Position numbers and translations under genes: made by a program | NCBI GenBank assembly: GCA_013388435.1 | Contig: JACAFE010000024.1 | Span: 1 to 52,658, forward strand | Direction of reading: 5' to 3' | From: Nitrospirota bacterium | Lineage (GTDB): Bacteria; Nitrospirota; Thermodesulfovibrionia; Thermodesulfovibrionales; SM23-35 | DNA length: 52,658 nucleotides | Shown: positions 1 through 52,658 of the stretch, piece by piece | Layout: each line of letters starts with the position of its first letter | Numbering within the stretch: the first letter of the stretch is position 1 | Notes under the pieces: generated by a model | The model's input: the letters and a program-made list of their open reading frames with translations, nothing else | Databases searched by the model: none | Told to the model about the DNA's origin: nothing

Positions 1-129
1 GATGTTTTTGCAGCAGACATTCATGAAGTCAGCCAGAAAAGAGGTCCTGAGGAATATAAAGATGCCGAAACCTTTTTCAAGAAGACCTGCATTACAGAGG
101 GCTTGAAAATCTACTCAGTTCAGATTTAA
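1..129 (+). pseudogene. Remnant of a DUF499-like ATPase gene, cut off at both ends
   Basis: An open frame enters from the left edge and reads 42 codons to TAA at 127-129. Its residues include EYKDAETFFKKT followed by ITEGLK. From memory this resembles the segment just before the Walker A region of DUF499-type ATPases, large proteins often found with restriction or defence genes. In those proteins the sequence continues into an ATP-binding domain, but here it changes after ITEGLK and stops six codons later. The 3' end is antisense to the C-terminus of the gene ending at 92. I read it as a broken relic joined to foreign sequence near position 110. The family assignment is from recall only, and the gene start lies outside the window. 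Confidence 0.35.
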
Positions 130-574
130 TACCTTCTTCTTCGCTTACAAGTTTATAAAAATCACAATTAGAACACGTTTCAATTTTTTCGGTAAAATTA
201 TTTTGTATGTTTCCATAACATCTTGTATTTAGAACAAGCCAACAACTTCTACCAGCATTTAACCCATCATTTATGCCGTTATAATTGTTTGGTAAAATTG
301 CAGGACATGGGTCTGAATCTTTATAGCAATTATTTTCTTTAAAATATCTACCAAACTTACATCCCATGAACTCCCAGCAATTCAGTTTTATTTCATAATC
401 TTTAGTTAAGGATGCTTCCATAATTGCTACTGACCATTTACGAACATATCTAATATCTGATTGAATATCTTTACCAAAGTCTTCTATTATTTTTTTTGAC
501 CAATTATCAAAGTCGGTAAAACCGTTTTTTAAGTAAAATATTCCCCTTATAACAATTTCTTTATAATTATTCAT
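92..574 (-). CDS. Two-CW domain protein (cysteine-rich, function unknown)
   Basis: This 160-residue protein has a C-terminal half with the spacing of the two-CW family: CWEFMGC, then CPAI, then a Gly-rich GLNAGRSCW segment, a Cys-Tyr-Gly, and finally CSNCDFYKLV. The conserved Cys/Trp pairs suggest metal or Fe-S binding, but no activity is known to me. The first 60 or so residues are a helical extension that I do not recognise. Family members usually end soon after the EEEG motif. Here the last ten residues (from KSEL) are read from the antisense strand of the DUF499-like remnant, so the original C-terminus was probably replaced by a rearrangement. The gene lies 11 nt downstream of the small Cys-rich gene and is probably co-transcribed with it. 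No strong Shine-Dalgarno site precedes the ATG. Confidence 0.7.
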   Translation of the reverse strand: MNNYKEIVIRGIFYLKNGFTDFDNWSKKIIEDFGKDIQSDIRYVRKWSVAIMEASLTKDYEIKLNCWEFMGCKFGRYFKENNCYKDSDPCPAILPNNYNGINDGLNAGRSCWLVLNTRCYGNIQNNFTEKIETCSNCDFYKLVSEEEGIKSELSRFSSPL

Positions 575-585
575 AAATTAAAGTG

Positions 586-804
586 TTATGCTTTACTTAT
601 TTGGCTACCACTCTGCCATGAATCGCAAAGATCTCTCAAATTAACTTCATCCATATCTTTTTCACACCAGAGACCTTCATAAGTCATAACAGACCATAAA
701 CAATTCCAGCAACAGGAATCTGATGCAGATACATCTCTTAAGACATTAATTTTTTCGATAAATTTAATATCTCTTTTCAGGGTATTGAAATTATGAGTTA
801 TCAT
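586..804 (-). CDS. Small Cys/Trp-rich hypothetical protein (72 aa)
   Basis: The start is well supported: an AAAGGAGGAG ribosome-binding site sits a few bases before the ATG at 804. The 72-residue product has a charged N-terminus, then a cluster DSCCWNCLW, a further Cys in LWCEKD, and a last Cys in RDLCDSW. Four or five cysteines in about 35 residues point to a small metal-binding fold. The repeated Cys-Trp pairs echo the two-CW protein encoded immediately downstream, so the pair may work together. I do not recognise the family and assign no function. Upstream lies repeat-filled intergenic DNA. Confidence 0.6.
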   Translation of the reverse strand: MITHNFNTLKRDIKFIEKINVLRDVSASDSCCWNCLWSVMTYEGLWCEKDMDEVNLRDLCDSWQSGSQISKA

Positions 805-844
805 GCTCTCTCCTCCTTTTAAAATTGACGTATTGTTAAAACTT

Positions 845-866
845 AACCAAAGAGAACACAGAGAAA
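845..866. repeat. CACAGAG-type dispersed repeat, copy 1
   Basis: These 22 bases match the reverse complement of 16522-16543 at 21 of 22 positions. The core AGAGAACACAGAGAAA is a word I recall seeing repeatedly in intergenic DNA of many unrelated prokaryotes. Its function is unknown to me. Confidence 0.6.
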
Positions 867-878
867 ATATTTAAACCA

Positions 879-1149
879 AATAATGCAGACATTTTTCATA
901 ACTCATAAAAAGGCTTAAGGCTGAAGTACGAGCTTCACTCATCATTGAAAAAATAAAGCTGAAAGCAAATAGCAAATAGCTCATAGCAAATAACAAATAA
1001 CTTATGGCAAATAGCTCTATCCCTTTCTTATCAAAAAGATTCCACCAGAAATTTCCACTTATCATATAGGCTCCCAATGAATTCCTCCTTAGAAAAGGAG
1101 ATTAAGGGGGTTGTATAAAATTATATTTTTTCGCAACATCTGCATTATT
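879..1149. repeat. Intergenic repeat with inverted ends, long copy
   Basis: The left end AATAATGCAGAC (879-890) and the right end ATCTGCATTATT (1138-1149) are inverted repeats matching at 11 of 12 positions. A second, shorter element with the same ends lies at 30249-30322. The right end and its flank (1138-1158) agree with 30311-30331 at all but one position. An internal piece (911-926, AGGCTTAAGGCTGAAG) reappears inverted at 30271-30286 with one mismatch. No transposase is present, so this behaves like a non-autonomous MITE-like or REP-like element. Flanking target duplications are not obvious. Confidence 0.55.
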
Positions 1150-1349
1150 CCAATTGCAATATTGTTAATTAAATTTTGACACCACCTTCCATGTATTTTT
1201 ATAAAAAATTTATAACAATTTATTTGAATTGTCATTGATTTTTATTAATAGATGTGTTGATAATTGTTAAGACAAAATATATCTAAACAATGATTTAAAA
1301 GTGCAGATGGAAAAAATAAATTTATTTTTAAGGGTTAATAACAAAATTA

Positions 1350-2114
1350 TTATTGGTCAGAATTTTGGAAATAAAGCAAATTCAATAAAATAATTCCGTC
1401 TTTTTCTCTTTTTATTATATTTTGTTTTTCAAGATATTTTAACAATCTACTTAAATGTTCTGGAGTAACTGCAATTATCTGAGCAAGTTCTCTATGTGTT
1501 AAAGGAAGACAAATTTTCATCTTATTACGAAAATCTCCGTGATTTTCTATACTGCTTATAAAATTACGTAATAAAATTTTTAATCTATCACGGGCAGGTA
1601 TACATCCAAATATTACAATTTTTCTGCCGTGATTATATATTTCTTGAGATAACATCTTCATGAGATGTAAAGTAAATTCAAAATTAGTACTTATAAGTTT
1701 GAGAAAATTATTAGTAGAGATGCATCTCATTTTGCACTCTGTAATTGTTTTAACTGTGAAGGAATATGGTTTATTTAATAATACTGACGGAGCTCCAATA
1801 AACCAATTCTTATGCCTTAAACCTGCTATAAGTTCACGACCATCTTTATCAGACCACATTAGCTTAACGGTACCTGTTTTAATGTAATAAACAGCATTGG
1901 AAGGCATATCCTGCCTTAAAATTACTGTATATGGAGGATATGTTTGAATTGGTCCCCAGCCATAGAGACTGCATTCAGGTTTTTCAAAAAAAGAAACAAT
2001 AAAATCATCTAACCAGTTATAGTTACTTTCTAAGAAAAGTGATGCACAATTATTATCAAGTTCTTTACCTTTTAACACAATATGTGTTTTATCAGATAAA
2101 TTGATAATTGTCAA
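1350..2114 (-). CDS. Crp/Fnr-family transcriptional regulator
   Basis: The 254-residue protein has a cyclic-nucleotide-binding-like beta-roll at about residues 60-150 (typical LRQDMPSNAVYYIKTGTVKL pattern). A long dimerisation helix follows, then a Crp-type helix-turn-helix at about 195-240 (LTHRELAQIIAVTPEHLSRLLKYLE). The cysteine pattern of Fnr, with an N-terminal Cys cluster, is absent, so an O2-sensing Fe-S cluster is unlikely. The effector is unknown. The start is uncertain: the longest frame opens with TTG and has only a weak ribosome-binding site, and no ATG occurs before the beta-roll. It is divergent from the solenoid protein gene at 2222, with a 107-bp shared upstream region. Confidence 0.8.
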   Translation of the reverse strand: MTIINLSDKTHIVLKGKELDNNCASLFLESNYNWLDDFIVSFFEKPECSLYGWGPIQTYPPYTVILRQDMPSNAVYYIKTGTVKLMWSDKDGRELIAGLRHKNWFIGAPSVLLNKPYSFTVKTITECKMRCISTNNFLKLISTNFEFTLHLMKMLSQEIYNHGRKIVIFGCIPARDRLKILLRNFISSIENHGDFRNKMKICLPLTHRELAQIIAVTPEHLSRLLKYLEKQNIIKREKDGIILLNLLYFQNSDQ

Positions 2115-2172
2115 TATACTTTACTTAAAATATTTAACCTAATATTGTTTTTACAACATGTATCAGAGCAAG

Positions 2173-2196
2173 ATACCTTCCAACCAGGTATTTTTA
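2173..2196 (+). terminator. Short hairpin with T-run, possible attenuator
   Basis: ATACCT and AGGTAT (2173-2191) form a perfect 6-bp stem around a 7-nt loop, followed by TTTTT. It lies 25 bp before the gene at 2222, so it could act as a leader terminator. The stem is short, and chance is a real alternative in DNA this A+T-rich. Confidence 0.25.
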
Positions 2197-2221
2197 TTCA
2201 ATATTATGATAATCTTATTTA

Positions 2222-3001
2222 ATGAGTGCATTAATACCAGAAATTAAAAGAGCTCTTACTGCTGATGAAAATGAATTAAGAATATTGATCAACCATCATT
2301 CAGTAGAGATTCTTAAAAATATATTTCTAAATAAAAATCTTAATGAAGATCATGTATATATTATTGCAAATAGAAAAAACATACCATCTTCTATTCTTGA
2401 ACAAATATTTAATACTAATAAATGGAAAGAAAGCTATAAAATAATCTTAGCACTATGCCGTAACCCGCGAACTCCTGAGAAGATAGCCATGCAGATACTA
2501 AAATCTCTCAGGATACTTGACCTCGCTGAACTTACTCGCAATAAACAGGTGCGTATTTCTATAAGATCCAGAGCAGAATTAATGATTTGCGAAAAAATAC
2601 TCAGTTTACCTTTGGGCATAAAAATATCAATAGCAAGAAGAGCAAGCAGTAATGTATTGGTAAAATTAATTGAAGATGGTTTAAAAGAAGTAGTTGCAGT
2701 ATGTCTTGATAATCCTTTATTAACCGAGGGAGATATTTGTAAAATTCTCCATTTAAGAAAAACAACATCTTCTGTTATCAATATGATTGCAAGACATCCA
2801 AAATGGTCAAGTCGTTACGAAATTCAAAAGGCATTAATCAGGAATAATATGTCACCTCTCTCTATAATTGTAAATTATTTTGATAAAATTCTAACTCAGG
2901 ATCTTAAAGATTTATATGAAGACCCAGATGTGCCAATAAGTACAAAACCATTTTTATATAGAGAACTTTTCAGAAGGAATGCAATTGATACGAAGAAATA
3001 G
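2222..3001 (+). CDS. HEAT/LRV-like alpha-solenoid protein, function unknown
   Basis: The 259-residue product is almost entirely predicted helix pairs. It has recurring short motifs, such as RNPRTPEKIAMQIL at about residue 79 and LDNPLLTEGDICKIL at about 160, in which an Asn-Pro begins each helical repeat. That pattern is typical of HEAT-like or leucine-rich-variant solenoids that act as protein-binding scaffolds. There is no signal peptide and no catalytic motif. It ends 4 bp before the convergent MglA-like GTPase gene, which may or may not be functionally relevant. The ribosome-binding site is poor, so the start is tentative. I know of similar uncharacterised proteins in deltaproteobacteria and Nitrospirota but no named family. 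Confidence 0.6.
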   Translation: MSALIPEIKRALTADENELRILINHHSVEILKNIFLNKNLNEDHVYIIANRKNIPSSILEQIFNTNKWKESYKIILALCRNPRTPEKIAMQILKSLRILDLAELTRNKQVRISIRSRAELMICEKILSLPLGIKISIARRASSNVLVKLIEDGLKEVVAVCLDNPLLTEGDICKILHLRKTTSSVINMIARHPKWSSRYEIQKALIRNNMSPLSIIVNYFDKILTQDLKDLYEDPDVPISTKPFLYRELFRRNAIDTKK

Positions 3002-3005
3002 CAGA

Positions 3006-4082
3006 TCAGGAACCAAAAAATCTAAACCAGCTTTTCTTTTCTTTAAGATTTTCAACTATCCCATAAATTGTTCGGATAAGTGAATTAATTTCTTTTTGTT
3101 CTTTTTTATTATCTTTAAGTTCTTTTTTTATATTTTCTACGTCTGTTTTTAATTCTTTTAGAATATTATTCGTCTCGGAAATTATTTTAATAATTTCATC
3201 AGCCTTCCTGTCTGAAATCACAGGAATTTCCTTAATAACAGGTTTGGAAATTTTCTCTTCTATTTTTGTAATTATATTTTCCTGTTCGCTCCTGACTTCC
3301 GGGATTTCTATTTCCGGCATTTCAAATGATGTTCTCTGAATAGGTATCTCCTCTTCAGCCGATATAGGTTTTATGGTAGTTTTTGGTTCAAGTTCTTCGA
3401 AAATTGGTGATTTCGAGAATGTTTTTTCTGGTACCGCTTTTTCAGGCCGGGAAAGATTTTCTGAATATTCTTCAGATGTTTGAATTTTAATTTTATGTTT
3501 TTGAGAAATATTTTTTATAACGAGTTTTGTAATTTCCCTGAATGTTTTCTCTACGCCTTCACCTTTAACTGCAATAGATTCAAAATAATTGTATTTGCCC
3601 TCTGGATTCAGGTCTTTATTTAATTCATCAACAGACAAAATATTCGAAAGATCGCGCTTGTTGAACTGAAGAACAATGGATATTTCGTCGGGATTTATAT
3701 TATTTTCGATAAGATTTTCATACATATTTTTAAGGCTTTCAATATTAGAATCTCTCATCTCTTTTTGTGAATCGGCTACAAAAACAACAGCATCTGCACC
3801 TTTAAGCACAATTTTTCTTGTTGCATTATATCTTACCTGACCTGGAACTGTATATAGCTGGAATCTTATTGAAAAATCGCTTATTTTACCTATTTCAACA
3901 GGAAGAAAATCAAAGAAAAGTGTTCTGTCGGCTTCGGTAGCAAGGGAAAGTAATTTTCCTCTTCTGGAAGGGTCAAAGATTGAATGTAAATATTGTAAGT
4001 TAGTTGTCTTCCCGCTGAGGCCAGGACCATAATAAACAATTTTTATAGTTATTTCTTTTGTTGCGTAATTGAAAAGAGCCAT
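3006..4082 (-). CDS. MglA-like small GTPase with long C-terminal coiled-coil extension
   Basis: Residues 1-190 form a Ras/Arf-like GTPase of the MglA class, which governs cell polarity and motility. The P-loop GPGLSGKTT is at 19-27, the TVPGQVRY switch-II region at about 78, and the NKRD base-recognition motif near 145. A standard MglA ends at about 195 residues. This protein runs to 358 through a charged, Pro/Glu-rich linker (about 200-275) and a Lys/Glu-rich coiled coil (about 290-345), ending with an aromatic KKSWFRFFG tail. The extension might mediate dimerisation or membrane or partner contact. The ATG lies 4 bp after the stop of the GGDEF gene, with no separate Shine-Dalgarno site, which indicates translational coupling. 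No MglB-type GAP is nearby. Confidence 0.85.
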   Translation of the reverse strand: MALFNYATKEITIKIVYYGPGLSGKTTNLQYLHSIFDPSRRGKLLSLATEADRTLFFDFLPVEIGKISDFSIRFQLYTVPGQVRYNATRKIVLKGADAVVFVADSQKEMRDSNIESLKNMYENLIENNINPDEISIVLQFNKRDLSNILSVDELNKDLNPEGKYNYFESIAVKGEGVEKTFREITKLVIKNISQKHKIKIQTSEEYSENLSRPEKAVPEKTFSKSPIFEELEPKTTIKPISAEEEIPIQRTSFEMPEIEIPEVRSEQENIITKIEEKISKPVIKEIPVISDRKADEIIKIISETNNILKELKTDVENIKKELKDNKKEQKEINSLIRTIYGIVENLKEKKSWFRFFGS

Positions 4083-4086
4083 ATTT

Positions 4087-5484
4087 TTATACTATAGCAT
4101 AAACTGCATTTCTTGTCTGATGTTTAACCCTGTACATTGCTTCATCAGCAAGTTTTATAAGTTCTTCTTTGGAATTTGCACTCCCCGGGTATGAAGCTAC
4201 ACCAAAGCTTGCAGTTATTTTTAGAGCATAACCTTCTTTCTTGAGAAAAGTATTCTGTTCAACAGCTTTTCTCATTCTTTCAGCAATCTGTGCTGCTGCT
4301 TTTGGCGCTGTTTGCGGAAGAACAATTACAAATTCATCTCCACCATATCTTGCAACAATATCAACAGTTCTGAGATTTCTAAGAAGAAGCTGTCCCATTT
4401 CAACCAATACTTTGCTACCTATAATATGCCCATAAGTATCATTTATCCTTTTAAAGTAATCTATATCCATAAATACCAATGATAATGAACTATTATATCT
4501 ACTTGCTCGCTGTATTTCGATCTCTATTGTTCTGTTAAGATAACGAGTATTGAAAAGTTTTGTTAAATCATCGGTAATAGCAAGTTCTGCCATCTTCTGA
4601 TATAAAGAAGTTCTCTCAATCGCAATAGCAGTATGGTCAACCAATCTCATTAAAAGGTCAAGATCATCTTTATTAAAAGGCTCTCCTGTTTTCTTATTCA
4701 CAAGTTCAATAACACCCAGAATTTGTTCATTGATTTTTACAGGAACGCACATCAAAGATTTTGTCTTAAAATGAATTTCTCTATCTATTCTGCCTGTAAA
4801 TCTTTGATCTTTTGAAACATCAGGAACTACAAGAGGTATTCCTTCTTTGGCTACCCAACCTGCGATTCCCTCTCCCATTTTAATTCTGAATTTTTGAATT
4901 TGCTTTGATTTTTTTCTGTTTGTCTTTTCAAAAACAAGATCTCCTGTTTCCTGGTCAACAAGTAAAACAGACCAGGCTTCAGACTTTGTCAATTCTTTAA
5001 CTTTTTCCATAATATTAGAGAGAACATCCTTCAGATCAGTTGATGAAGTCAACGTTTTACTTACAACTCTGTAGAATTCTAATTCTCTTTTCAATGAAAA
5101 CAGATCATTTTTAAGTTTTGTATTTTCGTTTAAAATATTAGACTCATTTATTGCTTTTTTAATAAAAAAAGTCAATTCTTTGGGGCCTGGCAGGAACAAT
5201 GGAAATGTAAAATTTATCTTAAGCCATTTAGCCATTCCTTTCATGTTATGGCTGTCATAAATTATAATCTTGGGTATATTTAATGTTTGGTCGAGAAATT
5301 TTTTAAATGAAACATTTTTATCTATATCTTTATCAATTATAAATATATTTGCTTTTTTATCGGTCAATTCCTGTAATGTTTTTTCGAGAGAATCATATTT
5401 AATTACATTGTATCCTGTTGATACAAGTAAATCTTCAAAATCATAATTTAAAGGGATATTACCTATTAATGAAATCCTATGCAT
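4087..5484 (-). CDS. GAF-GGDEF diguanylate cyclase
   Basis: The N-terminal 100 residues look like a receiver-type fold without the usual phosphorylation-site pattern. A helical linker follows, then a GAF domain (about 150-300, with the [12 protein letters not shown] and LMCVPV motifs) and a GGDEF domain (about 310-465). The catalytic signature YGGDEF is intact, so c-di-GMP synthesis is likely. No RxxD product-inhibition site is obvious. I chose ATG 5484 because the receiver-like strand begins right there; it overlaps the secA stop by 8 nt. An upstream ATG at 5538 has a better AGGAAG site but would add 18 residues overlapping secA's zinc-finger codons. It sits between secA and the MglA-like gene in one transcript, suggesting coupled output to polarity or motility. 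Confidence 0.85.
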
Positions 5485-8146
5485 TGATACCGCAGCATTT
5501 TTTATATTTTTTCCCGCTTCCGCAAATACACGGATCATTTCTTCCTATTTTTTTAGCGCGTCTTACAGGCTGAGATGACGCGGAGCCTTCGCCTCTATTA
5601 TATTGCATTCTAATCTGTTTTACAGGTTCTCTAATGGTTTCTTTCTTTTGTATTTGAATTTTAAATAGTCTTGTCAGAACTTCAGTGGATATTCTTGCTG
5701 ACATGGCTGAGAATACTTCGAATGCTTCTTTCTTGTATTCAACCAATGGGTCTTTCTGTCCATAACCTCTTAGCCCTATGCCTTCTTTAAGATGGTCCAT
5801 ACCAAGAAGATGGTCTTTCCATTGGGTGTCAATAACCTGAAGCATGATGATTCTTTCAAGATAACGCATCAGATCGCTACCAGCTTCCTGTTCTTTTGCT
5901 TTGTAAGTATTTTTTACAGTTGATATTAGAAAATCTCTGAGAGCATCTCTTCCCATTGATTCAAATACAGGTGATATTGAGAATACCCCATATAGAGCTT
6001 CTCTTAAACCTTTAATATCCCATTCTTCAAAATACTTATTCTCGGGACAGTATATATCCATGATTTCATCAATAACATCTTCTGCCATTGAATAAATGCG
6101 TTCTTCTAAATTCTGACCTGAAAGAATTTCTTTCCTGAAAGAATATATTTCGGATCTCTGTTTGTTCATAACATCATCATATTCAAGAAGATGCTTTCTT
6201 ATCTCAAAATTATGTGCTTCAACACGTTTCTGTGCATTCTCTATTGCTCTTGAGACAATTTTATTTTCTATTGGCACATCTTCTTCCATACCAAGCTTAC
6301 CCATAATTCCGGAAATTCTATCTGAACCGAAAATCCGCATTAAATCATCCTCAAGAGAAAGATAAAAACGTGAAGAACCGGGGTCACCCTGTCTTCCTGA
6401 GCGACCTCTTAATTGATTATCTATTCTTCTTGCTTCATGTCTTTCAGTGCCAAGTATATGTAATCCTCCTAATGAAACAACTTTATCCCTGTCTTTCTTG
6501 CAAATTTCTTCTGCTTTAGAAAGAGCTGCTTTCCATTCTTCCTCTGAATACTGGGGTTTGTCTTTAAGGAAATCCCGTGCAAGACCTTCAGGGTTTCCAC
6601 CAAGTATAATATCGGTGCCTCTACCAGCCATATTTGTTGCTATGGTAACAGCGCCGCTTCTACCCGCCTGTGCTATAATTTCTGCTTCTTTTTCATGATA
6701 TTTGGCGTTAAGAACATTATGAGGAATGCCTTTCTTTTTCAAAAGTTGGCTGAGTATTTCTGATTTTTCTATAGAGATGGTACCAACCAGAACAGGTTGC
6801 CCTTTTTTATAAAATTGTTCTATTTCTTCAATTACTGCATTAAATTTTGCTTTTTCAGATTTATAGATAACATCAGGATGATCGATTCTTATCATTTCCT
6901 TATTTGTAGGAATTACTACAACATCAAGATTGTATATTTTTGCAAACTCTTCTGCTTCTGTATCGGCTGTACCTGTCATGCCCGCAAGTTTATTATACAT
7001 TCTGAAATAATTCTGAAATGTAATAGAAGCAAGTGTCTGGTTCTCGCTTTCTATTTTTACACCTTCCTTTGCTTCGATTGCCTGATGGAGACCATCTGAC
7101 CAGCGTCTTCCTGGCATAAGCCTTCCAGTGAATTCGTCAACTATTATTACCTCATTGTCCTTAATAACATAATCAACATCTCTTTTGAATAGTGTATGTG
7201 CCTTTAAAGCCTGTAGAACATGATGAACTAATTCAATATTAGCAGGGTCATATAAATTTCCTGCTCCGAGTAAACGTTCAACTTTTATATTTCCTTCTTC
7301 AGTCAAAATCGCTGTACGTGCTTTTTCATCAATTGTATAATCAATATCTTTTTTAAGTTTCGGGATTATTTTATCAATTCTGTAGTATTTATCTGTTGAT
7401 TCTTCAGAAGGTCCGGAAATTATCAGCGGAGTTCTTGCTTCATCTATTAAAATACTGTCAACTTCATCGACTATTGCATAGTTTAATTCACGTTGACAAT
7501 ATTCTGATATATCGTATTTCATATTGTCCCTGAGATAATCAAAGCCGAATTCATTGTTTGTACCATATGTAATGTCTGCAGCATAAGCCTCCTGTCTTGT
7601 GCATGGTTTAAGAAAATCCATTTTTTTGTCAGTTGAAAAATAATTGGGGTCATATAAAAAAGAAGCATCATGCTGTATTACACCTATAGAAAGTCCAAGG
7701 AAATTATATAAAGGTCCCATCCATTGCGTATCACGTTTTGCAAGATAGTCATTTACAGTTACGACATGTACTCCGCGACCTTCAAGCGCATTAAGATAAA
7801 CTGGCAGAGTAGCAACAAGTGTTTTACCTTCACCTGTTTTCATTTCAGCAATTTTACCTTCGTGAAGTACAATTCCACCTAATATTTGAACATCGAAATG
7901 ACGCATATTTAGTTTTCTTTTTGAAGCTTCCCGCACAACAGCGAAAGCTTCTGGTAAAATTTCATCGAGAGATACCCCTGATTCGAGCCTTTTCTTAAAT
8001 TCTGAAGTTTTTTCCCTGAGTTGTATATCGGAAAGTACTGAAATAGATGCTTCAAATGAACTAACCTGTTCAACAATCGGCCAGAGTCTTTTAAGTTCTC
8101 TTTCGTTTTTTGTGCCAAAAAATTTGCTAAGTATCGTACCTATCAT
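5477..8146 (-). CDS. secA: Preprotein translocase ATPase SecA
   Basis: SecA drives proteins through SecYEG using ATP. The 889-residue product is of normal length. It carries Walker [12 protein letters not shown] near residue 103, the DEVD helicase motif near 210, the [13 protein letters not shown] arginine-finger region near 630, and a C-terminal SecB- and lipid-binding zinc finger [14 protein letters not shown] at the very end. The start [11 protein letters not shown] matches the usual SecA N-terminus. Its upstream region (8147-8295) is shared with divergent miaB. Downstream, the GGDEF and MglA-like genes follow with overlap or near-overlap, an uncommon arrangement for secA. Confidence 0.97.
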
Positions 8147-8295
8147 TTTTTTATAATAAAATACGCAAATTATTATTTCAAGAAAATGATTAAAAATTTT
8201 ATTTAACTAATATTAATTTTTAAAGAAATAATGATTACAAAAGGATTTTATAGTAATACTTGAGATTATTTATTTCTACATGCTAAATTGATTTT

Positions 8296-9585
8296 ATGGA
8301 GAAATTAGTTTATATACATACTTTCGGCTGTCAGATGAATGTTCATGATTCTGAAAAAATGCTCGGAGTTTTAGAAGGGAAGGGCTATAAAAAGACTGAC
8401 CATCCTTCGAAAGCTGATTTAATAATTTTCAATACCTGTAGTATAAGAAAAAAAGCAGAGCAAAAGTTTTATAGTGAACTTGGCAGAATAAAATTTTATA
8501 AAAAGAGACGTAAAGATTTAAAAATTATTGTAGCAGGATGTATAGCACAGCAAGAAGGAGAAAATATTTTTAAAAAAGCACCACATGTAGATTTTATTAT
8601 AGGACCTCAAAATATATATTCTCTTGCTTATTTAAAAAATGGGAAGCAAGTATTAATTGAAGATAACCCTGATATAGCATCAAGCGATTTGCCTGTGAAA
8701 CGTAATAATGATGTAAGCGCATGGGTAACTATAATGTATGGTTGTAATAATTATTGTAGTTATTGCGTTGTGCCTTATACAAGGGGCAAAGAAAGGTCTC
8801 GGCCTGCTGAAAATATATATAAAGAAATTGTAGAACTTGCTGAACAAGGGTACAGAGAAATAACACTTCTCGGGCAGAATGTGAATTCATATTACAGCGA
8901 TATTAATTTCACCCAGTTATTAAGAAAGATTAATCAAATTGAGGGAATTGAAAGAATTCGGTTTGTAACTTCTCATCCTAAGGATTTATCCGAAGATTTA
9001 ATATTTTCAATGCAGGAACTTGACAAAGTTTGCGAGCATATTCATTTGCCTTTACAATCAGGTTCTGATGAAATACTTCAAAGAATGAATAGAAAATATT
9101 CTTTTAAAGATTATATGGGAAAAGTGAATTTATTAAGAAAAGTAATACCGGATATATCTATTACATCTGATATTATAGCAGGTTTTCCGGGTGAAAATGA
9201 AAAAGATCATTTAGCTACTTTGAAAGCTCTCAAAGAGATAGAATTTGATGGTATATTTGCATTTAAATTTTCATCAAGACCAGGTACAAAAGCAGAGAAA
9301 ATGGATAATCAAATCTCAGAAGATATAAAATCTGAAAGACTTTCTGAAATACTTGTTTTACAGGATACAATTACTGAAAGAAAAAACAAGTCACTCGAAG
9401 GAACTGTTCAAGAAATTTTAATAGAAGGCTTTGATGAACATAATATAAATAAACTATCAGGAAGAACCCGCACTAATAAAATTGTTACTATAGATTCACA
9501 AAATTTTAAACAAGGCGACCTTATCAATGTTTTAATAACAAAGGGGAGAAAACATTCACTTGAAGGAAATCCTGTAAATAAATGA
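8296..9585 (+). CDS. miaB: tRNA-2-methylthio-N6-dimethylallyladenosine synthase MiaB
   Basis: A radical-SAM methylthiotransferase that adds a 2-methylthio group to i6A37 in tRNAs reading UNN codons. The 429-residue protein shows the N-terminal UPF0004 domain with cysteines in TFGCQMN, NTCSIR and AGCIAQ (auxiliary 4Fe-4S cluster). The radical-SAM CNNYCSYC motif is near residue 152, followed by the HLPLQSGSDEIL region, and the C-terminal TRAM domain ends the protein. All six cluster cysteines are present. The start at 8296 gives MEKLVYIHTFGCQMN, as in the family. It overlaps mtaB by 4 nt. Confidence 0.95.
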   Translation: MEKLVYIHTFGCQMNVHDSEKMLGVLEGKGYKKTDHPSKADLIIFNTCSIRKKAEQKFYSELGRIKFYKKRRKDLKIIVAGCIAQQEGENIFKKAPHVDFIIGPQNIYSLAYLKNGKQVLIEDNPDIASSDLPVKRNNDVSAWVTIMYGCNNYCSYCVVPYTRGKERSRPAENIYKEIVELAEQGYREITLLGQNVNSYYSDINFTQLLRKINQIEGIERIRFVTSHPKDLSEDLIFSMQELDKVCEHIHLPLQSGSDEILQRMNRKYSFKDYMGKVNLLRKVIPDISITSDIIAGFPGENEKDHLATLKALKEIEFDGIFAFKFSSRPGTKAEKMDNQISEDIKSERLSEILVLQDTITERKNKSLEGTVQEILIEGFDEHNINKLSGRTRTNKIVTIDSQNFKQGDLINVLITKGRKHSLEGNPVNK

Positions 9586-10820
9586 AAGTTTCAATTCTTA
9601 CGCTTGGTTGTAGAATGAATCAGGCTGAAAGTTCGTTTATAGAAGGTAATTTAATAAGAAACGGGGTAACAATAGTCGATTTAAAAGATAAACCTGATTA
9701 TTGCATTATAAATACATGTTCAGTTACGTCCAGAAGTGACTATCAATCAAGACAACTTATCAGAAAAGCCATAAAGTCAGCCTCAAAAGTTATAGTAACT
9801 GGTTGTTACACTCACTTTAATACTGACAATATATTAAATATAAATAAAAAAATAACAATCGTACATAATGCTAATAAAAACAATATTATCAATATAATAG
9901 ATAGCAATAATAAAACAAATTATTTAAGTTATTCTTCTAACTCACGACCATATATAATAATTCAGAATGGGTGCAATAATAAATGTTCATATTGTATCGT
10001 GAGGATTGTTCGTGGAAAATCAAGAAGTGTTCCTTTAGAAAAAATAATAGAACAAGTAAAAAATTACTCTGAAGCAGGCTATAATGAAGTTGTACTTACA
10101 GGGATACATATTGGTTCTTATGGGCAAGATTTTAATCCTAAAGTAAAGCTTTCATATTTAATTAAAAGTATCTTAAATAAAACCAATATTATGCGTATCA
10201 GATTAAGTTCTCTTGAAGTTACTGAAATAGATGATGAAATTATAGAAATAATGACTGACAATAGGATATGCAATCATTTACATATTCCATTACAGAGTGG
10301 AGATGATAATATTCTTAAACTTATGAATAGGAATTACAATAATAGAATTTTTTCTTCTATTATTGAAAAATTAATAAATAAGGTAAGTAACATAAATATC
10401 GGGACTGATATAATTATTGGATTTCCTGGCGAAACAAATAATGAATTTAATAATACAAAACGTGTTGTTTCCGATCTTCCTATAAATTATATGCATATAT
10501 TTCCTTTTTCTCCAAGGACAGGAACTCTTGCTTATAATTTAAAGAATCAAATAAGCAGTATAGAAAAGAAAAAAAGAAGTTTAGAATTACAATATATTAA
10601 TACAATAAAAAAAAGAAACTATTATGAAAAGCAAAACGGAAAAGAGCTAAAAATTATTATAGAGAAAAAAGTCAATGACGGAGTATATACAGGAACATCT
10701 GAAAATTTTTTAAAAATTCCAGTATTATCAAACAATTTGCCTTTGAAATCATGTATAAAGGTCAGGGTTATAAAAGACGAAAAAAATAAACTGTTTGGAA
10801 TCCCAATAAATAGGACATAA
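9582..10820 (+). CDS. mtaB: tRNA t6A37 methylthiotransferase MtaB
   Basis: Paralogue of MiaB that converts t6A37 to ms2t6A37 in tRNAs reading ANN codons. The 412-residue protein has TLGCRMNQAE at the N-terminus (the CRMNQAE form is typical of MtaB), NTCSVT, TGCY, a radical-SAM CNNKCSYC motif near 132 and HIPLQSGDDNIL near 230. It starts inside the miaB stop (ATGA overlap), so the two methylthiolation enzymes are translationally coupled. The middle region is Asn/Ile-rich, which fits the A+T bias of the host rather than decay. After its stop, the 765-bp A+T-rich stretch begins. Confidence 0.92.
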   Translation: MKVSILTLGCRMNQAESSFIEGNLIRNGVTIVDLKDKPDYCIINTCSVTSRSDYQSRQLIRKAIKSASKVIVTGCYTHFNTDNILNINKKITIVHNANKNNIINIIDSNNKTNYLSYSSNSRPYIIIQNGCNNKCSYCIVRIVRGKSRSVPLEKIIEQVKNYSEAGYNEVVLTGIHIGSYGQDFNPKVKLSYLIKSILNKTNIMRIRLSSLEVTEIDDEIIEIMTDNRICNHLHIPLQSGDDNILKLMNRNYNNRIFSSIIEKLINKVSNINIGTDIIIGFPGETNNEFNNTKRVVSDLPINYMHIFPFSPRTGTLAYNLKNQISSIEKKKRSLELQYINTIKKRNYYEKQNGKELKIIIEKKVNDGVYTGTSENFLKIPVLSNNLPLKSCIKVRVIKDEKNKLFGIPINRT

Positions 10821-11585
10821 CATATTATAATTACAATATTTTTATAATGCCCAAATCATAATCAAAATCGCTTGCCAATGCAATAATGATACTACTTATA
10901 TGCTTTTGAACATATTTAATAACAGGTTATTAACAATAATTGTTAATTTGAAATGTCTGATAAGATATATTATGTAAAATTATATTTCAAGATTTTATTT
11001 TTTGTTATAATCCTGTTAATAGCTTTTGAATAAAAGTTTTGTTAATATTTCAGAAAGTTTGAGTAATCTTATATATAATTCAATATGTTATTCTTTTTTT
11101 ATTTTATTAAATATATACATTTTTTTATTATGTATAAGAATTATATGAAGATATTTTATAAAGCATATGTTACAAATAAAATAAATACACTTTAAATTAT
11201 TATTATAACTATTTGAAAAAAAATGAAATACATAAATAGTTAAATTAGATGATTAAGTTTAACTTTAGGAAATTATTTTTTAATTGAAAAAAACTCTAAT
11301 TATTAAATTAGAATATCAATAAAAATTATGTAATAATTTGTAATAAAAGAAATTTAATTACTTTAAAAATATATATTTTAAGCCTGAATAGAACAATAAA
11401 TAACCCTTTTCTCTTTAAATAATCACATTTAATTAAAGTATTTCTTTCAAATTAAACTGTATCTTTTTATTTTATATTTAAGAATAAGCTTAAATTATAG
11501 TTATTATCTATGAATTAATTGATATTAATTGTTATTATCTATTTGTTTAAAATCATATAAATTATAAAAAATAATAAGAAAAAAC
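10821..11585. other. Very A+T-rich non-coding stretch
   Basis: These 765 bp separate mtaB from the DUF3343 gene and contain no open frame of note on either strand. Base composition is clearly more A+T-rich than the surrounding genes, with many short A and T runs and small palindromes such as ATTAACAATAATTGTTAAT at about 10929-10947. I see no tRNA, CRISPR, transposase or convincing terminator. It could be decayed sequence or an A+T-rich regulatory or protein-binding region upstream of the selenium-linked genes. Confidence 0.5.
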
Positions 11586-11846
11586 ATGAATACTTACGCA
11601 ATTATTACTTTTCATAATACTCATTTTGCTTTGAAAGCAAAAAAATATTTTGAAAAATATGGTTTAAAATCAGACACCATACCAGTACCGAGAGAATTTA
11701 GCTCAGAATGTGGGTTTTGTAGTAAAATTTTATGGAAAGATAAAAATATAGCTGAAGAAATAATGAAAAAAAACAAAATTATTTATGAAAGTATTTATCG
11801 CTGGGAAAGAGATGAAAAAAAAGAAAAAAAATTTAATTTTGTATAG
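11586..11846 (+). CDS. DUF3343 family putative Se/S carrier-like protein
   Basis: The 86-residue product begins YAIITFHNTHFALKAKKYFEK and has a central SSECGFC motif. This matches the DUF3343 layout: a ferredoxin-like small domain with a conserved Cys after a pair of serines. These proteins commonly neighbour yedF and other selenium-trait genes and are proposed to carry selenium or sulfur, though this is unproven. The first 77 residues are family-like and the Lys-rich tail is not. It lies 12 bp before yedF and likely starts the operon DUF3343-yedF-desulfurase. Its own ribosome-binding site is weak (AATAAGAAAAAAC). Confidence 0.8.
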   Translation: MNTYAIITFHNTHFALKAKKYFEKYGLKSDTIPVPREFSSECGFCSKILWKDKNIAEEIMKKNKIIYESIYRWERDEKKEKKFNFV

Positions 11847-11858
11847 AAGGAGGAGCAA

Positions 11859-12470
11859 ATGCCGATTGAAATAGATGCAAGAGGCCTACCCTGTCCACAA
11901 CCTGTTATAAAAACAAAAGAGGCATTGGAGAAAGCCAATGGAGAAGAATTAACAATTATTTTAAGCACATCTGAATCAAGGGACAATGTTCTAAGATTTT
12001 TAAAGAATTCAGGTATTGAAATTGATAAAATTGAAGAAAAAAATGGTGTTTTTTATATATTTACAAAAAAAACACATAAATTATCAAATAATGTTAAACA
12101 AGAAGATTATGTATGTTCTACGACTCAGATTACTTTTGGAACAACTATTTTTATAAATAAAGATCGAATTGGACATGGAAATGATGAATTGGGTAAAAAT
12201 CTTATAAAAGCTTTTATTTCAACCATAAAAGATTTGTCCGTACAACCCAGGACATTATGTTTTATGAATAGCGGAGTAAAACTTACGATTAATGGAGCAG
12301 AAACTGTTCCTCATCTTAAAAATTTAGAAGAAAAAGGCATCGAAATTCTTGTATGTGGTACATGCCTGAGCTTTTACAATATTAAGGATAAATTGGCAGT
12401 TGGTAAAATATCAAATATGTATGATATTTCTGAGGCAATGTTGAAATCCTCCAAAGTTATCACAATATAA
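11859..12470 (+). CDS. yedF: Selenium metabolism protein YedF
   Basis: A two-domain protein of 203 residues. The N-terminal TusA/SirA-like domain (about 1-70) carries the CPxP sulfur/selenium-carrier motif RGLPCPQP, with the reactive Cys at residue 12. The C-terminal domain (about 95-203) is DsrE-like, with the typical GHGNDELGKNLIKAF and VCGTCLSFYNI segments. This fusion is the YedF type that tracks the selenium-utilisation trait, so a role in selenium trafficking is likely, but the chemistry is not established. An AGGAGGAG site gives strong support to the ATG. Its stop overlaps the desulfurase start by 1 nt. Confidence 0.88.
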   Translation: MPIEIDARGLPCPQPVIKTKEALEKANGEELTIILSTSESRDNVLRFLKNSGIEIDKIEEKNGVFYIFTKKTHKLSNNVKQEDYVCSTTQITFGTTIFINKDRIGHGNDELGKNLIKAFISTIKDLSVQPRTLCFMNSGVKLTINGAETVPHLKNLEEKGIEILVCGTCLSFYNIKDKLAVGKISNMYDISEAMLKSSKVITI

Positions 12471-13627
12471 TGAGGAAAAAAATCATTTATTTTGATAATG
12501 CAGCCACATCAGGAATTAAGCCTCCTTCTGTAATTAAAGCTATATGTGATTGTTTAAAAAAAAATAATGCCAATCCAGGAAGATCAGGTCATATTCTTTC
12601 TGTTAAAGCCGCTGAAATAATCTATAATTGTCGTGAAAAAATAGGTGAATTATTTAAATTTGATAATACCGAAAATATAATTCTTACGAAGAACGCGACT
12701 GAATCACTTAATATTGTCATTAATGGTTTATTAAATAAAGGAGACGAAGTTATTACAACTTCAATGGAACATAATTCTGTATTGAGACCTCTAACTTATT
12801 TAAAGAAAAAAAAGAATATAAAAATAAAAATGGTCAGGGCAGACCTTAATGGTTTTATAAATCCAGCAGATATTTTAACTTCAATAACAGATAAAACAAA
12901 ACTCATAGTCATCACTGCTGCATCAAATGTTACAGGTACTAAGATGGATATAGAAAAAGTAAGAGAAATCGCCCATTCTAATGGCGTAAAGATTCTTGTA
13001 GATGCTGCACAGGGAGCAGGTACAATAAAAATTAACTTAAAAGAATCCCCATTTGATTTTCTTGCTATTACAGGGCATAAACACCTTTTCGGTCCTCAGG
13101 GAACAGGCGCTTTGATTATTAAAGATAGTGAAGAAATCGAACCTTTAATGTTCGGCGGCACAGGCAGTCAATCAGAAAAAATTATTCATCCTGATTTTCT
13201 ACCCGACAAATTTGAGTCTGGCACGCTTAATACGCCTGGGTTTGCAGGATTATCTGCAGGAATTGATTTTATAATTAAAAAAGGCATTGATAATGTAATC
13301 AATTATGAAAGACAATTAATTAAATACTTAACTGAAAAATTAATGGAAATCCACGAAATTAAAGTATATGCTCCTTTTGTTAATAGAGTTGCAACTTTAT
13401 CTTTTAATATAAATGGTGCACAACCATCAGATATAGCAGATTATCTGGACAAGAAACACAGTATCTGTGTACGTTCAGGTCTTCATTGTGCACCTGAAGC
13501 TCATAGAACCATAAATACTTTTCCATATGGAACTGTAAGGTTTTCATTGTCTTACTTCAACACTCAAAAGGAAATAGATATTTCTATTAATGCTTTAAAA
13601 TCGTTCATCATGAAGAATAAGAATTAA
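12470..13627 (+). CDS. Cysteine desulfurase / selenocysteine lyase-like aminotransferase V (EF2568 type)
   Basis: A PLP enzyme of 385 residues in the class-V aminotransferase group. The start IYFDNAATS is typical. The PLP-binding lysine is in ITGHKHLFGPQGTG at about residue 200, and the catalytic Cys is in VRSGLHCAPEAH at about 340. The closest subtype I recognise is the EF2568-like family, found in selenium-cofactor loci beside yedF. It probably mobilises S or Se from Cys or Sec and may hand it to YedF. It is co-translated with yedF and overlaps the convergent selB by 4 nt at the stop codons. Confidence 0.88.
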   Translation: MRKKIIYFDNAATSGIKPPSVIKAICDCLKKNNANPGRSGHILSVKAAEIIYNCREKIGELFKFDNTENIILTKNATESLNIVINGLLNKGDEVITTSMEHNSVLRPLTYLKKKKNIKIKMVRADLNGFINPADILTSITDKTKLIVITAASNVTGTKMDIEKVREIAHSNGVKILVDAAQGAGTIKINLKESPFDFLAITGHKHLFGPQGTGALIIKDSEEIEPLMFGGTGSQSEKIIHPDFLPDKFESGTLNTPGFAGLSAGIDFIIKKGIDNVINYERQLIKYLTEKLMEIHEIKVYAPFVNRVATLSFNINGAQPSDIADYLDKKHSICVRSGLHCAPEAHRTINTFPYGTVRFSLSYFNTQKEIDISINALKSFIMKNKN

Positions 13628-15498
13628 TTAATTAAATGCCTCGTATCTCCCACTCTTTTTGTAATTTTAATGGAATCAAAATATTCGAGAAAATGTATTG
13701 CGCACTTCCTATTTGTAGGAAAAATATCTTTGAATTCTTTAACTGTAATGAAATGTTTTTCTCTGAAAAAGTTTCTAAGATTTTCAAGACCTTTTTGATA
13801 AGAATCTGTTTTAACATAAATAGAATTGCTAATTTTTATTACAAGACCTTCCTTTTCCATTAATTTCAATAAATTTAGTATATACTTTTGTTCAATATTA
13901 AGAATCTTGCTCATTTCCTCAGTATTTGGGGGCTCAGTACCTGTTTTATCAAGTATTCTGAGTATTAATTCTTTATTGTTTTCGTCGCTCTTATTCAATA
14001 AAGGCTTAAAATTTGAAAGTCTGACAATATCTTTTTCAATGTTAATATTATTTATAGATGATAAAAGATTGTTGAATATTTTAACATCAACTTTTAAATA
14101 ATTCCTAAGTTCTTCTTTGGGAATTCCAGGTTTTATCGGATTATTTTTATGGTATTCCTTTAATTTTTTTGTGATCAAGTCTTGAAATATTTTAACTGCT
14201 TCTGAATGAAATATAATATCATCATACTGGTAAACTAATTTCTTAGACCTCAATTCATTCACAGATAAAAGTATATCGGGTATATCTGCATTTATCCATC
14301 CCTCTAATGAAGATAATTTTATACCGGTAATTGATGCTCTTTTTATTCTTAAGGCGATTTTTTCGGTTAAAGTGCCATTATCAAGAAAAGTTAATTCATT
14401 AATGCTTCTTCGATGACTAATTTTATATGATGAAGGGTCAAGTATTTCACCGCCACCTATTGTATCAACAGGTGAGACTCTTCTTATTATGAATCTATCG
14501 CCTGACATCGCAATTACTGGTTCATTAAGTCTAAATTGACAGTAACATGTCTCTCCGGGTTTTAATTCGTTCCTTCCATACAATATAATTCTTGCAGTTT
14601 TTTCTGAAGTCCCTATATGAAAATGCACAATATCTCTGCTTTTCAGATTTTTTACGTGAGACAGCAGTGTTACCTTCGCATCAATCTGATATGCTGGAGT
14701 AAATTTATCAATACTAACAACAGTATCTCCCCTTTTTAACAAATCCCTGTCAACCCCCTGAAGATTTATTGCTACTCTCTGTCCGGCATAAGCTTCGATA
14801 ACTCCTTGACCGTGGCAATGCAACCCTCTAATTTTAGTTCTTATTTTACATGGAAGAATATCAACTTCTTCTCCGGGACTTACTTTTCCGGAAAAGACAG
14901 TTCCAGTTACTACTGTGCCAAAACCTTTGAGAGTGAAAACTCTATCGATAGGCAATCTAAAAATTCCTTTTTTTGACTTTGGACTAACCTTTAAAGATTC
15001 TTGCTTGATTTTTTCCTTTAATAAGTCAATATTCTCCATTGTAACTGTAGAAACATTAATTATTTCTGAATTTTCAAGAAAGGAATTTTTTAGAAATTTT
15101 CTTACATCATCTCTTACAAGTTCAAGCCATTCTTTATCTACGAGATCGCATTTGGTAATAACAACAATCCCTGATTTTATTTTTAAAAGATTACATATAT
15201 TTAAATGTTCAACACTCTGGGGCATTACACCTTCATCAGCAGCTATGACAAAAAGGACAATATCTATACCGCCAGCACCTGCAAGCATATTTCGTACAAG
15301 ACGTTCATGTCCTGGTACATCAACTATTCCAACAGTTAAACCATCAGGATACTTTAGGTATGCAAACCCAAGATCTATAGTTATTCCGCGTTCCTTTTCC
15401 TCTTTTAGTCTATCGGGATCAATACCTGTTAATGCTTTGACCAGGGCGCTTTTTCCATGATCAATATGTCCTGCGGTTCCTAAAATTATATGATGCAT
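13624..15498 (-). CDS. selB: Selenocysteine-specific elongation factor SelB
   Basis: SelB replaces EF-Tu for Sec-tRNA and binds a SECIS hairpin in the mRNA. The 624-residue protein is full length (E. coli SelB is about 614). The GTPase motifs are all intact: [11 protein letters not shown] at 7-17, [15 protein letters not shown] and TKCD. Two beta-barrel domains (about 175-360) follow, and then a long C-terminal winged-helix region (about 370-624) that in E. coli binds the SECIS element. The start at 15498 is set by the conserved [16 protein letters not shown]-terminus. A longer frame runs back through the tRNA gene and is an artefact. No good Shine-Dalgarno site is visible in the 37-nt gap to the tRNA end. 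selA and selD are not in the window. Confidence 0.95.
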
Positions 15499-15535
15499 TT
15501 TTTTATGGAAATAAGAAGACGAAAAATGTATTCTA

Positions 15536-15631
15536 TGGAGAGGGGTAGTGGGAATCGAACCCACCATAGCTTCTTGTCCAGAGCATCCACTGGTTTTGCA
15601 GACCAGGCGGGGCCCAGCCCCGATACCCCTC
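15536..15631 (-). tRNA. tRNA-Sec-shaped tRNA with cysteine anticodon GCA and U73 (selC-like)
   Basis: On the minus strand the 96-nt gene (CCA encoded, 15536-15538) folds as follows. The acceptor stem has 8 pairs (GAGGGGTA with TACCCCTC), abutting a 5-bp T stem (GTGGG/CCCAC) with loop TTCGATT. This is the 8+5 geometry of bacterial tRNA-Sec rather than 7+5. The D arm is a G+C-rich hairpin of 5-6 bp (CGGGG/CCCCG). The anticodon stem CTGGT/ACCAG encloses loop CTGCAAA, so the anticodon is GCA. The variable region is 25 nt, far longer than in tRNA-Cys. The discriminator is U73, as in tRNA-Cys; tRNA-Sec normally has G73 and anticodon UCA. It lies 37 nt before selB on the same strand, so the two are probably co-transcribed. 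Cysteinylation by CysRS seems likely from these identity bases, but this is inference. Confidence 0.88.
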
Positions 15632-15850
15632 ATCTTTATTGTATTATTGATTATTATTATAAGTAAAATAGCTTTTTTCTATTGTATATTCTTTTAATAT
15701 AGATTGTTTTTTAATTTTCTGAGACTAATATCTGATCAGTTTATTATTTTTCTTTATTGCTCTTCTGTATTAAAGAATTCAGATTTATACAATTGACTAA
15801 GCAAAGATATTTTTGTTAACGTATTAAATCAATCTAACTCAGGAGATTTT

Positions 15851-16270
15851 ATGACAGATAAAAATGTTAGTACGCATAAAAATAGCAATAAGAAAAAAAT
15901 AAATTTATCCCCCAGACAACAGAAGATCCAGGAAATTAAGAAAAAACTTTTATCTCAACGAAAAGAATTACTTCTTGGAGCCTTAGAGGCATTAAATGAA
16001 CTTCCCGGACAAACTATTTTTCCTGATCTCGGCGATCAGGCAACTGCGGAAATTGATCGTAATTTCATGCTCAGACTTAAAGGCAGAGAGCAAAAACTTT
16101 TGAAGAAAATTGATGAAGCCATAGACAGGATTGAACAAGGAACTTTTGGAATTTGTGATAGATGTGGACAGGAAATAAATATTAAAAGACTTGAAGCAAG
16201 ACCTGTTACAACTATGTGTATAGAATGCAAAACTCTTCAGGAGGAAGAAGAAAAGCTAATGGAGACATAG
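15851..16270 (+). CDS. DksA/TraR C4-type zinc-finger protein
   Basis: The 139-residue product has a long helical hairpin followed by a C-terminal zinc finger with CDRCGQEI and CIEC (four Cys). This is the plan of DksA-like proteins that enter the RNA polymerase secondary channel and tune transcription, often with ppGpp. The N-terminal 20 residues are Lys/Asn/Ser-rich and not conserved. The coiled-coil tip reads FPDLGDQATAEIDRNF, consistent with a DksA/YocK-type protein, though the exact tip acidic pair of E. coli DksA is not clear. The start has an AGGAG site 5 nt upstream. It is a single-gene unit and lies divergent from the selB tRNA. Confidence 0.85.
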   Translation: MTDKNVSTHKNSNKKKINLSPRQQKIQEIKKKLLSQRKELLLGALEALNELPGQTIFPDLGDQATAEIDRNFMLRLKGREQKLLKKIDEAIDRIEQGTFGICDRCGQEINIKRLEARPVTTMCIECKTLQEEEEKLMET

Positions 16271-16411
16271 CCTATTTTGTCATATAATTAAATTCCTCTC
16301 CCATTTTAGTACTTTAATTTTTTGATTTAATCTCTTCTTTTTCTTGGTTCATCATCTGCTTTTATGGCTTAAAAGTTGATAAAATCTATCTTATATTTAG
16401 AATGATGTTTA

Positions 16412-16440
16412 TTGACAAATTTATAAATCTATGATAATTA
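16412..16440 (+). promoter_or_regulatory. Candidate sigma-70-type promoter for the gcvH operon
   Basis: TTGACA at 16412-16417 is followed after 17 bp by TAATTA at 16435-16440, about 140 bp before gcvH. The -35 box is perfect and the -10 box is fair. I see no glycine-riboswitch fold in the leader. The 312-bp gap (16271-16582) holds only this candidate and the CACAGAG-type repeat. Confidence 0.4.
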
Positions 16441-16521
16441 AATTGAGTTAATAACTGATTAGTAATGTCAGAAGTTTCAAAAAAAGTTGAGAGAAAATGA
16501 AACCATAACTGGCATAGAGTA

Positions 16522-16543
16522 TTTCTCTGTGTTCTCTGTGGTT
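16522..16543. repeat. CACAGAG-type dispersed repeat, copy 2
   Basis: This is the inverse of the copy at 845-866, with 21 of 22 matches. It lies in the leader between the candidate promoter and gcvH, so it would be transcribed as part of the 5' untranslated region. No pairing partner that would make a stable hairpin is evident. Confidence 0.6.
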
Positions 16544-16582
16544 GAATTTTGACAATATAAATTTATTAAAAAGGAGGAGAAG

Positions 16583-16969
16583 ATGACACCCGATGATCTT
16601 AAGTATCACAAGGAACATACCTGGGTAAAAGTTTCTGGTAGAAAAGTTACAATTGGAATAACCGATTATGCACAGGATGCATTAGGCGACATTGTTTATA
16701 TTGATCTTCCTGAAATAGATACTGACGTTGAAGCTAATACAGAAATAGGAGAAATTGAATCAACAAAAGCAACATCTTCACTTATCTCACCTGTAAGCGG
16801 AAAAGTCATCGAGGTTAATGAAGAACTTTCTGATACCCCTGAAATTATCAATGAAGATCCTTATGGTAAAGCATGGATAGCTGTTATCGAAATTAATGAT
16901 GAATCTGAACTTGATGATTTAATGGATGCATCAGAATATACAAAATATATTGAAGAAGAAATTAAATGA
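16583..16969 (+). CDS. gcvH: Glycine cleavage system H protein (lipoyl carrier)
   Basis: A 128-residue lipoyl-domain protein. The modified lysine is K62 in GEIESTKATSSL, the usual GcvH context, and the flanking DYAQDALGDIVYIDLPE segment is family-typical. It shuttles aminomethyl groups between GcvP, GcvT and the Lpd protein. The start is set by an AAGGAGGAGAAG site. It overlaps lpd by 4 nt. gcvT and gcvP are not in the window. Solo H proteins also serve as lipoate-synthesis scaffolds, so its role need not be glycine cleavage alone. Confidence 0.93.
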   Translation: MTPDDLKYHKEHTWVKVSGRKVTIGITDYAQDALGDIVYIDLPEIDTDVEANTEIGEIESTKATSSLISPVSGKVIEVNEELSDTPEIINEDPYGKAWIAVIEINDESELDDLMDASEYTKYIEEEIK

Positions 16970-18351
16970 GACTAACAATTCTTGGCGCAGGTCCTGGTGG
17001 TTATGTAGCTGCCATAAGAGCTGCCCGGTCAGGATTGAAGGTTACAGTCGTTGAAAAAGATGAGCCTGGAGGAACGTGTCTTAATAGGGGATGTATTCCT
17101 ACAAAGTCTATAATTGCATCTATAGAACTTTTAAAGAAAATCAGACTATCACATAATTTTGGTATAGATGTTCCAGCAGAGGTTAAGCCAGATTTAAATA
17201 AGATTATCGCTCGCAAAAATAAAATTGTTCAAACACAGGTTAATGGAATAATCAATCTTTTTAAATTTCATGGCATAGAAATTAAAAAAGGAAAAGGTTA
17301 TTTGTTATCCCCAAGAAGTATTTTGGTTACTGATAATGGTTCAAAACAGGAAGTAATAGAATCAGATGTAATTATTATTGCAACAGGCTCAAGACCATAT
17401 CAAATACCATCAATTCCCTTTGACAATAAATTAATCATTTCAAGTGACGATGCATTGAATATTACTGATATACCAAAAAATATCGTAATTTTAGGTGCTG
17501 GAGTAATTGGATGTGAATTTGCATTTATTTTCAAATTATTGGGATCTGACGTTACATTAGTTGAATTACTTCCGAGACCTTTATCAACAGAAGATATAGA
17601 CATAACAAATATTCTTGAACGTGAATTAAAAAAATTAGGCATAAAGCTTTTTGCGAGCACAAAGGTGGAAAAAGTTATTACTGAGAATAGTTCTATTAAA
17701 GTTTATCTTAGCAACGGCAAGGAGCTTATTACAGATAAAATACTTGTTACCGCAGGAAGGTCTTTTAATACTGAAAATATTGGAATAGAAAATGCTGGTA
17801 TAATTAAAGGCAATCGCGGAGAGATTCTGGTAAATAATAGATTTCAGACAAATACGAGTAATATTTATGCTGTTGGCGATGTTATAGGTAAAATGATGCT
17901 CGCACATGTTGCTGCCCGAGAAGGTATAACTGCTGTAGAAAATATAATTGGCAATAATACAACAATTGACTATAATTCTATCCCTTCCGCAATTTTCACT
18001 CTTCCGGAAATAGCGTCTGTAGGCTTAAGGGAATTTCAGGCAAATGAACAGGGAATAAAGATAAACACAGGACATTTTCAGTTCAGAATGCTTGCAAGGT
18101 CACATACTATTGGTGAAATAGACGGACTCGTAAAGGTAATCTCAGACGCTAATACAGATAAATTATTAGGCGTACATATTATCGGTCCTCATGCCTCTGA
18201 TATTATTCATGAAGCAGTTTTAGCTATCAGAAAAGGATTAAAAACTAAAGATATTAGCGAAACAATTCATGCGCATCCAACATTTTCTGAGGCAATTTTG
18301 GAAGCGTCTGATGATGTTTATGGTAAAGCAATTCATATTATCAAGAAATGA
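16966..18351 (+). CDS. lpdA: Dihydrolipoyl dehydrogenase
   Basis: A 461-residue flavoprotein disulfide reductase. The FAD-binding GAGPGGY is at residues 7-13, the redox-active pair C38/C43 is in GGTCLNRGC, NAD-binding GAGVIGCEF lies near 180, and the C-terminal interface carries the catalytic HAHPTFSE histidine. It reoxidises the lipoyl group of H protein or of 2-oxoacid dehydrogenases. Adjacency to gcvH, with an ATGA overlap, points to the glycine cleavage H protein as its partner. It also overlaps the next gene by 4 nt. Confidence 0.93.
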   Translation: MRLTILGAGPGGYVAAIRAARSGLKVTVVEKDEPGGTCLNRGCIPTKSIIASIELLKKIRLSHNFGIDVPAEVKPDLNKIIARKNKIVQTQVNGIINLFKFHGIEIKKGKGYLLSPRSILVTDNGSKQEVIESDVIIIATGSRPYQIPSIPFDNKLIISSDDALNITDIPKNIVILGAGVIGCEFAFIFKLLGSDVTLVELLPRPLSTEDIDITNILERELKKLGIKLFASTKVEKVITENSSIKVYLSNGKELITDKILVTAGRSFNTENIGIENAGIIKGNRGEILVNNRFQTNTSNIYAVGDVIGKMMLAHVAAREGITAVENIIGNNTTIDYNSIPSAIFTLPEIASVGLREFQANEQGIKINTGHFQFRMLARSHTIGEIDGLVKVISDANTDKLLGVHIIGPHASDIIHEAVLAIRKGLKTKDISETIHAHPTFSEAILEASDDVYGKAIHIIKK

Positions 18352-19706
18352 TGGATAATCAACAAAACTGGATATCTGAATCAAAGAAAGAACATCGTGA
18401 GCTTTATTCAGAATTGGATGTGCTTCTGAGATCAGTAGATAGATTTTTTAATATAGAAAATATCAATGTTTCGCAGAATGATTTACCTGCAAAAAATTTT
18501 TTTAATGAAATAAATTCATTACGTGATGTTATCTATAGAATACTCGCTATTTTTGAGGTAATTATTCCTGAAAGCAAAAAAAATGCTTACTGGTTTCAAA
18601 AATATGCTGAATCAAAACTTTTCAGTGATTATACAAGGGATATTTTCAAAGAAAAGCTTTATAATCAGGACTCTCCCGAAAAAAGTATATTTTTACTATA
18701 TGACCTGTTCATAAATTTAAAAGGTATAATTACTGAACTTCTTAAATCAGGAGAAATTCAATATACCAGTTATGTAAATATAGGTCAGATTATAAGTAAA
18801 GAAATAAGGGGCAATAAACTTTTAAATCCATTTCTTGTAGAGATTAATCCAGATTTTGACTCTATAAGTAATCCTTTAATCAAAGAGATAGTCAAAAAAA
18901 TAACAGAAAGCGAAGTCAGGAAAATTATATCATTGATATATATTTATCTCTTCAGATTTTTAAGATTTCTCAAACACATTGATATTTCATCAAAAAATAC
19001 CATTTCTTTAAATTCATCATTATTAATATTAATTATGCTTAATTCTGAACTAAGTCTATTTCGCACATTTCTGAGAAGAAGTATCCCTAAAATCAATAAT
19101 AATGATCTTAAGTCATTATTGAATCTTTTGTCTTATCAGTTTTCAATGGAAACAAAAAGGGTATTCTCACAGGAATTAAAAGATATTTTCAATGCCTATA
19201 ACCCTGAAGTTTTGAGGGGAAAAATTGAGAACAGCAAAGGTATTCTAAACAATTTAGTGGAACAAAGTATCTTACAGATTACTCAATATTTTAATAAAGA
19301 TACTCAAGGGAAAGACATTTTCCCGAACTTTGTTGATAAATTATCCCAATCTATCAGACTCAGAGAAGATATATTTACCCTTCATAGGTTTATAACTTTA
19401 CTTGAAGAACAGGCTGCTGTACCTGAAGTTGGCAGAGATGTTTTTAAGGCAATGCAAAACTTTATAAAAGATTTCCAGCATTCAACCTCTGCTCTGTTAC
19501 GTTATGATGACTATAATGAATTTAACAATTTCTTTAATGAAATATTAAGTCTTCACTGGTTAGAACAGGATCGGATTTTAAAGATTGCAAAAAGTTTTAA
19601 GATATACCTTGAAACAACATTAAGAAATATTGCCAATCGTTCCGAATTAAAAGATATATCAGTAGATATAGATAAAGTTGAAGCAAATTTAAAAAAATAT
19701 ATATAA
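18348..19706 (+). CDS. Large helical protein of unknown function
   Basis: The 452-residue product has no signal peptide and looks almost all helical, with many charged heptad-like stretches. Around residues 185-240 there is a more hydrophobic segment (IISLIYIYLFRFL and later SLLILIMLN) that could be a helix core or a weak membrane association. I find no catalytic motif and do not recognise the family. It is firmly placed in the operon by the ATGA overlap with lpd and lies 50 bp before the FtsB-like gene. Codon use is like its neighbours. The operon position between lpd and ftsB does not define a role. Confidence 0.6.
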   Translation: MMDNQQNWISESKKEHRELYSELDVLLRSVDRFFNIENINVSQNDLPAKNFFNEINSLRDVIYRILAIFEVIIPESKKNAYWFQKYAESKLFSDYTRDIFKEKLYNQDSPEKSIFLLYDLFINLKGIITELLKSGEIQYTSYVNIGQIISKEIRGNKLLNPFLVEINPDFDSISNPLIKEIVKKITESEVRKIISLIYIYLFRFLRFLKHIDISSKNTISLNSSLLILIMLNSELSLFRTFLRRSIPKINNNDLKSLLNLLSYQFSMETKRVFSQELKDIFNAYNPEVLRGKIENSKGILNNLVEQSILQITQYFNKDTQGKDIFPNFVDKLSQSIRLREDIFTLHRFITLLEEQAAVPEVGRDVFKAMQNFIKDFQHSTSALLRYDDYNEFNNFFNEILSLHWLEQDRILKIAKSFKIYLETTLRNIANRSELKDISVDIDKVEANLKKYI

Positions 19707-19756
19707 TTTGTTTTATAGAATTGTATATTTATTTAATCGGTTATATAATAAAAATC

Positions 19757-20080
19757 ATGACAGGTAATAATGGATTAAGGCATCAAGTAGACATGGAAAT
19801 AAGAATTCGTCGTATTATTTTTTATACACTTATTTTTCTTAGTTTCATATATATAATTTCATCATTAGTTTTCGGGGACATGGGACTTATCAAATATATA
19901 GAACTTTATAAGAAAAAAAATCATCTTGAAGCAAGTATTAAAGAAATAAATCAGGAAAATCAACTTCTTAAAGAACAGATCAAATTATTAAAAGAAGACC
20001 CGTTTTTTAAAGAAAAATATGCAAGAGAAGAATTTGGTTTAGCAAAACCTGACGAATACATTTTCCAGTATGACAGGTAA
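19757..20080 (+). CDS. FtsB/DivIC-type septum formation initiator protein
   Basis: A small bitopic membrane protein. From the ATG at 19757 it has 107 residues: a short cytoplasmic N-terminus, one transmembrane helix (IIFYTLIFLSFIYIISSLVF), and a Leu-rich coiled coil with the FtsB-like end EDPFFKEKYAREEFGLAKPDE. That end is a hallmark of the septum initiator family, which links FtsL and FtsQ in the divisome. A TTG 36 nt upstream or an ATG at 19793 are other possible starts. Its 3' end overlaps the GH57 gene by 11 nt. Confidence 0.85.
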   Translation: MTGNNGLRHQVDMEIRIRRIIFYTLIFLSFIYIISSLVFGDMGLIKYIELYKKKNHLEASIKEINQENQLLKEQIKLLKEDPFFKEKYAREEFGLAKPDEYIFQYDR

Positions 20081-22244
20081 TCCTCTATTTATTTGCATAT
20101 TATGGCACATGCATCAGCCTTTCTATAAAGACCCTTTCAATAATTATTATCGTTTGCCATGGGTAAGGCTTCACGGATGCAAAGATTATCTTGATATGCT
20201 TGAGATTCTTCTTGAGTTTCCAGATATAAAACAGGTTTTTAATTTTACCCCTTCCCTGCTCGAACAACTTATTGACTATACTGAAAATCATGCGAAAGAC
20301 CAATATCTTGAGATAACTTTGAAGAAAGCCGATGAACTCACAATAGAGGAAAAAGTATTTATTCTTGAAAATTTTTTTCTTGCAAACTGGGATAATATGA
20401 TCAAGCCCTTCCCCAGATATTTTGATTTGCTTAAGAAAAGGGGATTTCATGTTATAAAAAAGGACCTCCCTCGTATTTCCAATTATTTTACAAAAGATGA
20501 TTATCTTGATCTTCAGGTTCTCTTCAATTTATGCTGGATAGACCCTTTGTTTAGAAATAAGGATTCCTTCTTAAAAGAATTATCAGAAAAAGGAAGAGGA
20601 TATTCAGAGGAAGAAAAATCTTTGCTCATAGAAAAACAATTTTCCATAATCAGGAACATAATTCCAGGTTATAGTTCTGCAGTGAAAAAAGAACAGATAG
20701 AGATTTCAGTATCTCCTTTTTACCACCCTATCCTGCCTTTATTATGCGATACAGATTCTGCTAAAATTGCTCTTCCTGATATAAAATTACCAAGAAAAAG
20801 ATTTTCGCACCCTGAGGATGCTATAAATCAGGTTAAGACTGGCGTGGAATATTTCGAAAAAATATTTGGCTACAGACCTATTGGTATGTGGCCATCTGAA
20901 GGTTCTGTAAGCGAAGAAGTATTGAAAATCATTTCAAATGAAGGAATCCGATGGATAGCAACTGATGAAGACATACTTGCGATTTCTCTCGGCAGACAAA
21001 TAAGAGATTCTTTACGTAATGTTACAGATCCTGAATTGCTTTATAAACCATATCAATTTAATAATGTTTCGATAATATTTCGCGATCATATTATCTCTGA
21101 TTTAATAGGTTTTATTTACTCTAAATGGGATTCTAAACATGCTGCTGATGATCTTATAAACAAATTACTTCATATAAGAAACTCTTTACCAGGAAATAAA
21201 CCTTATCTTGTATCTATAATACTCGATGGTGAAAATGCTTGGGAATATTATAAAAACGACGGACATGATTTTTTGAGATATTTTTATTCTGCTCTTTCAT
21301 CCGAGAAACGTCTTAAGACAATAACCCCGTCAGAATATATCAAGAATTTCGACGCCGGAGAGCCTTTGAAAAAGCTTCATGCAGGTTCATGGATATACGC
21401 AAATTATGCTGTTTGGATCGGGCATGAAGAAGATAATACAGCATGGGATTATCTTACAGAAGCAAGAGAGGAGCTTGAATTATTTCAGAAAATGAACCCT
21501 GATAAAGATCTATCGAAAGCATGGAAAGCTATTTATATAGCAGAAGGAAGCGATTGGAACTGGTGGTATGGTGATGAACATACCACCGAAACACAAAAAG
21601 ATTTTGATGAACTTTTCAGATTTAATCTTATGAAAGTATATCAAGAGATTGGCAAAGAAATTCCATCACATCTTTATATCCCTGTTCTCAGAGAAGACAG
21701 GAGCATTCTACCATCTATAACAATAAGAGGGTTTATTGAACCAAAAATAGATGGAATTGTTACAAGTTATTATGAGTGGTATCAGGCTGCAAAACTCGAT
21801 ATTAAAAAAGCCGGGGGAAGTATGCACAAATCAGAAAGCATGCTTTCAACTATGTATTACGGCTTTAACAAAGATAAATTGTTTATAAGATTAGATCCAT
21901 CTTTTCCTTTTGATGAGATGCCAGATGATACAAGAATAACCATTTATATACTCGGTAAAACCAATATAAAATCAGTTATTCCTTTAAAAAAAGATTTAAT
22001 GGGTGAAATTTTTTCTAAAAAAGGTGATGATTGGTTAAAGATTAAGGATATAAAAGATTATTCAATTAAAGATATTTTTGAATTTTCTATTTCTTTTGAA
22101 GATCTTAATTCAAAGATAGGCGATGAACTTCGCTTATTCGTATTGTTGAGCAGAAACAGTGAAGAGCTTGAAAGATGTCCGTGGAGAGGTTATATATCTA
22201 TAACAGTACCTTCCCCGGATTTTGAAGCAATGATGTGGTATTAA
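20070..22244 (+). CDS. Glycoside hydrolase family 57 (alpha-amylase / glucanotransferase-like)
   Basis: A 724-residue cytoplasmic protein with GH57 motifs: HMHQPFY at the start, a [11 protein letters not shown] region carrying the expected nucleophile Glu near 280, and the [11 protein letters not shown] acid-base Asp region near 390. The C-terminal 250 residues form a beta-rich domain common in this subgroup. It acts on alpha-1,4-glucans. Whether it is an amylase, a glucanotransferase or a branching enzyme cannot be read from sequence by eye. Coexpression with glgB two genes downstream supports a role in glycogen metabolism. No signal peptide is present. Confidence 0.88.
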
Positions 22245-22249
22245 ACTCT

Positions 22250-22693
22250 ATGAAAGCATTAATACAGAGAGTAAAACAGGCTCACGTAGATATCGAAGGT
22301 AAAACCATCGCAAAGATCTCTGAAGGAATTCTTCTTTTCCTTGGAATTGAAAAAGGTGACACTGATTCTGACATTGAATATCTTGTTAAAAAGGTATCAT
22401 CATTGAGAATATTTGAAGATGAAAACAGAAAAATGAATCTTTCACTTAAGGATGTCAACGGAGAAATTCTTGTTGTATCTCAGTTTACATTATCAGCTGA
22501 CTGCAGGAAAGGGAACAGACCATCTTTTGATAAAGCTGAATTACCAGAAAAAGCAAAAGAAATGTATCTCAAATTTATTAAAAAACTCAATGAAAATGAA
22601 TTGAGGGTTCAGACAGGTGAGTTTGCTGCTTTTATGCAAATTCATTCAATTAATAACGGTCCTGTTACAATTTTTCTGAATTCTTCAAGATGA
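22250..22693 (+). CDS. dtd: D-aminoacyl-tRNA deacylase
   Basis: The 147-residue protein hydrolyses D-amino acids, and mis-added glycine, from tRNA. The family pattern is clear: start [30 protein letters not shown] in the middle, and the NNGPVTIFL cis-Gly-Pro motif at the end. I place the start at 22250. An upstream in-frame ATG at 22235 would add VLNS and overlap the GH57 gene. It overlaps glgB by 4 nt (ATGA). Confidence 0.93.
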
Positions 22694-24900
22694 AAACAAT
22701 CAATCTTAAGGAACACATTAAACTTATAATAAATGCAAAACATTGGGATCCTTTTATGGTTCTCGGTATGCATCCTTTCGAAGAAAATGGAAAAAAAATG
22801 ATTGTTGTTAGAGCATTCCTCTCTGAAGCAGCGAAAGCATCAGTTGTAGATACAAATACCAAAAAGATTTATGAAATGACCCTTATTCATAAAGCAGGTT
22901 TTTTCGAAGTTGTATTTGGTGATAGAAAAAATATTTTCAAGTATATGCTTAGAGTTACAACAAAAGAAGAAAAAGAACTGGAATTTTATGACCCATATTG
23001 TTTCCTGCCTGTACTTGGTGATTTTGATTTGTATTTAATCGGAGAGGGCACACATCTGAATTCTTATGAAAAATTAGGTGCTCATATAATTAAACATAAT
23101 GGCATTGAAGGCACACATTTTGCGGTATGGGCTCCTAATGCAAAACGTGTCAGTATAATAGGTGATTTTAATAACTGGGACAGCAGAAGACATCAAATGA
23201 GAGTTCTCGGTTCTTCAGGAATATGGGAGATTTTCATTCCAGGATTAGGGGAAGGTGAAATTTATAAATTCGAGATACTCGCGAAAAATGGGAAGGATGT
23301 ATTTGTAAAATCAGACCCTTATGCATTTTATTCTGAACTTAGACCAAAAAGCGCATCAATTGTCTGGAATATCAATAAATATCAATGGAATGATAGTGAA
23401 TGGATAAATAAACGTAAAGAAATAAATCTTCTTGAATCGCCTGTTTCTATATATGAAGTTCATCTCGGATCATGGATGAGGGTTCCGGAAGATGGTAACA
23501 GATACCTTACCTATAGAGAATATTCTGAAAAACTTGTTAATTATGTCAAGGATATGGGATATACGCATATTGAACTTCTGCCTGTTACAGAACATCCTTT
23601 CGATGGTTCATGGGGTTATCAAACAATAGGATATTATGCTGTTACAAGCAGATTTGGTACACCTGAGGATTTCATGTATTTTGTTGATATATGTCATCAA
23701 AATAATATAGGAGTAATACTTGATTGGGCTCCTGGACATTTTCCCACTGATGGGCATGGGCTCGGTTTTTTTGATGGCACATGTCTTTATGAACATGAGG
23801 ATCCGAGGCTTGGCTATCATCCTGATTGGGGAACAAAAATATTTAATTATGGAAGAAAAGAAGTAAAAAACTTTCTTATTTCAAATGCGTTATTCTGGTT
23901 AGAAAAATATCATATAGACGGTTTGAGGGTTGATGCTGTTGCATCGATGCTTTATCTTGATTATTCACGTAAAGAAGGGGAATGGATCCCTAATAAATTT
24001 GGTGGCAGAGAGAACCTCGATGCCATAGATTTTATTCAGGATTTTAATAAAATAACACATGGTAAATTCCCTGGAATATTAACTATAGCTGAAGAATCAA
24101 CTGCGTGGCCTGGGGTATCAAAACCTGTTTATCTTGGCGGGCTTGGTTTCAGTATGAAATGGAATATGGGATGGATGCATGACATGCTTGAATACTTTTC
24201 CAGAGATCCTGTTTATAGAAAATACCATCATAATAATCTTACATTTAGTCTGCTTTATGCATTTTCCGAAAACTTTGTGCTTGTTTTATCCCATGATGAA
24301 GTTGTTCATGGAAAATGTTCTATGCTGAATAAGATGCCCGGAGATATGTGGCAAAAATTCGCAAATCTTAGGGCACTTTATGGATTTATGTTTACTCATC
24401 CTGGTAAAAAATTGATGTTTATGGGTAATGAAATAGGACAATGGGATGAATGGAATCACGATAAAAGTCTTGACTGGCATTTGCTTAATTATACTCCTCA
24501 TAAGTGTTTGCAAAAGTACTTAATGGATTTAAACATTATTTATAAATCAGAGCCTTCCCTATTTGAATTAGATTACAGTTATAAAGGATTTGAGTGGATT
24601 GATTTTAGAGATGCTGATAGCAGCATTATCTCTTTTATAAGAAAAGCCAGAAATTCTGAAGATCATCTTGTAATAGTATGCAATTTCACACCTGTACCGA
24701 GAAAAAATTACCGTTTTGGAGTTCCATCAATGTGTTTTTATAAAGAGATATTAAATAGTGATTCCCGGATTTATTGGGGGAGCAATATGGGAAATTCAGG
24801 CGGTGTATTTTCAGAAAATATCCCATGGCATAAACAGCCGTTCTCGATAAATATTACATTGCCTCCATTATCTGTAATTATATTTAAACCCATGAAATGA
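22690..24900 (+). CDS. glgB: 1,4-alpha-glucan branching enzyme GlgB
   Basis: A GH13 branching enzyme that makes alpha-1,6 branches in glycogen. The 736-residue product has the N-terminal extra domain ([11 protein letters not shown]), a CBM48 module ([23 protein letters not shown]), and the catalytic barrel. The nucleophile Asp is in [15 protein letters not shown], the acid Glu in [12 protein letters not shown], and the third acid in [10 protein letters not shown]. It is the last gene of the operon from gcvH and ends 28 bp before the convergent HAD gene. No clear terminator hairpin is visible in that gap. Confidence 0.95.
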
Positions 24901-24928
24901 TAGACTTATAACATCTGAATTGCTTTGT

Positions 24929-25639
24929 CTAATTTAAGACTTTTCTTAGAACTTCATCAAGTTCATAAAAAGCATTAAAGCAACCATCCGGTTTATAGCC
25001 ATTATATTCTTTATTCTCACTCCTGAATAGTATAAACTTCATCCCTGCTCTTTTTGCTGCCGTAAGATCTTTATAAGGATTATCTCCTATATAAACTGAA
25101 TCTTCTGGTAAAACACCAAGTTTTTCCATAGCAAGCTGGAAAAGTCTTGTATCTGGCTTCTTATAACCATATCTTGATGATAGCAGTCTGAGTTTAAAGA
25201 ACTGATCGAGTCCTAAAATAGCTATTTCGGGTTCTGCAAAAACCCACTGAGCATCAGAAATAATAGCTGTGGAATATTTAGTATTCAAACTTGCAAGTGT
25301 ATCATACAAACCTTCGAATGCACCAAATTGTCTTATTGTCAAAGCTCTAAAAAGCATTGTTATATCAATAATAATACCTCTTGTATATTTCTTTTTACCG
25401 TATCTGTTCATAATATCAAAGAAGACTTTATAAACATCTACTTCAGGATAAGTTTCTTTACTTAAAGATAGATATTCTTGAACACCATCAAAGAATGATT
25501 TCTTCAATTCATCCGGCGGAATATTCACATAGTGATAAGAAAGATAACGCGAAAGCATTTCATAAACCCAGGGATCATTTTCATCTGTTCTGATGTTAAT
25601 TAATGTACCGTAAAGATCAAAAAATAAAGCTTTTTTCAT
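24929..25639 (-). CDS. HAD-superfamily hydrolase
   Basis: The 236-residue protein begins KKALFFDLYGTL, giving the DxYGT nucleophile motif I of haloacid dehalogenase-like phosphatases. Later motifs include IISDAQW (motif II), KKPDTRLFQ (motif III Lys) and VYIGDNPYKDLTAAKRAG (motif IV). The helical cap of about 100 residues places it with the phosphoglycolate phosphatase or dehalogenase type. The substrate is unknown. The start at 25639 shares ATGA with the phosphotransferase stop. The upstream ATG at 25666 would add nine residues inside that gene. Confidence 0.85.
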   Translation of the reverse strand: MKKALFFDLYGTLINIRTDENDPWVYEMLSRYLSYHYVNIPPDELKKSFFDGVQEYLSLSKETYPEVDVYKVFFDIMNRYGKKKYTRGIIIDITMLFRALTIRQFGAFEGLYDTLASLNTKYSTAIISDAQWVFAEPEIAILGLDQFFKLRLLSSRYGYKKPDTRLFQLAMEKLGVLPEDSVYIGDNPYKDLTAAKRAGMKFILFRSENKEYNGYKPDGCFNAFYELDEVLRKVLN

Positions 25640-26637
25640 AAAAGTTTTAAACCCCATTTCAGACATTGTTCTGCCTCATAAACAAGGCGTTTTCTATATT
25701 CCCAGTGCAAATAATTGTTTCTTGCTATTCTTAATTCAGTCATTGCCATATAAAAAGGATTGCGTTGTGTAATTTCTTTAAATGCTTTCTTAGAATCATG
25801 AAAATGTTTTGCATAATTAATTAAAAAATGCCTGATAAATGGTTCTGATAAGTAAGGATTTCCTGTTCTCCATAAAAATGCATGTTTTATTTCTCCACAG
25901 ACCATTCCTATATCGTAAGCAGGGTCAGAGTCTTTCATCCGTTCAAGATCTATTGCAATAACATAACCAGCTTCAGAAAAGATAAAATTTGTCGGTGTAG
26001 CATCTCCGTGAACAAGGGAATTTTTCGTATAAGAAAATTGTTCTTTGTTTAACCACTTATCCATTAACCTGAGCAAATATTTTCTTTGATTGTCTGATAT
26101 TACTGTTTGTTTCAGGAGTTTGCTGGTAATTTTCTGGAAATATTGATTGATTGGTTCAATCTTAAAAATCTTATCAGACCTTGTTCTATCATGGAAAACA
26201 TATAGAAAATCTGCCAGTCTTTCAAGCTTATCTTTTAATTGATTTGACTTCCCCTCAAATATAGCTTTTTTGAGATAATAATCAAGATTTTTTCCGGTTA
26301 TAAATTCTTCTGTCAGCGCAAGCCCTATTCTTTCATCTTTGCTTATGGGTTTAACAACATAATTAGGGAAAACATCAAAACCATAGCTTCTGATTTTATT
26401 CAGGTTATCATATTCTCCTTTTATTCTAAGTACCCTATCAATTTTTACGTCATTTAATTTAAAAAATTTACCCACTATAGAGATGTTAGTATTTTCTTCA
26501 GTATATTTATAAACATTACTTGAGGACATTCTATCAACACGAAAAATTGGATATTTTGTATTATCACATACATGAGAAAACAGAATTTCATATAAAGGGT
26601 CAGAATATTCGAGCCTTCCAAGATAAGTTGTATTCAT
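25636..26637 (-). CDS. Aminoglycoside phosphotransferase/choline kinase-like protein
   Basis: A 333-residue kinase-fold protein. The Brenner motif reads LVHGDATPTNFIF (catalytic Asp and Asn), followed by IAIDLERMKDSDPAYDIG (metal-binding Asp). The N-lobe includes a likely ATP-binding Lys in ISIVGKFFKL. This is the APH fold used for small-molecule or sugar phosphorylation. Nothing points to drug resistance. I chose ATG 26637 because AAAGGG lies 8 nt upstream and it leaves a 4-bp gap after rlpA. The longer frame begins at 26658. Pairing with a HAD phosphatase gene suggests a linked phosphorylation and dephosphorylation step, which is inference. Confidence 0.78.
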   Translation of the reverse strand: MNTTYLGRLEYSDPLYEILFSHVCDNTKYPIFRVDRMSSSNVYKYTEENTNISIVGKFFKLNDVKIDRVLRIKGEYDNLNKIRSYGFDVFPNYVVKPISKDERIGLALTEEFITGKNLDYYLKKAIFEGKSNQLKDKLERLADFLYVFHDRTRSDKIFKIEPINQYFQKITSKLLKQTVISDNQRKYLLRLMDKWLNKEQFSYTKNSLVHGDATPTNFIFSEAGYVIAIDLERMKDSDPAYDIGMVCGEIKHAFLWRTGNPYLSEPFIRHFLINYAKHFHDSKKAFKEITQRNPFYMAMTELRIARNNYLHWEYRKRLVYEAEQCLKWGLKLL

Positions 26638-26641
26638 AAAA

Positions 26642-27283
26642 TCAAACCCTTTCTTCATACTTGGTTATAAAAACGCTATAACCTTCGTTAGCAAGAATTT
26701 TACCTAATTTCTTAACTTCATTAATTTCAATAAACTTTCCCAATCTTACTCTAAAATAGTTTTCGCCATTAATACTTGTCTGCTGCAAATATACCTCTTT
26801 ATATTTTAATTCAAGCGCAGTCTTAAGCCTTACAGCATTTGATTTATCTTTGAAAGAACCAATCTGTAAAGTAAATGGCCCTGATGAAGAAAGATATCTT
26901 ACTTCTTTTATATAAGATTCATCCCTTCCTAAATACTCTATTATTACATTTGATGTGCCTGCAGGGATTAATCCTATTTCTTTTGCCGCAGCATAGGATA
27001 AATCTATATCCCGTCCTGATACAAAAGGGCCACGATCATTTACAATACAACTAATGCTTTTATTATTCATAACATTCGTAACTTTCAATTTTGTTCCAAA
27101 AGGATATTCTCTATGGGCGCACGTATTGGCATACATATTGAAAATCTCGCCTGAAGATGTTGGTTTTCCGTGAAATTCAGAGCCATACCACGAAGCAACA
27201 GCATAAGAAGATCTGTAATGTGAAGCACATGAAACTAAGAGAATATTCAAAGAAATAAGTGCAAGAACTTTTATATATTTCAT
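26642..27283 (-). CDS. rlpA: RlpA-like septal lytic transglycosylase, lipoprotein
   Basis: A lipoprotein signal peptide with lipobox LVSC (lipidated Cys19) leads into a double-psi beta-barrel (about 28-120). This carries VASWYGSEFHGKPTSSGE and VNDRGPFVSGRDIDLS, with the conserved Asp and His-rich region seen in RlpA lytic enzymes. A SPOR domain (about 133-210, FTLQIGSFKDKSNA) binds denuded septal peptidoglycan. Length is 213 residues, normal for a compact RlpA. It is probably an outer-membrane-anchored cell-separation enzyme. It leads the rlpA-phosphotransferase-HAD operon. Confidence 0.9.
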   Translation of the reverse strand: MKYIKVLALISLNILLVSCASHYRSSYAVASWYGSEFHGKPTSSGEIFNMYANTCAHREYPFGTKLKVTNVMNNKSISCIVNDRGPFVSGRDIDLSYAAAKEIGLIPAGTSNVIIEYLGRDESYIKEVRYLSSSGPFTLQIGSFKDKSNAVRLKTALELKYKEVYLQQTSINGENYFRVRLGKFIEINEVKKLGKILANEGYSVFITKYEERV

Positions 27284-27345
27284 AAATGTATCTTAGCACT
27301 AATTTAAAACATTTTATATAACTAAGCAGAAATACTTAACTCTAT

Positions 27346-28686
27346 CTATAGTATGTATCTGCTCAGATCCTCGTCTTTCACAATTTCACTTAATTTTTCT
27401 TTCACGTAGGCTCTGTCTATCGTGAGCTTACCGTTTTTTCTTTCCGGTGCTTCAAAAGAAATATCCTCAAGAAGCTTCTCAAGAACAGTATGTAATCTTC
27501 TTGCCCCGATATTTTCAGTCTTCTCGTTTACATACGCAGCTATATCAGCAATCTCTTCAATTGATTCCTGAGAGAATCCAAGTTCAACATTTTCAGTCTG
27601 TAGAAGTGCTGTGTATTGTTTAATTAAGGCATTGTGAGGTTCTGTTAGAATTCTTATAAATTCATTTTTCCCGAGATGTTCAAGTTCAACTCTTATCGGA
27701 AAACGTCCCTGTAATTCAGGTATTAAATCAGAAGGCTTTGACATATGAAAAGCACCTGCAGCAATAAAAAGTATATGATCTGTTTTTACAGGTCCGTGTT
27801 TGGTTGCCACTGTTGTGCCTTCAACAATAGGCAGTAAGTCTCTCTGAACACCCTCTCTCGATACATCCGGGCCATGCGAATGACCTTTACTTGCGATCTT
27901 ATCAATTTCATCAATAAATATAATTCCTGACTGTTCAGCACGTGTTATAGCTTCACGGGTTATCTTTTCCATATCAATCAACTTGTTGGCTTCTTCCTGA
28001 ACCAGAATACCAATAGCTTCAGGAATCCTTACCTTTTTTCTTTTTGCTTTTTCCGGTAGAAAATTTCCGAGCATTTCTTTTAAATTAATTTCAAGCTCCT
28101 CAAGCCCAACATTTGATACCACACCAAAAGGAATCATCTTTTCTTTAACTTCTATATCAACATATCTATTGTCGAGTTTGCCTTCTCTAAGTTGTAAGCG
28201 AAGCCTTTCTCTTGTATCCTTATATTTTTCTCTTTCTTCATCTTCATTCACTGCACCTCTTGTGGTACGGGGTGGAGGCAGAAGAAGATCCAGAAGCCTT
28301 TCTTCTGCAAGAGATTTTGCTTTTTCCTGAACTTTTTCTATATGTTCTGATTTAACCATGCTAATAGAAATCTCTGTAAGATCTCTTACCATGGATTCAA
28401 CATCACGTCCAACATATCCGACTTCTGTAAACTTAGATGCCTCAACTTTGACAAATGGCGCATTTGCAAGTCTTGAAAGTCTTCTTGCAATTTCTGTTTT
28501 ACCGACTCCGGTTGGGCCAATCATAATTATATTTTTGGGTAATACCTCATCTTTAAGTTCAGGAGAAAGTTTTTGTCTTCTCCATCGATTTCTCATTGCT
28601 ATAGCAACTGCCTTTTTGGCTTTATTTTGTCCGATTATATATTTATCAAGCTCTTCAACAATTTTTCTCGGTGTCAAATTCTCCAT
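27346..28686 (-). CDS. hslU: ATP-dependent protease ATPase subunit HslU
   Basis: An AAA+ unfoldase of 446 residues that feeds HslV. It begins [23 protein letters not shown]. Walker [10 protein letters not shown] is near 55, Walker [12 protein letters not shown] near 255, and the C-terminus ends DLSRYIL, the tail that docks between HslV subunits. The intermediate I-domain (about 110-240) is present. It follows hslV by 24 bp, in the standard order. Confidence 0.96.
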
Positions 28687-28710
28687 TTATCACTCCTGTA
28701 TAAATTTAAT

Positions 28711-29238
28711 TTACAATTCTTCTATGACATTATTTTTATTTGTGTAGATGCAAATATCAGCAGCTATTTTCATGGCTTTTTCAACAATATCTTTTGCTGA
28801 CATGTCTGTATTTTCATATAATGCTCGTGCCGCTGCCTGTGCATAAGGACCTCCTGAACCTATTGCGGCGATGCCGTCTTCAGGTTCAATAACATCGCCA
28901 GTCCCCGAAAGAATGAAAGTATGTTCAAGGTCAGCTACGAGTAAAAGGGCTTCAAGTCTCCTTAAAATTTTATCCGTTCTCCAGTCTTTTGCAAGTTCTA
29001 CAGCAGCTCTTTTAAGGTTGCCTCTGTAAGATTCAAGTTTTCCTTCGAATTTCTCGAATAATGTAATTGCATCTGCTGTCGCTCCTGCGAATCCTGTTAA
29101 AACTTTATCACCAAATATTTTACGTATCTTTACAGCATTATGTTTAAGTACAGTATTGCCTAAGGTAACCTGTCCATCACCTCCGATTGCAACTTTATTA
29201 TTTCGCCTTACACATAAAATAGTTGTGCTTTTTATCAT
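28711..29238 (-). CDS. hslV: ATP-dependent protease peptidase subunit HslV
   Basis: A threonine peptidase of 175 residues. The start at 29238 has AAGGAG 8 nt upstream and gives [17 protein letters not shown]. The first Thr of the TTI motif is the expected catalytic N-terminus, so a four-residue propeptide (MIKS) would have to be removed instead of Met alone. [14 protein letters not shown] and [14 protein letters not shown] are conserved. The longer frame to 29274 is not supported. Confidence 0.95.
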
Positions 29239-29306
29239 TTTTAGCTCCTTGAAAACATGGTGTTTGGACAACAATAATTAAATATTATTACTCATTAAAA
29301 CAGATT

Positions 29307-30182
29307 CTATTTATTTCTGGCAAGTGGATGAGCTTTATCATAAACATCGACAAGATGTTTAATGTCAAGATGAGTATATTTCTGGGTTGTTGATAAAGAT
29401 TTATGCCCGAGAAGTTCCTGTATTACCCTTAAATCAGCACCTCCTTGAAGCATATGACTCGCAAATGAATGCCTTAAAGTATGTGGGCCTATATTGCCTT
29501 TGATCTGTATTGCTTTTGAATATTTAACGACAATTCTTCTAACTCCTCTATCGGTAAGTCTCGTTCCAAGTCTGTTTAGAAACAAAGCTTTTTCTTTCTT
29601 TTTTGCAAGCAATCTCTCTACAAGATATGTTTTTATTGCATCTATTGCTTTTGAACCAATCGGCAAAATACGCTCTTTTCTTCCTTTTCCATGAACCATT
29701 ATAAGTCCTTCTTTAATATTAAGGTCTTCTATATTAAGCCCTGCCAGTTCGCTTACTCTTAATCCGCTCGAATATAAAAGTTCGAGAATTGCTTTGTCTC
29801 TGGCAGGAATAAAACCAATGCCTTTGGGTTTTTCCATAAGTGAGAATGCATCATCTACAGAAAGAAATTTTGGAAGATGACGTTCAGACTTAGGGCTTGA
29901 TACGAATTTAGCCGGATTTGTTTTAACGTAACCCTCCCTATAAAGAAATTTGAAAAAAGTTCTTATACTTGAAATCTGTCTGCTTACAGAAGTTTTAGTA
30001 AGACCTTTTTTTATCTGTGAGGCTATAAAACCTCTTATATCCATTAAATCTGCCTTTTTAGGGTCTATTTTTATGTGGTTTAAAAAATCTTCTATATCTT
30101 TACGATAAGCTCTTATAGTATGATTTGAAAATCCTCTCTCGGTTTCAAGAAACCTGATAAATTGCTCAACCAGTTTATTCAT
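29307..30182 (-). CDS. xerC: Tyrosine recombinase XerC
   Basis: A site-specific recombinase of 291 residues that resolves chromosome dimers at dif. It has an N-terminal SAM-like core-binding domain (FLETERGFSNHTIRAYRKD). The catalytic set is Arg in SGLRVSELAGL, His and Arg in HTLRHSFASHML, His in LLGHKSLS, and Tyr in TTQKYTH. The order xerC-hslV-hslU is the same as codV-codW-codX in Bacillus, which supports XerC over an integrase. No attachment sites or phage genes are nearby. Confidence 0.93.
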   Translation of the reverse strand: MNKLVEQFIRFLETERGFSNHTIRAYRKDIEDFLNHIKIDPKKADLMDIRGFIASQIKKGLTKTSVSRQISSIRTFFKFLYREGYVKTNPAKFVSSPKSERHLPKFLSVDDAFSLMEKPKGIGFIPARDKAILELLYSSGLRVSELAGLNIEDLNIKEGLIMVHGKGRKERILPIGSKAIDAIKTYLVERLLAKKKEKALFLNRLGTRLTDRGVRRIVVKYSKAIQIKGNIGPHTLRHSFASHMLQGGADLRVIQELLGHKSLSTTQKYTHLDIKHLVDVYDKAHPLARNK

Positions 30183-30248
30183 AGTTAATATATTTTACAC
30201 TATTTTTTGTGTTGTTTGTTGTTAACGAAGTAAGAAATCTTCAACCTA

Positions 30249-30322
30249 AATAATTCAGACATTGCTCATACTTCAGCCTAAAGCCTTCAGCCTTTTTTAA
30301 TTTTTGCAAAATCTGCATTATT
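30249..30322. repeat. Intergenic repeat with inverted ends, short copy
   Basis: The left end AATAATTCAGAC (30249-30260) and right end ATCTGCATTATT (30311-30322) are inverted repeats of each other with two mismatches. The right end plus flank and the inner CTTCAGCCTAAAGCCT (30271-30286) match parts of 879-1149. It looks like an internally deleted copy of the same element, sitting between xerC and purC upstream and downstream ends. Confidence 0.55.
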
Positions 30323-30340
30323 CCGATTGCATTCTTTGTT

Positions 30341-31219
30341 TTAAGATGTAATTATCTGCAGTATTTCTTTATATCTTTGGACAGTTTTCTGTACTATTTC
30401 TTCAGGCAGAACAGGACCCGGATAAGTTTTATTCCAGTCAAGTGTAAGAAGGTAATCCCGAACAATCTGTTTATCATAGCTATCCTGACTTTTTCCTGGA
30501 GAATAGTCTTTTAAAGACCAGAAGCGTGATGAATCAGGAGTGAGAAGTTCGTCTATTAAAATAAGAGCGTCATTATATAAACCAAATTCAAATTTTGTAT
30601 CAGCAATTATTATGCCTTTTTTTTCGGCAATATCCCTTGCTTTTTTATATATAGCAAGACTAACATTTTTTAATTTCTCAGCAATCTCTTTCCCAACGAT
30701 ATTTTCTGTCTGCTCAAAGGTTATATTAATATCATGTCCTTCGTCTTCTTTAGTGCTTGGTGTATATATCGGCTCTTCAAGCTTTGAAGATTCAAGAATC
30801 CCTTCAGGAAGTTTAATACCACAAACTGTTTTATCTTTTTGATATGATTTCCAGCCGCTTCCTGAAAGGTATCCTCTTACAACACATTCAACTGCAAGGG
30901 GTTTTGCTTTTTTTACGAGCATGCTTCTTCCTTCAAGTACATCGGAATATTTATGGAGATTTTTTGGGTAATCTTTTACATCGGTTGCAATGATATGATT
31001 GGGAATTAAATCTTTCATCTGATTAAACCAGTAAATAGATATTTGAGTTAATACTTTCCCTTTATCAGGAATACCATTCGGAAGAACAACATCAAAAGCC
31101 GAGATCCTGTCGGTTGCCACAATTAAAAGATTTTCTCCAATATCATAAATATCCCTGACCTTTCCTCTTTTTAAAAAAGGTATTTCTTTTATTTCTGTTT
31201 TTAAGACTATTTCAGACAT
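30341..31219 (-). CDS. purC: Phosphoribosylaminoimidazole-succinocarboxamide synthase (SAICAR synthetase)
   Basis: Purine-pathway enzyme joining CAIR and aspartate. The 292-residue product has [29 protein letters not shown] at the start (ATP-binding loop), [14 protein letters not shown] in the middle and [13 protein letters not shown] followed by [12 protein letters not shown]. This is the yeast ADE1-like length class, longer than the 237-residue E. coli form. Its start has a GAGAGGAA site. It appears monocistronic. Confidence 0.95.
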
Positions 31220-31444
31220 AATTTATTCCTCTCTTTTTATTATTTTAAGAAAGTTTAATTTTAAGTTGATAATAAATCTGGAGTGTAATTTTAACACATT
31301 TTAATCGTATAATATAAACCATAACTTAAGTCTATAAATACTTTTTGATTAAATTGAATCAAATAATTATCTGGAAATATTTATTCTACAAAGTTATGAT
31401 TATAAATATATAATATATAACTATAAACTAATAAGGAGGGTTTT

Positions 31445-32257
31445 ATGGTCAGGATTGCAGTTGCAGGGGCAGCAGGAAGAATGGGGAGCAGAATTACTGC
31501 TCTTTCAAAAGAATATGAAGATTTAATATTATCTGGTGCTTTTGAGAGAAAAGGACATAAAGATATTGGTAAAGATATTGGCATAATAACAGGAATTGGT
31601 GAAACAGGAATAAAACTCACAGACAATCTTGATGAAATTATCAAAAATATAGATGTAATTATCTCATTCACTACTGTTGAAGCTTCTCTTGAGCATCTTA
31701 AAACTGCTTCGAAAAATGGTAAAGCGATTGTGATCGGAACCACGGGCTTTGATAAAAATGCTCTGAAAGAAGTAAGCAAACATACTAAAAAAGTACCCTG
31801 TGTAATGGCTTCTAATATGAGTATGGGAGTTAATCTACTCCTAAAAATTCTGCAGGATATAGCAAGAGTTCTTGGTGATGGATATGATATAGAAATAATT
31901 GAAGCTCATCATAAAATGAAGAAAGATGCTCCAAGTGGAACAGCATTGAAGATGGCACAGGTTATAGCTTCAGCGCTCAATAGAAATCTTGATAAAGTTG
32001 CTGTCTATGCAAGACATGGAATTATTGGTGAAAGAAAACCAAAAGAAATAGGCATTCAGACTATTCGAGGAGGAGACATTGTTGGTGAACATACTGTAAT
32101 GTTCTGCGGAATGGGGGAACGTATTGAGGTTGTGCATAAAGTTTCAAGCCGAGATACTTTTGCAAGAGGTGCACTGAGAGCAGCACAATGGATACATGGT
32201 AAATCCGCAGGACTTTATGATATGCAGGATGTCTTAGGATTGAAAGATATTAAATAA
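31445..32257 (+). CDS. dapB: 4-hydroxy-tetrahydrodipicolinate reductase
   Basis: Lysine/diaminopimelate pathway reductase of 270 residues. The nucleotide-binding start is VRIAVAGAAGRMGSRI. The GTTGFDKNAL and EAHHKMKKDAPSGTALKMA motifs hold the catalytic His and Lys. An AAGGAGGG site marks the start. A TATAAT at 31308-31313 is a possible -10 box far upstream. It ends at the bidirectional terminator shared with flgE. Confidence 0.95.
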   Translation: MVRIAVAGAAGRMGSRITALSKEYEDLILSGAFERKGHKDIGKDIGIITGIGETGIKLTDNLDEIIKNIDVIISFTTVEASLEHLKTASKNGKAIVIGTTGFDKNALKEVSKHTKKVPCVMASNMSMGVNLLLKILQDIARVLGDGYDIEIIEAHHKMKKDAPSGTALKMAQVIASALNRNLDKVAVYARHGIIGERKPKEIGIQTIRGGDIVGEHTVMFCGMGERIEVVHKVSSRDTFARGALRAAQWIHGKSAGLYDMQDVLGLKDIK

Positions 32258-32269
32258 TACCAGATTAAC

Positions 32270-32305
32270 AAAAAAGCAGGGTAGAAAATTCCACCCTGCT
32301 TTTTA
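32270..32305. terminator. Bidirectional intrinsic terminator between dapB and flgE
   Basis: AAAAAGCAGGGT and ACCCTGCTTTTT form a 12-bp stem, extended by GAA/TTC inside the loop after one mismatch. A-run and T-run flanks serve both strands. It lies 13 bp after dapB and 9 bp after the flgE stop on the other strand, so it ends both transcripts. This is the clearest terminator in the window. Confidence 0.9.
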
Positions 32306-32313
32306 AATTACCA

Positions 32314-33612
32314 CTATCTCTTTAGATTAACAAGTTCCTGCATAAGTTCATCTGTTGTTGTGATAATTCTTGAATTAGCCTGAAACCCTCTTTGAGCGGA
32401 AATCATTTTCACAAATTGCTCGGCAAGATCAACATTACTCAATTCAAGTGTATTCGATAATACTCTTCCAAGCCCTGATGTGCTTGCTGCTCCTACAATA
32501 GGTTGTCCTGAATCATAGGATTCAGCAAATAAATTTCTACCGAGCTTGGTGAGCATATCAGGCGCTATGAATTTTGCCAGGGCAATCTGTCCAATTGCCC
32601 TGGTCTGACCGTTTGTGAAGATGCCTGTAATGACACCATCTGCTGAGATCTGCATATTCTTCAGACTACCCGCGGTATAACCATTCTGGTTTAAACTCAG
32701 CACGGCAAAATCAGTTGCAAACTGTGTTGTACCATCGAGCCCTGTTCCCGGAGGTGTTTCTCCAGTACCAGTTCCGTAATTAAATAAAATAGCCTGAGGT
32801 GATGTCACAGATGTCCCAAAGTTAAAGTTGATCCCCGTTCCAGCATTATCATTTACCAACGCTCCATTTACATCGAAAGTGAGTGCTTGAGTTCCTGCTT
32901 CTACAAGTAAATTAGGATTTGAAGGATCAGCATGTACATAATGAACAGTCCATGAATTTGCAGCAGTTTTTTCAAAATAAAGTGTTACCTGATGTGCGCC
33001 ACCCTGTGAATCGTAAACTGTAATTGTAGATGAAAAATTATAATTCACTGGATCATCATTGACTGAATCACCATTGCCATCAAGTGTAAAAGCAACCGCC
33101 TGAATTTCAGAGGTTGAATCAAGGTTTAACGCAATATCAGCTGTTGATGTAACTTTAGCAACACTCTGGACATTAGCTATATTTAGACTACCAACAGCTC
33201 CTGTTATATTGCCAGATTCATCAGCAAGATAACCCTGAAGCACAAGACCATCAGGATTTGTAATATAACCTTCTTTACTAATGGAAAATTGACCTGCTCT
33301 TGTATAGTAACTTGCATTCCCATCGTTTACTATAAACATTCCATCACCATCAACTGCAAGATCAAGTACACTTTCAGTAGTTTCAAATGAACCCTGTGTG
33401 AATAGCGGCGATACACCGCTTACAAGCACACCCCTTCCAACCTGAGATGAACCAGCAATACCTGTGAGAGTCTGGCTTAAAACATCCCCGAAAGCAACCC
33501 TGCTTGCTTTATAGCCAATAGTATTCATATTGGCTATATTATCACTGATAACAGATAGACTTGTTCCACTTGCACTCAACCCACTTATTGCTGTATAAAG
33601 TGATGTAATCAT
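32314..33612 (-). CDS. flgE: Flagellar hook protein FlgE
   Basis: The polymer subunit of the universal joint between rod and filament. The 432-residue product has the axial-protein N-terminus SLYTAISGLSASGTSLSVISDNIANMNTIGYKASR and C-terminus SNVDLAEQFVKMISAQRGFQANSRIITTTDELMQEL. The middle (about 90-330) is Gly/Thr/Asn-rich beta structure. Length fits a hook protein. It is exported by the type III system with FlgD as cap, encoded 18 bp upstream. Confidence 0.93.
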   Translation of the reverse strand: MITSLYTAISGLSASGTSLSVISDNIANMNTIGYKASRVAFGDVLSQTLTGIAGSSQVGRGVLVSGVSPLFTQGSFETTESVLDLAVDGDGMFIVNDGNASYYTRAGQFSISKEGYITNPDGLVLQGYLADESGNITGAVGSLNIANVQSVAKVTSTADIALNLDSTSEIQAVAFTLDGNGDSVNDDPVNYNFSSTITVYDSQGGAHQVTLYFEKTAANSWTVHYVHADPSNPNLLVEAGTQALTFDVNGALVNDNAGTGINFNFGTSVTSPQAILFNYGTGTGETPPGTGLDGTTQFATDFAVLSLNQNGYTAGSLKNMQISADGVITGIFTNGQTRAIGQIALAKFIAPDMLTKLGRNLFAESYDSGQPIVGAASTSGLGRVLSNTLELSNVDLAEQFVKMISAQRGFQANSRIITTTDELMQELVNLKR

Positions 33613-33630
33613 TTTTATACTCCTTTCTTT

Positions 33631-33996
33631 TTAACTTATTTCTTTTATATCGCTAAGTCTTATTTTTGTTTTTCCGTCTATAATCAAGAAAGTCAAATTA
33701 TTCTCAAATGTAATTCCCGTAACTGTACCGCCTCCTTCATGTTCTCCTCCATACTTTACATTTCTCCCTATAAATGACGCTGTAAGAGTATTATGGAGTG
33801 AGTTCTGGAAGATTAAGAGATCATTCATCTGCGTACTGATGTTGGTTAATTGTTCCAGAGACGAGAATTGTGCAAGTTGTGATGCAAATTCTGTATTATC
33901 CATGGGATTCAAAGGATTCTGATATTGCATCTGTTTAACAAATAGCTTTAAAAAATCATCTTTTCCGAGTAAATTATGCGTGGCTGAAACACTCAT
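33631..33996 (-). CDS. flgD: Flagellar hook-capping protein FlgD
   Basis: The hook-assembly scaffold that caps the growing hook. At 121 residues it is much shorter than the E. coli protein (about 230). It retains the conserved N-terminal part (GKDDFLKLFVKQMQYQNPLNPMDNTEFASQLAQFSSLEQL) plus one small Tudor-like strand set, and lacks the C-terminal FlgD-Ig domain. Short FlgD forms exist elsewhere. It lies between fliK and flgE, the typical order. Confidence 0.9.
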   Translation of the reverse strand: MSVSATHNLLGKDDFLKLFVKQMQYQNPLNPMDNTEFASQLAQFSSLEQLTNISTQMNDLLIFQNSLHNTLTASFIGRNVKYGGEHEGGGTVTGITFENNLTFLIIDGKTKIRLSDIKEIS

Positions 33997-34010
33997 AAAT
34001 AACCTCCAGC

Positions 34011-35573
34011 TTAAACAAAAATGTTAATAATATATCTGCCTGACGAAATGACAGGCAGATCAGTTTTTTCATTCGCATTATCTACAGACATTTGTGCATT
34101 ATAATATTCTGAAGTTTCCCCTTTTTTCTCTTTTAGATTTATTGAAAAACTTCCGATATTTATACCATCATCTAAAAGCACTTTAACAATATCATTTATG
34201 TTTTTATTAATAATATCCCTTCCTGCCATCTCAAATGCATCAACTTTTGCATGGACCACACCGTTATCAAGACTTAAATGGATATGAAGTTTGCCCATTC
34301 CTTCAGGCTTTAATGATATTTCAATAAAATTATTTTCTTTCTTTGTAATCACAAATGAATCTTTTATAATATTTGGAATCTCAGTCACATCGGGTTTTTT
34401 CTCAATTAACTTTGTTTTATCTGAATCAATAATTTTATTGTTCAAATTATTTAAATTATTTTCATATATACTTCTCGTATTTATTTCTTTATTTATTTGA
34501 TTATCAAAGTCAGTTAACTCACATTTTATTTCATCAATATCGTAAAGATTTAATATTTTATCCAATGGTTTTTTAGTAACATCTGTCCTAAATTTAAATA
34601 ACGTGTCATTTTTAAAAGTAATATCACCTTCAAAGGTATCGGTTTCTCTGGCATCCGGATTAATTAAGATATTATTGTTTTTCGACTTATTGCCATGATT
34701 ATCTGATATTATTATTTGCTTTGATTCATGGTTATATGTGATTTGACTTTTATTAAATGACATTGTTGAAGATAGTTCTGTATCTTTGATATTTTTATCG
34801 TATTTAAAATTATTTATTAAAATATTTATAATTGAGGGTTTCTCTAATTTTTTATAATCATAAGTATTTTCATTAGGTGTTTTCAATAAATTTGCAATTT
34901 CTGCGGGCAATTGAATCTTTAAGTCATTATCTAAAATTAATTCTGCTAACTTATTATTTTCTATTGAATTCGTTTCTTGAGAGAGAACTGATAGTTTTCT
35001 TCTTGAATCTATATTTTCATTTAATATTTTAGGGTTAAAATCATTATAATCTATTTCAGAAATAATCTTTGACTCTGGTATTCTTTCGAATTCTTTTTGA
35101 ACTTTTATCAAAAAATTCTTTGCTTCTTTAAAATTACAATTATCAATGCCTTCATTCCCTCTATTTGGGTTATACAAATATTTATTGTCAGAAAAATAAA
35201 TAAACAAATCGGATATTATATCAACAATATCTTTAGAATTATCTTCATTATTAAATTCTTTTTCTATGCCTGTTTTATCTTTATTAAGTTCTTCCACTAT
35301 AACTGCTTTATCTTCATTAAGTCCTTCCACTATAACTGCTTTATCTTCACTAAGTCCTTCCACTATAACTGCTTTATCTTCACTAAGTTCTTGATAACAA
35401 ATTTTATGAACGGGTTTTAATAAATCTGATAAATCTGATATATCTGCAATTATACTATTAAGGCAAAAACTGAAAGCACTTTTATTTGTATCCCCAGTTT
35501 CAATAATATTCTTAAAAATATCTATTGGCTGTATTTTTTGCAATTCAATTTGTATGGGAATTGTAAAATCCAT
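34011..35573 (-). CDS. fliK: Flagellar hook-length control protein FliK
   Basis: The 520-residue protein is recognised by its C-terminal Flg_hook domain (about 415-500: IEISLKPEGMGKLHIHLSLDNGVVHAKVD), which switches export specificity when the hook is complete. The rest is low-conservation, Asn/Asp/Ile-rich sequence typical of a FliK ruler. Near residues 60-105 are about four 11-residue repeats of LSEDKAVIVEG type. The ATG lacks a clear ribosome-binding site. fliK-flgD-flgE read in one direction and may be a separate transcript from the flgB operon. Confidence 0.88.
   Translation of the reverse strand: MDFTIPIQIELQKIQPIDIFKNIIETGDTNKSAFSFCLNSIIADISDLSDLLKPVHKICYQELSEDKAVIVEGLSEDKAVIVEGLNEDKAVIVEELNKDKTGIEKEFNNEDNSKDIVDIISDLFIYFSDNKYLYNPNRGNEGIDNCNFKEAKNFLIKVQKEFERIPESKIISEIDYNDFNPKILNENIDSRRKLSVLSQETNSIENNKLAELILDNDLKIQLPAEIANLLKTPNENTYDYKKLEKPSIINILINNFKYDKNIKDTELSSTMSFNKSQITYNHESKQIIISDNHGNKSKNNNILINPDARETDTFEGDITFKNDTLFKFRTDVTKKPLDKILNLYDIDEIKCELTDFDNQINKEINTRSIYENNLNNLNNKIIDSDKTKLIEKKPDVTEIPNIIKDSFVITKKENNFIEISLKPEGMGKLHIHLSLDNGVVHAKVDAFEMAGRDIINKNINDIVKVLLDDGINIGSFSINLKEKKGETSEYYNAQMSVDNANEKTDLPVISSGRYIINIFV
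35268..35391 (-). repeat. 33-bp tandem repeat inside fliK
   Basis: About 3.75 units of 33 bp. The units at 35301-35333 and 35334-35366 differ at one base, the unit at 35268-35300 is more diverged, and the last is partial. The period is 11 codons, so copy changes keep the frame and lengthen or shorten the FliK ruler region. Confidence 0.9.
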
Positions 35574-35584
35574 GCCAGTATATA

Positions 35585-35601
35585 ATCAATTAGCATACCA
35601 T
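35585..35601 (-). promoter_or_regulatory. fliK: Weak candidate sigma-54 promoter before fliK
   Basis: On the minus strand ATGGTATGCTAATTGAT has GG at -24 and TTG at the right place, but GA instead of GC at -12. The implied start point is next to the fliK ATG at 35573, giving no leader. The 198-bp gap to motE (35574-35771) shows nothing else. Confidence 0.3.
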
Positions 35602-35771
35602 TCTGATGAAATAGTATTAATTTTTATAAAATATTTTTAGGTATTATAATTTGCTATAATTTACAATAATTTATATTAATTATGTTAAACTTATACTTTA
35701 ACTTTAAGGCAATATGTAGAAAATAATTTTCTTTATAGATTTCTAATTATTTAAAAAAGAAGGAAATATTT

Positions 35772-36281
35772 TCAGTTGGCAGGAATTTTTTTCTCTAATC
35801 TTCTGATATTATTTGTTATTGATACAACTTTTTGTGGTTCCATTGAAGCCATTATTGCTGCTGCTTTTTTTGGTTTCATTCTGCGAATTATTTCGGTAGC
35901 AGTATCATCGTCAATAATATTCAATTTTGCTGCAGCATCTTCTGAAGGCATACCCTCATAAACTTTAACAATATAATCAAGTTTTTCAGTCTGTATTTTC
36001 TCAAGCCTCTTTAACTTAGAGTCTATTTCAGCAAGAATTTTAGAGTATTTTTCTATTTTTTCTTCAATATCTTTTTTGATAGAATCAAGCTTTTTCTCTT
36101 CTTTTGCTAAAAAATCCTCTTTAGCTTTGAGTTCCTTTTGTTTAGTTTCTATATATTTAACCATATCATCCTGAGCAAATAATAAAGTGTTTAAAATTGT
36201 TAGGAAAAGACTTAATGCAAAAATACAGATTAAAATTAAACACTTGCTATCAGATATTTCTTTGTTAAATATTTTTAACAT
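35772..36281 (-). CDS. MotE-like protein, flagellar/MgtE-N-like
   Basis: The 169-residue product has an N-terminal membrane anchor (about 13-36), a long Lys/Glu coiled coil (45-105) and a C-terminal MgtE intracellular N-like domain (VKVYEGMPSEDAAAKLNIIDDDTATEIIRRMKPKKAAAIMASMEP). This plan matches MotE, a periplasmic chaperone for the stator partner MotC in alphaproteobacteria. In other phyla the family is regularly found after fliJ with unknown role. It overlaps the fliJ stop by one base and is the last gene of the flgB-to-motE run. Confidence 0.75.
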   Translation of the reverse strand: MLKIFNKEISDSKCLILICIFALSLFLTILNTLLFAQDDMVKYIETKQKELKAKEDFLAKEEKKLDSIKKDIEEKIEKYSKILAEIDSKLKRLEKIQTEKLDYIVKVYEGMPSEDAAAKLNIIDDDTATEIIRRMKPKKAAAIMASMEPQKVVSITNNIRRLEKKIPAN

Positions 36282-36721
36282 TATTTCCTCAAACTTTTTG
36301 AGATAAAATCATAATCAATTTCTTTTTGTTCTTTTTGCAATAAATTTCTATTTTCTTCTTTCAAAATTTTATCTCTCAGTTTCTCAACAACACGTCTTTC
36401 TTTGTAAACTTCGAACATTTCTGCTTTCTTAATTTCAAGCTCCGCAGCAATTCTAAAAACAATATTTTTTTGTTCTTCAATCTTACGATTGAGATATGTA
36501 AGATAGTCATAATATATTGTTATTTCTGAAACATTCATTGGTTCTCTATTGCGGAAAGAATTGAGCTTTGAATCTGTTTTTTTAAACATTCTTTCAAGAT
36601 TTTCGAGTTTTTCTTTTTCCATATTTAAAACACTATAAGTATGTTTTAATTCGGATTCAATCTGATCCTGTTTAAACTCCTTAAGTTCAATGACTTTTGT
36701 CAAAGTTTTTTTCTTTGTCAT
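36281..36721 (-). CDS. fliJ: Flagellar export chaperone FliJ
   Basis: A 146-residue protein that is a coiled coil over nearly its full length, the form of FliJ. FliJ fits in the FliI hexamer like a rotor shaft and promotes export-gate engagement. Sequence conservation in this family is low, so position counts: it sits directly after fliI with a 4-nt overlap and before the MotE-like gene. Confidence 0.85.
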   Translation of the reverse strand: MTKKKTLTKVIELKEFKQDQIESELKHTYSVLNMEKEKLENLERMFKKTDSKLNSFRNREPMNVSEITIYYDYLTYLNRKIEEQKNIVFRIAAELEIKKAEMFEVYKERRVVEKLRDKILKEENRNLLQKEQKEIDYDFISKSLRK

Positions 36722-38043
36722 CTTTGTTCATCCCTTTCATCAAATAACATATATAGTCCTTGCAGGGCGTCTGCCATATCTCTTTTTTCATTAATGCCTT
36801 GACGCAAATATTTCTTTATTCTATCTATCATTTTAATTGAATAATCAACCTTAGGATTTGTTCCCTCCTTATACGCTCCGAGATTAATCATATCCTCAAA
36901 CCTCTTGTAAGTTGCCATGGTTTCCATAAACTTTGATGCAAATTCCCTATGCCTCTCATCAGTTATATCAGGCATTAATCTACTTATACTTCTCATAATA
37001 TCTATTGATGGATAATGATTTTCCATTGCTAATTCCCTTGAAAGTACAATATGACCATCCAGAACAGCCTTTGCAGAATCTGCTACCGGATCTGCATGAT
37101 CATCACCTTCGACAAGTACAGTATATATTCCGGTAATACTTCCTGAACCTTCGGATGTTCCAACTCTTTCAAGTAGCTTGGGTAGTAAAGCAAAAACAGA
37201 CGGGGTATAACCTTTTGCTGTAGGAGGTTCTCCAATAGCAAGTCCTATTTCACGTTGTGCCTGTGCAACTCTTGTCAATGAATCCATCAATAAAAGAACA
37301 TCTTCACCTTTTTCTCTAAAATATTCTGCAATTGCAGTAGCTGCAATTGCAGCTCTTACCTTTGCAAGTGGAGACTGATCTGATGTGGAAACTACTACAA
37401 CTGATTTTTCGAGTCCCTCATTCCCGAGGTCCTTTTCTATAAATTCCCTTACTTCCCTTCCTCTCTCTCCCACCAATGCAATTACATTTACAGACGCTTC
37501 TGTATATTTTGCGATCATTCCAAGAAGTACGCTTTTCCCAACTCCTGGACCCGAAAAGATACCGAGCCTCTGACCTTTACCGCATGTCAAAAGTCCATTA
37601 ATCGCCCTTATACCGAGATCCAGAGGCTCATTTATTCTTCTTCTCTTTAATGGATTTGGAGTACCCGAAAATAGTGGATAATCAACACCTTTAATCGGAC
37701 CTTTCCCGTCAAGAGGTTCGCAAATTCCGTTTATTACCCGACCTTTCAAGAAAGGTGACACCTTTACAGAAATTTTTCTTCCGAGTTGTTGAACTCTGCT
37801 CCCCGGTCTAATTCCTTCAGTTTCTCCTAATGCCATAAGCATAACTTTGTCATCTCTAAATCCGACTATATCGGCATTTAATAATGTTCTGTTATCAGCA
37901 TATATTCTGCATGATTCTCCCACCGAAGCTTTTATTCCTGTAGCTTTAACAATTATTCCAGTAATTTCAGATACTCTTCCGTAAACTTTTATTGGCTCTG
38001 AATTTTTTAACGCTCTAATATATGGAGACAAATCAATTTCCAT
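36718..38043 (-). CDS. fliI: Flagellum-specific ATP synthase FliI
   Basis: The 441-residue ATPase of the flagellar type III export apparatus, related to the F1 beta subunit. Walker A is GPGVGKSVLLG near 165 and Walker B VLLLMDSLTRVAQAQREI near 245. The EPPTAKGYTPSVFALLPKLLER stretch is diagnostic of FliI and SctN. It overlaps fliH by 11 nt and fliJ by 4 nt. Confidence 0.95.
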   Translation of the reverse strand: MEIDLSPYIRALKNSEPIKVYGRVSEITGIIVKATGIKASVGESCRIYADNRTLLNADIVGFRDDKVMLMALGETEGIRPGSRVQQLGRKISVKVSPFLKGRVINGICEPLDGKGPIKGVDYPLFSGTPNPLKRRRINEPLDLGIRAINGLLTCGKGQRLGIFSGPGVGKSVLLGMIAKYTEASVNVIALVGERGREVREFIEKDLGNEGLEKSVVVVSTSDQSPLAKVRAAIAATAIAEYFREKGEDVLLLMDSLTRVAQAQREIGLAIGEPPTAKGYTPSVFALLPKLLERVGTSEGSGSITGIYTVLVEGDDHADPVADSAKAVLDGHIVLSRELAMENHYPSIDIMRSISRLMPDITDERHREFASKFMETMATYKRFEDMINLGAYKEGTNPKVDYSIKMIDRIKKYLRQGINEKRDMADALQGLYMLFDERDEQR

Positions 38044-38659
38044 GAAGATTTTTTACCATTTCCTCAATAAGATTTTTAATTTGAATATCTATATCAGTAA
38101 TAACCTCTTGAGATGAACTTATAACCACAACTCCGTGAGAAGAACACGAAGGGTCCACTTCAAAAGTAATATCCGGATGAATATTAATAAAATCCTCTCT
38201 GTATTTATTTAACATTTCATTTAGAGATGGATTTATTTTAATTGTTATCATTCCTGTTCTTTCAATTTTTGTAATAGCCTCTCTAATCATGTTAATAACA
38301 ATTTCCCGGTCAATAGATAATTCTTTCATAATTATTTTTTTTGCAATTTCTACAGCAAGTTCAATAATCTGTGGCTCTGTTTCTTTTAGTATTTTGTTTT
38401 TTATAACTAAAAGTTCATTCAATAGATTGTCAATTCTTTCTATCAGAACCATTGCTTTTTTCTCACCCATTGCAAAACCTGCTTTTTCACCTGCCTCGAA
38501 ACCCTTTTCATATGCTTCTCTTTCAATCTCTTCAGTATTTGTTCCGGAGGATTCAAAACATTCATGGATTTTTTCTTCATGTATCTTTAAAGCAGGCATG
38601 AAAAAAGGTACAATAGTCTGTTTATTCTTACAATTAAATTTAGGCAACAAGTTCTTCAC
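38033..38659 (-). CDS. fliH: Flagellar assembly protein FliH
   Basis: The 208-residue FliI regulator. The AYEKGFEAGEKAGFAMGEKKA segment with GxxxG repeats (about 48-68) and the C-terminal domain with ELAVEIAKKIIMKEL and IKINPSLNEML are typical of FliH/SctL. The frame opens with GTG at 38659 within the fliG end. A start at the ATG 20 codons later (MPALKIHEEK) is also possible. Confidence 0.88.
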   Translation of the reverse strand: MKNLLPKFNCKNKQTIVPFFMPALKIHEEKIHECFESSGTNTEEIEREAYEKGFEAGEKAGFAMGEKKAMVLIERIDNLLNELLVIKNKILKETEPQIIELAVEIAKKIIMKELSIDREIVINMIREAITKIERTGMITIKINPSLNEMLNKYREDFINIHPDITFEVDPSCSSHGVVVISSSQEVITDIDIQIKNLIEEMVKNLHGN

Positions 38660-39623
38660 TCCCTCTACTTGCTATTATTATTTTTCCTTCAACTTCAAGT
38701 CTTCTGGCAATTTTCACAATATTTTGCTGGGCTTTCTCAACATCGGAAAGCTTAACAGGTCCTCTTGTTTGCATTTCTTCTTTAAGTATTTCTACAGCCC
38801 TTTGAGACATATTTTTAAAGATTTTTTCTTTAAGTGCCTCTGATGCTGTTTTGAGAGCAAGGGAAAGTTCATCGGTGCTAATTTCTTTCAATATCATCTG
38901 GATTGCTCTGTCGTCTAATTTTACAAGATCATCGAATACAAACATTAGATTTCTGATAGATTCAGCAACCTCTGCTTTTTGCTCTTCTATCTTTGTGAGG
39001 ACAACCTGCTCGGTTGATCTATCGACATTATTTAATATTTCTGCAACTTTTTTTGTGCCCCCAACTTTTTTCCCCCTTCCTCTTGCAACATCAAGCTGAC
39101 CTTTTAAAATCTGACTTAAATCCTCTATAGCACTTTCTGGAATCATTTCGGTAGTAGCTATTCTAAAAGCAATATCTCCTTTAATTTCATCAGGTAATAG
39201 AGAAAGAACATCTGCTGCCTGTGTTGGTTCAAGAAGTGAAATTATTAGGGCAGCTGTTTGAGGGTGTTCCGTAACAAGAAAACTTGCAAGAGTTTTTGGC
39301 TCAACCCATTTAAGTGAATCAAGAGGCCCTTCTTTTGATGCAATTTCAAGTATTCTTGACGCACCTTCTTCACCAAGCCCTTTTGAAAGAACCTTCCTTG
39401 CATATTCTTCACCACCAAAAAACATATCTCCATCCGATATTATCCCCGATGCTTCTCTTAAAACTTCCTCTATTACATTCTTGCTGACACTTTTAAGTTT
39501 AGTCATATGCATAGTAAGTCTGCCGATTTCCTTAACATTCAGATTTTTAACAATTTCAGAAGCACCGTCTTCGCCTACAGTTAAAAGAAATATAGCAGCC
39601 TTTTCATAACCACTTAAAGACAT
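38640..39623 (-). CDS. fliG: Flagellar motor switch protein FliG
   Basis: The 327-residue C-ring protein that couples stator torque to rotation. It has the N domain (SGYEKAAIFLLTVGEDGASEI), the middle EHPQTAALIISLLEP motif that contacts FliM, and the C domain with the charged torque helix DLVKLDDRAIQMILKEI. It shares TAATG with the fliF stop. fliM and fliN are not in the window. Confidence 0.95.
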   Translation of the reverse strand: MSLSGYEKAAIFLLTVGEDGASEIVKNLNVKEIGRLTMHMTKLKSVSKNVIEEVLREASGIISDGDMFFGGEEYARKVLSKGLGEEGASRILEIASKEGPLDSLKWVEPKTLASFLVTEHPQTAALIISLLEPTQAADVLSLLPDEIKGDIAFRIATTEMIPESAIEDLSQILKGQLDVARGRGKKVGGTKKVAEILNNVDRSTEQVVLTKIEEQKAEVAESIRNLMFVFDDLVKLDDRAIQMILKEISTDELSLALKTASEALKEKIFKNMSQRAVEILKEEMQTRGPVKLSDVEKAQQNIVKIARRLEVEGKIIIASRGSEELVA

Positions 39624-41164
39624 TAGCTTTCCTTTATCCAGTTTTTAATGAGATTTGAAGCTTCTTTTGGATTCTTTTTAGCCCATTCAATCACATTTTC
39701 TCCTGCTGTTTTTTGTCCCAATTCCATTCTCTTTTCAATTTCTGACACTGTCTGTGGCAAAGGAATACTTACACCTGGCAAAGCTTTCTGGGGCATCGGG
39801 TTAATGGTTAAACTTTTCAACAGAGGTCTGATTACAAATAGAGCTAAAATAATCAACGCTATAATAGGAGCTAAATATTTTGAAACATTTATAATAATGG
39901 GTAATATTTCAGTCTTTGCCGGGGGTAGTTCTTCCTGAGGAACTGCTTCAAATTGCATATTGACAATTTTAACTTCATCTCCTCTTTCCTGATTGAAACC
40001 TATTGCTTTCTTGACCATTTCTTCAAGTTGTTTTAATTCTTCCTCACTGCGTGGAGTATATTTCTTTTCATTTGATCCCTGTTGAGCAGTATAAATTCCA
40101 TCAACAAGTACTGCAGCGGTAACCCTCTTGATTTCTCCTGGATTATTAATGATATGACTGGTTATCTTACTAATTTCATAGTTTATAGTTTCATTTTTCT
40201 TTTCTGACTGACCATGATTGGAAGATGATTGTGTTGTTTGCTTATTGGGTAAATTTGAAGCAACACCTGGAACCCCTCCGACTGAACCTGTAGTTGATTT
40301 TTCAACATTTTTCTGTTCACTTCTTATAACCTGACTATCAGGGTCATATCTCTCTTCGGTTTTTTCTATTTTTGTAAAATCAAGTGTTGCACTTACTTTT
40401 GCCTTAACTTTTCCTTTTCCAACAACAGGGTCAAGAATACTTATAATGCTATTTTCCATATCTTTTTCATATGTTCTTTGATATTCAAGCTGATCTTTTG
40501 TAAGGGCAAATTCATTATCATTTTCTTGAGTAAGCATTTCTCCGCTCTGGTCAATAATGGAAACATCTTTTGAATTAAGTCCCTCAACACTGCTTGATAC
40601 AAGGTGGACAATCCCCTGAATTTGACTATTCGCAAGCTTTCTTCCGGGTTTTATTTTAATAAGCACAGATGCTTTTGGTCTTTCATTTTCTTTTGTAAAA
40701 AGAGTTTTTTCAGGAACCGCAAGATGAACTCTGCATTGCTCAATTTCTGATAGTGACCTTATTGTTCTTGCTAATTCTCCCTGCAATGCTCTTCTGTAAT
40801 TAAGTTTCTGAACAAAATCGGTCATGGTAAAATTGCTTTTATCAAAAAGTTCAAATCCTACGTTTCCTCCCTGGGGAAGTCCCTGACTCGCCATTTGAAG
40901 TCTTAATTCATAAACATGTTCAGCAGGAACCATTATACTCCCAGCAGATGTTTTGTACTGTACTTTCTGTTCTTTAAGTTTCTGGATTATTGCACCCGCA
41001 TCTTCTTCTCCAAGATTCGAATAAAGAACCTGATAATTAGGTTTCTGCATCCATGAAAACAATAAGATTAAAGATGTTATTGTCAAAAGAAGAATAATAG
41101 TTAACGTTAATTTTTTCTTAAGAGGCATTAATTTTATATTTTCGGTTATTTGTTCGAAACTCAT
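39623..41164 (-). CDS. fliF: Flagellar MS-ring protein FliF
   Basis: The 513-residue membrane ring subunit. A first transmembrane helix (about 18-38), the ring-building motifs with YSNLGEEDAGAIIQKLKEQKVQYK, a Ser/Asn-rich variable loop (about 300-330), a second transmembrane helix (about 430-450) and a C-terminal FliG-binding tail (EWAKKNPKEASNLIKNW) are all present. The length is slightly shorter than E. coli FliF (about 550). Confidence 0.95.
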   Translation of the reverse strand: MSFEQITENIKLMPLKKKLTLTIILLLTITSLILLFSWMQKPNYQVLYSNLGEEDAGAIIQKLKEQKVQYKTSAGSIMVPAEHVYELRLQMASQGLPQGGNVGFELFDKSNFTMTDFVQKLNYRRALQGELARTIRSLSEIEQCRVHLAVPEKTLFTKENERPKASVLIKIKPGRKLANSQIQGIVHLVSSSVEGLNSKDVSIIDQSGEMLTQENDNEFALTKDQLEYQRTYEKDMENSIISILDPVVGKGKVKAKVSATLDFTKIEKTEERYDPDSQVIRSEQKNVEKSTTGSVGGVPGVASNLPNKQTTQSSSNHGQSEKKNETINYEISKITSHIINNPGEIKRVTAAVLVDGIYTAQQGSNEKKYTPRSEEELKQLEEMVKKAIGFNQERGDEVKIVNMQFEAVPQEELPPAKTEILPIIINVSKYLAPIIALIILALFVIRPLLKSLTINPMPQKALPGVSIPLPQTVSEIEKRMELGQKTAGENVIEWAKKNPKEASNLIKNWIKES

Positions 41165-41167
41165 TTA

Positions 41168-41458
41168 TTAAACCTGCATTCTCATTATTTCTTCATAGGC
41201 ATTCAGAAGTTTATTTCTAACTTCGACCATCAGATTAAATGTCATATCTGCTTTCTCCATCGAAATTATTGCCTGAGTAATATCTCCATCGGTTGTCAAT
41301 TCTCTGACAGCATTTTCTGCGTCATTTTGTATTTGAGAAAGCTTTCCCATAGCTTCCTGTACTATCCCTTCGAAACCCTTTTCAGGCTCTATTGATGGTT
41401 TTAATGTTCTATTTATGTTATTTAAGGTTTGAGAAACTCCTATTTTTATATCAGACAT
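41168..41458 (-). CDS. fliE: Flagellar hook-basal body complex protein FliE
   Basis: A 96-residue rod-MS-ring adapter. The C-terminal part TDGDITQAIISMEKADMTFNLMVEVRNKLLNAYEEIMRMQV is the conserved FliE pattern. The N-terminal 15 residues start MSDIKIG. The ribosome-binding site and first codons are duplicated 188 bp upstream at the start of the small ORF. fliE lies 3 bp before fliF. Confidence 0.93.
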   Translation of the reverse strand: MSDIKIGVSQTLNNINRTLKPSIEPEKGFEGIVQEAMGKLSQIQNDAENAVRELTTDGDITQAIISMEKADMTFNLMVEVRNKLLNAYEEIMRMQV

Positions 41459-41656
41459 TATTGCCTCCAGATACTAATTTTTCTGCTAAATAATAAAGAA
41501 GGCATTGACCCTGCTATTTTCTGGTTCGATTTTTCTTTCTTAATTTTTATTTCATTAATTCTATTTAAAGTTTCTTGAACAAAATCAGCTTTCTTAGGTT
41601 TTATTTTTATATTTCCTGTTTTAAACTTTATCATTATATCAGACATTATTGCCTCC
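41446..41656 (-). repeat. Pair of 23-bp direct repeats around fliE and orf62 starts
   Basis: 41446-41468 and 41634-41656 are identical over 23 bases and include GGAGG, a TAA stop overlapped by ATG, and the first codons (Met-Ser-Asp-Ile). Each copy thus ends one gene and begins the next. Confidence 0.9.
41458..41646 (-). CDS. 62-aa ORF between flgC and fliE, possible truncated FliE duplicate
   Basis: The frame starts with the same ribosome-binding site and MSDI as fliE, because of the 23-bp duplication, and overlaps both the flgC stop and the fliE ATG by one base. Residues DFVQETLNRINEI resemble the FliE stretch GIVQEAMGKLSQI, and the rest does not match. No C-terminal FliE domain follows; it ends SIWRQ. 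It may be a remnant of a tandem fliE duplication that keeps translational coupling, or a small real protein. I do not know a function. Confidence 0.5.
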   Translation of the reverse strand: MSDIMIKFKTGNIKIKPKKADFVQETLNRINEIKIKKEKSNQKIAGSMPSLLFSRKISIWRQ

Positions 41657-42059
41657 CTATTTCAAGGGTTTTCATAAACATTGTTTTCGATATATTAAAA
41701 ACAGAAACAGACGCTTCATAAGCTCTCAATGCCATCATCATATTAACCATTTCTTCAATCACATTTACATTAGGCATTGTAACAAACCCCTCTTTATCTG
41801 CGTCAGGATGTCCCGGATCAAAAACTGTTTTCATCGGTGAGTTATCTGTAGCTATATCAACTATTCTGACGCCTTCAAGAGGTGCGGGATTTTGTTCCAT
41901 CAATACTGATGAAAAAACAACATCTTTTCTTCTGTAAGGCCCTCCTTCCTCTGTCCTTGTTGAATGCACATTAGCCATATTCGAGGCAATCACGTTCATT
42001 CTTTTTTTCTGCGCATCAAGAGCTGAAGCACTTATCTTTAAAACAGCAAAAGTATCCAT
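41646..42059 (-). CDS. flgC: Flagellar basal-body rod protein FlgC
   Basis: A 137-residue proximal rod subunit. Its N-terminus (LKISASALDAQKKRMNVIASNMANVHSTRTEEGGPYRRKDVVF) and C-terminus (PNVNVIEEMVNMMMALRAYEASVSVFNISKTMFMKTLEIGR) are textbook FlgC. The C-terminal codons and stop are part of one copy of the 23-bp repeat. It lies 1 bp after flgB. Confidence 0.95.
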   Translation of the reverse strand: MDTFAVLKISASALDAQKKRMNVIASNMANVHSTRTEEGGPYRRKDVVFSSVLMEQNPAPLEGVRIVDIATDNSPMKTVFDPGHPDADKEGFVTMPNVNVIEEMVNMMMALRAYEASVSVFNISKTMFMKTLEIGRQ

Positions 42060-42060
42060 T

Positions 42061-42420
42061 TCACCTCCTTAAAGCGCTTTTATACATTTTTATTTTGGAT
42101 TGAAGCAGCGAGATACCTGCCTGAAACAACATCGCATTTTCAGTCATTTTTGCAACTTCCATATCTATTTCAACATTGTTCTTATCTTCCCAATTATCAG
42201 CTTCTTTTATAATTACTTCGTTAGTTGAATTATTACCGGCATTATTCATATGTTTGTCAGATGTAGTAGTTAATAATAATTCATTATCAAGCGCAAGCTT
42301 AAAATTAATATCCTTTGCTTTGTAATTAGGGGTATCAGCATTTGCGATATTTGATGCAAGTATCCCGTGTCTAATATTTGTATATCTTATTAATTGTTCG
42401 AGTGACCTAAAACTGTCCAT
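42061..42420 (-). CDS. flgB: Flagellar basal-body rod protein FlgB
   Basis: A 119-residue proximal rod protein with RHGILASNIANADTPNYKAKDINFK near residue 17 and a C-terminal helix MAKMTENAMLFQAGISLLQSKIKMYKSAL-like region. It is the first gene of the basal-body run, headed by a sigma-54-type promoter. An AAAGGT site lies 7 nt before the ATG. Confidence 0.93.
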   Translation of the reverse strand: MDSFRSLEQLIRYTNIRHGILASNIANADTPNYKAKDINFKLALDNELLLTTTSDKHMNNAGNNSTNEVIIKEADNWEDKNNVEIDMEVAKMTENAMLFQAGISLLQSKIKMYKSALRR

Positions 42421-42444
42421 TTATTGACCTTTCATTGGTTTGAT

Positions 42445-42461
42445 AACAATAAACATGCCAA
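42445..42461 (-). promoter_or_regulatory. flgB: Sigma-54 promoter for the flgB operon
   Basis: The minus strand reads TTGGCATGTTTATTGTT: -24 GG in TTGGCATG, then 4 bp, then TTGTT with GT rather than GC at -12. The spacing is exact. The predicted start near 42434 leaves a 14-nt leader with the AAAGGT site. It lies between flgB and the FlgR-like activator gene. Confidence 0.7.
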
Positions 42462-42591
42462 ATAACAGAACTCCTTTTCCAATCATTTCCAATATGATAT
42501 TTATTTATTTTCTCCTGATTAACATGATTTTCGGCCACCGAGATGTCTTTATTATTTCGTTTGATATAATTCAAAATACAATAACTTATGT

Positions 42592-43878
42592 TCATGGATG
42601 TTCCTGTATTTTGTATTCATTTAATTTGTTTCTGATAGTTCTTACACTAACACCAAGTTTTTTTGCTGCCTTTGTTTTATTGCCGCCGGCTTCCTTAAGT
42701 GTCTGAATTATAAGCTCTTTTTCCATTTCCTTTATGCTCCCTGCCTGTACCTGCATCTTTTCATAGTCATCAAACATAAAATGTTCGCACTTTATAGTTT
42801 CACCATCGCACAAGAAGACAGCTCTTTGAATTGTGTTTTCTAACTCTCTTACATTTCCATTCCATTGCTTTCTCTTAATAAGGTCGAGTGCATCCTCTGA
42901 AAATCCGTTTATTTTCTTTCCTGCAAGACCTGAATATTTCTTCATAAAATGCATTGAAAGAAAAACAATATCATCAGGTCTTTCTCTTAAAGGAGGAACC
43001 TTCAAAGGAAAAACACTGAGCCTGTAAAAAAGATCTTCCCTGAATCTTGATTCAGCGCATTCTTTTTTGAGATCTCTATTTGTTGTTGCGATAACCCTGA
43101 CATCTATATTTATAGGTTCTCTACCACCTATTCTGTCAACTTCCTTCTCTTGAAGGACTCTTAATAATTTAGCCTGAAGTGTCATTGACATCTCCCCTAT
43201 CTCATCGAGCAAAATAGTTCCACCATTAGCTAACTCAAATTTCCCTTTTTTCCTGTCGATAGCACCCGTAAAAGCTCCTTTTTCATAACCGAAAAGTTCT
43301 GATTCAAGGAGATTATCAGGAATTGCCGCACAATTTACAGCTATAAAAGGTTTTTCCGACCTCTTGCTGAATTTATGTATATACCTTGCAAGAAGTTCTT
43401 TTCCTGTTCCGCTCTCACCATGAATTAAGACTGTAATATCACTTGCAGCAAGATTACCAGCAAGAGTAATAATTTTCTTCATTTCAGGATCAACAGTTAA
43501 TATTTCTTTTTCAATGTATGTTCTTTTAATAACAGAATCGATCATTTCTTTTAATGAATCAAATGAAAAAGGTTTTTGTAGATAATCAGCAGCTCCTTCT
43601 TTCATTGATTGCACCGCATTATCTACAGTTCCGAATCCTGTTATTACAAGCACAGGAAGATTTCCAATTTTGCTTCTAATTTCTTTCAAAAGTGAAAGAC
43701 CGTCCATTTTGGGCATATTCATATCAGTAACTACCATTGAATAATTGGCATTCCTAAGTTTATCAAGCGCATTCAGACCATTTTCACATATGGTTGTATC
43801 GTAGCCCATCCTCTGTATTGCCTCGTTAAGAGCAATTCTCATTTGAGGGTCATCATCAACAATCAATACAGGCTTCAT
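42592..43878 (-). CDS. FlgR-like sigma-54-dependent response regulator
   Basis: A 428-residue NtrC-type activator. The receiver domain has LIVDDD and TDMNMPKMDG with the phospho-acceptor Asp. The AAA+ domain has GESGTGKELLAR, GAFTGA (the sigma-54 contact loop) and LDEIGEMS. A Fis-type helix-turn-helix ends it (GGNKTKAAKKLGVSVRTIRNKL). The start at 43878 has an AAAGGAGG site and an ATGA overlap with the kinase. It probably activates the sigma-54 promoters seen before the flagellar genes. Confidence 0.92.
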   Translation of the reverse strand: MKPVLIVDDDPQMRIALNEAIQRMGYDTTICENGLNALDKLRNANYSMVVTDMNMPKMDGLSLLKEIRSKIGNLPVLVITGFGTVDNAVQSMKEGAADYLQKPFSFDSLKEMIDSVIKRTYIEKEILTVDPEMKKIITLAGNLAASDITVLIHGESGTGKELLARYIHKFSKRSEKPFIAVNCAAIPDNLLESELFGYEKGAFTGAIDRKKGKFELANGGTILLDEIGEMSMTLQAKLLRVLQEKEVDRIGGREPINIDVRVIATTNRDLKKECAESRFREDLFYRLSVFPLKVPPLRERPDDIVFLSMHFMKKYSGLAGKKINGFSEDALDLIKRKQWNGNVRELENTIQRAVFLCDGETIKCEHFMFDDYEKMQVQAGSIKEMEKELIIQTLKEAGGNKTKAAKKLGVSVRTIRNKLNEYKIQEHP

Positions 43879-45023
43879 TTTTCCTCCTTTATAGGGAAAC
43901 AAAGACTAAAAATACTTCCTTTGTTAATTTTGCTTTTTACTTTTATATATCCTGAATGAGCTTGCATTATTGTTGAAGCAATAGCAAGTCCAAGACCTGT
44001 ACCTTTTTCTTTTGTACTGAAAAAAGGATTAAATATCTTTTCAAGTATATTTTCATCAATTCCATAGCCTGTATCCCCTATTTCAAGGCAATGCATATCA
44101 TAATCTTTTGTAATTGATATTGAGAGAATTCCTCCTTCGTGCATCGCCTGTATAGCATTAACCATAATATTCACAATAGCCTGTTTTATAAGTTCAGCGT
44201 CACCAGTAATTATGCAGTCTTTTAATGATTGGTTTATTTTTATTTCCCTTGTTTCTATCAAAGGTAAAAACATCTTAATACAGTTTTCTGTTATACATTT
44301 TAAATTCAAAGGCTTCATAACAGGTTTACTCGGCCGGGCAAAGTAGAGCATGTTATTAAGTATGCTATTCAGATTATTTATCCCTGTTGCTATTCCATTT
44401 GCGAGTTCTCTTTTTGATATATCTTCAAGGTCATTTGCGAGCATGCTTGCATATAAAGAAATGCTGCACAACGGGTTTCTTATCTCATGCACAATTTTCG
44501 CAGACATCTCTCCCATTGCGATTAATCTCTGGTTTCTTTCCTGTTGTTGTTCAAGTTCCCGAAGGCGTGTAATATCCTTTATGAGTATAACACTGCCTTT
44601 TAAGTTATTATTTATGTGTCTAATGTCATATCTTGAGATGATTACTCTGTATTCTATGCCTCTTGATGTTATTAAAGTATCAGTATTATCCTGAATAATT
44701 TTCAGGTTTAAATCCTTAAATTTTCTGCCAATTGCTTGAATCAGTTTTATATCAAGAAATTCTTCAGCGGATTTATTCATCATAGTAATTCTGTCATCTG
44801 AATCCATAACAATAATTGCTTCCTCAAGACTACAAAGAATTGCATTAAGATACTCCCTGTTTTTTTCAGCCTCTTCAAGTGCTTTTTTGAGTTCCTTGTT
44901 TTTCTGTTCGAGTTCTGCTGTAAGATAAGTTACTTTCTCATTTAAAGTTTGATAGTAATTCTCAAGACTTTTTGATGCAATCGCAAAATTATGAAAAGCT
45001 TCACTTAATTTTTCGGTACTCAC
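43875..45023 (-). CDS. FlgS-like PAS histidine kinase (soluble)
   Basis: A 382-residue kinase with no transmembrane helix. It has a coiled-coil lead (15-60), a PAS domain (about 60-155), a HisKA domain with phospho-His in MGEMSAKIVHEIRNPL near 195, and the ATPase domain with NIMVNAIQAM, GDTGYGIDE and GTGLGLAI. A cytoplasmic kinase beside a FlgR-type regulator is the plan of FlgS/FleS, which senses assembly state rather than an outside ligand. GTG start, directly after the TPR gene stop. Confidence 0.88.
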   Translation of the reverse strand: MSTEKLSEAFHNFAIASKSLENYYQTLNEKVTYLTAELEQKNKELKKALEEAEKNREYLNAILCSLEEAIIVMDSDDRITMMNKSAEEFLDIKLIQAIGRKFKDLNLKIIQDNTDTLITSRGIEYRVIISRYDIRHINNNLKGSVILIKDITRLRELEQQQERNQRLIAMGEMSAKIVHEIRNPLCSISLYASMLANDLEDISKRELANGIATGINNLNSILNNMLYFARPSKPVMKPLNLKCITENCIKMFLPLIETREIKINQSLKDCIITGDAELIKQAIVNIMVNAIQAMHEGGILSISITKDYDMHCLEIGDTGYGIDENILEKIFNPFFSTKEKGTGLGLAIASTIMQAHSGYIKVKSKINKGSIFSLCFPIKEEK

Positions 45024-46829
45024 TTAAAATATCCTCTTCATTCTTTCCTGTATATCATTTTCTTTTAATACAACTTCTGCAGATTTGCTGTATATATCAT
45101 TTTTTGATTTTCCGTTATTTATTTGATGAGAAAAATTATTTTCCTTAGAAAGCTTGGAAACCATATAATAAGTCCACCCAGCATCCTCTGATGTTAAATC
45201 TTTTCTTGTTTCAGGCTTCAAAGATGCAACTATCTGATAGAATTTCAGGGCATCATTTTCCCTGCCCATTCTATATAGGGTGTCAGCAAGTTTTATATAA
45301 ACTTTTAAAGGAGCTCCTATTTTCTTTAAAGCATCCTCACAAAAATCAACGGATTTTTTCATATCTTTGGAGGATTCCAGTAATTCGGCAAAGAATACTA
45401 TATCATTCGGAGTCAATTCTTTTATGGAAAGCAAAGCATTCATGGCTTTCTGATAATCTTTTTTCTCTCTCAATATCTTTGCTCTAACTCTTAATATTTC
45501 ATCAGAGTTTCCTTTTACATATTTGATATTTTCAGAAGCTTTTCTAACATCGCCTATATCAGCATAAAAATCTGCCAATAAAAAATAACACTTCGCTCTA
45601 ACATCCATAGTTCCATTTTCTACAAGCCAAGTGCACAATTCCAGAAAAGGTTTTCCTGAAGAACGCAGATTTTCGGCAATCTGCACAAGTGTTTTTGACC
45701 TTTTTGGCTCAAGAATCAGGCGTCCGAACGTATTCCATAATTTCAAAAATTCTTCTATGTTTCCATTCATAGATTCAAGAATAATTGATTCAAATTCATC
45801 TTTAGCTTCATCAGGAGGCGATTTTTTTGTGCTAATTTCTTTTAGATAATTAATTGCTTCTTTAAAATTACCCTCATTTTTATATATTTTTGCGAGTTTC
45901 AGAATAGCTAAATCATATTCTTTGATATAATAATAATTTTTTTGAACATCCAGAAGTATTTTTTTCGCTTCATCATTTCTACCCATTTTTAAAAATGCAT
46001 CGGATAGATTTATAAGGGCTCTAACCCTTGTTTTTCTGTCAGTTGATTCGACTGATAGTCTGAAATACTTAACAGCATCATCATATTTGGATTCATTCAT
46101 CGAAATAAGTCCAAGTCCGATGTATGCTTTTGGTCTTACAAAATTATCCTGAATCGTGTTGTAATATACCTTTGCATCCGATAATTTTCCTGACATTCTT
46201 AAGTTTTCAGCAAGATTGTATAAAGTTTCTGGAGATTTCATGATGAACTCTTTATTGGAAATAACAGACATATAAAGTTTTTGGGCATCTTCAACTCTTC
46301 CCATTGACTGATATATATTGGCTTTACCAAGAATTGCTCTTGGGTTTATCCCACCTTCTTCATAATTAAGCAGTGCTTCTAAATAAAGTCCCTGCATAAA
46401 CAGCGTGTCGGCAAGACCAAGACGAGCTTCTTCCTTGTTATTTGATTTAGAATGATACCTCAAGAACTGACGATATGTACTTGCTGCTTCTGGGTAATAA
46501 CCATTTCTATAATAAGTATTCGCTCTTTCAAGAAGAATTCTTTCTTTTTCATTTTCATCCTGAGCATAAAGATATGAAAGCCTCAAATGAGCAATGGCCT
46601 CGTGTATTCTTCTTTGTTTTTCATAAGCCTTATAATATACATAGTGATATTTTGACAATTCCTTTTCATCTGCTTTATATTTTGATAGAACTTTTATTGC
46701 TACATCAGGTTTATTGTCAGTTATTAATTTTTCTGCGTTTTTTATGGATAAAGAAGCATCCGAAGTTTCAGCTTTTGAAATATTCAAAGGAAAAAATAAC
46801 AAAACAATACATATATATATTTGTAACAT
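45024..46829 (-). CDS. Exported TPR-repeat protein
   Basis: A 601-residue protein with an N-terminal signal peptide (LQIYICIVLLFFPLNISKA, cleaved near residue 20) and about ten or more tetratricopeptide repeats (such as YYRNGYYPEAASTYRQFL and AKVYYNTIQDNF). It is likely periplasmic and a scaffold for protein contacts. It precedes the FlgS- and FlgR-like genes with no gap and shares their sigma-54 promoter, so a role in flagellar assembly or in signalling to the kinase is plausible but unproven. Confidence 0.82.
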   Translation of the reverse strand: MLQIYICIVLLFFPLNISKAETSDASLSIKNAEKLITDNKPDVAIKVLSKYKADEKELSKYHYVYYKAYEKQRRIHEAIAHLRLSYLYAQDENEKERILLERANTYYRNGYYPEAASTYRQFLRYHSKSNNKEEARLGLADTLFMQGLYLEALLNYEEGGINPRAILGKANIYQSMGRVEDAQKLYMSVISNKEFIMKSPETLYNLAENLRMSGKLSDAKVYYNTIQDNFVRPKAYIGLGLISMNESKYDDAVKYFRLSVESTDRKTRVRALINLSDAFLKMGRNDEAKKILLDVQKNYYYIKEYDLAILKLAKIYKNEGNFKEAINYLKEISTKKSPPDEAKDEFESIILESMNGNIEEFLKLWNTFGRLILEPKRSKTLVQIAENLRSSGKPFLELCTWLVENGTMDVRAKCYFLLADFYADIGDVRKASENIKYVKGNSDEILRVRAKILREKKDYQKAMNALLSIKELTPNDIVFFAELLESSKDMKKSVDFCEDALKKIGAPLKVYIKLADTLYRMGRENDALKFYQIVASLKPETRKDLTSEDAGWTYYMVSKLSKENNFSHQINNGKSKNDIYSKSAEVVLKENDIQERMKRIF

Positions 46830-46840
46830 GCCAATATATT

Positions 46841-46857
46841 TGCAATAATTATGCCTG
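46841..46857 (-). promoter_or_regulatory. Sigma-54 promoter for the TPR-kinase-regulator operon
   Basis: The minus strand reads CAGGCATAATTATTGCA: GGCAT at -24 and TTGCA at -12 with exact spacing, lacking only the usual T before GG. The predicted start falls within a base of the ATG at 46829, so the mRNA would have almost no leader. Confidence 0.65.
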
Positions 46858-46910
46858 CTGATAAGTTATTGAATTAATTAGATATTTATTCAGGAATGTC
46901 AATAATATGA

Positions 46911-48326
46911 CTATTTATGGAATTCTATATTTTTCTTTTTAAGTTTTTCCAGAAGGGTTGTTCTATTCAGTCCGAGTAATTCTGCAGCTTTGTTCTTCAC
47001 ACCATGAGTTTTCTCAAGTGCTTTAATAATGAGATTTTTTTCCATATTATCAATTATGGAATTTAGATTAATTCCTGATTCGGGAATTTCCAGTTCTTTA
47101 AGAGAAACATCCGATGTTTTAGGTTTATAAGTTTCCTTAACAGAAATCTCGCATGTTATTTCATGAAACTTCTCTGGCAAATCAGATAATTTTACTGTGT
47201 TATCTGTTACAAGTATTGTCAATCTTTCAATTAAATTCTCAAGCTCACGCACATTACCAGGCCATTTATATTTAATGAAGCAATCCATTACTTCAGGAGA
47301 AAATTTAAGATTTTCACGCTTTCTTTTCCTGCAAAATTTATTTGTAAAATGGTCAATAAGCAAAGGTATATCATCAATTCTGTCTTTAAGAGCTGGAATA
47401 TGTAATGGTATCACGTTTAAACGATAAAAAAGATCCTCGCGGAATTTACCTTCTTTTGTGGCCTTCTCAAGATCGCGATTTGTTGCTGCTATAATTCTAA
47501 CATCGACTTTTATGGTTTTAATTCCACCCACTCTTTCGAATTCTCGTTCCTGCAAAACTCTAAGAAGTTTTACCTGAAGTGAAGGATCAAGTTCACCAAT
47601 TTCATCAAGAAACAAAGTCCCTTCATTTGCAAGTTCAAATCTTCCGGCACGTGTCATAACAGCACCGGTAAACGCACCTTTTTCATGACCAAAAAGCTCA
47701 GATTCGAGGAGGTCTCTTGGAATTGCTGCACAATTTAAAGGCACAAATGGTTTCTGTGAACGTGAACTGTTAAAATGAATAGTTTTAGCTATAAGTTCTT
47801 TACCTGTACCGCTTTTTCCTGTGATAAGAACAGTGCTGTCGGTATCAGCAACTTTTTCAATCATTTCATAAACTTTTTGCATTTGTGGTGAGTCGCCTAT
47901 TAAACCTTCGAAATTATATTTTCTTTTCAAATGCTTTTTAAGGAGTATGTTTTCTTTTTTAAGTCTTGATATGCTGATTGCACGGTCTATAATAATCAAA
48001 AGTTCATCTAGCACAAATGGCTTTGTAACATAATCAAATGCTCCTATTTTCATTGCTTCTACAGCAGTCTGAACAGTTCCAAAGGCTGTTATAATAATCG
48101 CCGGGGTTGTAATGTTCATTTCAGATACTTTTTTAAGTAAATCTAACCCTCCCATCCCAGGCATCACTAAATCAACCAGAAAAACATCGAACTTTTCAGA
48201 TTGTAGAAGTTCAAGCCCTTCATGGCCATTTGTTGCTGTAGTAACCAGATAACCATTTTCTTTTAAAAAATCAGCGAGAGAATCTCTTACTGACTCATCA
48301 TCGTCAATTATCAATATGTGATTCAT
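46911..48326 (-). CDS. NtrC-family sigma-54-dependent response regulator (second)
   Basis: A 471-residue activator: receiver ([31 protein letters not shown] phospho-Asp), AAA+ domain ([33 protein letters not shown]) and Fis-type DNA-binding end ([23 protein letters not shown]). A 45-residue linker separates AAA+ and HTH. No kinase gene adjoins it, so its partner is elsewhere or it shares the FlgS-like kinase. It is divergent from motA, whose sigma-54 promoter it may serve. Confidence 0.93.
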
Positions 48327-48657
48327 ACAGAAACTTTAAAATAATTTTTATCTTATGTCAATACTTTGACTCAAGAAAAATTTTCCTCAAACGGAAAACA
48401 TTACCTAATTTGTATCATTTTTATTAACCCAAAAAATGCAATTGAAATAATACATATATTGTGAAAACATTTATTTTTAATCCCCTTGAACCCCATTTAT
48501 TAATGGATTAAGGTGATTGTTTATTAGCAATAACTCAATTTATGAAACAAAATCAAAGGTCTCTTTTTAATGAGGCTGAAGTCTAAATTAAACATATAAC
48601 CTTAATTGTCTATATATCCTTTCATATCAATTTAACGAGTTGTTCAATAAATAATAT
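48327..48657. other. Intergenic region between the second NtrC gene and motA
   Basis: About 330 bp with no gene. It contains a region at about 48478-48516 (AATCCCCTTGAACCCC ... GGATTAAGGTGATT) resembling a worn-down copy of the AAGGGGG-type word at about 1100-1113. Upstream activator sites for the sigma-54 promoter would be expected here, but I cannot name one. Confidence 0.4.
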
Positions 48658-48674
48658 CTGGCACATCAATTGCA
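48658..48674 (+). promoter_or_regulatory. motA: Sigma-54 promoter for motAB
   Basis: CTGGCACATCAATTGCA fits the -24/-12 consensus at every key base: TGGCAC, 5-bp gap, TTGCA. The predicted start is near 48685, giving a leader of about 26 nt that contains the CGGAGG ribosome-binding site. It is the best sigma-54 match in the window. Confidence 0.85.
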
Positions 48675-48710
48675 ATTATAATTTTAAATTATTTATTCCG
48701 GAGGTTTAAA

Positions 48711-49496
48711 ATGAATTTTCTATTCTCAACAATTGCTGTTGCTGGTGCGCTGTTTCTTTTGATGTTAACATTTAAAAATATTGGCATAAATATGCTTTTG
48801 AATACAAATGCACTTATATTAATTCTGGGCGGGTCATTAATATCTCTTTTTATTGCCTTCCCGGCAAATCGTTTAAAGGATACGGTAGTTGATATATTTG
48901 AATCATTTAAAAATAAAAGAGACAAAAATGAACTAATAAAAGACATCGTTGATATTGCAAAAATATATCGCAGCGCGAATATGAGAAAGCTTGAAGAAAA
49001 AACAATAAATATCAATGACAGGTTTTTGAGACTCGGAATAACTTTACTATTAAATCATTCTAAAAGCAATGAAATAAGGGATATTCTTGAAAGAGAAGCA
49101 TCTCTCAGGATTGCTCAATACAATCTAAGCCAGAATATAATAAGAACAGTCGCAAGACTTGCCCCGTCTCTTGGCTTGGCAGGAACTGTCATCAGTCTTG
49201 TCAGTATGTTTAATAATTTTCAATCTGTTGATTCCATCGCTCCAATGATGTCTGTTGCTCTTATGTCAACTTTCTATGGTGTGATAATATCAAATGTTTT
49301 TGCATTACCTCTAAGCGCAAAAATGAAAGAAAAGGCAATACTTTCTGAAATTCTTATGTCAATCACTATTGAAGGAATTATAGCTGTTTACAATATGGAA
49401 CATCCATTAAAAATAGAAGACCGGCTTTCTGGACATTCGGAAACAGTGAAAGTTTATCATTCCGAAGTAAAAATCCCTTTAACAAATTCAATATAA
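48711..49496 (+). CDS. motA: Flagellar motor stator protein MotA
   Basis: A 261-residue integral membrane stator with four transmembrane helices (two near residues 3-50, two near 145-200). The third-helix segment RTVARLAPSLGLAGTVISLVSMF holds the conserved Pro/Gly pattern of MotA/PomA. The cytoplasmic loop has charged residues that would face FliG. Shorter than E. coli MotA (295), close to PomA (253), so it may be Na+- or H+-driven; residues by eye do not decide. CGGAGG precedes the ATG. Confidence 0.92.
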   Translation: MNFLFSTIAVAGALFLLMLTFKNIGINMLLNTNALILILGGSLISLFIAFPANRLKDTVVDIFESFKNKRDKNELIKDIVDIAKIYRSANMRKLEEKTININDRFLRLGITLLLNHSKSNEIRDILEREASLRIAQYNLSQNIIRTVARLAPSLGLAGTVISLVSMFNNFQSVDSIAPMMSVALMSTFYGVIISNVFALPLSAKMKEKAILSEILMSITIEGIIAVYNMEHPLKIEDRLSGHSETVKVYHSEVKIPLTNSI

Positions 49497-49511
49497 ATTT
49501 ACAAATAAATC

Positions 49512-50195
49512 GTGCTTAAAAAACAAAGAATAAGTCTTGAAAATACTTCTGAATCAGAAAGTACATGGCTTATAACATTAAGCGATGTACTTACACTTCT
49601 CTTGATCTTTTTTATGATGTTTGCATTCCTGACAAAAAACATGAAATCATCTATTGTGAGGGATGTTAATGCAGATGAACAAATTCAAAAAAAGGAAAAT
49701 ACAGAATTAAACTCTTTCGAAAAATTAGAGGAAATAAAAACGCAGATGGACAACGCATTGCGTGACCTGAATATGGAAGATTATATTGATATACAAAAAA
49801 ATGGCAATGAACTAATAATATCCATAAAAGAAAAAATATCATTTGAATCTGGAAATGCAACTTTACTTCCCGAATCAGAACCTGTTCTTGACAAAATAGC
49901 TGTTATCTTAAAAACAAGTCCCGAACTGGACGCTGAAATAAATGGACATACTGATAATATTCCCATAAATACATCAACTTATCCTTCCAACTGGGAATTG
50001 TCTATGGCACGTGCAATAAGTGTTTTAAAATATTTTATTAATAAACATTCAATCGAACCCTCAAGGCTTTCTATAAAAGGGAATGCGGATCAAAGACCTC
50101 TCGTTAAAAATGATACACCTGAACACAGAATGCAAAACAGAAGAGTTGAAATTAAAATTAGTGAAAAAAATAATAATTATTTTAGGCAGACATAA
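49512..50195 (+). CDS. motB: Flagellar motor stator protein MotB
   Basis: A 227-residue partner of MotA. A single transmembrane helix begins ITLSDVLTLLLIFFMMFAF with the ion-binding Asp25. A plug/linker follows, then an OmpA-like peptidoglycan-binding domain (about 105-220) with GHTDNIPINTSTYPSNWELSMARA and GNADQRP. The start is GTG at 49512 with no strong ribosome-binding site. Its last 19 nt overlap the convergent HD-GYP gene. Confidence 0.92.
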   Translation: MLKKQRISLENTSESESTWLITLSDVLTLLLIFFMMFAFLTKNMKSSIVRDVNADEQIQKKENTELNSFEKLEEIKTQMDNALRDLNMEDYIDIQKNGNELIISIKEKISFESGNATLLPESEPVLDKIAVILKTSPELDAEINGHTDNIPINTSTYPSNWELSMARAISVLKYFINKHSIEPSRLSIKGNADQRPLVKNDTPEHRMQNRRVEIKISEKNNNYFRQT

Positions 50196-51457
50196 TTTTT
50201 TACATTCCCGAGCATTAATATAAAATTTTTAAGAATATTATAGTCATAATTTTCAGATTCTTTTTCTATAATTTTAAGCGCTTCAAACGGAGTTAATGCT
50301 TTTCTATAAGGTCTCTGTGTTGTAAGCGCATCATAACAGTCAACAATAGCTGTTATTCTTCCAGTAAGTGAAATTTTATCACCATTCAAGCCTCTGGGAT
50401 AACCCTTACCTGACAGTTTTTCGTGATGCTGACTTACCGGAATAAAAGCTTCCTCTGGAATATTTCTATGGCAATTCAAGATATCCTCGCCTTTATTAAC
50501 ATGTGTTTGCATTATCATATATTCTTCATCAGAAAGTCGCTCTCTTTTATTCAATATTTCAGAAGGGATCAAACTTTTTCCTATATCATGTAAAATCGCT
50601 CCAAAACCGAGTGTATCTATTTCATGTTTTTTCAGTCCCATTGCTATCCCGAGACCTATTGCCAATACAGAAACATTAACCGAGTGGGTATAAGTATAAT
50701 AATCATGGTTTTTAATATTTAGCAGATCATATAAAGTTTCATTATTATTAATAATGTAATTTATTATTTTATTAACTGAATCAAAGGTTTTTGTAAGAAT
50801 TTCACCGCTTCTCGGGTTGTCGAATAATTCCCTAACAACAATTTTTGATGCTTCCTTTACAATACGGGCTTTAATTGAATCATCACTTTGAATATTTGAA
50901 ACAGAATCAAGATATTCCTGGTAATAGATTAAGTCATTTTTATTTATTAAAATTTCTCCGGTATTAATCAATGCTTCTTCCTGAATTTTATAAGGCTCTG
51001 TTTTTGAAGCTTTAACCAAAATTTTTATTCTCGTTTTCTCAAATAAATAAAGATTAAAATAAATTTCCGTTCCCGGAATAAATACTGAACTGTTAATTTG
51101 ATGAAACTGAACTTTGAAATAACGGTAATCTTTTTCTGAAACAAGATTAATTTTATTTAAATTTGAGTCGTTAAGATAGCCATTCCTTAAATAATCTTCA
51201 TATGTTTCTAAATCCTTTGATAGTATAAAAATATCCCTTATACCTCTTTTTTTTAAATAATCTCCTGCATTTTCCGGGAATATCGTACCTTTATTATAAA
51301 GATATTTAATGATATTCAAATCCTTCACATAAATATCAAATGGCAAAACTACTCCTGATTTAAGTTTATCAAGATCAATTTGTATATAATCATCTTTAAA
51401 TTTAATTATTTTATAATTTGTTTTGCTCATTTCAATACTCAGAATATACTGGTTCAT
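50177..51457 (-). CDS. HD-GYP domain c-di-GMP phosphodiesterase
   Basis: A 426-residue protein. The N-terminal 200 residues are two PilZ/DUF3391-like regulatory segments without a clear motif. The C-terminal HD-GYP domain (about 225-415) holds HTHSVNVS-type His, the HDIGK metal site, and HHEKLSGKGYPRGL (the GYP motif). It would hydrolyse c-di-GMP, opposing the GGDEF protein at 4087. The convergent overlap with motB and nearness to the motor genes suggest motility control. Confidence 0.88.
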   Translation of the reverse strand: MNQYILSIEMSKTNYKIIKFKDDYIQIDLDKLKSGVVLPFDIYVKDLNIIKYLYNKGTIFPENAGDYLKKRGIRDIFILSKDLETYEDYLRNGYLNDSNLNKINLVSEKDYRYFKVQFHQINSSVFIPGTEIYFNLYLFEKTRIKILVKASKTEPYKIQEEALINTGEILINKNDLIYYQEYLDSVSNIQSDDSIKARIVKEASKIVVRELFDNPRSGEILTKTFDSVNKIINYIINNNETLYDLLNIKNHDYYTYTHSVNVSVLAIGLGIAMGLKKHEIDTLGFGAILHDIGKSLIPSEILNKRERLSDEEYMIMQTHVNKGEDILNCHRNIPEEAFIPVSQHHEKLSGKGYPRGLNGDKISLTGRITAIVDCYDALTTQRPYRKALTPFEALKIIEKESENYDYNILKNFILMLGNVKNYVCLK

Positions 51458-51558
51458 TTCTATTTTCGGATTTTTTCAGGAATCTATTTAATTTTTATAT
51501 AGAAAGTAAAAATTAAATATTCATAATAAAGATATTCATTTGGCTGGCAGTATTTCAG

Positions 51559-52125
51559 TTAAAACTTTTTTAGTAAAAAATTTAGAATGTCATCAAGGTT
51601 ATCCAAAAGTATATATCCATTTTCATAATGGCTCTTATTCCATGGGAATAAAAGTCCTGCTCCCTGCACTTGTTTTTCTCTTGCTTTTTCAAGTACTTTT
51701 GGTGAATCATCAACAACAAAACAGCAATCATAATCAAAAAGTACTGTTTTGTCATAAGAAAGATGTAATTCGTCGAAATGAAGTCCGTGCATCTTTAACC
51801 ATCTTTCAGTAGGTATTCTGGTATTTTCAGAACGATGGCTTGCAATAGTTATATGAAAGCCTTGTTTCTTTAGGGTATCGAGGAATCTTTTGGATTCAGG
51901 ATATGGCAAATGTCTTTTATTATCCTGATTAAGATGAATTTTATTGATTGCATTCATAAACTCATCAATAGAACAATAATTTTGCCAGAAATCCCAATCA
52001 ATCCAGTGTTCAGGAGTCGGAATTAAGCCATTGATTATTTTTAATTCCTCATAAAGAATATCGCAAAAGTGCCATAATGTATTATCAATATCAACTATTG
52101 CTCTTAATTTTTTCTCTTTTTTCAA
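51559..52125 (-). CDS. 5'(3')-deoxyribonucleotidase-like HAD protein
   Basis: A 188-residue HAD-fold protein with motif I DIDNTLW, motif II (IASHR) and motif IV VDDSP, plus the WLKMHGLHFDELH region seen in the NT5C/type C nucleotidase group. It probably dephosphorylates a nucleotide or a related phosphate ester. Start at the ATG before KKEKKLRAIVDID. It stands alone between HD-GYP and tRNA-Gly. Confidence 0.7.
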   Translation of the reverse strand: MKKEKKLRAIVDIDNTLWHFCDILYEELKIINGLIPTPEHWIDWDFWQNYCSIDEFMNAINKIHLNQDNKRHLPYPESKRFLDTLKKQGFHITIASHRSENTRIPTERWLKMHGLHFDELHLSYDKTVLFDYDCCFVVDDSPKVLEKAREKQVQGAGLLFPWNKSHYENGYILLDNLDDILNFLLKKF

Positions 52126-52305
52126 TATTTTTAACTCTTTATTAGTTTAGATAAAATATGCTAAAGTTCAAAATAAGATAATTTCAATAATTTTTGCAAG
52201 TTTAAAAATTATAACAAAAAACTTTTTTCTTTATAATATATAGATACAAAAACTTATCTACATCATTCAGATTAACGAAATGTTATAATTAATTTTACAG
52301 ATCTT

Positions 52306-52380
<75 letters not shown>

Positions 52381-52658
52381 GAATTGCTTATGTAAAAAGG
52401 ATAGCTTTTATTTTATCGGAATATCAATATTCATTCTGAAATAATAAATATTTAAATCAGATGTTATGAAACTTCTAATAATATCCTCAGGTAAAATTAA
52501 TCGCAATATAAAGATTTTTGTCATCATTATAAACCCAACCCCATTGAATTTTGAATAGTTATACAAATACTTGACTTTAAATGTCAATAGCGATAACATA
52601 CTTTCTAAAAATATAAAAATATTTAACTGTTTTCACTATAATCTTCATTTCTTATGAA

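Follow-up and report, generated by a model that had tools for sequence, protein, structure and literature searches.

Which amino acid is carried by the tRNA encoded at 15536-15631, and which codon does it read? The question is raised by a gene located in the window (the whole 52,658-nucleotide stretch of Nitrospirota DNA that was analysed), in which a tRNA-Sec-like body is combined with the anticodon GCA and the discriminator base U73. The gene and its selenium-related neighbours are as follows.

15536..15631, minus strand: tRNA-ReC (selC* tRNA-Cys) gene; 8/5 tRNA-Sec-like body, GCA, U73, encoded CCA
13624..15498, minus strand: SelB paralogue (SelB*), 624 aa; TIGR00475 at 380 bits; Pfam GTP_EFTU, SelB-wing_2, and SelB-wing_3
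12470..13627, plus strand: cysteine desulfurase related to the selenocysteine lyase SclA; TIGR01977 at 451 bits
11859..12470, plus strand: yedF, sulfurtransferase-like selenium metabolism protein; TIGR03527 at 217 bits; Pfam TusA and DsrE
11586..11846, plus strand: putative Se/S carrier protein-like, 86 aa; Pfam PF11823 at 71.6 bits

On the minus strand, 15536-15631 reads GAGGGGTA...TACCCCTC-T-CCA. The acceptor stem contains eight pairs (GAGGGGUA/UACCCCUC), the first being G1:C72, and the T stem contains 5 bp (GUGGG/CCCAC) below a T loop of UUCGAUU. The anticodon loop CUGCAAA, with anticodon GCA, is carried on a 5-bp stem, the variable region spans 25 nt, the discriminator is U73, and CCA is encoded in the gene. 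Each element reported by the first-pass annotation (8+5 stems, 25-nt variable region, CTGCAAA loop, U73, and CCA) was recovered when this strand was read again. ARAGORN called the gene a tRNA-Cys (gca) with ends at exactly 15536-15631, and Rfam assigned 15540-15631 to tRNA-Sec (RF01852), scoring 57.7 bits where the cut-off is 47, a match that far exceeds chance; the general tRNA model was absent at 15540-15631 among the Rfam matches listed. The covariance model sided with tRNA-Sec, and the 7+5 branch and short variable loop of a canonical tRNA-Cys were not found, the stems being 8+5 and the variable region long. The D arm is GC-rich and tRNA-Sec-like, and its loop is shorter by one base than in the Rfam model. 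The remaining arms form a mosaic, as the T arm has 18 consecutive nt in common with the tRNA-Sec of the same genome, and the anticodon arm has 13 consecutive nt (GGTCTGCAAAACC) in common with its tRNA-Cys. Together with the two program calls, this upholds the earlier proposal that a tRNA-Sec skeleton bears the identity elements of tRNA-Cys. Free minimum-energy folding returned a non-cloverleaf structure and is little informative for this tRNA, so compensatory changes and the alignment to the covariance model served as the basis for the structure. Promoter and terminator scanning gave matches no more frequent than expected by chance.

The tRNA is identical (96/96 nt) in the genome of a sister species (G001), in which the 150 nt upstream are just 69% identical. 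Genes of this type were searched for in 176 genomes of the same Nitrospirota order using an exact pattern (CTGCAAA, a long variable arm, a T arm, and TCCA), which matched 54 genomes. Two of these matches (G173 and G031) were recognized on inspection as chance joins with an ordinary tRNA, leaving a tRNA-ReC-type gene in 52 of the 176 genomes; with the pattern reversed as a control, not one of the 176 was matched. When 71 distinct tRNA-ReC-type genes with an 8/5 arm were compared, compensatory changes affecting both sides were observed at most pairs of the acceptor, T, and anticodon stems. A sequencing error at GCA or U73, which had been named as an outcome that would undo the annotation, is excluded because the identical gene is present in the sister species and such genes recur across the order.

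Judged by its fold and identity elements, the gene belongs to a published class, selC* tRNA-Cys, as the first-pass annotation had suspected. The later name of this class, tRNA-ReC, reportedly comes from Vargas-Rodriguez et al. 2018 (RNA Biol. 15:471). The class selC* tRNA-Cys (Mukai et al. 2017, Nucleic Acids Res. 45:2776) is described as having U73, GCA, and a tRNA-Sec-like body, and it is known from Firmicutes, Thermodesulfobacteria, Nitrospirae, and Proteobacteria (PMC7609411). The window gene has the same body, anticodon, and discriminator, it coexists with a normal tRNA-Sec and the Sec machinery, and a second selB lies downstream of it; anaerobes including Nitrospirae are likewise among the hosts of the published class. 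In PMC7609411 the feature singled out as most striking in that class is an 8/4 arm modified by an unpaired A51a, whereas the arm of the window gene is plain 8/5 with no bulge. Given that the A51a bulge is not needed for charging by CysRS* (PMC7609411), its absence can be read as a local variant, and the bulge as a typical rather than required feature of the class. The tested example of tRNA-ReC is from Desulfotomaculum nigrificans, and genes of the Desulfotomaculum type have an extra T-stem base that the window gene is without.

A wider contig census of GCA/U73 tRNA-Sec-like genes covered 80 loci listed of at least 118. Among the listed loci, the arm is plain 8/5 in Nitrospirota members, those of the Desulfotomaculum type contain an extra T-stem base (TCCGG/CCGAC), and those of the Desulfacinum type show the published bulge, GG[A]GG/CCCC. 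Genes with GCA and U73 in a tRNA-Sec-like body were also seen in Sulfobacillus (L114, L173), in Actinomycetes and Thermoleophilia (L100, L155), and in Chloroflexota, Dehalococcoidia (L138, L161). Several of these six loci fall outside the phyla given in PMC7609411 and are perhaps additional lineages of the class.

The start codon of selB* is located 37 nt downstream of the tRNA on the same strand, and the GTPase, domain 2, beta-barrel, and winged-helix domains of SelB* are all intact. The desulfurase gene is convergent with selB* and is preceded by yedF and the putative Se/S carrier gene; its product scored 332 bits with the SclA model NF040779, under that model's cut-off. Going by their predicted products, the tRNA, selB*, the SclA-like desulfurase, yedF, and the putative Se/S carrier make up a selenium gene cluster. 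The tRNA was also found directly upstream of selB* in G001, G005 (two loci), G009, and G014. These six SelB* proteins, that of the window genome included, form one clade (support 88/99) nested among the SelB of the family, pointing to one duplication within the host's Nitrospirota family, with bootstrap below 95 and some branches long. Between the window genome and G001, dN/dS is 0.09 for SelB* and 0.074 for canonical SelB, values that indicate purifying selection on SelB*. The selB* genes of the published account lie downstream of selC* in two delta-proteobacterial orders, Syntrophobacterales and Desulfobacterales (PMC7609411), whereas the selB* described here is a family-specific duplicate of Nitrospirota with no cysS* adjacent. 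As in the selC* (UCA), selB*, and cysS* operon of Desulfobacterales, selC* stands beside selB*; that operon, however, has UCA, A1:U72, and cysS* downstream, whereas the window has GCA, G1:C72, and no linked cysS*, the genes beyond selB* being the cysteine desulfurase and yedF. Separately, neighbourhoods with tRNA-ReC and selB were observed at L099, L123, L128, L139, L168, and L176, in delta-proteobacterial, actinobacterial (Geothermocultor), and other MAGs, and the four SelB proteins of these that were placed in the tree (L099, L128, L139, and L176) fall outside the Nitrospirota SelB* group.

Loss of SECIS binding in SelB* was considered and rejected for five of the six copies, in which the C-terminal, SECIS-binding winged helices are kept. 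In these five, WH4 is altered at 7-11 of the 32 positions that are otherwise conserved. All six have in common a change of R360 to I or M, and SelB* keeps the conserved sequence motif that surrounds the pocket arginine (E. coli IDRAFTVKGAGLVVTGT). Loss does hold for the sixth copy, at G005:C142 (L083 2455-4171), where SelB* is cut to 524 aa and is without the SECIS-binding winged helix. The tRNA-ReC gene beside it, a second copy in that genome, has a mismatched T stem, and the pair appears to be either decaying or a variant independent of SECIS. On another contig (G018:C203; L283 from 5149), an intact tRNA-ReC adjoins a selB* remnant consisting of the first 22 codons, so SelB* can go while the tRNA remains; in G003 and G008 no SelB adjoins tRNA-ReC. 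SelB* is thus dispensable, as seen in these three genomes and in the shortened G005 copy. Elsewhere in the order tRNA-ReC mostly has no adjoining SelB, and for this reason a single SelB probably serves both tRNA-Sec and tRNA-ReC there.

The rest of the genome was examined for a second selC with a UCA anticodon, a check proposed in the first-pass annotation. A normal tRNA-Sec (UCA, G73) was found, along with a normal tRNA-Cys in a separate 75-nt gene, one selA, the second (canonical) selB, and a full-length cysS, whose product (CysRS) has 486 aa. An fdhA gene for formate dehydrogenase (G000:C58, L284; TGA at locus 1942-1944) contains one in-frame TGA within the active-site motif ...HCARY-U-HSASVAG..., and downstream of this TGA is a hairpin with the loop GGUCU, which we take to resemble the SECIS of E. 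coli fdhF. Because the Sec system is complete in this genome, the gene at 15536-15631 is an extra tRNA. A Cys-type fdhA homologue on a further contig (C66) has a TGT codon and no obvious SECIS loop. In the window, candidates for an in-frame TGA at 22690-24903, 35751-36281, and 42586-43902 were scanned and gave no sign of a selenoprotein; the scan with TGA taken as Sec covered these three of five candidates, the other two (15704-16270 and 25600-26658) being read-through extensions of known ORFs.

We consider it probable that the housekeeping CysRS charges this tRNA, that SelB* or SelB delivers it, and that Cys thereby replaces Sec at SECIS-marked UGA codons. U73 and GCA are established CysRS identity elements, and because of them the housekeeping CysRS would be expected to load tRNA-ReC with cysteine. 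The 13-bp acceptor/T branch would keep tRNA-ReC off EF-Tu and make it a SelB substrate; this branch and the neighbouring SelB* are the grounds for proposing SelB delivery. SelB*, and possibly canonical SelB too, would then bring Cys-tRNA to ribosomes paused at a SECIS-marked UGA, for example that of fdhA, where Cys would be inserted for Sec. Pairing of the GCA anticodon with UGA would leave a mismatch at the wobble position, which counts against a UGA reading, and the dispensability of SelB* also weighs against this scheme. UGA is nevertheless the codon suggested, because a tested relative reads it and because fdhA retains its TGA in the tRNA-bearing genomes of the host's family. According to PMC11415595, a tRNA-Sec-like tRNA-Cys (GCA) is handled by SelB and inserts Cys at Sec UGA codons, as shown in E. 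coli. The retention of TGA offers weak support, because nearly all relatives keep it: whether tRNA-ReC is present or absent, almost every genome of the order has SelB and a UGA-containing fdhA, so their co-occurrence with the tRNA is no proof of a UGA target. By analogy with the GCA relatives, and with UGA kept in the family's fdhA, the earlier proposal that UGC/UGU would be read rather than UGA is not favoured. CysRS*/SelC* has been posited as a route used when selenium is scarce (PMC9437257), and we hypothesize that Cys-for-Sec insertion by tRNA-ReC would likewise be a fallback, probably under selenium shortage.

Cysteine could instead be directed to its own codons, either through SelB* and tRNA-ReC acting as a separate channel at UGC/UGU near SelB*-specific hairpins, or through tRNA-ReC acting as a minor Cys isoacceptor at ordinary Cys codons. 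UGC and UGU match the GCA anticodon perfectly, and the WH4 changes, the R360 replacement, and the long branches of SelB* would fit a shifted RNA target. This reading is judged unlikely, however, as use of EF-Tu is disfavoured by the 13-bp acceptor branch (PMC7609411), an extra isoacceptor is unneeded where a normal tRNA-Cys is present, and, short of a genome-wide screen, no gene combining a Cys codon with a SECIS-like hairpin was identified. A broader form, to which we give a lower probability again, would make SelB* and tRNA-ReC an orthogonal channel with its own hairpins, placing Cys at codons that canonical SelB leaves unserved, UGC/UGU included; if true, two SelB-dependent codes would operate in one cell.

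A different charging enzyme was also considered, since the same genome encodes a truncated CysRS.

G000:C54:4361-5587 (locus L046 1498-2727), minus strand: CysRS paralogue, about 409 aa, without an anticodon-binding domain

As in Desulfobacterales, this protein could be a dedicated CysRS* for the tRNA; it resembles CysRS* in having no anticodon-binding domain, and within the family the paralogue and the tRNA overlap in 6/8 genomes (p 0.04 by a one-sided Fisher test, with no correction for relatedness). Across the 176 genomes of the order, however, the paralogue is present in 35, the tRNA in 52, and both in 11 against about 10 expected (Fisher p 0.47). Among 30 homologues (L216-L245), WHIEC is changed to WN[VI]QD, HHENE to HHDYx, and GGG to CGG, with KMSKS intact; residues at zinc-ligand positions are altered in 30/30. 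The neighbours are unrelated, the paralogue usually adjoining a MATE-type transporter or phosphoglucomutase-like gene (assigned by eye) and not the tRNA. With no order-wide association, changed zinc-site residues, and unrelated neighbours, the paralogue was dropped as the CysRS* of this system, a role that we regard as very improbable. We think it more likely that the paralogue is some other enzyme, perhaps a CysRS-like ligase not yet described; the likely charger is the ordinary CysRS. A UCA/U73 opal tRNA was likewise tried as the missing CysRS* partner and set aside, as the 176 genomes contained a single match, which lies on a small contig alongside a divergent SelB. On that contig (G018:C279; L277, 4089 bases; L276), from a Nitrospirota MAG, the UCA/U73 selC* has a Desulfobacterales-like U72 and lies upstream of a SelB about 30% identical; it represents contamination or transfer.

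Insertion of selenocysteine at UGC/UGU by a recoded tRNA-Sec has a precedent in Aeromonas salmonicida (Mukai et al. 2016), where Cys codons are translated as Sec by a tRNA that has a tRNA-Sec body and the GCA anticodon of tRNA-Cys (PMC11415595). Here too the body scores as tRNA-Sec and selA is present. A tRNA of the A. salmonicida type, however, would be expected to replace tRNA-Sec and to keep G73 for SerRS, whereas position 73 of the window gene is U and a UCA/G73 tRNA-Sec is present alongside it, and fdhA still has TGA in the ReC-bearing genomes of the family. G73 is present in tRNA-Sec of all three domains and is critical for its serylation (PMC5330540), which also leaves unsupported the earlier suggestion of charging with Ser followed by conversion to Sec. 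The chance that the window tRNA works in this way is put as very slight, below that of the dedicated CysRS*. Equally slight is the chance of a regulatory decoy or decaying relic with no decoding role, which the patchy spread (52/176 genomes) and the decayed partners in G018 and G005 would fit, but against which stand the identical sister-species gene despite diverged flanks, the compensatory stem changes, and the low dN/dS of SelB*.

The interest of the gene rests on the family-specific SelB* duplication and on the broad 8/5 Nitrospirota set. The tRNA-ReC is common in one Nitrospirota order, in which it takes the plain 8/5 form, and in one family SelB has been duplicated and one copy coupled to tRNA-ReC. 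With SelB and SelB*, and tRNA-Sec and tRNA-ReC, in a single genome, these organisms hold natural paralogue pairs in which programmed Cys-for-Sec substitution and SECIS specificity may be tested directly.

Follow-up and report, generated by a model that had tools for sequence, protein, structure and literature searches.

An in-frame 33-bp tandem repeat in the hook-length ruler FliK of a Nitrospirota bacterium, probably a tolerated expansion

Introduction

The length of the flagellar hook is usually described as tightly fixed. We examined a 52,658-nucleotide contig of a Nitrospirota bacterium (JACAFE010000024.1, hereafter the window) in which the gene for the putative hook-length ruler, fliK, contains an in-frame tandem repeat. 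Does this array make hook length variable, or is it an expansion that a ruler can tolerate? In Salmonella, the N-terminal domain of FliK (residues 1-207) and the linker act as the ruler, and switching of the export gate is the task of the C-terminal domain (PMC6972891). Engineered Salmonella FliK proteins of 363-785 amino acids control hook length linearly, at 0.2 nm per residue (PMC6126814), and wild-type hooks measure 52.7 ± 4.5 nm (SD; PMC6972891).

An in-frame array upstream of the switch domain

The gene and its conserved domain are as follows.

34011..35573, minus strand: fliK, flagellar hook-length control protein, 520 amino acids (open reading frame and Pfam Flg_hook)
34122..34343, minus strand: Flg_hook domain, the C-terminal export-switch domain, residues 411-484

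The original prediction identified this gene as fliK, and we agree. Flg_hook (PF02120) is the sole Pfam match in the protein (E = 5.8e-12, 45.7 bits versus a cut-off of 29.8). The protein has this domain at its C-terminal end, as a member of the FliK family should, and its gene lies in a flagellar hook operon: fliI, fliJ, and an MgtE_N-containing gene are upstream, and flgD and flgE are downstream (gene order fliI, fliJ, MgtE_N-containing gene, fliK, flgD, flgE). These neighbors are the usual company for a hook ruler, and the predicted role of the protein is a secreted ruler that sets hook length.

At 35248-35392, TRF reports a 33-bp period with 4.4 copies, 90% matches, and not a single indel. 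Its score of 171 is the highest among the 19 rows for the window, and the runner-up scores 76. The array is clearly above chance; shuffling the window 100 times with a first-order Markov model gave a best score of 79 at any period. Within it, four head-to-tail 33-bp units at 35256-35387 are in frame on the minus strand and encode FliK residues 63-106:

35355..35387, minus strand: repeat unit 1, LSEDKAVIVEG, residues 63-73
35322..35354, minus strand: repeat unit 2, LSEDKAVIVEG, DNA identical to unit 1 (33/33)
35289..35321, minus strand: repeat unit 3, LNEDKAVIVEE, 31/33 versus units 1 and 2
35256..35288, minus strand: repeat unit 4, degenerate, LNKDKTGIEKE

Thus, the array that was predicted at 35268-35391 is real, with coordinates that were a few bases off. 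The description of its units as nearly identical holds for units 1-3 and fails for unit 4, which matches units 1, 2, and 3 at 24, 24, and 26 of 33 positions. So, three of these tandem in-frame units share 31-33 of 33 bases, as expected for a variable-number tandem repeat (VNTR), and the fourth shares 24-26. Both of the base differences between unit 3 and units 1-2 alter the amino acid. The minus-strand translation bears out the 11-codon unit, and the array does lie in the expected place of the ruler, upstream of the switch domain, so that gaining or losing one unit would alter FliK by 11 residues, as had been proposed.

A structure prediction from a 12-sequence alignment had a mean pLDDT of 36 and a pTM of 0.20, and the array has no confident predicted structure (pLDDT of about 36-42 across residues 61-100). 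The length contributed by each residue depends on whether the unit is helical. We also looked for strand folding or a DNA hairpin in the array and found none above chance (z = 1.48).

The array and a congener

The array is nearly absent from the single congener that we compared (G001). Its FliK has 513 residues, is 52% identical to the window's FliK, and contains just one degenerate unit (KDIMAIEKEL), which is best matched by unit 4 of the array. The presence of three near-identical copies here (31-33 of 33 bases, as compared to 52% identity for the whole protein) versus one unit in the congener suggests that the array probably expanded after the two species split. The alternative direction, a loss of units in the congener, is less likely. 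The alignment of the two proteins across the array region is uncertain. In the array region the two proteins differ by 33 residues, but the congener's FliK is just 7 residues shorter overall because gaps in other stretches run the opposite way. In this one comparison, the array therefore hardly changes total length.

Tandem repeats in FliK of relatives

To find relatives in named genomes, we searched with the FliK sequence, but the 14 stretches that matched the pattern yielded no confirmed FliK. Using FliI as the query instead gave 33 named loci. Flg_hook matches were present in at least 120 of the 206 genomes of the class that were searched, and the loci for part of our FliK set were drawn from the best-scoring part of the Flg_hook matches listed. 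The final set has 161 FliK proteins that are distinct in their last 100 residues (including the window's own; 11 are cut by the end of the locus). As controls, we used the longest-ORF calls of at least 100 amino acids in the same loci, which may include spurious ORFs. The genomes are mostly draft or metagenome-assembled.

Gap-free in-frame arrays (TRF score of at least 80) are present in 21 of 161 FliK genes, compared to 9 of the 1295 other genes that were called in the same loci (odds ratio 21, P = 1.4e-14, Fisher exact test; the relatives are not independent). Among other genes of at least 1000 nucleotides, just 1 of 412 has such an array. Two of the array-bearing "other" genes (L061, 8127-9626, and L072, 8697-9683) occupy the expected position of fliK. 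They may be FliK proteins that the profile missed, which would strengthen the contrast. The contrast is with other genes of the same loci, and the excess in FliK could reflect general disorder and low conservation.

If gaps are allowed, then 26 of the 161 FliK genes have an array with a TRF score of at least 80. The period is divisible by 3 in all 26, and none of the 26 arrays reaches the Flg_hook domain (its mean starting point is 77% of the way along the protein). Thus, all of these arrays keep the reading frame and lie upstream of the switch domain. The repeat-bearing proteins are spread over 22 of 112 similarity clusters and their periods span 12 to 198 bases, which suggests that most of the arrays arose independently. 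The relatives' arrays are similar to the window's but mostly unrelated to it. Arrays were found in 22 of 113 hook-operon FliK and in 4 of 48 FliK encoded elsewhere, which is not a significant difference (P = 0.10).

FliK proteins with repeats are also longer (median 536.5 amino acids for 22 uncut proteins versus 437 for 128 uncut proteins without, P = 1e-5). With the extra copies taken away, they are still longer (median 497, P = 0.007); the copies thus account for no more than part of the difference in length.

The FliK of Nitrospirae bacterium JdFR-86 (L059, 8430-10409, plus strand) has 660 amino acids and about 8 copies of a 99-base unit; at 0.2 nm per residue, the hook would be about 46 nm longer as a result of the seven extra copies. 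Other hook parts can also have long in-frame duplications: a FlgE-like protein of 952 amino acids (L119, 2-2857, minus strand) has 2.6 copies of a 318-base repeat, and a FlgD-like protein (L120, 5376-6176, plus strand) has 1.8 copies of a 297-base repeat (both are named from resemblance and position).

In many genomes of the class, there are two matches to Flg_hook. In the window's genome, the second is a 417-amino-acid protein on contig C65 (L191, 6976-8229, plus strand), which has a different N-terminal part and is encoded away from the hook operon. Five FliK-like proteins from outside the hook operon (L131, L157, L189, L206, and L208) all have exactly 373 amino acids, and the aligned pairs among L131, L157, L189, and L208 have no gap of 3 or more residues, in contrast to the variable FliK of hook operons.

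Changes in unit number between species

Most of the 50 close pairs of FliK proteins do not have a unit-sized change in length. Some related species do differ by such changes. First, the FliK of L198 (431 amino acids) has a 58-residue insert relative to those of L157 and L208 (both 373 amino acids); the insert is 74% identical to the neighboring segment, and there is no matching loss. Second, the FliK of L006 has two extra 5-residue units (10 residues) relative to L005; both of these are clear examples of a net gain in length. Third, a homologous 10-residue unit of the KTIAPEM type has about 8 copies in L010 versus 2 in L108 and L114 (in L114, as counted by eye from the printed sequence). A weaker case is a 5-residue difference beside the array in the FliK of L167 and L176. 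All of these comparisons are between species, not strains.

For variation among strains, we turned to E. coli fliK, which was not selected for having repeats. We sampled 60 records at even steps down the ranking of 5136 matching records, and the span of fliK was exactly 1128 bp in 59 of the 60. The other is cut by an IS5-like element: in strain F3 (L240, 3001-4161), fliK is truncated beside this element, with a partial rcsA directly after it, so that fliL to fliR are absent from this locus.

Tandem repeats elsewhere in the genome

We scanned 357,195 bases of the window's genome (the window and 20 other stretches) and found 13 distinct arrays with a TRF score of at least 80. Five of these are in a long stop-free frame, and the remainder are short intergenic arrays. 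The array in fliK is not the strongest of its genome. Outside fliK, the coding arrays (L218, 507-2120 and 1894-3267, minus strand; L226, 1007-2443, plus strand) belong to collagen-like GPTGPTG proteins and to one protein with 2.9 copies of a 195-base repeat. Short arrays of variants of about 8-9 bases, of the type GCGTTTATA / AACGCTATA, are present on several contigs (L220, 12976-13457; L229, 114-271; L227, 4257-4371; L230, 5344-5420; L225, 11720-11931), and no long stop-free frame spans them. We also considered whether the unit was copied from another site in the genome and rejected this, as the best match outside of fliK is 28 bases long (E = 0.013).

Explanations for the array

We consider it likely that the array is a tolerated and recurrent kind of in-frame expansion, in a ruler whose length matters more than its sequence. 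In the N-terminal half of FliK, which is poorly conserved and contains the ruler, a segment of 11 codons would have expanded in tandem and in frame, from one ancestral unit and after the split from the congener, most likely by replication slippage or unequal recombination. Additions that shift the frame or that fall within the switch domain would be removed, and in-frame additions to the ruler would survive. A ruler that acts chiefly by its length would tolerate the array. Over evolution, FliK may have become longer repeatedly by such additions, among other ways. A published motility pseudorevertant had a spontaneous in-frame duplication inside FliK (PMC6972891), so duplications of this kind do occur. 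If the Salmonella value applies, then each 11-residue unit would lengthen the hook by about 2.2 nm, and three extra units by 6.6 nm. As 2.2 nm is less than the standard deviation of 4.5 nm in Salmonella, a step of one unit would be difficult to recognize in any one cell.

A second possibility, which we think has perhaps one chance in a handful of being right, is that the expansion is functionally silent: it would lie within a disordered region, and changes in other parts of the ruler would hold the lengths of FliK and of the hook nearly constant. The similar total lengths of the window's and the congener's FliK fit with this idea, as do the low pLDDT values across the array and the small predicted effect of a unit relative to the natural spread of Salmonella hooks. 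However, repeats go with longer FliK in the relatives, the 58-residue gain in L198 has no loss to offset it, and added residues do lengthen the Salmonella hook linearly (PMC6126814).

Third, the array could be a contingency locus, as the original prediction implied: slippage would give rise to subpopulations that differ in hook length. Two perfect copies and a near-perfect one, all adjacent, are a substrate for slippage; the number of repeats in another ruler, YscP, varies among strains (PMC3469391); and in another FliK, related species have different numbers of a homologous unit (L010 versus L108 and L114). Nevertheless, this seems improbable for an array that is known from one genome of its species. 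The array has just 3-4 units, including a degenerate one; the spread of wild-type Salmonella hooks exceeds steps of about 2 nm; the congener's FliK lacks the array and is just 7 residues shorter; and the folding of the array's strand is within chance.

Fourth, it is very improbable that the 11-residue unit has been selected as a module that binds, for example, the hook cap or the hook protein, even though the N-terminal part of Salmonella FliK binds FlgD and FlgE (PMC6972891): other FliK have units of other sequences and lengths (12 to 198 bp), a single degenerate unit persists in the congener, and both differences among units 1-3 alter the amino acid. Equally improbable is an artifact of this draft, 88-contig assembly, in which a short near-identical array can collapse or extend, given that units 2-3 and 3-4 differ, that the 132-bp array should be about as long as one short read, and that many other assemblies have similar arrays.

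Returning to tolerated in-frame expansion, the array looks like an ordinary route by which ruler length changes over evolution, rather than a demonstrated switch. A broader claim, which we regard as doubtful, is that across the class fliK is a hot spot for in-frame tandem duplication, that the gain and loss of repeats is a main route by which ruler length changes between species, and that hook length could be read from the number of repeats. Hook length would then be an evolvable trait. The window's single array is a modest example of a ruler with added in-frame units.

Comparison with known systems

We found no report of tandem repeats in FliK in the literature that we searched, but coverage was partial, with most subscription journals falling outside it, so this is weak evidence of absence. 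PMC10541020 has nothing on repeats in YscP that bears on the fliK array, and PMC5700931, which we consulted for length variation in FliK, deals only with expression.

The array resembles coding in-frame VNTRs in that its units are adjacent and nearly identical in DNA; it differs in having few units and in being known from one genome of the species. The FliK proteins of Salmonella and E. coli belong to the same family and share the C-terminal switch domain. In Salmonella, both insertions and deletions within the ruler alter hook length, at 0.2 nm per residue (PMC6126814). E. coli fliK has a constant length in nearly all of the records that we sampled.

The closest precedent is YscP, a ruler that is homologous in function and also has repeats. 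Its motifs of 14, 25, and 46 residues vary in number among strains of Y. enterocolitica, giving proteins of 452, 515, and 538 amino acids, and needle length is linear with the size of YscP (PMC3469391). YscP differs from the FliK studied here in that it belongs to an injectisome, its motifs are different, the differences in length are larger (63-86 residues), and the variation is among strains. If the ruler half of FliK does gain in-frame units, then it would provide natural length variants for testing the ruler model across species, in parallel to the repeats of YscP for injectisome needles.
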